A DNA stretch of 32,093 bases, taken from contig JAITMQ010000033.1 in the NCBI GenBank assembly GCA_031277225.1, forward strand, positions 1 to 32,093, written 5' to 3'. Origin of the DNA: Clostridiales bacterium (GTDB taxonomy: Bacteria; Bacillota; Clostridia; Lachnospirales; WRAX01). The position numbers and the translations under genes were made by a program. The notes beneath the pieces were generated by a model. That model did no database searches and was not told where the DNA came from. It worked only from the letters and a program-made list of their open reading frames with translations. Positions 1 through 32,093 of this stretch are shown one piece after another (within the stretch, counting starts at the first letter, position 1; each line of letters opens with the position of its first letter).

Positions 1-36
1 GAATTTGTCATGAAATTGTAATATTTGCCGCATCAA

Positions 37-71
37 AAAACCGGCCTCAAGGGGGGGCTAAGGCCGGTTTT
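37..71. terminator. Hairpin terminator, probably bidirectional, downstream of the XRE gene
   Basis: AAAACCGGCCT (37-47) pairs with AGGCCGGTTTT (61-71); A-run on one side, T-run on the other. Confidence 0.75.
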
Positions 72-76
72 GCGTG

Positions 77-385
77 TTATTCAGCCGCCATTCGCTTAAT
101 ATCCAACTCATAACCTATGGCATTTAGATATTTCCGAAGAGTGCGCACGCTGGGGCTTGTTTCGGTGCTTTTTTCTATGCGGCTGATAACCCGCTGCGCA
201 AGCCCTGTCTTGGCTTCGATTTCCTTTTGCGTAAGCCCCGCCTCTCTTCTGGCGAGTACTAGCTTTTTGCGAAATTCGTATTCTCGATTAAAATTGTCTA
301 ATTCTTCCTGTAGCTCCGGATTTTCGGCAAGCAGCTCCTGAATTTTTCGCCTGTTTTCCTCCCTGTCTACTGCTATAAATGGCAT
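77..385 (-). CDS. XRE-family HTH protein, HigA-antitoxin-like
   Basis: ORF with HTH segment ARREAGLTQKEIEAKTGLAQRVISRIEKSTETSPSVRTLRKYLNAIGYEL; SD-like AAAGGGGG upstream. Confidence 0.85.
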   Translation of the reverse strand: MPFIAVDREENRRKIQELLAENPELQEELDNFNREYEFRKKLVLARREAGLTQKEIEAKTGLAQRVISRIEKSTETSPSVRTLRKYLNAIGYELDIKRMAAE

Positions 386-410
386 AATCTAACCCCCTTT
401 CCTAGATGCA

Positions 411-439
411 ATTATAGGACATATTTGTCATATTGTCAA
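411..439 (-). promoter_or_regulatory. Consensus sigma-70 promoter for the XRE gene with a palindromic operator-like spacer
   Basis: Minus strand TTGACA, 17-nt spacer, TATAAT; spacer contains GACAAATATGTC. Confidence 0.8.
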
Positions 440-482
440 GGGGTTTAGGGTTTGCAATAAATGTTCGGGGGAATTTGGGGGC

Positions 483-511
483 TTGACCGCGCCGCCGATT
501 AGTTGTAAAAT
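483..511 (+). promoter_or_regulatory. Promoter of the tsaE operon
   Basis: TTGACC, 17-nt spacer, TAAAAT; expected start site coincides with the ATG at 518. Confidence 0.65.
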
Positions 512-517
512 GTTAAT

Positions 518-937
518 ATGATTTTTATGAGCTATTCGCAGCGGGAAACTGAAGAATTTGGGGCGACGCTTGCGGCACAGGCCGTGGGCGGGTCTTTTTA
601 TGCCCTTATTGGCGATTTGGGGGCCGGCAAGACGGCCTTTGCGCGGGGCTTCGCCCGTGGCTTGGGCGTTGCCTGCGACATTTCAAGCCCAACTTTTGCC
701 ATTATCAACGAATATAGCGGCCGCCTACCTCTGTATCATTTTGATGTCTATAGAATTGGGCATTTGGAAGAAATGGGCGATACGGGCTATGAGGAATATT
801 TTTACGGCGGTGGCGTGGTTTTGGTGGAATGGGCCGATTTAATTCGGGATTTTTTTCCGCCCAATGCCGTCATTATCGAATTCGAGCGCATCGCCGAATT
901 CGGCGACGATTTTAGGAGAATTGTGGTGAAAAAATGA
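518..937 (+). CDS. tsaE: tRNA threonylcarbamoyladenosine biosynthesis ATPase TsaE
   Basis: GDLGAGKTAFARGFARGLG Walker A, SPTFAIINEY, YHFDVYRI, VVLVEWAD motifs. Confidence 0.95.
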   Translation: MIFMSYSQRETEEFGATLAAQAVGGSFYALIGDLGAGKTAFARGFARGLGVACDISSPTFAIINEYSGRLPLYHFDVYRIGHLEEMGDTGYEEYFYGGGVVLVEWADLIRDFFPPNAVIIEFERIAEFGDDFRRIVVKK

Positions 938-1602
938 TTATTTTAGCGATTGAAACTTCCGGCGGCAAGGGCTCCGTCGCGCTGACGACAACCGACCGTG
1001 TAATTTCCGAATTTTCGGTAAACAGCGGCCTAACGCATTCCCAAACCCTCATGCCCATGATTGAGCAAATGCTTAAAATCAGCGGCATTGCGAAGGAGGA
1101 TTTGGGCGTTTTGGCATGTTCAAGCGGCCCCGGCTCTTTCACCGGCCTGCGCATAGGCGCGGCACTCGCCAAAGGCCTGGCTTTTGCGCTAAACCTAAAA
1201 ATTGTACCTGTTTCAAGCCTGGAGGCATTGGCATATAATATCATTAGCTCGAGTGGCGTCGCCATACCCATCATGGACGCGCGGCGTAATCAAGTCTACG
1301 CCGCCGCTTACACTGACTCCCTCTGCATTTTAGAACCCGCGACCTATGAAATCGACTACGTGCTGAATTTTGCGACCAAGCAGGGTAAAGAGGCGACTTT
1401 CCTCGGCGACGGAACTTTTGTCCACGCTAAAGCGATTTGCGAGGCGGGATTTTCTATCGCCTCCCCCACTCTGCTGCTACAATCCGCCGCAAGTGTTGCA
1501 ATGCTGGCCGCAAGGAATTTTGACCGGGCGATAAGCTCCGAAGAATTTGAGCTCATCTATTTAAGGCCATCTCAGGCGGAACGGGAGTTGAAAAATGGGT
1601 GA
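934..1602 (+). CDS. tsaB: tRNA threonylcarbamoyladenosine biosynthesis protein TsaB
   Basis: ILAIETSGGKGSVAL...GPGSFTGLRIGAALAKGLAFAL; overlaps tsaE by 4 nt. Confidence 0.95.
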   Translation: MIILAIETSGGKGSVALTTTDRVISEFSVNSGLTHSQTLMPMIEQMLKISGIAKEDLGVLACSSGPGSFTGLRIGAALAKGLAFALNLKIVPVSSLEALAYNIISSSGVAIPIMDARRNQVYAAAYTDSLCILEPATYEIDYVLNFATKQGKEATFLGDGTFVHAKAICEAGFSIASPTLLLQSAASVAMLAARNFDRAISSEEFELIYLRPSQAERELKNG

Positions 1603-2047
1603 ATTACAAATCCTGCCCATGGAATCTGCGCATTTGTTGCAGCTGCATAAGGCCGAAATTGCCTGCTTTAACGCACCGTGGAGTATTAGCACTCTAGGTG
1701 ATGTGCTGCTAAATCCCAATGGCGTTAGCCTGGCGGCCTTTTTGGGCGAAAAGCTTGTCGGATATGGTCTAATGCTGAATATGGAAATTGTTGGCGAATC
1801 GGAAATTATCAATATAGCCGTCCTGCCCGAATATCGCAGCCGCAGAATTGGCGACGCCCTGCTTAGGGCTTTGATTCAAAGGGGCGAAGGTAAAATCAGC
1901 CTCGAAGTGCGGGCTTCGAACGAAGCGGCGCGCGCCCTGTATATGAAACACAACTTTGTCGCAAAAGGCTTGCGCAAAGAATACTATAAAAATCCCACAG
2001 AAGATGCAATAATTATGTGGCTGGAGGTAAATGGTGAGAAAACTTGA
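1595..2047 (+). CDS. rimI: Ribosomal protein S18-alanine N-acetyltransferase RimI
   Basis: GNAT motifs IINIAVLPEYRSRRIGDALL and LEVRASNEAARALYMKHNFVAKGLRKEYYKNP; tsaE-tsaB-rimI order. Confidence 0.93.
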   Translation: MGELQILPMESAHLLQLHKAEIACFNAPWSISTLGDVLLNPNGVSLAAFLGEKLVGYGLMLNMEIVGESEIINIAVLPEYRSRRIGDALLRALIQRGEGKISLEVRASNEAARALYMKHNFVAKGLRKEYYKNPTEDAIIMWLEVNGEKT

Positions 2048-4430
2048 ATATCACGAATTAAAGAGATTTTGCGACTATGACGGCCTTGGCTTTGAAACCA
2101 CGGCGACTTTGAGCGCGAACAAGGAAATTATCGGCCAAAGCAGGGCCGTGTCGGCCTTTACATTTGGCCTGTCAACGCGCCGCATGGGCTATAATATTTA
2201 TGTTGCGGGCATTTCGGGCAGCGGCAAAACCACTTTTGCCACGCATTTCGCAAAGCGCGTGGCCGAAACCGAAGCCCCCTCCCCCGATTTGGCCTATGTC
2301 CATAATTTCGAGGAGCCAAAAAATCCCAAGCTTATAACCACGCGCCCGGGGCGCGCCATAGCCTTTAAAGAGGATTTGCAAGAGCTTCTTGACATTCTAA
2401 CCCTTGAAATTCCCAAAACTTTTGAAAACAAAAATTTTGAGGAGAGCCGCGGCGAAATTATCAAAAAATACGACAAAAAGCGGGACGAATTGTTTAAGGA
2501 CTTTTCGGAAGTGGCTAAACTAAAGGATTTCGAGGTGCGCTTTACGGACAAGGGCATGGCCTTTGCGCCCATAGTCGAGGGCGAGGCCATTAGCATGGAA
2601 GATTTTGGCAAGCTTAGCCGCGAAGAACAAGACCGTATTACCGAAAATTCCGACGCTGTGCAGGAGGATGCGCAAGAGGTTATTGTTAAAATTCGCGAAT
2701 TGGATATAGAGGCGCGCGCGCAAATTGAGGAACTCGAATATAATATCTCGCTTTTTGCCGTTGGCCGCCAAATTGCGCGCCTGCAGGAAAAATACAGCGA
2801 TGAAGAGGATATTTTGTCCTATGTGGCCTTGCTTAAGGAAGACATCTTGGAAAATATCCAAAGTTTCCAAGGGATTATCGACCCCGAAGAGGAGGAGGCT
2901 CTTATGCAGCTTCCCCCATGGATTGGCAAAAAAGTCAAGGACGATGTGATGAATCGCTATCGAATTAATATTATTGCGGACAATAGCCAAGCCGTGGGCG
3001 CGCCCGTAGAGGTTGGCGAGGGCGCAACCTATGCCGGAATTATGGGCGAAATTGAGTATGACAGCGAATTTGGCAATTTAACGACGGATTACATGAAAAT
3101 TAAGGGCGGGCTGATTCATAAGGCCAATGGCGGCTATTTGATTCTTCAGGCCAAAGATGTGCTTACCGTGCCTTATTTATGGGACGCAATAAAGCGCACC
3201 CTGCGCACAAAAGAGGTTACGGTCGAGAATCCGAAAGAGCATCAAATGGGCATAACCGTTTCCACCCTGCGGCCCGACCCCATTGCCTTTGACACAAAAA
3301 TCATAATGACGGGCGGCGGCTATTATTACGAAATTATGCGCGCCCATGACGACGATTTTGCCGACCTTTTTAAAGTCGTGGCGCTTTTTGACTATGAAAT
3401 GGACTATAATGACGACAATATTGCGGAAATTTGCCGCTTTGTCCGCCGTTTTGTGCTGGAAGAAGGCACTTTGGAATTTTCTGCCTGTGCGGTTGCGGCG
3501 ATTATTGAATATTCCGTGCGCCTGTCAGGCAGCCAAAAAAAGCTTACCGGCCGTTTTGACCGCATTTGTGAAACGTTGACAGAGGCCTTTATTTGGGCAA
3601 AACGCGACGGCGCGGATTTGGTTACGCAAAAATATGTTAAAGAAGCCATTAAACAAAGGGAATATCGCCTTGGCCTCTATGAGGAAAAAATGAGCGAGCT
3701 TATTGAAAATGACGTGATTATGATTAGCACCGATGGGGCAAAAATCGGCGAAATTAACGGGCTTGCGGCCATGGACACGGGCGATGTTATTTTTGCAAAA
3801 CCCACGAAAATTACGGCCACAACCTATGTGGGCAAGGCGGGCATTGTCAATATCGAAAATGAGGCGGATATGAGCGGCGAAATCCACGACAAGGGCGTGC
3901 AAATCGTAATTGGCTATCTCGGCCAAAAATATGCGCAAAAATTCCCGCTTTCGCTGTCTTGCCGCGTCTGTTTTGAGCAGAATTATTCGGGAATTGACGG
4001 CGATTCGGCCTCCAGTACAGAGCTTTATGCAATAATTTCGTCCTTGGCGCAATTGCCCATAAAACAGGGCATTGCCGTTACGGGTTCAATTAACCAAAAG
4101 GGCGAAATTCAGGCCGTGGGCGCAATAACCCCCAAAGTCGAGGGCTTTTTTGACCTTTGTCAAAAGCGCGGGCTGACGGGCGAACAGGGCGTTATAATCC
4201 CGCGCCAAAATATCGCCGACCTTGTGCTGAATGATGATGTTATCGAGGCCGTAAAAGCCGGCACTTTCCACATTTATTCGATTACGAATATCGACGAGGG
4301 CATTGAAATCCTAATGGACTATCCGGCGGGCGACATTAAAGAAGACGACGAAGCCCCCAACGAGGCAACAATACACGGCCGCGTATTCAAACGCCTGCGC
4401 CAATTCTACGAGCGGGCGTTGGATGAATAG
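2031..4430 (+). CDS. Lon-family ATP-dependent protease (AAA + Lon proteolytic domain)
   Basis: Walker A AGISGSGKTTFA; Lon Ser site GIDGDSASSTELYA and Lys site GAITPKVEGFFDLC. Confidence 0.9.
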   Translation: MVRKLEYHELKRFCDYDGLGFETTATLSANKEIIGQSRAVSAFTFGLSTRRMGYNIYVAGISGSGKTTFATHFAKRVAETEAPSPDLAYVHNFEEPKNPKLITTRPGRAIAFKEDLQELLDILTLEIPKTFENKNFEESRGEIIKKYDKKRDELFKDFSEVAKLKDFEVRFTDKGMAFAPIVEGEAISMEDFGKLSREEQDRITENSDAVQEDAQEVIVKIRELDIEARAQIEELEYNISLFAVGRQIARLQEKYSDEEDILSYVALLKEDILENIQSFQGIIDPEEEEALMQLPPWIGKKVKDDVMNRYRINIIADNSQAVGAPVEVGEGATYAGIMGEIEYDSEFGNLTTDYMKIKGGLIHKANGGYLILQAKDVLTVPYLWDAIKRTLRTKEVTVENPKEHQMGITVSTLRPDPIAFDTKIIMTGGGYYYEIMRAHDDDFADLFKVVALFDYEMDYNDDNIAEICRFVRRFVLEEGTLEFSACAVAAIIEYSVRLSGSQKKLTGRFDRICETLTEAFIWAKRDGADLVTQKYVKEAIKQREYRLGLYEEKMSELIENDVIMISTDGAKIGEINGLAAMDTGDVIFAKPTKITATTYVGKAGIVNIENEADMSGEIHDKGVQIVIGYLGQKYAQKFPLSLSCRVCFEQNYSGIDGDSASSTELYAIISSLAQLPIKQGIAVTGSINQKGEIQAVGAITPKVEGFFDLCQKRGLTGEQGVIIPRQNIADLVLNDDVIEAVKAGTFHIYSITNIDEGIEILMDYPAGDIKEDDEAPNEATIHGRVFKRLRQFYERALDE

Positions 4431-4437
4431 CCGCCGC

Positions 4438-4459
4438 CATTCTCGCAAAAGCGGGAATC
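4438..4459. repeat. Diverged copy of the ATTCCCGCGAAAGCGGGAAT palindromic repeat
   Basis: ATTCTCGCAAAAGCGGGAAT directly after the Lon-like stop codon. Confidence 0.7.
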
Positions 4460-4475
4460 CCCCACGAGCATTACC

Positions 4476-4501
4476 CGTCATTCCCGCGAAAGCGGGAATC
4501 T
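4476..4501. repeat. ATTCCCGCGAAAGCGGGAAT palindromic repeat
   Basis: CGTCATTCCCGCGAAAGCGGGAATC; further copies at 4438 and 26727. Confidence 0.9.
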
Positions 4502-4525
4502 CCACTATATTAAGGAGGAGGAATT

Positions 4526-4972
4526 ATGCAACTTAAAGAGAAAATCAGCATTTTGCGCAAGCAAAAGGGCTTGTCGCAGGAGCAGCTGGCGGAACATATC
4601 GGCGCGCCGCACCAAAACATTTTAAAATGGGAATCGGGCGAAGCAAGCCCCGATTTGACGAATATTGTGCGCCTAAGCGAGCTTTTTGGCGTAACAACGG
4701 ATTATTTGCTAAAGGGCGCGCCCCTTGGCGGCGTACCGATTCAAGAAATGCCGCCGCTCGAACAGGACGACGAGGACGACGACGAAAAATTCGTCCTTAC
4801 CACAAAAACAGGCAGCCGAGTTACAATAAATATCTGGACTTTAGCCACGGTCATCTTTTTAGTCCTGGGCTTTGTGTGGGACTTATGGCATCCCGGCTGG
4901 CTGGTCTTTTTGCTGCCCGGCATAGTAACCACAACAACCGTAACCGCCGGTTCGAGCAAAAGGAGAAGGTAG
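4526..4972 (+). CDS. XRE-family HTH protein with C-terminal membrane segment
   Basis: [23 protein letters not shown]...[23 protein letters not shown]; hydrophobic [40 protein letters not shown]. Confidence 0.88.
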
Positions 4973-5068
4973 AACAGGCGGTTGCGGCCGCCGGTTGCGG
5001 AATTTCCATATGTGGTTGCTTGCTTAAAACGCCGCCATATGCTATACTTGCGAAAAGGAGGCTTACAT

Positions 5069-5647
5069 ATGGAATTCAAAGAAAAAATTTACATTTTGCG
5101 CAAGCAAAAGGGCCTGTCGCAAGAGCAATTGGCCGATATTATCAGCGTTTCGCGCCAATCCATCTCGAAATGGGAGCTGGGCGAGTCCATTCCCGACATG
5201 GCAAATATTGTCAATCTAAGCGAGGCTCTAAATGTCAGCACGGACTATCTTCTTAAAGGCGCGCCGCCCGGCGGCCTGCCCATGGCCGAAATTCCGCCCA
5301 AAATCCCCAAATTCGACAAAGCCCGCCAAATTGTCAGAGGCCTAATAAATCTGTGGCTGATAACCATAACCGCATTTTTGCTGCCCGGCTTTATTTGGAA
5401 TATTTGGCATCCAACATGGCTTGTTTTCATCGTGGCGGCAGCACTCACTCCGGCAATAATCCTAAGAACCGTCCTCAGCAAGCCCGCCGCCAACAAAGCC
5501 ATCACATTTTCCATAGCCGTAGACCTCGCCGCACTCGCCATATTCCTAACAATCGGCCTAATCTTCGACATATGGCATCCCACATGGATGGTCTTCCTAA
5601 TCGCCGCCGCAATAACAATAAACGCCGCACTTTCCAATAAAAAATAA
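5069..5647 (+). CDS. XRE-family HTH protein with two C-terminal membrane repeats, paralogue of the preceding gene
   Basis: [65 protein letters not shown] before ATG at 5069. Confidence 0.88.
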
Positions 5648-5670
5648 GGGGGAATAACCCCCCTTTTTTT
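5645..5670 (+). terminator. Rho-independent terminator
   Basis: GGGGG-aataac-CCCCC followed by a T-run immediately after the stop codon. Confidence 0.8.
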
Positions 5671-5716
5671 AATTATTAATTATTAATTATTAATTATTAA
5701 TTATTAATTATTAATT
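5671..5716. repeat. Perfect heptamer tandem array (AATTATT)6-AATT
   Basis: 46 bp with exact 7-bp period; overlaps the S41 gene 3' end. Confidence 0.95.
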
Positions 5717-7187
5717 GCAGCGCAGCTGCCAGCGCATCGCCCTGCGCCCAAATATCCGGCGCAAGCCCCACGCCCTCGGCAAAATGCCCCTCGGGCCAAA
5801 CCATCATAGTGCGCCCAAAACCCAACGGAATTTCGCTATTTGGCAGGCTAAGCCCAAAATATGTAAGGTCAAAACCCAGCGCGCCGCCGGTGTTTTGCCC
5901 GATAATCAGCGTGTTTTCCATATTAAGAGCAAGGTCTGCCATGCCCTCCGCCGCCGAGGCCGTCCCTCTGTCCACCAATATAATTATCAATTGCTCATTC
6001 GCCACAATCCTGTCGGCATGGGTACTCCCGACGGTATGACCCTCAAAACCCCTTGAATCCACAAGATGCTCTATATCCTCTCTACGGTCGTGAAATTGAT
6101 TTTCGGGATGGTTCTCCACCCATCCGTCAAATTCTCTGGCCGTTACCCAAACCCGATTCGCAGGAATAACCTCTCCCAAAAGGCTATAAAACCACCGCGC
6201 GCCCAAGTTGCCGTTGCCGCCCCCATTGCCGCGCAAATCCACGATAATTACGGGTTCGTCGCGCACTTGCTCTGCAAAGGACAAAAAGGCGCGGGCACAT
6301 TCAACAGAGGAGGAATTGTCATGGGCGGTAAAACCCATTCGCATAACCGAAATCACCGGTATACCCTCGATAAATTCCATATTTGCCGGGGCAAATTCGC
6401 GGTGGTCGTGGCTGCGTTGGAATAGAGCGGTGGTTGTGGCTGTGCCGTCCTCATATGTGATGACAAGGGGATAAACCGACGGCATATTTAAAGTCATCAC
6501 AATCGGGCTATAAAATAAATTGCCCTCGTCGTCTATGGACAGGCGAAAAACCTCGTCCACCTCATGTCCCCTAACCTCGCTGACATAAAGGCCGCTTTCG
6601 CGATTGCGAAAGCCGTTTTCCGTCCTGTCGAAAATCAGCGCGCGCGAATAATAAAAATTCGCCGACTGGCTCATAAACCGATTCCACACGCTAAAATGAT
6701 TGTCGACAATAACCTCGGAAAGCCGCCCATGCAGGATATTGATTAAGTCCATTGTAGCAATCCTGTCCCCATGCGCAGAAATATCCGCCAGCACAGCCTC
6801 AAGCAGGGGCACAAAAACCTCGTCCCCGCCAAAATATAAATATCCGCCATATACATGGCGCAAAGCAATAAAAAGCTCGCGCGCGTCCATAAGGGCATCC
6901 TCGACAGAAATTGCTTCGGGCATATCCATCAAAATCTCCCAATCAGATTCCCATTCCCACAAAGTCGATAAATAGCCGTATTCATAGAGCTGCTCCCACG
7001 TCAGGGGGCGGCGTCCCTCGGTTAGGCTTATCAGCATATTATAATCGGGCTTGATGATTTCCAGTCGCCGTTCATATGCGGCCTTAAGCGCATATTCCAA
7101 ATCCGAAAGTTCTGCAGGTTCTGCCCTGCCGCAGGCTGCCAAAATTAACGCCGCCGCAAAAATCAAAATACACCAAAATTTTTTCAT
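5697..7187 (-). CDS. S41 family peptidase, lipoprotein signal
   Basis: Lipobox LILAACGRAEP; VIIVDLRGNGGGNG and VDRGTASAAEGMADLAL...IGQNTGGA S41 motifs. Confidence 0.88.
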   Translation of the reverse strand: MKKFWCILIFAAALILAACGRAEPAELSDLEYALKAAYERRLEIIKPDYNMLISLTEGRRPLTWEQLYEYGYLSTLWEWESDWEILMDMPEAISVEDALMDARELFIALRHVYGGYLYFGGDEVFVPLLEAVLADISAHGDRIATMDLINILHGRLSEVIVDNHFSVWNRFMSQSANFYYSRALIFDRTENGFRNRESGLYVSEVRGHEVDEVFRLSIDDEGNLFYSPIVMTLNMPSVYPLVITYEDGTATTTALFQRSHDHREFAPANMEFIEGIPVISVMRMGFTAHDNSSSVECARAFLSFAEQVRDEPVIIVDLRGNGGGNGNLGARWFYSLLGEVIPANRVWVTAREFDGWVENHPENQFHDRREDIEHLVDSRGFEGHTVGSTHADRIVANEQLIIILVDRGTASAAEGMADLALNMENTLIIGQNTGGALGFDLTYFGLSLPNSEIPLGFGRTMMVWPEGHFAEGVGLAPDIWAQGDALAAALQLIINN

Positions 7188-7196
7188 AAGCCCCCT

Positions 7197-7664
7197 CTAT
7201 TTTATTTTCTCACTCTTAGCCACCAACTTAGCCCGCTGTTTTTTCGCCCGCGCGGCCTCTTTTTGCTCGAATTTTGTTTTCGCGCCTTTGACGGAAACTA
7301 TGTAAATTCCCGCGAGTTCTACGTTGAAGGTCTTTTTCACGTCTAGTGCTGCAAAAATATTTTTGTCGCACATCAACATAACAATTTGCGGCCCCACTTT
7401 GGCCTGAACAAAATTCATTTTCACGGCCTTAGCGGTTCGCGGCAAATTATCCATAACAACCTTGGGCAATTTCACATTCGCCGCCCTGTCCCTTTTCATG
7501 TCAATAACATAAATTTTTGCAGACTGCTTGTTCTTCTGCACCATGTCCTGCTGCTGCGCATAGCGTTTATTGGCCCAACGATTCAAAAAATAAATCCCCA
7601 CGCCAATTGCCACCACAATCGCAAAAACAATTAATATAATATCCAACCATCCTAATCCCGTCAC
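7197..7664 (-). CDS. Small membrane-anchored hypothetical protein
   Basis: N-terminal TM WLDIILIVFAIVVAIGVGIYFL; SD AAAGGAGAG before a GTG start at 7664, shorter than the listed ORF. Confidence 0.7.
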   Translation of the reverse strand: MTGLGWLDIILIVFAIVVAIGVGIYFLNRWANKRYAQQQDMVQKNKQSAKIYVIDMKRDRAANVKLPKVVMDNLPRTAKAVKMNFVQAKVGPQIVMLMCDKNIFAALDVKKTFNVELAGIYIVSVKGAKTKFEQKEAARAKKQRAKLVAKSEKIK

Positions 7665-7695
7665 AAGAAACTCTCCTTTATTCTTTAGTCCGTCC

Positions 7696-7724
7696 ATTTT
7701 AACATTTTGTAGTTCGATTGTCAA
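7696..7724 (-). promoter_or_regulatory. Promoter for the 7664-7197 gene
   Basis: Minus strand TTGACA, 17-nt spacer, TAAAAT. Confidence 0.65.
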
Positions 7725-7735
7725 TCAATTTTGTC

Positions 7736-7764
7736 TTGAAATTTTGCGGGGCGTGGGTTATAAT
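7736..7764 (+). promoter_or_regulatory. Promoter for the NuoE/NuoF/GltD-like operon
   Basis: TTGAAA, 17-nt spacer, TATAAT. Confidence 0.7.
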
Positions 7765-7792
7765 GAAACAAGTAAATTTTGAGAGGTGTATT

Positions 7793-8254
7793 ATGGATTT
7801 TCAAGCTTTAGAGCCCGCGCTTTTGGCGGCGGGACAAGATTCGGGCGCATTAATCGGCGTTTTACAGCAGGCGCAAGAAATTTATGGATATTTGCCAATA
7901 GAAATTTTGGAATATATTGCGGAGCGCATGGAAATTGCCCCTGCAAAAGTGCTGGGCGTAACCACTTTTTACGCCCAATTTCGCACGCGCCCCGTGGGCA
8001 AAAACCTTGTGATGTTATGTCAAGGCACGGCCTGCCATGTAACGGGTTCGTCCGCCGTGGCCGAGGCCGTGGGCGAATTTTTGGGCGTGGCCGAAGATGA
8101 TATGACAGAAGATGGCCTGTTCACCTACACAAATGTGGCATGTTTGGGCTGTTGCAGCCTTGCGCCCGCTATGATGGTTGGCGACAGGGTTTTTGGAGAG
8201 CTTACTGCGGATAAAGTCGTTGAGATTTTGGAGGAAATTAAGAATGAGGAATGA
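7793..8254 (+). CDS. NuoE-like (HydC/HndA-type) 2Fe-2S subunit
   Basis: LCQGTACHVTGSS and NVACLGCCSLAPAMMV; GVTTFYAQFRTRPVGK; SD GAGAGGTG before ATG at 7793. Confidence 0.92.
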   Translation: MDFQALEPALLAAGQDSGALIGVLQQAQEIYGYLPIEILEYIAERMEIAPAKVLGVTTFYAQFRTRPVGKNLVMLCQGTACHVTGSSAVAEAVGEFLGVAEDDMTEDGLFTYTNVACLGCCSLAPAMMVGDRVFGELTADKVVEILEEIKNEE

Positions 8255-8267
8255 AGAATTAAAAATT
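8233..8267. repeat. Degenerate 7-bp tandem repeat across the NuoE/NuoF junction
   Basis: GGAAATT AAGAATG AGGAATG AAGAATT AAAAATT. Confidence 0.65.
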
Positions 8268-9992
8268 GTTGTCGGGCGAGGCAGTTGTGGAAACGCCGCG
8301 GGAGCGGGCCGCGTATTCGATTTTTTCACAGAAGCCGGGTTTGTGCCCACAATTGCGGGCTGTATCGGCGCTTGCTATTTAGAGCCGATTGTTGAACTTT
8401 ACGACGGCGCGCGCCGGGTTGCCACCTATGTTAGAGTGGATTTGGAGGCCGCCGCCGAGATAGTAAAATACTTAGAGAATCAAAACTCTAGCGATGATGA
8501 GTATAAAATTAGCGAGGCCGACGCCGCAATTTTATTCGGCCAAACCCGAATCGCCTTGGCGAATTGCGGGATTATCAATCCGGAGGAAATCGAGGAATAT
8601 ATTGCGCGCGGCGGCTATGAGGCGGCCAAGGCCGCGATAATTTCCGGCACAGCCGAAGAAATTATCGAGGAGATTAAGGTTTCCGGCCTTGCCGGGCGCG
8701 GGGGTGCCGGCTTTCCCACATGGTTTAAATGGCAGGCCTGCCGCAATAGTCCCGGCGGCGAAAAATACATTATTTGTAATGCCGACGAAGGCGACCCCGG
8801 CGCATTTATGGACCGCGCAATTATCGAAGGCGACCCCCATGCCGTCATTGAGGGCATGATTATCGGCGCATTTGCCATAGGCAGCGCGCATGGCATTGTC
8901 TATGTTCGCGCCGAATATCCGTTGGCCATTCATCGTCTGAATATTGCGTTAGAGCAAGCCCGACAAAAAGGGTTTTTGGGCGCGAATATTTTTAATTCCG
9001 GCTTCAATTTTGATATTAGGATTAAGGCAGGCGCAGGCGCATTCGTCTGCGGCGAGGAAACGGCCTTGATTGCCTCGCTTGAGGGCGAGCGCGGTATGCC
9101 GCGCCTAAAACCCCCCTTCCCCGCCCAAAAGGGCTATAAGGGCAAGCCCAGCAATATCAATAATGTGGAAACATTTGCCAATGTGCCTTGGATATGCCGC
9201 AACGGTGGCGCGGCCTTCGCCGCCTATGGCACGGAAAATTCCCGTGGTACAAAGGTTTTCGCGCTGGCTGGCAAGGTGAAAAATGGCGGGCTGGTCGAAG
9301 TACCCATGGGCGCAACCCTCAATCATGTCATTTTCGATTTGGGCGGCGGAATTAAGAGCGACAAGGCCTTCAAGGCCGTGCAAATGGGCGGGCCGTCGGG
9401 CGGCTGTATTCCCGCAAGCCTCGGTGAAACCGTGATTGATTATAAATCGCTTGCGGCCACGGGCGCAATTATGGGCTCGGGCGGCATGGTTGTGATGGAC
9501 GAGGACACCTGCATGGTCGATTTGGCGCGCTTTTTCCTGGATTTTACCTGCAAGGAAAGTTGCGGAAAATGCACGCATTGCCGAATCGGAACAAAGCGCA
9601 TGTTGGAGATTTTGGAGCGAATTTGCGCGGGCGGCGGCCGCGACGGCGATATTGAAACGCTGGAAGAGCTGGCCGAATCCATTCGCGAGGGTTCGCTTTG
9701 CGCGCTGGGCCAAACCGCGCCAAATCCCGTGCTTACGACCTTGAAATATTTTCGTGATGAATATGAAAATCACATTGTCCATAAAAAATGTAATGCTAAA
9801 AGTTGCAGACCGCTGATAACTTATGACATTATCGCCGAAAAATGTGTCGGTTGCGGCCTTTGTCTGCGAAATTGCCCCGTTTGGGCCATTTCGGGCGAAA
9901 TTCGCGACATTCACATAATTTGGCAAAACGATTGCACGAAATGCGGCAGATGCGTCGCTTCTTGCCCATTTCATGCCATTATTGTTCAATAG
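8244..9992 (+). CDS. NuoF-like (HydB/HndC-type) FMN/NADH-binding 4Fe-4S subunit with C-terminal 2x[4Fe-4S] ferredoxin domain
   Basis: GRGGAGFPTWFKW, ICNADEGDPGAFMDR, GAFVCGEETALIASLEG, ESCGKCTHCRIGTKRM; start MRNEELKIVVG at 8244. Confidence 0.92.
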   Translation: MRNEELKIVVGRGSCGNAAGAGRVFDFFTEAGFVPTIAGCIGACYLEPIVELYDGARRVATYVRVDLEAAAEIVKYLENQNSSDDEYKISEADAAILFGQTRIALANCGIINPEEIEEYIARGGYEAAKAAIISGTAEEIIEEIKVSGLAGRGGAGFPTWFKWQACRNSPGGEKYIICNADEGDPGAFMDRAIIEGDPHAVIEGMIIGAFAIGSAHGIVYVRAEYPLAIHRLNIALEQARQKGFLGANIFNSGFNFDIRIKAGAGAFVCGEETALIASLEGERGMPRLKPPFPAQKGYKGKPSNINNVETFANVPWICRNGGAAFAAYGTENSRGTKVFALAGKVKNGGLVEVPMGATLNHVIFDLGGGIKSDKAFKAVQMGGPSGGCIPASLGETVIDYKSLAATGAIMGSGGMVVMDEDTCMVDLARFFLDFTCKESCGKCTHCRIGTKRMLEILERICAGGGRDGDIETLEELAESIREGSLCALGQTAPNPVLTTLKYFRDEYENHIVHKKCNAKSCRPLITYDIIAEKCVGCGLCLRNCPVWAISGEIRDIHIIWQNDCTKCGRCVASCPFHAIIVQ

Positions 9993-10001
9993 GGGGTTCA
10001 A

Positions 10002-12155
10002 ATGGAAAAAATTAGGATTATTATAGACGGAAATAAAATTGAAGCGGTGGCGGGGCAGACAATTCTTGCCATTGCAATTGCAAACGGTGTCGAAATTCCG
10101 CATCTCTGCCACAACGATATGCTCGAAATTTACGCCTCCTGTGGGATTTGCACGGTGGAAGTGGCTGGTGCGCCGCGCTTGGCGCGCGCCTGTTCGACAG
10201 TCGCCACGGATGGCATGGAAATTTTTTCTAATAGTGCGCGCGTTCGCGCCAATCGAAAGGCCGCGCTGGAGCTTATGCTAAGCAATCATGTGGGCGATTG
10301 CCGCCCGCCCTGCCAGCTTGCCTGCCCCGGCCAAACGGATTGTCAGGGCTATGTGGGTCTGGCGGCAAATGGCGAGTCGGCCCTCGCCATGCGCCTAATT
10401 ATGGAGAAAATTCCCCTTCCCGCCAGCATTGGGCGGGTTTGTCCGCGCCCATGCGAGGATGCTTGTCGCCGCGCGCTTGTTGATGAATCTATAGCGATTG
10501 GCAGTATCAAGGAATTTATCGCCGATGCAAATGCGGATTTTGCGCCCGAAGTTGGCGCGCCAACGGGGCGGCGCGTGGCGATTATCGGCGGCGGGCCGGG
10601 CGGCCTGTCGGCGGCCTATTTTCTGCGCCGCGCGGGGCATGAGGCCGTGATTTTTGACGCAATGCCCGAAATGGGCGGAATGTTGCGCTATGGCATCCCG
10701 AAATATCGTCTGCCCCATGCCGTGCTGGATGCGGAAATTGCGCGGATTAAGGCCATGGGCGTGGTTTTTGAAAATAATACCAAAATAGGAATCGACATAA
10801 ATCTCGAAAATTTGCAAATCGCCTATGATGCCGTAATCGCGGCGGTTGGCGCATGGTCTGCCGTGCCGCTGGGCTGCCCCGGCGAGAATTTGGGCGGCGT
10901 TTTCGGCGGAATTGATTTCCTGCGCGATGTCGCCATGGGCAATGCTCCGAACTTTGAGGGGCAGAAAGTGGCGGTAATCGGCGGCGGGAATACGGCCATG
11001 GATGCTTGCCGCACGGCGGCGCGGCTTGGCGCAAGTGCCGTTTACAATATTTACCGCCGTACCCGTGAAGAAATGCCCGCGCAGGACATTGAAATCACCG
11101 AGGCCATGGACGAGGGCGTAATTTTCAAATATTTGGTAAATCCTTCGGAAATTTTGGGCGAGGGCGGGCAGGTTTCCGCGCTGAATTTGCAAATTATGGA
11201 ATTGGGCGAGCCTGATGAGCGGGGTCGCCGCCGTCCCGTGCCCGTTGAGGGTGCTACTGAAATACTTTCGGTCGATAAAATTATTGTAGCAATTGGTCAG
11301 CGAGCCGCCCTTGCCGGGCTGGAGGCACTCTGCCCAAATTCGGAAAGAAATATTGCCGTTAGAGACAATTTTTCGACGAATATTCCCGGAATTTTCGCAA
11401 TTGGCGATGCGACGGGAGAGGGCGCGGGCATTGCTATAGAGGCGATTGCGGACGCTCGCGCCGCTGTTCATTCTGTTAGCCAATACCTTGATGGGCTGCC
11501 AACTCCCCTACCCTATTTGCCCACGGAAAAATTCCTTGTTGCGGACGAAAGCAAGACCGCCGAGGACTATGCCCATGTCGCAAAGGCGGCCCGAATGGAG
11601 ATTCCGCATCGCGCGGGCGAGGCGCGCCGCCGTGATTTTGAGCCTGTTAACCTGCCGCTAAGCCGTGAGGCTGTCGAGAATGAGGCCATGCGTTGTCTGG
11701 AATGTGGTTGCGCGGATTATTTTGGTTGCAAGTTGCTAAAATATGCCAATGATTATGATGTTGCGCCTGAAAAGTTTTTGGGTGAAATTAAAAAACAACC
11801 CGGAATCCAAGGCGAGATTGTCTATGACCCGAATAAATGCATACTCTGCGGCCTCTGCGTACGCGTCTGCGAAGAAGTTGTCGGCCTAAGCGCGCTTGGC
11901 CTTGTAGACCGCGGCTTTAACACCGCCGTCGCCCCCGCCCTGCGCCTAAATCTCGAAGAAACCGACTGCAATTTCTGCAACTATTGCACCGCCCTTTGCC
12001 CCACGGGCGCGCTAATGCCCAAGTCCCCGCTTAAAAAGCCCACCCCCCTAAAGCCCGACGGCTCAACAGAAACCGCAGAAGCCATCCACCAAACCCACGG
12101 CCACATAACCACACGCACCATCCCGAAAATCTTTGTGGATTCGGCGGTTGTTTAA
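10002..12155 (+). CDS. 2Fe-2S / GltD-like NAD(P)-binding flavoprotein / 4Fe-4S fusion subunit (Stn-type candidate)
   Basis: N-terminal HLCHNDMLEIYASCGICTVEV; VAIIGGGPGGLSAAYFLRRAGHEAVIFDAMPEMGGMLRYGIPKYRLP; VAVIGGGNTAMDACRTAARLGA; C-terminal CILCGLCVRVCEE and CNFCNYCTALCPTGAL. Confidence 0.9.
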   Translation: MEKIRIIIDGNKIEAVAGQTILAIAIANGVEIPHLCHNDMLEIYASCGICTVEVAGAPRLARACSTVATDGMEIFSNSARVRANRKAALELMLSNHVGDCRPPCQLACPGQTDCQGYVGLAANGESALAMRLIMEKIPLPASIGRVCPRPCEDACRRALVDESIAIGSIKEFIADANADFAPEVGAPTGRRVAIIGGGPGGLSAAYFLRRAGHEAVIFDAMPEMGGMLRYGIPKYRLPHAVLDAEIARIKAMGVVFENNTKIGIDINLENLQIAYDAVIAAVGAWSAVPLGCPGENLGGVFGGIDFLRDVAMGNAPNFEGQKVAVIGGGNTAMDACRTAARLGASAVYNIYRRTREEMPAQDIEITEAMDEGVIFKYLVNPSEILGEGGQVSALNLQIMELGEPDERGRRRPVPVEGATEILSVDKIIVAIGQRAALAGLEALCPNSERNIAVRDNFSTNIPGIFAIGDATGEGAGIAIEAIADARAAVHSVSQYLDGLPTPLPYLPTEKFLVADESKTAEDYAHVAKAARMEIPHRAGEARRRDFEPVNLPLSREAVENEAMRCLECGCADYFGCKLLKYANDYDVAPEKFLGEIKKQPGIQGEIVYDPNKCILCGLCVRVCEEVVGLSALGLVDRGFNTAVAPALRLNLEETDCNFCNYCTALCPTGALMPKSPLKKPTPLKPDGSTETAEAIHQTHGHITTRTIPKIFVDSAVV

Positions 12156-12157
12156 TT

Positions 12158-12355
12158 AACCATGAGCTGTTTCTTGAAATAAAGTTTCGGCGCAGATATG
12201 ATAAAATTATTGTGGAACTAAAAGCCGTTAAAGCCATTGCACCGGAACACAAGGCGCAAATTCTCAACTATTTGAAAGCAGCAAAATATAAACTTGGGCT
12301 ACTGGTAAACTTTGGTGCATACCCAAAGGCGGAAATCATTAGAATGGTTTATTGA
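12158..12355 (+). pseudogene. Remnant of a GxxExxY-family protein (C-terminal part only)
   Basis: Frame reads NHELFLEIKFRRRYDKIIVELKAVKAIAPEHKAQILNYLKAAKYKLGLLVNFGAYPKAEIIRMVY*; no N-terminal half or plausible start. Confidence 0.7.
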
Positions 12356-12417
12356 ACCACGAAACACACAAAAAGCACGAAACAGGGGTTTTCGTGTTTT
12401 TCGTGTGTTTCGTGGTT
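12355..12417. repeat. Long imperfect inverted repeat (CACGAAA type)
   Basis: AACCACGAAACACACAAAAAGCACGAAA ... TTTCGTGTTTTTCGTGTGTTTCGTGGTT. Confidence 0.85.
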
Positions 12418-12420
12418 AAA

Positions 12421-12453
12421 AACTACGGACGACCCCGAGGTCGCCCGTTTTTT
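12421..12453. terminator. Hairpin terminator at the convergent junction
   Basis: GGACGACC-ccga-GGTCGCCC stem; T-runs outward on both strands; related to the GGGCGACC repeat family. Confidence 0.7.
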
Positions 12454-12455
12454 AT

Positions 12456-12992
12456 TTACACCAATTCGATATAGACTTCTTCCGCCCCATCGCCCTTACG
12501 CTTACCGAGCTTGATTATACGCGTATAGCCGCCCTGCCGGTCGGCATATCTTGGCGCAATTTCGTTAAACAGCTTTTCGGGCATATTGACGGATTTGGAC
12601 AGCGCGCGCTTTTTGCGCCCGTCTGCGGGCACTTCTGTTACGGGATAGAGCACGGACAGCATCTTGCGGCGCGCACTTAGGCGCGAAGGATTGTCAACCC
12701 TCACCGTACGCTCAACCGTGTCAAAAACCGTAACTCTCTTGCCGTCTTGCTCTTCTTTAATGCGACGCCCCGAAGCGTCCTTTTGCGGCACTTTAAAGCT
12801 TTTCGTAACTTCGGTAAAATTATCCATTTCACGCACGGCCAAGGTTATAAGCCTTTCAGCAACCTTGCGCACCTCTTTGGCGCGCGTGTCTGTGGTTTTT
12901 ATACGTCCATGATACAATAAATTTGTCGCAAGATTCCTAAGCATGGCCTTGCGTTGCGAAGACGTACGACCAAGCTTTCTATTTTTTGCCAT
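12456..12992 (-). CDS. rplQ: 50S ribosomal protein L17
   Basis: [43 protein letters not shown]. Confidence 0.97.
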
Positions 12993-12993
12993 A

Positions 12994-13953
12994 TTATACC
13001 TCCTCGCTGGGTCTTAATTGCAGGCCAAAGTCTTGAAGGCGGTTTAACACCTCTTCAAGCGATTTTCGGCCCAAATTCCGCACTTTAATCATTTCTTCTT
13101 CGGTTTTGCTTACCAAATCTTCAACGGTATTGATTCCGGCCCGCTTTAGGCAATTATAGGAGCGCACGGACAAGTCCATCTCTTCGATTGACATCTCCAA
13201 AATCTTCTCCTTATTGTTGTCTTCTTTTTCGGTCAAAATCGTCGCTTCTTTGGCGTTTTCCGTGAGATTTATAAACAAATCCAAATGGTCATTAAAAATT
13301 TTGGCCCCAAGGCTGACCGCCTCGTCCGGAGTGATGGTTCCATTTGTCCACACTTCCAAAACAAGCTTGTCATAGTCCGTAACCTGCCCCACGCGGGTGT
13401 CTTCGACTTGGAAGTTTACGCGGGTTACGGGGGTGTAAATTGAGTCCATGGGAATTATGCCAATGCCCTGATTAATCGCCTTGTTTTTTTCGGCACTAAC
13501 ATAGCCCCGCCCTCTTGTAATGGTCATTTCCGCCACAAAATTCGGGTCTTTGCCTGACAGCGTGGCTATGTGCAATTCGGGGTTTAAAATTTCAATATCG
13601 GCGTCCACTCGAATATCTCCGGCTTTAAGTTCGCCGGGGGAAGTGGCGTCGATATGCGCCCGCTTAGGCTCATCCGTGTTAGCCAAATTCTTAATCGCAA
13701 CATTTTTTAAATTAAGAATAATTTCGCAAACATCCTCTTTAACGCCTTCAATGACGCTAAATTCGTGCAAAATTCCATCGATTTTGATATTTGAAAATGC
13801 GACCCCCGGCAAAGACGACAACAAAATTCGACGAAGCGAATTGCCCAAAGTTGTGCCATAGCCTCTCTCTAAAGGCTCAATCACAAAGCGGCCATAAGTG
13901 CCATCTTCCTTCATCTCCGCAATTTCAATATGAGGTTTTTGAAATCCAACCAA
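12994..13953 (-). CDS. rpoA: RNA polymerase subunit alpha, UUG start
   Basis: [29 protein letters not shown]-terminal [19 protein letters not shown]; codon at 13951-13953 is TTG. Confidence 0.97.
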
Positions 13954-13972
13954 ATCTTAACCCTCCCTTAAC

Positions 13973-14056
13973 TAGATATTAGAAATTAGATATTAGATAT
14001 TAGATAAGCCTTGGCATTTCTAATTTCTAATTTCTAATCTCTAATTTCTAGATTCT
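13973..14056. repeat. Heptamer-based inverted repeat between rpsD and rpoA
   Basis: TAGATAT/TAGAAAT repeats, loop gccttggca, then TTTCTAA/TCTCTAA repeats. Confidence 0.9.
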
Positions 14057-14651
14057 ATTTAGAGTATAGCTCTACAATAAAGGTTTCATTCACAGGAGTG
14101 TCAATTTGTTCCCTTGTTGGCGTGGAAATTATGCTGCCTTGAAGGTTGTTTATGTCGACATCAAGCCAAGATTCAACCCTTCGCCCTTCGGTGGCGGCCA
14201 AAATGTCCTTAAAGCGCACCGAATCTTTGCGAGATTCGCTTACAGCAATAACATCGCCCGGCTTTGTGTGATAAGAGGGAATATTCACCTTCCTGCCATT
14301 GACGGTGATTAATTTGTGTGAAACCAATTGGCGAGCCTCTCTACGGGTGCGGGCCAAACCAAGGCGATAAACCACATTGTCCAAGCGCATTTCTAAAAGC
14401 ATAAGCAGGTTTTCGCCCGTAATGCCCTCGCGCATTTTAGACGCCCTGTCATAATATTTACGAAATTGCTTTTCCAAAATTCCATAGCAAAATTTGGCCT
14501 TTTGCTTTTCTTTAAGCTGAAGGCCATATTCGCTGACCTTTTTACGGGTCATGGGTGGCTTTTTCTTGCTTTTTTTGGTTGAACCCGTAAAAGCCGCCTC
14601 GATGCCGAGGCTTCTGGCTCTTTTCATCACAGGTGTTCTGTCAATTGCCAT
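14055..14651 (-). CDS. rpsD: 30S ribosomal protein S4
   Basis: [49 protein letters not shown]. Confidence 0.97.
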
Positions 14652-14668
14652 TTAATCTTTCCTCCTTA

Positions 14669-15070
14669 TTAGATACGACGCCGTTTTGGCGGTCTGCAAC
14701 CATTATGCGGCACGGGGGTTACATCTTTAATCATTGTAACCTCAAGCCCCGCCGCCGACAATGCTCTTATAGCGGCCTCGCGCCCGCTTCCCGGCCCTTT
14801 AACATAAACCTCAACACTTCTGAGGCCAAATTCCTTGGCGGCCGACGCCGCCGAATCCGACGCCATTTGCGCCGCATAAGGCGTGGACTTGCGAGAGCCG
14901 CGAAAACCAAGACCGCCCGCAGATGCCCAACACAAAGCATTGCCATTCATGTCGGTTATGGTTACAATCGTATTGTTAAAGGTAGCTTGTATATGCACCT
15001 GACCAAAAGGAACCACCTTTTTCTCACGACGCCGCCGGGTGGTGCCCCGTCTGACTACTCTTTTTGACAA
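14669..15070 (-). CDS. rpsK: 30S ribosomal protein S11, UUG start
   Basis: [46 protein letters not shown]. Confidence 0.97.
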
Positions 15071-15086
15071 ATTTCACTCCTCCTCT

Positions 15087-15761
15087 TTACAAATATTTAC
15101 TCACAACTTCATTTATTCTGCTTCTTAAAAACGCACAGTCTTCACAGCCACCTGCTTCCAGCTTAGTCATCTCATTAAACAGAAGCTGTAAATCTCTTAG
15201 CATCTGCTCTTTTTTGAAGCTTCTGGCCTCGCAGTCTAATATACTAAGGATGCTTTCAGAAACAAGCATCATCGCCTCTTTGCTGATGTCATATTCGCTG
15301 AATCCTCTGATGAATGTGTCTTTACCATGCTCTTTTAAAACATTTCTGATTACATGCCGCCTTATCTCGTAAGATTCATTTCCGAGTACTTCAAGTAAGT
15401 TGTCAGCAAAAAGTATGAAATAGGCGAAATGAATATTAGCATCGTAATCTTTTAGCGGCGTGGGCAGTTTAATCGGCCTATATCGTAAAATCCAATAAGC
15501 TTTCGTTGCTGCCTGCCGCGTTTGCTTGAGATTAGTGCCGTGAAAAAACAAATAGTAGTTCTGGCGTTGATGAAGCCTTTTATGGATTTCATCTACCATA
15601 TCCCAGTCTACATGCTTGTTAATAATATCTTCGGCACTATACACCTTATTTCCTATCCAATTCACAAACCATTTTAGATGGTTTGTGAATTTTTCTCTGT
15701 GCTTGTTTAGGCTATCTCGGGTTGCTGGTAAATACCTGGCAGCAGTAAGGTTTCCATTCAT
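15087..15761 (-). CDS. Hypothetical helical protein, 224 aa, inserted between rpsM and rpsK
   Basis: Complete ORF; SD GGGAGGAT formed by the end of the upstream 62-aa gene; no family recognised. Confidence 0.8.
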   Translation of the reverse strand: MNGNLTAARYLPATRDSLNKHREKFTNHLKWFVNWIGNKVYSAEDIINKHVDWDMVDEIHKRLHQRQNYYLFFHGTNLKQTRQAATKAYWILRYRPIKLPTPLKDYDANIHFAYFILFADNLLEVLGNESYEIRRHVIRNVLKEHGKDTFIRGFSEYDISKEAMMLVSESILSILDCEARSFKKEQMLRDLQLLFNEMTKLEAGGCEDCAFLRSRINEVVSKYL

Positions 15762-15763
15762 GT

Positions 15764-15952
15764 CTACAAATAATCCTCCCCACCGGTATGCTCAAGAAGT
15801 ATTTTGATGCCGGCATCAATTCGGTCATCAAGATCCAGAATAGCGCCGCCGGCATAGGATAAGTCGTTGATATATGCCTTGCGCTTATCCCTTTCCAGGT
15901 TTTCCTGATATTCTTCTTCGGTCAAAAGGGGCACTCGAAATTCATTAGCCAT
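15764..15952 (-). CDS. Hypothetical small acidic protein, 62 aa
   Basis: MANEFRVPLLTEEEYQENLERDKRKAYINDLSYAGGAILDLDDRIDAGIKILLEHTGGEDYL; SD GGAGAG before ATG. Confidence 0.75.
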   Translation of the reverse strand: MANEFRVPLLTEEEYQENLERDKRKAYINDLSYAGGAILDLDDRIDAGIKILLEHTGGEDYL

Positions 15953-15975
15953 AAATTTCTCTCCTTCCCTTAGCT

Positions 15976-16344
15976 CTACTTCTTCTTATTAGCAACAGTG
16001 CGCCTTGGGCCTTTTCTTGTGCGGGCGTTGGTTTTTGTGCGTTGTCCGCGCACGGGCAGGCCGCGCCTGTGCCTTATTCCTCTATAACAGCCAATTTCTG
16101 TAAGCCTTTTGATATTAAGGGCAATTTCCCTGCGCAAATCACCTTCAACCACCTGATTTTTGTCAATGGCTTCACGAATTCGCGCAACTTCGTCGTCCGT
16201 TAAATCTCTTATTCTTGTATTGGGATTAACAGCCGCAATTTGCAAAAGCTTGTTAGAGCTGGAGCGTCCAATACCATAAATATAAGTAAGCCCAATCTCA
16301 ACCCGCTTTTCACGCGGCAAATCCACACCGGCAATACGCGCCAT
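15976..16344 (-). CDS. rpsM: 30S ribosomal protein S13
   Basis: [34 protein letters not shown]; start at 16344, not the listed 16422. Confidence 0.97.
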
Positions 16345-16366
16345 AGTATACCTCCTTTGTCGGTAT

Positions 16367-16453
16367 AATGAATAATTAATAATTAATAATGAATAATTGA
16401 TAGTTGCGTAACACTCTTTCATTATTCATTATTCCGTATTCATTATTAATTGA
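16367..16453. repeat. Heptamer-based inverted repeat between rpmJ and rpsM
   Basis: AATGAATAATTAATAATTAATAATGAATAATTGATAG, then TTTCATTATTCATTATTCCGTATTCATTATTAATTG. Confidence 0.85.
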
Positions 16454-16460
16454 CAAGGCT

Positions 16461-16574
16461 TTAGCCTTGTCTTTGCTTGTGCTTGGGATTTTCGCAAATA
16501 ACCCGCACAGCACCCTTGCGTCTTATTACTTTACATTTTTCACACATGGGTTTAACCGATGGTCTTACCTTCAT
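16461..16574 (-). CDS. rpmJ: 50S ribosomal protein L36
   Basis: Manual translation [37 protein letters not shown]; absent from the ORF track. Confidence 0.97.
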
Positions 16575-16591
16575 GTTGATTACCTCCTATA

Positions 16592-16618
16592 CGGGCGACC
16601 GAGGGCGGTCGCCCCTAC
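16592..16618. repeat. GTAGGGGCGACC...GGTCGCCCG palindromic repeat, copy between infA and rpmJ
   Basis: CGGGCGACCGAGGGCGGTCGCCCCTAC. Confidence 0.93.
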
Positions 16619-16833
16619 TTGTCGCGCCAAATGATTCTTCCCTTGGTAAGGTCATAAGGCGACATTTCCACGAGGACTTTATCCCCCGGGATAATTCTTA
16701 TAAAATTCATTCTCAGCTTGCCTGAGATATGGGCGGTGATGATATGCTTGTTTTCCAGCTCCACCTTAAAGGTAGCGTTGGGGAGTTTTTCCACAACAAT
16801 ACCTTCAACTTCGATACCTCCGTCTTTAGCCAT
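16615..16833 (-). CDS. infA: Translation initiation factor IF-1
   Basis: [72 protein letters not shown]; start at 16833. Confidence 0.97.
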
Positions 16834-17092
16834 GACTCTCCTCCTCCAACGCCGTTTTAAAGTCTGAGTTCTTAAGGTCTTTACCCTCTGCAATTGCCGC
16901 CGCAATTCCTGCATCCACTTTATGCGTATGCTGGATATGCTTACGCTTTTTGCGCTTTGGGCGCGCAATTGGTCTTGTGCGGCCGTCTGCTAAAAGGGCA
17001 TATTCGCCGTCTGTGGCGACAACGACAAAGCTTTGCCCCTTGTCCCTGCCTGCCTTTGAAATTACAATTTGACCAGGTTTTAAGTCCATCAT
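16826..17092 (-). CDS. KOW domain-containing RNA-binding protein
   Basis: [50 protein letters not shown]; typical clostridial position between map and infA. Confidence 0.85.
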
Positions 17093-17832
17093 ATAGTTAA
17101 AATCTCCGGTTCTCCTTCGGTGATTAAGACCGTGTTTTCATAGTGGGCCGCAAGGCTTTTGTCCTGGGTTATGGCCGTCCAGCCGTCGTCCAGAATAATC
17201 ACCTCATGCGTTCCCAGCGTAACCATAGGCTCAATCGCCAAGGTCATGCCCGGCCTAAGCCTCGGCCCCCGCTTTTTTTGGTTAAAATTTGTAATTTCGG
17301 GGGCTTCGTGAAGCTCTGCCCCCACGCCATGGCCCACAAACTCGCGCACAACCACAAGTCCCTGGGATTGGACATATTCCTCAATCGCCGCGGATATATT
17401 ATTGAGAAAATTGCCTTTTTTGGCGTATTTAATACCTTCAAAGAAACTTTGCCGCGTAACGTCGATTAAAAATTGTGCTTCCTTTGAAATTTCGCCAACA
17501 GCGAAGGTTCGCGCCGCGTCGCCGTGGAATCCGTCTTTGAATGCGCCAATGTCGATGCTGACAATGTCCCCCGACTTCAGCTTTTCGGGGCCCGCCAAAC
17601 CATGCACAACCACTTCATTAACAGAAATGCATATAGAGCGCGGAAAACCCCTATAATTCTTAAAGCTGGGTATGGCCCTGTTTCTTTTGAGAAGTTGCAC
17701 CACGGCAGTCTCCAGCTCGCGCGTGGTGATGCCGGGTGCAATAATCTCTTCTAAAAGTTCAAAGGCCTCTTTAACTATACGACTACTTACGCGCATTTTT
17801 TCCACTTGTTGGGCATTTTTAATTACAATCAT
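17089..17832 (-). CDS. map: Type I methionyl aminopeptidase
   Basis: NEVVVHGLAGPEKLKSGDIVSIDIGAFKDGFHGDAARTF, GHGVGAELHEAPEI, MTLAIEPMV. Confidence 0.96.
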   Translation of the reverse strand: MIVIKNAQQVEKMRVSSRIVKEAFELLEEIIAPGITTRELETAVVQLLKRNRAIPSFKNYRGFPRSICISVNEVVVHGLAGPEKLKSGDIVSIDIGAFKDGFHGDAARTFAVGEISKEAQFLIDVTRQSFFEGIKYAKKGNFLNNISAAIEEYVQSQGLVVVREFVGHGVGAELHEAPEITNFNQKKRGPRLRPGMTLAIEPMVTLGTHEVIILDDGWTAITQDKSLAAHYENTVLITEGEPEILTI

Positions 17833-18470
17833 GACTTCTCTTCCAAAGTTTTAATTAAGTCGGCCGCAATTTCCTCGGCATCGCCCACGCCATTTCTGCT
17901 GATTAAAATGCCCTGTCTGCGATAAAAGTCAATAATGGGCTCTGTCAGCGCATGGAAAAGCTTAAGGCGGTGCTTTACGGTGTCCATGGTGTCGTCGGGG
18001 CGTTGCGTAAGTGTTGCGCCGCAAACGTCGCAAATTCCATGAACTTTGGGCGGCAAAAATATTGTATGAAACATTGTAGCACATTTGGAGCAGACGGTGC
18101 GCCCCGTGATGCGCTGAATAACCTCATCATCGGGCACTTCAATGCTGACGGCAACATCAATGGGCGTGCCCAATCTGTCGCAAATGGCATTAAGTGCCAA
18201 AGCCTGCGAGAAGGTGCGGGGATAGCCATCGAGGATAAAATTATCCTCTTCAACCAAAATGCCCTCTAAAATTGAAAGCATTAATTCGTCCGGCACAAGG
18301 TCCCCCCTGTCCATAAGGCGCTTAACAGCGCGGCAAATGGCAGAATCCTTCTTAACCTCTTCCCTTAAAATATCTCCTGTAGAGATATGCTTCATGCCAA
18401 AATGTTTGGCCAAAGCCTGGGCTTGCGTGCCTTTACCCGCTCCGGAAGCCCCGAGAATGACTAATCTCAT
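17829..18470 (-). CDS. adk: Adenylate kinase (Zn-type lid)
   Basis: MRLVILGASGAGKGTQAQALAKHFGMKHISTGDILREEV; lid CSKCATMFH...CDVCGATL; start at 18470. Confidence 0.96.
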   Translation of the reverse strand: MRLVILGASGAGKGTQAQALAKHFGMKHISTGDILREEVKKDSAICRAVKRLMDRGDLVPDELMLSILEGILVEEDNFILDGYPRTFSQALALNAICDRLGTPIDVAVSIEVPDDEVIQRITGRTVCSKCATMFHTIFLPPKVHGICDVCGATLTQRPDDTMDTVKHRLKLFHALTEPIIDFYRRQGILISRNGVGDAEEIAADLIKTLEEKS

Positions 18471-18486
18471 ATTAAAGTCCCCCATT

Positions 18487-18554
18487 AGAGGTCAGATGTC
18501 AGAGGTCAGGTGTCAGATTTTTTCTGACCTCTGACTTCTGATTTCTGACTTCTA
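18487..18554. repeat. GTCAGAG heptamer inverted repeat between secY and adk
   Basis: AGAGGTCAGATGTCAGAGGTCAGGTGTCAGA, then TCTGACCTCTGACTTCTGATTTCTGACTTCTA. Confidence 0.93.
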
Positions 18555-19832
18555 GCTCGCTAAGAATCCTTTGTAATTACGCATTAGTAGCTGTGCTTCA
18601 AGTTTCTTTACGATTTCAAGCGCTACGCCAACTACGATGATTATGGTTGTTCCGCCAAATCCGATTGGAATTCCGCCGGGCACCCAAATCATGGTAATCC
18701 ATTGTATAACAATGGGAAGCATTGCAATGGCCGAATAGGCAGTCGCGCCTATCCAGGACATGCGCGTAATCGTGCGCTGAATGAATTCTATGGTTGGTTT
18801 GCCCGGGCGAATACCCGGAATAAACCCGCCGTTTTTACGCAAATTTTCCGCCATTTCTGTTGGGTTAATGGAGAAGGAGGCATAGAAGAATGTGAAGGCA
18901 AAAATTAAGACAACATAGATGGGGGCGCCGATTGGGCCTGCCATGTCAATTGTGCTTGCGACATTTGCAAGCGTTGTATTTTCGGGGAAGAACATCATAA
19001 GCTGCTGCGGAAGCCCCAAAATGGACATGGCAAAAATCATTGGCAGAACGCCCGCCAAATTCACCTTAACGGGAATAAATGACGACTGGCCGCCATAAAG
19101 CTGCCGCCCTACCATTTTTTTGGAATATTGCACGGGCAATTTGCGTTGGCCTTCGGCAATCATAACCGTAAAGCCCACAACAAATACAAATATTACCAAG
19201 ATTATGAGAACCAGAATTACATTAATAACTCCGGGGCTCATTGCATGATTCCAAAGAGTCGCCAGCCCCATGGGCAATGCCGACAAGATATTGGCGAAAA
19301 TTATGAAAGATGCGCCATTACCAAGTCCTTTTTCCGTCAACAATTCGGACAGCCACATAATGAACATTGTGCCCGCCACCATAGCAACCGCCGCTGCCGC
19401 ATAGAAAAAGAAATTGTCGGCCCCCAAATGGAAGGCGGCCCGCCAGCTGAATACCATGCCCGCCGCCTGCAAAATCGCCATCGCCACCGCCAAATAGCGC
19501 GTGATTTGGTTGATTTTTTTGCGGCCTTCTGCGCCTTCTTTTTTAAGTTGCGCAAGAGCAGGCACGGCAACCGTCAAAAGTTGCATTATAATGCTGGCTG
19601 TGATATATGGCGCAATGCCCATGGCGAATATGGTTCCCCATTCGCCGCCAACAAGCATGGCCAAAAAGCCGCCATCAGGGCCGCCAAGCAATTGCTCGCG
19701 CAAAGTGTCCATGTTTATGCCCGGTAAAGGAATTACGGAGCCAACTCTGAAAATTAATAATACCAACAAAATATACAATAATTTGTTGCGTAATTCTTTT
19801 ACTTTCCAGGCATTTGAAAATGTGCCAAGCAT
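18552..19832 (-). CDS. secY: Preprotein translocase subunit SecY
   Basis: FRVGSVIPLPGINMDTL, MGIAPYITASIIMQLL, FINPTEMAENL-type region, ALEIVKKLEAQLLMRNYKGFL. Confidence 0.97.
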   Translation of the reverse strand: MLGTFSNAWKVKELRNKLLYILLVLLIFRVGSVIPLPGINMDTLREQLLGGPDGGFLAMLVGGEWGTIFAMGIAPYITASIIMQLLTVAVPALAQLKKEGAEGRKKINQITRYLAVAMAILQAAGMVFSWRAAFHLGADNFFFYAAAAVAMVAGTMFIMWLSELLTEKGLGNGASFIIFANILSALPMGLATLWNHAMSPGVINVILVLIILVIFVFVVGFTVMIAEGQRKLPVQYSKKMVGRQLYGGQSSFIPVKVNLAGVLPMIFAMSILGLPQQLMMFFPENTTLANVASTIDMAGPIGAPIYVVLIFAFTFFYASFSINPTEMAENLRKNGGFIPGIRPGKPTIEFIQRTITRMSWIGATAYSAIAMLPIVIQWITMIWVPGGIPIGFGGTTIIIVVGVALEIVKKLEAQLLMRNYKGFLAS

Positions 19833-20272
19833 TAAATCACCTCTGCCCTGCCGCCTGCAGCTTCAATTTTTTCTTTCGCTGTTTCGCTATAATAATTTAC
19901 TTGTACATCAAGTTTTCTTTCAAGCTTGCCTTGTCCCAAAATCTTAACGCCGTCGCGAGGATTGCTCACAAGCCCTTTTGATTTTAAGGCCGCAATATCA
20001 ACAACAGCCCCATCGTCAAATACATTAAGATGATATACATTTAGGGTTACAATGTCAAGCGAATTGCGGTTTTTAAAACCGCGCTTGGGCAAACGGCGGA
20101 ATAACGGAAGCTGTCCACCCTCGAAAAGCGGCCTTACACCGCCGCCCGAGCGGGATTTTTGCCCGTCGCGCCCGCGGCCGGCAAGCTTTCCATTGCCTGT
20201 GCCCGGCCCGCGCCCCTTGCGCCAAGCCTTGAATTTAGAACCCTTAGCAGGTCTAAGTTCTCCCAACTGCAT
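19832..20272 (-). CDS. rplO: 50S ribosomal protein L15
   Basis: MQLGELRPAKGSKFKAWRKGRGPGTGNGKLAGRGRDGQKSRSGGG. Confidence 0.96.
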   Translation of the reverse strand: MQLGELRPAKGSKFKAWRKGRGPGTGNGKLAGRGRDGQKSRSGGGVRPLFEGGQLPLFRRLPKRGFKNRNSLDIVTLNVYHLNVFDDGAVVDIAALKSKGLVSNPRDGVKILGQGKLERKLDVQVNYYSETAKEKIEAAGGRAEVI

Positions 20273-20286
20273 TTCTTCACCTCCTG

Positions 20287-20466
20287 CTAGATTTCTTCCA
20301 CTGTAACAAGATGATTAACTTTACGAATCATTCCGCGAATTGCGGGATTATCTTTTTGCACCACGGAGGAATTAATTTTCCCCAGCCCCAAGGCCTTTAC
20401 ATTCAGGCGTTGTTTGGGCTTGGTGCCAATTAATGATTTTTTTAAAGTAATCCTTAATTCGGCCAT
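20287..20466 (-). CDS. rpmD: 50S ribosomal protein L30
   Basis: Manual translation [59 protein letters not shown]; absent from the ORF track. Confidence 0.95.
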
Positions 20467-20482
20467 ATTCTATCCTCCATTT

Positions 20483-20989
20483 CTAAGCCATCAACTCTTC
20501 CACGGTTTTGCCGCGCAAACGAGCGATTTGTTCGGGTGTTTTAAGATTTCTAAGGCCATTAAAGGCGGCGGCAACCACATTGTGCTTGGTGCGCGAGCCT
20601 ATGCATTTGGTTACGACATTTTTAATGCCGGCAAGCTCCATCACGGCGCGCACGCTTGAACCCGCGATTATGCCCGTTCCCGCAGGGGCGGGCTTCATAA
20701 CCACATTGGATGCGCCAAAATGCCCGATATGCCTGTGATAGATTGAATCGTTTTCATCTCTGTCGATAAAAATCATATTCTTTTTGGCATCTTCGCGGCC
20801 TTTGCGAATGGCTTCGGTGGTTTCGGCGGCTTTTCCAAGCCCATAGCCAACATGACCATTGCCGTCGCCAACCACAACCAAGGCGGAAAAGCTCATTGTT
20901 CGGCCGCCTTTAACAACCTTGGTTACACGCTTTATAGCCACAACCCTGTCCATTAAATCCAGGGCATTAGCGTCTATTTTCTTCTTCAT
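20483..20989 (-). CDS. rpsE: 30S ribosomal protein S5
   Basis: RVTKVVKGGRTMSFSALVVVGDGNGHVGYGLGKA. Confidence 0.97.
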   Translation of the reverse strand: MKKKIDANALDLMDRVVAIKRVTKVVKGGRTMSFSALVVVGDGNGHVGYGLGKAAETTEAIRKGREDAKKNMIFIDRDENDSIYHRHIGHFGASNVVMKPAPAGTGIIAGSSVRAVMELAGIKNVVTKCIGSRTKHNVVAAAFNGLRNLKTPEQIARLRGKTVEELMA

Positions 20990-20998
20990 AAACTCCTC

Positions 20999-21367
20999 CT
21001 AGAACTGAAGTCCTGCTTCTCTTGCGGCATTTGCCAGCGCTTCGACTTTTCCGTGATATTTATAGCCACTGCGGTCAAAAACGACTTCGTTAATGCCAAG
21101 AGCCAGGGCTTTTTTGCCAATTACTTCACCAACGATTTTGGCGGCCTCTATATCCGAGGTATTTTCAAGCTTTGCCGCCACATCTCTTTCTTGAGTAGAG
21201 GCCGCGGCCAAAGTATGCCCCGCCACATCGTCTATAATCTGCGCGTACATATGCTTGTTAGAGCGGAAAACGGACAAGCGCGGCATGGCTTTCGTGCCGG
21301 AAACCTTATTCCGAATCCGCAAATGCCTTCTCTTTCTCGCAATCTTGCGAGCAGGCTTTTTTATCAT
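20999..21367 (-). CDS. rplR: 50S ribosomal protein L18
   Basis: [37 protein letters not shown]. Confidence 0.96.
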
Positions 21368-21384
21368 ATGGCTACACTCTCCTT

Positions 21385-21454
21385 GAAGAGGTCAGAGGTC
21401 AGAGGTCAGAGGTCAGAACTTTTCTGACTTCTGATTTCTGATTTCTGACTTCTA
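21385..21454. repeat. GTCAGAG heptamer inverted repeat between rplF and rplR
   Basis: GAAGAGGTCAGAGGTCAGAGGTCAGAGGTCAGA, then TCTGACTTCTGATTTCTGATTTCTGACTTCTA. Confidence 0.93.
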
Positions 21455-21994
21455 TTTTTTGCCGGATTTTCCGGCCTTGCGGCGAATTGTTTCGCCTTGA
21501 TACCTTACTCCCTTGCCCTTATAGGGTTCCGGGGGGCGTTTTGCCCTTATGTTTGCGGCATATTGACCCACTTTTTCCTTGTCAATGCCCGAAACATGGA
21601 TTCTGTTATTGCCCTCAACGGCGGATTCCACGCCTTCGGGGTCTTCAAATTCCACGGGATGGGAATATCCAAGGGTTAGGGTTAATTTATTGCCGGACTT
21701 TGCGGCGCGATAGCCCGTGCCGACAATTTCAAGGGTTTTTTGATACCCATTTGTAACGCCCACAATCATATTGTCGATAAGGGTGCGGGTTAGGCCGTGC
21801 AATGACCTAAAACGCTTAAGGTCATTTGGGCGGGAAACCGTTATGACATTCGATTCAATATCGATTTGAATACTTGGCTCAAGCTGACGCTCAAGCGTGC
21901 CCTTGGGGCCCTTAACAGTCATAAAATTGCCCTCATGCAGCTTAACCTCGACCCCCGCAGGAATCGTTACAGGCATTTTTCCAATTCTTGACAT
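21452..21994 (-). CDS. rplF: 50S ribosomal protein L6
   Basis: [36 protein letters not shown]; start at 21994. Confidence 0.97.
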
Positions 21995-22039
21995 AATTTC
22001 CTCCTTAAGAACCTTGCTTTCTGTCAATACGCACAGGTT

Positions 22040-22441
22040 CTACCATACATAGGCTAAAACTTCGCCGCCAACGCCCGCTTTGCGCGCCTGCCGGTCGGTG
22101 ATAATTCCTTGATTCGTGGACACAATTGCACATCCAAGGCCGTTTAAAACCCTCGGAATTTCCTCATGCCCCGCATAAACCCTTAAGCCCGGCTTTGAAA
22201 TGCGCTTAAGGCCAGAAATGACCTTTTCATTTTTGTCGCGGCCATATTTTAAGGTTATGCGAATACTTTTTGTTGTCTTTTCCCCAACGATTTGATACCC
22301 CTTGATATAACCCTCCGCAGCGAGAATTTTCGTAATATCCTCCTTAACGCGAGATGCGGGAATGTCAACGGTATTATGTCTGGCAGAATTTGCATTTCTG
22401 ATTCTTGTAAGCATATCTGCAATAGGGTCGCTCATTGCCAT
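22040..22441 (-). CDS. rpsH: 30S ribosomal protein S8
   Basis: [34 protein letters not shown]. Confidence 0.97.
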
Positions 22442-22470
22442 CTATTTGTACCTCCTTTTTAAGCAAATAA

Positions 22471-22656
22471 TTACCAGCTGGCCTTTCTGACACCCGGAAT
22501 TTGGCCTTTATACGCCAATTCCCTAAAACAAATGCGGCACACGCTATATTTGCGCAGTACGGAATGTGGCCTGCCGCAAATCTTACAGCGGCTATAGGCT
22601 CGTACCTTAAATTTTGGCTTTCTTTGTTGCTTAACAACCATAGCTTTCTTAGCCAA
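22471..22656 (-). CDS. rpsN: 30S ribosomal protein S14 type Z, UUG start
   Basis: Zn-ribbon [40 protein letters not shown]. Confidence 0.95.
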
Positions 22657-22673
22657 GAATACCAAGCCTCCTT

Positions 22674-23216
22674 TTAACTTCTCTTAAACGGCATACCAAA
22701 GAGCTTTAGCAGCTCATAGGCTTCCTCGTCGCTTTTGGCCGTGGTTACGATAATTACATTCATGCCCCGAATTTTATCGATTTTTTCGTAAGAAATTTCG
22801 GGGAAGATGATTTGTTCGCGAATTCCAAGGGTATAATTGCCGCGGCCGTCAAATGCCTCGCCGCTTACACCTTGAAAGTCGCGCACTCTTGGCAAAGCCA
22901 CGCTGATAACCCTGTCCAAAAACGAATACATTTTGTCGCCTCTAAGGGTGGTTTTAACGCCAATCGGCATACCCTCGCGAAGCTTAAAATTCGCAACAGA
23001 GCGGCGCGCCACGGTTGTTACGGGCTTTTGCCCCGTAATTATGGCAATATCACCCAGGCAGGCCTCCATGGCCTTAGGGTTTTCTTTCGCCTCGCCAAGG
23101 CCCACATTTACGACAATTTTGTCAATTTTGGGCACGGCCATCTTATTCGTATAAGAAAATTTTTCCATCATAGCAGGAACAATTTCCGATTCATACATTT
23201 CTCTAAAACGTGTCAA
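22674..23216 (-). CDS. rplE: 50S ribosomal protein L5, UUG start
   Basis: [63 protein letters not shown]. Confidence 0.97.
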
Positions 23217-23260
23217 TTTAAATTCTCCTTTCAGCCCCGGGACATACCGGGGTCAGGATA

Positions 23261-23593
23261 TTAATCAATAATTTCTCCCGTGGTTTTGGCAACACGGCGT
23301 TTAACCCTCTTGGTTTTTCCGCCCCGCTCTTCGGTTTCAACGATAAAGCCGATTCGCGTGGGGCTGCCTTTGTGCAAATACGCCACATTGGAGATATGCA
23401 AAGGGGCTTCTCTCTCAATAATTCCGCCCTGCGGATTTTGCTGATTGGCCTTTTGGTGCTTCTTAATTTTATTGGCACCTTCAACCAAAACCCTCTGCTT
23501 TTTACGGTCCACCGAAAGCACGCGGCCTTCTTTGCCCTTGTCCTTGCCGGTGGTTACTAACACATTATCGCCGCGTCTAATTTTGCTGGCCAT
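23261..23593 (-). CDS. rplX: 50S ribosomal protein L24
   Basis: IRRGDNVLVTTGKDKGKEGRVLSVDRKKQRVLVEGANKIKKHQKAN. Confidence 0.96.
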   Translation of the reverse strand: MASKIRRGDNVLVTTGKDKGKEGRVLSVDRKKQRVLVEGANKIKKHQKANQQNPQGGIIEREAPLHISNVAYLHKGSPTRIGFIVETEERGGKTKRVKRRVAKTTGEIID

Positions 23594-23605
23594 GTTTTAA
23601 CCTCC

Positions 23606-23974
23606 TTATAAGACTTCGGGGGCAAGGGAAAGGATTTTCATATATTGCTTATCTCTTAATTCCCTGGCCACCGGGCCAAAAATTCTTGTGCCTCTGGGGT
23701 TTTTGTCATCTCTTATTATAACGGCGGCATTGTCGTCAAAGCGGACATAAGAGCCATCGGCGCGGCCAATCATTTTCTTTGTGCGCACAACAACGGCCTT
23801 AACAACCTCGCCTTTTTTTACAACGCCCCCGGGTGTAGCGGCTTTAACCGAGGCGATTATAACATCGCCAACCCCGGCATATCTGCGCCCCGAGCCGCCT
23901 AAGACCCGAATACACATAATTTCCTTTGCGCCGGAATTATCAGCCGCAACCAATCTGGATTGCTGTTGAATCAT
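23606..23974 (-). CDS. rplN: 50S ribosomal protein L14
   Basis: [44 protein letters not shown]. Confidence 0.97.
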
Positions 23975-23993
23975 CTCAAACCCTCCAATAGCA

Positions 23994-24263
23994 TTACTTC
24001 GCTCTTTCTAGTATCTCCACCAAACGCCATCTCTTCTCTTTCGACAATGGCCTGGTTTCCATTACGCTTACCGTGTCGCCTATGCCACATTCGTTTTTCT
24101 CGTCATGGGCTTTAAGCTTATAGGTGCGCTTTACGATTTTTTTATACTTTGGGTGTCTTATGCTGGTTTCTACAGCAACGACTATGGTTTTGTCCATTTT
24201 GTCGCTGGTAACCTTGCCAACCCTGGTTTTTCTTAAATTTCTAGCTGTAGTCGCAACTTCCAC
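23994..24263 (-). CDS. rpsQ: 30S ribosomal protein S17, GUG start
   Basis: [57 protein letters not shown]. Confidence 0.96.
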
Positions 24264-24280
24264 ACTTTACCTCCTTCCGC

Positions 24281-24307
24281 CGGGCGACCGGGGGCGGTCG
24301 CCCCTAC
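24281..24307. repeat. GTAGGGGCGACC...GGTCGCCCG palindromic repeat between rpmC and rpsQ
   Basis: CGGGCGACCGGGGGCGGTCGCCCCTAC; contains the rpmC stop codon. Confidence 0.93.
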
Positions 24308-24525
24308 GCCAGTCCGCGCTCTTTGCGGGTCATTACGGTTCTGATTCTTGCAATATTTCTTCTGACTTCTCTAATCCTTGCGGTGTTGTCCAGCTGATTT
24401 GTGGCATTTTGCAGCCTAAGGTTAAATAATTCCTTTTTGGCATCCACAAGCTCTGTCTGCAGCTCATTTGGGGACTTAATCAACAACTCCTCAAGATACA
24501 CTCTACTTTTCACCGCTATCACCAA
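24304..24525 (-). CDS. rpmC: 50S ribosomal protein L29, GUG start
   Basis: [52 protein letters not shown]. Confidence 0.95.
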
Positions 24526-24530
24526 CTTCC

Positions 24531-25004
24531 TTAATCATTATTCACTAAACGGGCGACCGGGGCGGTCGCCCCTACGGCGTCCAGCTCTTTGTCAAGTTCG
24601 GCTTTTCCGTAGATTTTACACTTTATCGGCAATTTATGGACGGCGCGGCGCAGGGCTTCGCGGGCAATGTTTTCGGCTACACCGTTAAGCTCAAACATTA
24701 CACGACCCGGCCGCACAACAGCCACCCAATATTCCGGCGCGCCCTTACCTTTACCCATGCGGGTTTCGGCGGGCTTTGCCGTTACGGGCTTGTCGGGAAA
24801 AATTTTAATCCAAACATTACCGCCACGCTTGATATATCTTGTCATTGCACGTCTTGCCGACTCAATTTGATTCGACGTAACCCAGCCCGGCTCTTTGGCG
24901 ACAATGCCAAATTCGCCGTAAATTATGCGGTTTCCGCGCATGGCCTTGCCCTTCATGCGGCCACGAAATTGCTTACGTCTTCTAACTCTTTTTGGCATTA
25001 ACAT
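24531..25004 (-). CDS. rplP: 50S ribosomal protein L16 with a repeat-encoded C-terminal tail
   Basis: [47 protein letters not shown]-terminal ...[15 protein letters not shown]. Confidence 0.97.
24550..24575. repeat. GTAGGGGCGACC...GGTCGCCCG palindromic repeat inside the 3' end of rplP
   Basis: CGGGCGACCGGGGCGGTCGCCCCTAC, read in frame as VGATAPVAR. Confidence 0.93.
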
Positions 25005-25777
25005 CAGGGTCTGCCCCCTTTCATTCCGGAGCCCGCCTGGCCGCGGCCACCGCCGCCGCTTCGTCCGCCTCTGTCATTTCTGCGGCCTCTTCTTTCTTCC
25101 CTTGGCGCAGGTGGGATTTTTGGCTCTTCCGCCGCTGTTTTGCCCGGCAAAATTTCGCCTTTATAAACCCAAACTTTTACACCAAGCTTGCCATAGGTCG
25201 TGTCCGCTTCCGCAAAACCATAGTCAATGTCGGCGCGAAGGGTTTGCAGCGGAATTGTGCCTTCCGAATATGATTCGCTTCGCGCAATATCCGCGCCGCC
25301 CAAACGACCCGAAACCATGGTTTTAATGCCTTTTGCGCCAAATTTCATGCTGCGTGTCATGGCCTGCTTCATAGCACGCCTGAATGTAACACGATTTTCC
25401 AGCTGGCGCGCAATATCTTCAGCAACCAATTGGCCGGCAAGTTCCGGCCGCCTTACTTCTTGCACATCAATTGTGGCCTTTTGTTTGGGGTCTGCTACAA
25501 ATTTTTGAACGTCCCTTGCCAAATCTTCAATAGCCTTGCCGCTTCTGCCGATAACAATGCCGGGCTTGGCTGTATGCACGGTTACGCGAACCTTGCTTGA
25601 AGTGCGGGCAATAGTAATTTTTGACACGCCGGATAAAAAGAGTTTATTCTTAATGAATTTGCGAATTTTATGGTCTTCGACCAAAAGGTCTCCGAAACCT
25701 TTTTCGGCATACCAAACGCTGTCCCATTCTTTGTATATCCCAACTCTTAAACCGTGGGGATTAACCTTTTGTCCCAA
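25004..25777 (-). CDS. rpsC: 30S ribosomal protein S3, UUG start
   Basis: [25 protein letters not shown]; codon at 25775-25777 is TTG. Confidence 0.97.
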
Positions 25778-25792
25778 ATTTTCACCGCCTTT

Positions 25793-26197
25793 TTATTTTC
25801 TCTCATTTAAAATTACGGATATATGGCTGACTTTCCTCTCAATTCGATTGGCGCGGCCGCGCGCGCGAGCCCGCAGGCGCCATCTCGAATAATGACTGCT
25901 TCCGCGATTGGCATAAGCCGTTTCAACATACAAATCATCCGGATTTAAGCCCAAATTGTTTTCGGCATTTGCCACGGCGGAATTAAGCACTTTTAAAGCT
26001 ATCCGAGCACCCTCGCGAGGATTGTATAACAGCAATGCGCGAGCCTCCTCAATGCCTTTGCCCTTAATTTGATCCAGCACAATGCGCGCCTTTATATCGG
26101 AAATTCGGATATATTTGGCATGAGCCTGTGGCCGCCTGTCTTTATTGTCCTTATTGCGCTGTCTTTTATATTGTGTTCTACTCTCACCTTTAGGCAA
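25793..26197 (-). CDS. rplV: 50S ribosomal protein L22, UUG start
   Basis: AHAKYIRISDIKARIVLDQIKGKGIEEARALLLYNPREGARIALKVLNSAVANAENN. Confidence 0.96.
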   Translation of the reverse strand: MPKGESRTQYKRQRNKDNKDRRPQAHAKYIRISDIKARIVLDQIKGKGIEEARALLLYNPREGARIALKVLNSAVANAENNLGLNPDDLYVETAYANRGSSHYSRWRLRARARGRANRIERKVSHISVILNERK

Positions 26198-26212
26198 AAC
26201 ACTTCCTCCTTT

Positions 26213-26497
26213 CTATCGCGAACGCGAGCGACGCTCGTCTTTCGTGTGGCCGCGATATGTTCTTGTTTGGGCAAATTCTCCCAGCTTATGTCCAACCATG
26301 TCTTCGCTTATATACACGGGCACATGCCTGCGTCCGTCATGCACGGATATGGTATGGCCAATCATCTGTGGAAATATCGTAGAGCGTCTGCTCCATGTCT
26401 TAATAACATTTTTGCTGCCCGATTCGTTTTGTGCCTCGACCTTTTTAAGCAGGTGGTCGTCGGCGAATGGGCCTTTCTTTAAAGACCTTGCCATCAT
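26213..26497 (-). CDS. rpsS: 30S ribosomal protein S19
   Basis: [62 protein letters not shown]. Confidence 0.97.
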
Positions 26498-26508
26498 TCT
26501 CCTCCTTT

Positions 26509-27009
26509 CTAATGGGCGACCGGGGCGGTCGCCCCTACTACAGGAATAACTATATCGATAAGTTGCGGGTCTTGCCCCATTCGGGCGTCATAATATTCAT
26601 AGGATATTTCGCCGCTCATCTCATAACCGCTGCCCTCAAGGCATTGAAACGATTGCGCCCAAGCCTCGACAACTTTATCAAGCGGGGTTTCAATTACAAG
26701 ATATTCGCCGGCGGGAATCTCGCAAACCGTCATTCCCGCGAAAGCGGGAATCCCCTCATCAACCTGCGTTTCGTCCGCAATTTCAACAGCGATAATGTAA
26801 TCCATATCGTTTTCGCCAGTCATTACGCAGATGCCATAATCGCCACAGCGTTTTTGAATATTGCGAAGATTGCCGACACGCTCGCCATCAAAGACACTTT
26901 GCCAGAAATCGCCAATGGGATTATTTTCGCTTCCGACCTCGGTCATGCCGGTTTTGAACACATAACCGGCGGTTTTAATGGAGTTTCGCTTCTCAATCTT
27001 AAAATTCAT
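26509..27009 (-). CDS. GyrI-like / AraC effector-binding-domain protein inserted between rplB and rpsS
   Basis: [21 protein letters not shown]...CGDYGICVM...DYIIAVEI...[25 protein letters not shown]...GYEMSG...YEYYD; two repeats embedded in frame. Confidence 0.75.
26514..26538. repeat. GTAGGGGCGACC...GGTCGCCC palindromic repeat inside the 3' end of the GyrI-like gene
   Basis: GGGCGACCGGGGCGGTCGCCCCTAC, read in frame as VGATAPVAH. Confidence 0.93.
26727..26755. repeat. ATTCCCGCGAAAGCGGGAAT palindromic repeat inside the GyrI-like gene
   Basis: CCGTCATTCCCGCGAAAGCGGGAATCCCC; encodes GIPAFAGMT. Confidence 0.93.
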
Positions 27010-27024
27010 CGGCGCAACCCCCCA

Positions 27025-27861
27025 TTATTTCCGCTTCTTACGACGGCTAACGATATATTTATCGCTTTGCTTATTCTTTTTGCGGGTTTTATAGCCAAGC
27101 GTAGGCTTGCCCCAAGGGGTTACGGGGGCATTGCGCCCAATCGGTGCTTTACCCTCGCCGCCGCCATGCGGGTGGTCATTCGGATTCATAACCGAACCGC
27201 GAACGGTCGGGCGAATTCCCATATGACGCTTGCGCCCCGCCTTGCCGATTTTAACCAGTTCATGGTCGCTATTGCCGACTGTTCCCATGGTTGCCCTGCA
27301 ATTTACGGGCACCATGCGCGTTTCGCCCGAAGGCAGACGAACCGTGGCAAATTTGCCTTCGCGCGCCATAAGTTGCGCAGAATTTCCGGCCGAGCGCACC
27401 ATTTGCGCGCCCTTGCCGGGCTTCATTTCGATATTGTGAATGGCGCTGCCAAGCGGAATATGCGTCATTGGCAGGCAATTGCCCACGCGCGGCTCTGCAT
27501 TTGGCCCATTCATCAATTTGTCGCCGACCTTAAGCCCCTGCGGAGCGATAATATAACGCTTTTCGCCGTCTGCATAGCTTAAAAGAGCTATATTGGCCGA
27601 GCGATTGGGGTCATATTCAATGGTTTTAACCGTGGCGACAATGTCGTCTTTTTGGCGTTTAAAATCAATAATGCGATATTTCTTTTTATGGCCGCCGCCG
27701 CGATGGCGAACGGTGATTAAGCCCCTATTATTGCGCCCCGAAAACTTCTTTAAATGCACGGTAAGCGATTTTTCCGGCTTATTTGTCGTAATTTCGGAAA
27801 AATCCAAACTCGTCATATGCCGTCTGGAGGGCGTATAGGGCCTATATCTACGAATTCCCAA
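27025..27861 (-). CDS. rplB: 50S ribosomal protein L2, UUG start
   Basis: [32 protein letters not shown]...[31 protein letters not shown] nine nt before TTG at 27861. Confidence 0.96.
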
Positions 27862-27879
27862 TTTCTTCAACTCCTTTAC

Positions 27880-27906
27880 CGGGCGACCGAGGGCGGTCGC
27901 CCCTAC
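27880..27906. repeat. GTAGGGGCGACC...GGTCGCCCG palindromic repeat between rplW and rplB
   Basis: CGGGCGACCGAGGGCGGTCGCCCCTAC. Confidence 0.93.
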
Positions 27907-27908
27907 GA

Positions 27909-28211
27909 TTACATGCCCTGGAAGATTTCAATGTCTTTGCTTTCGGGTGTCAGCTTCACAATGGCTTTTTTACGCCTTGGCGTAGTGCCGTATTTGAAAC
28001 TTCTTGTCCGCTTTTTCTTGCCGATAAGATTCATTGTGTTGACCTTTTCGACCTTTGTGCCTTCAAACATTTTCTCAACAGCCTCGCGCACCATATTTTT
28101 GGTGGCATTTGGATGTACATAGAAGGCATATTTTTTGTCCGCCATTTCATCCATGGATTTTTCGGTGATGACGGGCTTTAAGATAATGTCATAATACTTT
28201 AAGTCTGCCAT
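27909..28211 (-). CDS. rplW: 50S ribosomal protein L23
   Basis: [44 protein letters not shown]. Confidence 0.96.
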
Positions 28212-28828
28212 TATGCATACACCTCCTGAATCTTCTCCACGGCTTCTTTTGTCATGACCAAATTGTCGTGTTTCAAAATATCGTAGACATTTATAGTGTT
28301 GACCCCTGCGGTCTTAACCCCGGGAATATTTCTGGCGGAAAGCACTTCTTTACTGCTGTCTTCACCCAGCACAATAAGCGGCTTACGCGCATTTATATTG
28401 CCGAGAACCTTAACCATTTCCTTGGTTTTGGCATTGTCCAGCCTAAGCTCGTCCAACACCAAAATTTTGCCATTTTGCGCCTTGCTGGACAATACAGACT
28501 TAAGCGCCAAACGCTTTACTTTTTTATTGAGTTTAAATGAATAATCTCTTGGTTTTGGGGCAAAAACCACGCCGCCGCCTCTCCATTGCGGAGCGCGAAT
28601 TGTGCCTTGACGCGAACGCCCCGTGCCTTTTTGCGGTCTGGGCTTTGCGCCGCCGCCGCGAACCTCGCCGCGGGTTTTGGCCGACTTTGTGCCTTGACGC
28701 TGATTTGCCAAATATTGCACAACCGCCAAATGCACCACATCTTCATTGGGCTTTACGCCGAAAACCTCGTCGTCAAGCTCTAATTTTCCAACTATAGAGC
28801 CATCCATTTTATATAAATCAACAATCAC
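28211..28828 (-). CDS. rplD: 50S ribosomal protein L4, GUG start
   Basis: RQGTKSAKTRGEVRGGGAKPRPQKGTGRSRQGTIRAPQWRGGGVVFAPKPRDYS. Confidence 0.96.
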   Translation of the reverse strand: MIVDLYKMDGSIVGKLELDDEVFGVKPNEDVVHLAVVQYLANQRQGTKSAKTRGEVRGGGAKPRPQKGTGRSRQGTIRAPQWRGGGVVFAPKPRDYSFKLNKKVKRLALKSVLSSKAQNGKILVLDELRLDNAKTKEMVKVLGNINARKPLIVLGEDSSKEVLSARNIPGVKTAGVNTINVYDILKHDNLVMTKEAVEKIQEVYA

Positions 28829-28849
28829 GCGAATCCTCCTTCCCTATTG

Positions 28850-29524
28850 CTATTTATTCTTAGTCGTATTCTTAATGCTGACAAGTGAGCCGCGCGGGCC
28901 GGGAACAGCACCCTTTACCAAAAGCAAATTGCGTTCGCCATCTGCCCTAACCACGGTTAAATTCGCCACGGTTACACGCTCATTGCCCATATGTCCGGCC
29001 ATTGGCTTGCCTTTGCGAACGCGGGCGGGCGTTGTACCGGGACCCATAGAACCCAGCGCGCGATGATGCTTAGAACCGTGAGATTCGGGGCCGCGTCCAT
29101 AATTGTGGCGTTTAATTGCGCCTTGGAAGCCCTTGCCCTTTGAAGTTCCCGTAACATCAACCTTGTCGCCCTCGGCGAAAATATCGGCCGTAATCTCTGC
29201 GCCAACTTCATAGCTGTCCACATCTTCTAATCTAAATTCCCTTAGATATTTTTTATAGGCGGTTAATCCCGCTTTGTCAAATTGCCCCTTGTCGGGCTTA
29301 TTAAGGTAGACATTTCCGCGCTTATTCGTGCGGGCATCCTTAAAAGCCACTTTAATGGCGGCATATCCGTCATTTTCAACGGTCTTTTTCTGCACAACCA
29401 CACATGGCCCTGCCTCAATCACCGTAACGGGCACAAGTTCGCCATTTTCGGCAAAAACCTGCGTCATGCCAATCTTGCGGCCGAGAATCGCCTTTTTTGG
29501 CTTCAATAAATTTCTAGTTACCAT
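28850..29524 (-). CDS. rplC: 50S ribosomal protein L3
   Basis: [31 protein letters not shown]...[33 protein letters not shown]. Confidence 0.97.
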
Positions 29525-29568
29525 ATTTTTCCTCCTTCAGCGGAACGCTTAGCTTGCGTTCATGAAAT

Positions 29569-29886
29569 TTACATAATTTTCACGGTAATCCCTACGCCTT
29601 CGGGTAGGTCTAAGCGACCCAGCGCATCGACTAGTTTTTGGGTTGCGCCCGAAATGTCGATTAGGCGTTTGTGGGTGCGCTGCTCAAATTGCTCTCTCGA
29701 GTCTTTGTATTTGTGCACAGCGCGCAAAATTGTGATAACTTCGCGCCTTGTCGGCATTGGAATCGGCCCTTTAACGGTTGCGCCGTTGCGCTTGGCCGTT
29801 TCAATAATTTGCGCCACGGACTGGTCTATAATCTTATGGTCATAGGCCTTGAGGCAAATTCGCATCTTATTACTCTTCTCTGCCAC
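29569..29886 (-). CDS. rpsJ: 30S ribosomal protein S10, GUG start or internal ATG
   Basis: [71 protein letters not shown]. Confidence 0.97.
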
Positions 29887-30072
29887 TTTGTTTCCTCCTT
29901 AATATGGTATATTGTGTGTCCGTGGTGTTACACGCACCCGTGTGTTTCATATAGGGGTCATGCACATCACAGGGATTTAATACCCTCTCGCTCCCCGGAA
30001 AAACCCTGCAAGCCTTTTAAAACTCGCAAGCAACCTCCCGATTCACAGCTTAGATGTCGCACACAAGAAACT

Positions 30073-30101
30073 ATTATATACCAATCCAAAACCATTGTCA
30101 A
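30073..30101 (-). promoter_or_regulatory. Consensus sigma-70 promoter of the S10 operon
   Basis: Minus strand TTGACA, 17-nt spacer, TATAAT; about 180-nt leader before rpsJ. Confidence 0.85.
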
Positions 30102-30260
30102 GGGTTTTTTTCGGTTTTTTTGAAAAAATTTTGCGGCCACAATCTCTTGTCGAAATTTTTTGTTAAAAAATGGTTCTGGGGCGACATGTATTTCCAATTT
30201 TTGGCAGTTGGATTGTGCTATACTGCCTTTAGGGACAAGTTTAGAACTAGGAGGAATATT

Positions 30261-31529
30261 ATGAAGAATTTCGAATTACCCACAAATATCAGGCAAATCG
30301 GCACTATGGGCGAGGGTCTGAAAATATATGTGGAAGACTATGTTTGCTCATATTTGCGGCAATTTGCGGAAAGCAAAAGCCCTGCGGAAAAGGTTGCGTT
30401 TTTGGTGGGCAAATATATGGTGATTGACGGCGCGCCACATGCTTTTGTAAGCGGCGCAATTTTGGGGAAACACAGCAAATTCCAGGACAATATGGAAAGT
30501 TTTACGGACGAGTCCTATGAATATGCCGAGGAACAGCTTGCCAAATATTTCCCGGGCAGCGAAATTATCGGCTGGATGCAGTCCCAGCCCGGCTATGGCG
30601 TCTATCTCAATCCGTCCTATGCCGACTATCACATGGCCAATTTCACCCGCCCCTACAATCTGCTTTTCGTCATGGACCCCGCCGAAAAACTCAATCTTTT
30701 TTACACTTGGAATAAAGAAATGAGCGGAATGGACGAAGTTTCGGGCTATTTTGTGTATTATGACCAAAATAAGGGAATGCAGGATTATATGAATGACAAC
30801 AGGATTAATCGCGCGCGCGCCGTGCCTAAGACAAAGGACGAGGCCGCCGAGCCCATCCCGCGCCTGCGCCCCTTTAACGAGCCTAAGCCCGCCGGCCGCG
30901 ACTCTCGTCCGATGGGCGGCGTTAAAACCACTCCCTTGGGTCTTGGCGAAAAAAAGGCCGGGCGCAGCGTTGAAGACATGCGCCGCCTGTCGAATTTGCT
31001 GGTGGGGCTTTGTGCGGTTTTGTTTATCACAAGTTTTATTTTGGGCGCGGGCCTTTTGCAAAGCGATGGGCGAATTTCCGCCTTGGAAGATGCTATAATT
31101 ACTATGGATTCAAATAATTTGATTATCGCAGACCAAATTAGGCAATTAGTGGCAGCCCCCGTATTCGCGCCCGGCGAATTTGCCGACGCGGGCACACAGC
31201 CAACCGAGCCGCCGCCCGAAGTCCTAACCCCGCCGCCACAGCCGCCAATCGAAACGCCGCCCGAAACGCCTCCGCCAACCGAAGCCCCTACCGAAGCCCC
31301 AACAGAAGCACCAACCGAGCCGCCGCCGCCGCTTGAAACCACGCCAACAGGCCTTGCGCTGGCAAATGTCCCCGAAACCTATACAATACAGCCGGGCGAC
31401 TCACTTTTGCAAATCAGCCGCCGTTTCTTCGGCGATGTCGGCATGGTTGAACGCATTATGGAATTAAATGGAATAGAAGACCCCAATAGAATCAATATAG
31501 GGCAGGTAATAATCCTGCCGAGAGAATAA
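30261..31529 (+). CDS. Membrane protein: N-terminal degenerate JAMM/MPN-like domain, TM helix, Pro/Thr-rich linker, C-terminal LysM
   Basis: GSEIIGWMQSQPGYGVYLNPSYADYHMANFTRPYNLLFVMDP; TM LLVGLCAVLFITSFILGAGLL; LysM YTIQPGDSLLQISRRFFGDVGMVERIMELNGIEDPNRINIGQVIILP; SD GGAGG before ATG at 30261. Confidence 0.85.
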   Translation: MKNFELPTNIRQIGTMGEGLKIYVEDYVCSYLRQFAESKSPAEKVAFLVGKYMVIDGAPHAFVSGAILGKHSKFQDNMESFTDESYEYAEEQLAKYFPGSEIIGWMQSQPGYGVYLNPSYADYHMANFTRPYNLLFVMDPAEKLNLFYTWNKEMSGMDEVSGYFVYYDQNKGMQDYMNDNRINRARAVPKTKDEAAEPIPRLRPFNEPKPAGRDSRPMGGVKTTPLGLGEKKAGRSVEDMRRLSNLLVGLCAVLFITSFILGAGLLQSDGRISALEDAIITMDSNNLIIADQIRQLVAAPVFAPGEFADAGTQPTEPPPEVLTPPPQPPIETPPETPPPTEAPTEAPTEAPTEPPPPLETTPTGLALANVPETYTIQPGDSLLQISRRFFGDVGMVERIMELNGIEDPNRINIGQVIILPRE

Positions 31530-31532
31530 ACA

Positions 31533-31554
31533 AAAACCGCCTTCGGGCGGTTTT
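31533..31554 (+). terminator. Rho-independent terminator after the LysM gene
   Basis: AAAACCGCC-ttc-GGGCGGTTTT. Confidence 0.85.
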
Positions 31555-31573
31555 AGGCTGTAGGTAAAGCCGG

Positions 31574-31650
31574 GGGTAGTGCGCGGTGCTGCGCACTAGC
31601 TAAAGCCGTGAGCCAGACCGAAGGTCTGCGCACGGCGGAATGTTGGCAAT
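31574..31650. repeat. Structured non-coding unit 1 (two hairpins)
   Basis: TAGTGCGC-ggtgct-GCGCACTA (31577-31598); GCCGTG..CAGACC-gaa-GGTCTG..CACGGC (31605-31636). Confidence 0.75.
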
Positions 31651-31735
31651 CTCGTAGCCGTGCGCGGCGCTTCGCGCTGGCTCTTAAGGCGTAGCCAGAG
31701 CGAAGCTCTGCGCCACGCCGCATAGTGGCATCACC
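31651..31735. repeat. Structured non-coding unit 2, diverged tandem copy of unit 1
   Basis: AGCC..GCGCG-gcgctt-CGCGC..GGCT (31656-31682); GGCGT..CAGAGC-gaa-GCTCTG..ACGCC (31688-31719). Confidence 0.75.
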
Positions 31736-31768
31736 ATTGTCATTACTCTAAACCGCCTTCGGGCGGCT

Positions 31769-31944
31769 TAGGGAGTGTTAACATAAAGCTGTTGTGCGTC
31801 TTTTCGGACGATATTTCCGCCACTCTTGCGACGACGACGGGCAAAATTCTTGCGTGCCTTTGGGCACGCGGCGAATTTCACCTCCTTGATTGGCGAAAAA
31901 TCGTTCCGAAAATCCGCACAACCCATTTATGTTAACACGCCCTA
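31769..31944. mobile_element. MITE-like element with 19-bp terminal inverted repeats
   Basis: TAGGGAGTGTTAACATAAA (31769-31787) and TTTATGTTAACACGCCCTA (31926-31944), one mismatch. Confidence 0.65.
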
Positions 31945-31980
31945 GCTTTTTAGAAAGGCCGAGGACAGCGGCACAAGGTG

Positions 31981-32009
31981 TGGACAAACAACACTTAATA
32001 TGATATAAT
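31981..32009 (+). promoter_or_regulatory. Promoter of the terminal transposase-like gene
   Basis: TGGACA, 17-nt spacer, TATAAT; predicted start site falls on the ATG at 32016. Confidence 0.6.
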
Positions 32010-32015
32010 AACTAC

Positions 32016-32093
32016 ATGGATAATCTAACTAAAAAACAATGCCCCAAATGCAAAGCTGAAACCGGTCAAATGAAAAATGGACGCAATCGTTCG
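32016..32093 (+). CDS. N-terminal fragment (cut by window end) of a zinc-ribbon IS1-like transposase
   Basis: MDNLTKKQCPKCKAETGQMKNGRNRS, similar to CPxCxxxxxxKNGRxRSGxQRYRC N-termini of IS1-type proteins. Confidence 0.6.
   Translation, partial: MDNLTKKQCPKCKAETGQMKNGRNRS

Follow-up and report, generated by a model that had tools for sequence, protein, structure and literature searches.

A probable toxin–antitoxin-like gene pair, related to phage genes, between rpsM and rpsK of a Clostridiales genome

A small acidic protein followed by a larger basic one is the usual layout of type II toxin–antitoxin (TA) modules. Two further described systems bear on the locus considered here. The Panacea antitoxin domain (DUF4065, PF13274) has many toxins as partners, toxSAS and a nucleotide cyclase among them (PMC8832971; PMC10440598), and the toxSAS enzymes are under the control of small dedicated partners (PMC11782079). 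The window that we analysed, 32,093 nucleotides in length, is the complete contig C177 of a draft Clostridiales genome (2.16 Mb in 177 contigs). Between the genes for ribosomal proteins S13 and S11 it carries a gene pair that resembles type II TA modules in having an acidic small protein (pI 4.3), a basic larger protein (pI 8.8), coupled genes, a patchy distribution and phage-borne relatives, but differs from them in that neither protein falls into a described family.

The four genes of interest lie on the minus strand. The rpsM gene (15976–16344; Pfam PF00416, E=3e-33) is followed by the small gene (15764–15952, 62 aa), which is recognised as an ORF with relatives in two phage contigs, then by the large gene (15087–15761, 224 aa), for which there are homologues and a structural model in addition to the ORF, and finally by rpsK (14669–15070). 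The rpsK ORF was identified by tblastn, with 70–92% identity to the S11 proteins of related genomes, where the gene adjoins that for S13. The original prediction of two ORFs, the first of them acidic, on the operon strand between rpsM and rpsK is thus borne out. The spacer from the rpsM stop to the rpsK start is 905 nt, as against 0–276 nt in 45/45 related genomes, 14 of them of the same family, and since the insertion is absent from all of these junctions the module is a private one. Because S13 is encoded only once in the genome, the locus does not represent a duplicate operon. At 0.39, against 0.487 for the window as a whole, the GC content of the large gene is below that of every other large ORF in the window. 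The module is tolerated within an essential ribosomal-protein operon.

The position between S13 and S11 could indicate an accessory pair for the ribosome or translation that is native to the operon, and two relatives keep similar company, one directly upstream of rpsL-rpsG-fusA (L028) and the other after the atp operon (L015). However, the pair is fixed at this junction in 0/45 relatives, its homologues occur in phages and beside unrelated genes, and there is no ribosomal fold match. A ribosomal function is rejected on these grounds, and the native accessory pair is a very improbable reading. Fixation of the module across the order together with a ribosome-related fold, named beforehand as the outcome contrary to the original prediction, was looked for and not found.

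Two inverted repeats were seen in this part of the window. One is a perfect 14-nt repeat within the large gene (15659–15691), followed by a T-rich stretch on the plus strand, which is terminator-like in the antisense direction. The other is a set of AT-rich inverted repeats of ATAATGAATAATTAATAAT-like units at 16361–16451, between rpmJ (16464–16574) and rpsM.

The arrangement of ribosome binding sites is as foreseen. The small gene has its own Shine–Dalgarno sequence, GGAGAG at 15959–15964, within the leader GGAGAGAAATTT (15953–15964, minus strand), and that for the large gene, GGGGAGG, is provided by the coding end of the small gene, 13 nt before the large-gene ATG. The leader of the small gene is a near-copy of the Shine–Dalgarno leader of rpsK, GGAGTGAAATTT (15069–15080, minus strand), the two being identical at 11/12 positions (shuffle P=0.02, with 11 loci tested). 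The string GGAGNGAAATTT, a pattern chosen post hoc, occurs twice in the window, once at each module border, where 0.01 occurrences are expected. Duplication of a leader was considered as a general mechanism of insertion. It is unproven, because nothing similar brackets the module at ten other loci, leaving the window copy alone, and because both copies of the near-repeat are ribosome binding sites.

The small ORF is a consistent feature of the family. In 20/21 module loci an ORF of this kind lies upstream, at a distance of −26 to +19 nt from the large-gene start, and at the remaining locus it lies 58 nt away; the small ORFs are about 57–105 aa in length. By comparison, 31/229 (13.5%) of the remaining genes with a length of 150 aa or more have such a small ORF, a baseline that was taken from the same module loci and is not an independent sample. 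The overlapping or abutting bicistron is a characteristic of type II TA modules, and the proposed translational coupling holds. Since relatives keep both frames and the small ORF is coupled at 20/21 loci, both ORFs are truly coding. A draft assembly of 177 contigs might be expected to contain artefacts, but a misassembly or non-coding insertion is hardly credible for a locus in which two uninterrupted frames have homologues among coupled pairs elsewhere, the ribosome binding sites are intact and there is a single S13 match. Two related loci have a third small ORF, acidic in appearance, downstream of the large gene (L017:1187–1420 and L027:1278–1523, both on the minus strand).

No described family was recognised for either protein in the original prediction, and this holds. 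Searches of Pfam, NCBIfam, PHROGs and PADLOC gave nothing above chance, PDB searches by sequence gave no family match, and the plasmid and isolate-phage collections were also without a match. Weak matches to Iron_traffic, Par3_HAL, AMEP412 and HNH were at chance level, and matches of the family profile in the PDB, to de novo designed helical proteins and NrdR, were likewise judged to be chance. The AlphaFold2 model of the window protein, with 20 family members in the input, is confident and all-helical (pLDDT 90.6, pTM 0.82). Foldseek finds no match to this model at E<=0.001 in the PDB or BFVD, and a model of a naturally fused relative (L021), with a confident core and a mean pLDDT of 85.5, has no PDB fold match. 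The predicted fold is therefore new relative to the PDB and viral models only, and the large protein apparently represents an undescribed all-helical family. The conserved all-alpha core spans approximately residues 1–180. A CEDC motif near the C-terminus, noted previously, is indeed present, but it is not a family motif since it sits in an extension (approximately residues 181–224) that is absent from all relatives. No catalytic signature was recognised in the large protein. The HEPN RNase motif, R-x4-6-H, was considered and dismissed: clade A (defined below) has R-x7-H and clade B has R-x4-H, with the histidine lost in L108 and L113, and the sole match to a HEPN fold, 3o10, is at chance level (E=2.5, TM<0.2).

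Scans of genome and viral contigs located relatives in two phage contigs, a Clostridiales MAG and a Chitinispirillia MAG, and iterated profile searches added further relatives in the same order and class. The distribution is patchy and mobile, as is typical of type II TA modules. The module family is present in 14/295 genomes sampled from the order, in 8/38 and 11/250 genomes of families f5 and f6, respectively, and in 2/300 genomes sampled from the phylum, the window's own genome included, and it is absent from 15/15 genomes of the same family. The window's genome has a second, distant copy on contig C106 (approximately 38260–39063, minus strand; L013), in which a large gene (1402–1977, 191 aa) has a small ORF upstream (1981–2205, 74 aa) and lies near a CTP synthase-like gene; this copy belongs to clade B.

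In a maximum-likelihood tree of 30 large proteins, a clade A of 12 (support 100/99) stands apart from the other 18, termed clade B. The two clades are homologous (hhalign 98.3%, E=2.5e-14). Within clade A the window protein groups with both phage proteins (support 100/100); finer placements are unsure because several branches are long. Clade A loci consist of small and large pairs, with the further downstream ORF in L017 and L027. Their neighbours are varied; in addition to the rpsL and atp settings, one pair lies after ppdK (L014) and another after yebC (L004), and no gene for an integrase or transposase was noticed next to these chromosomal pairs.

The phage pairs (L006, IMGVR_UViG_3300006226_000043; L007, IMGVR_UViG_3300028327_000803) are like that of the window in that the large protein is 41–42% identical and a small acidic ORF lies directly upstream, and the small proteins are recognisably alike. 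They differ in being located beside packaging genes, on the opposite strand, and in lacking the C-terminal extension that carries CEDC. The terminases of the two phages are unrelated (PHROGs 2/3717 versus 9) and the pair is opposite to the packaging strand in both, which argues for two separate acquisitions of the pair by phages. Relative to the window genome, phage would presumably be the donor rather than the recipient.

The pair is probably a TA-like or phage-conflict module. In the form that we tentatively prefer, to which we give somewhat less than an even chance, it is a horizontally acquired, translationally coupled, phage-related TA-like pair with the small protein as putative neutraliser. 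A pair from a lineage also carried by phages would have been acquired horizontally and inserted between rpsM and rpsK, where it is presumed to be co-transcribed with both. The two proteins would probably form a complex in which one restrains the other. Of the two, the 224-aa protein, basic and all-helical, could inhibit growth or respond to phage, and the small acidic protein, made first, could be its labile neutraliser; we favour this polarity only modestly. We infer co-transcription, complex formation, toxicity, a trigger and a role in defence, with phage conflict as the likely setting.

The conserved bicistron, the grouping with phage proteins, the patchiness, the acidic–basic order and the partners of clade B support a TA-like reading. 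The phage homologues, the patchy occurrence, the bicistron and the clade B operons thus lend indirect support, though not proof, to the earlier guess at a TA module or small defence module; there is no match to a known TA or defence family. Several observations count against the TA-like reading. No TA or defence model matches, the pair corresponding to none of the toxin or antitoxin families in Pfam, NCBIfam, PHROGs or PADLOC, and none of 20 members matching Panacea; the charge pattern is reversed in L107, the sole clade B example measured; and hhalign detected no homology between the clade A and clade B small proteins, despite a likeness by eye in an N-x-P stretch and the helix that follows it. 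No defence genes were recognised beside the window pair.

The clade B loci have a different organisation. Nine of the 18 clade B large genes lie downstream of a gene of approximately 300 aa with a RelA/SpoT domain (L019, L020, L021, L106–L109, L111 and L112). A small gene lies between the synthetase and the large gene in L019, L020, L106–L109 and L111; in L021 the small and large genes are fused, and at L112 no small gene was found. In L110 a RelA/SpoT-domain gene appears to be broken into two ORFs. Three of the synthetases were scanned and all were above the Pfam cut-off (PF04607, up to 3.2e-13), whilst the aligned residues in all nine keep the motifs R, K, D, G-R, Y-R-H, E-Q-T and H. The clade B operons thus have, like toxSAS operons, a synthetase domain with conserved catalytic residues. 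The clade B synthetases resemble RelP/RelQ-type chains in the PDB (best 6fgj, 2.3e-13), and at E<=0.001 they match GTP pyrophosphokinase chains only. With a compact RelA/SpoT synthetase and small partner genes, these operons are comparable to the toxSAS systems FaRel2, PhRel2 and CapRel. In contrast, the window module is without a synthetase, and none lies beside it.

Other clade B genes have other partners. In L009 and L010 a small ORF and a large-family gene are accompanied by a 150-aa 2TM protein with weak similarity to SLATT/2TM effectors, and in L012 and L022 the large-family gene occurs with two membrane-protein genes. In L026 (268–1800) the large-family domain is fused to the C-terminus of a cyclase-like protein, and a membrane-protein gene follows (1882–2694). 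By eye, the N-terminal part of the fusion resembles class III nucleotide cyclases, a reading for which no supporting Pfam, PADLOC or PDB match was obtained.

The association of clade B with multiple effectors suggests a regulatory or antitoxin role for the large protein, not that of a toxin, which counts against the favoured polarity. The large protein may be an antitoxin or sensor domain that is reused with many effectors in the manner of Panacea, a reading that we consider somewhat unlikely. The window pair would then lack an effector and would neutralise or sense toxins encoded in trans, or its small partner would itself be the toxin. Such reuse would fit the recurrence of the clade B large protein beside RelA/SpoT synthetases, 2TM proteins and the cyclase-like fusion, and the joining of small and large genes in one synthetase operon (L021), and there is the precedent of Panacea, a single antitoxin domain serving toxSAS, a cyclase and others (PMC8832971, PMC10440598). 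Panacea is, like the large family, helical, and its partners are many and unrelated, RelA/SpoT synthetases and a nucleotide cyclase among them. However, the two do not match in sequence, PF13274 being unmatched in 20/20 family members, no fold match was found, and most of the clade B synthetase operons, unlike Panacea, hold an extra small gene between effector and large gene. Furthermore, clade A consists purely of two-gene pairs across long distances and so works without a linked effector, and the only alarmone synthetases in the genome of the window are a long Rel and a 220-aa SAS, both on contigs other than that of the module.

More broadly, it is possible, if on the doubtful side, that the large protein founds a new all-alpha family of regulators with interchangeable effectors, a second Panacea-like hub, in bacteria and phages. 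RelA/SpoT synthetases, 2TM proteins and cyclase-like enzymes would be its effectors, and the stand-alone phage pairs would act on, or derive from, the full operons.

The phage relatives also allow a further role. The pair could be a domesticated phage counter-defence module that silences alarmone-synthetase or membrane-effector systems, the chromosomal copy shielding the cell likewise. Its nearest relatives are on two phage contigs and clade B homologues lie inside the operons that would be its targets. Nevertheless, pattern scans of 2.9 million viral contigs, a collection that may include prophages, gave just two clear phage copies; we regard this reading as improbable. The locus points to a conserved gene family without an entry in the libraries searched, which phages carry and which is tied, in three-gene operons, to alarmone synthetases. 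Should the clade B operons prove to be TA or abortive defence systems, they would provide a new means of controlling alarmone synthetases.

One further locus contains a large-family gene near a different type of neighbour. In L085 (4122–5050, minus strand), a 207-aa protein with the motif FHGCD...LGNGIYFWE, encoded after a 100-aa ORF, resembles by eye proteins of the ADP-ribosyltransferase type.
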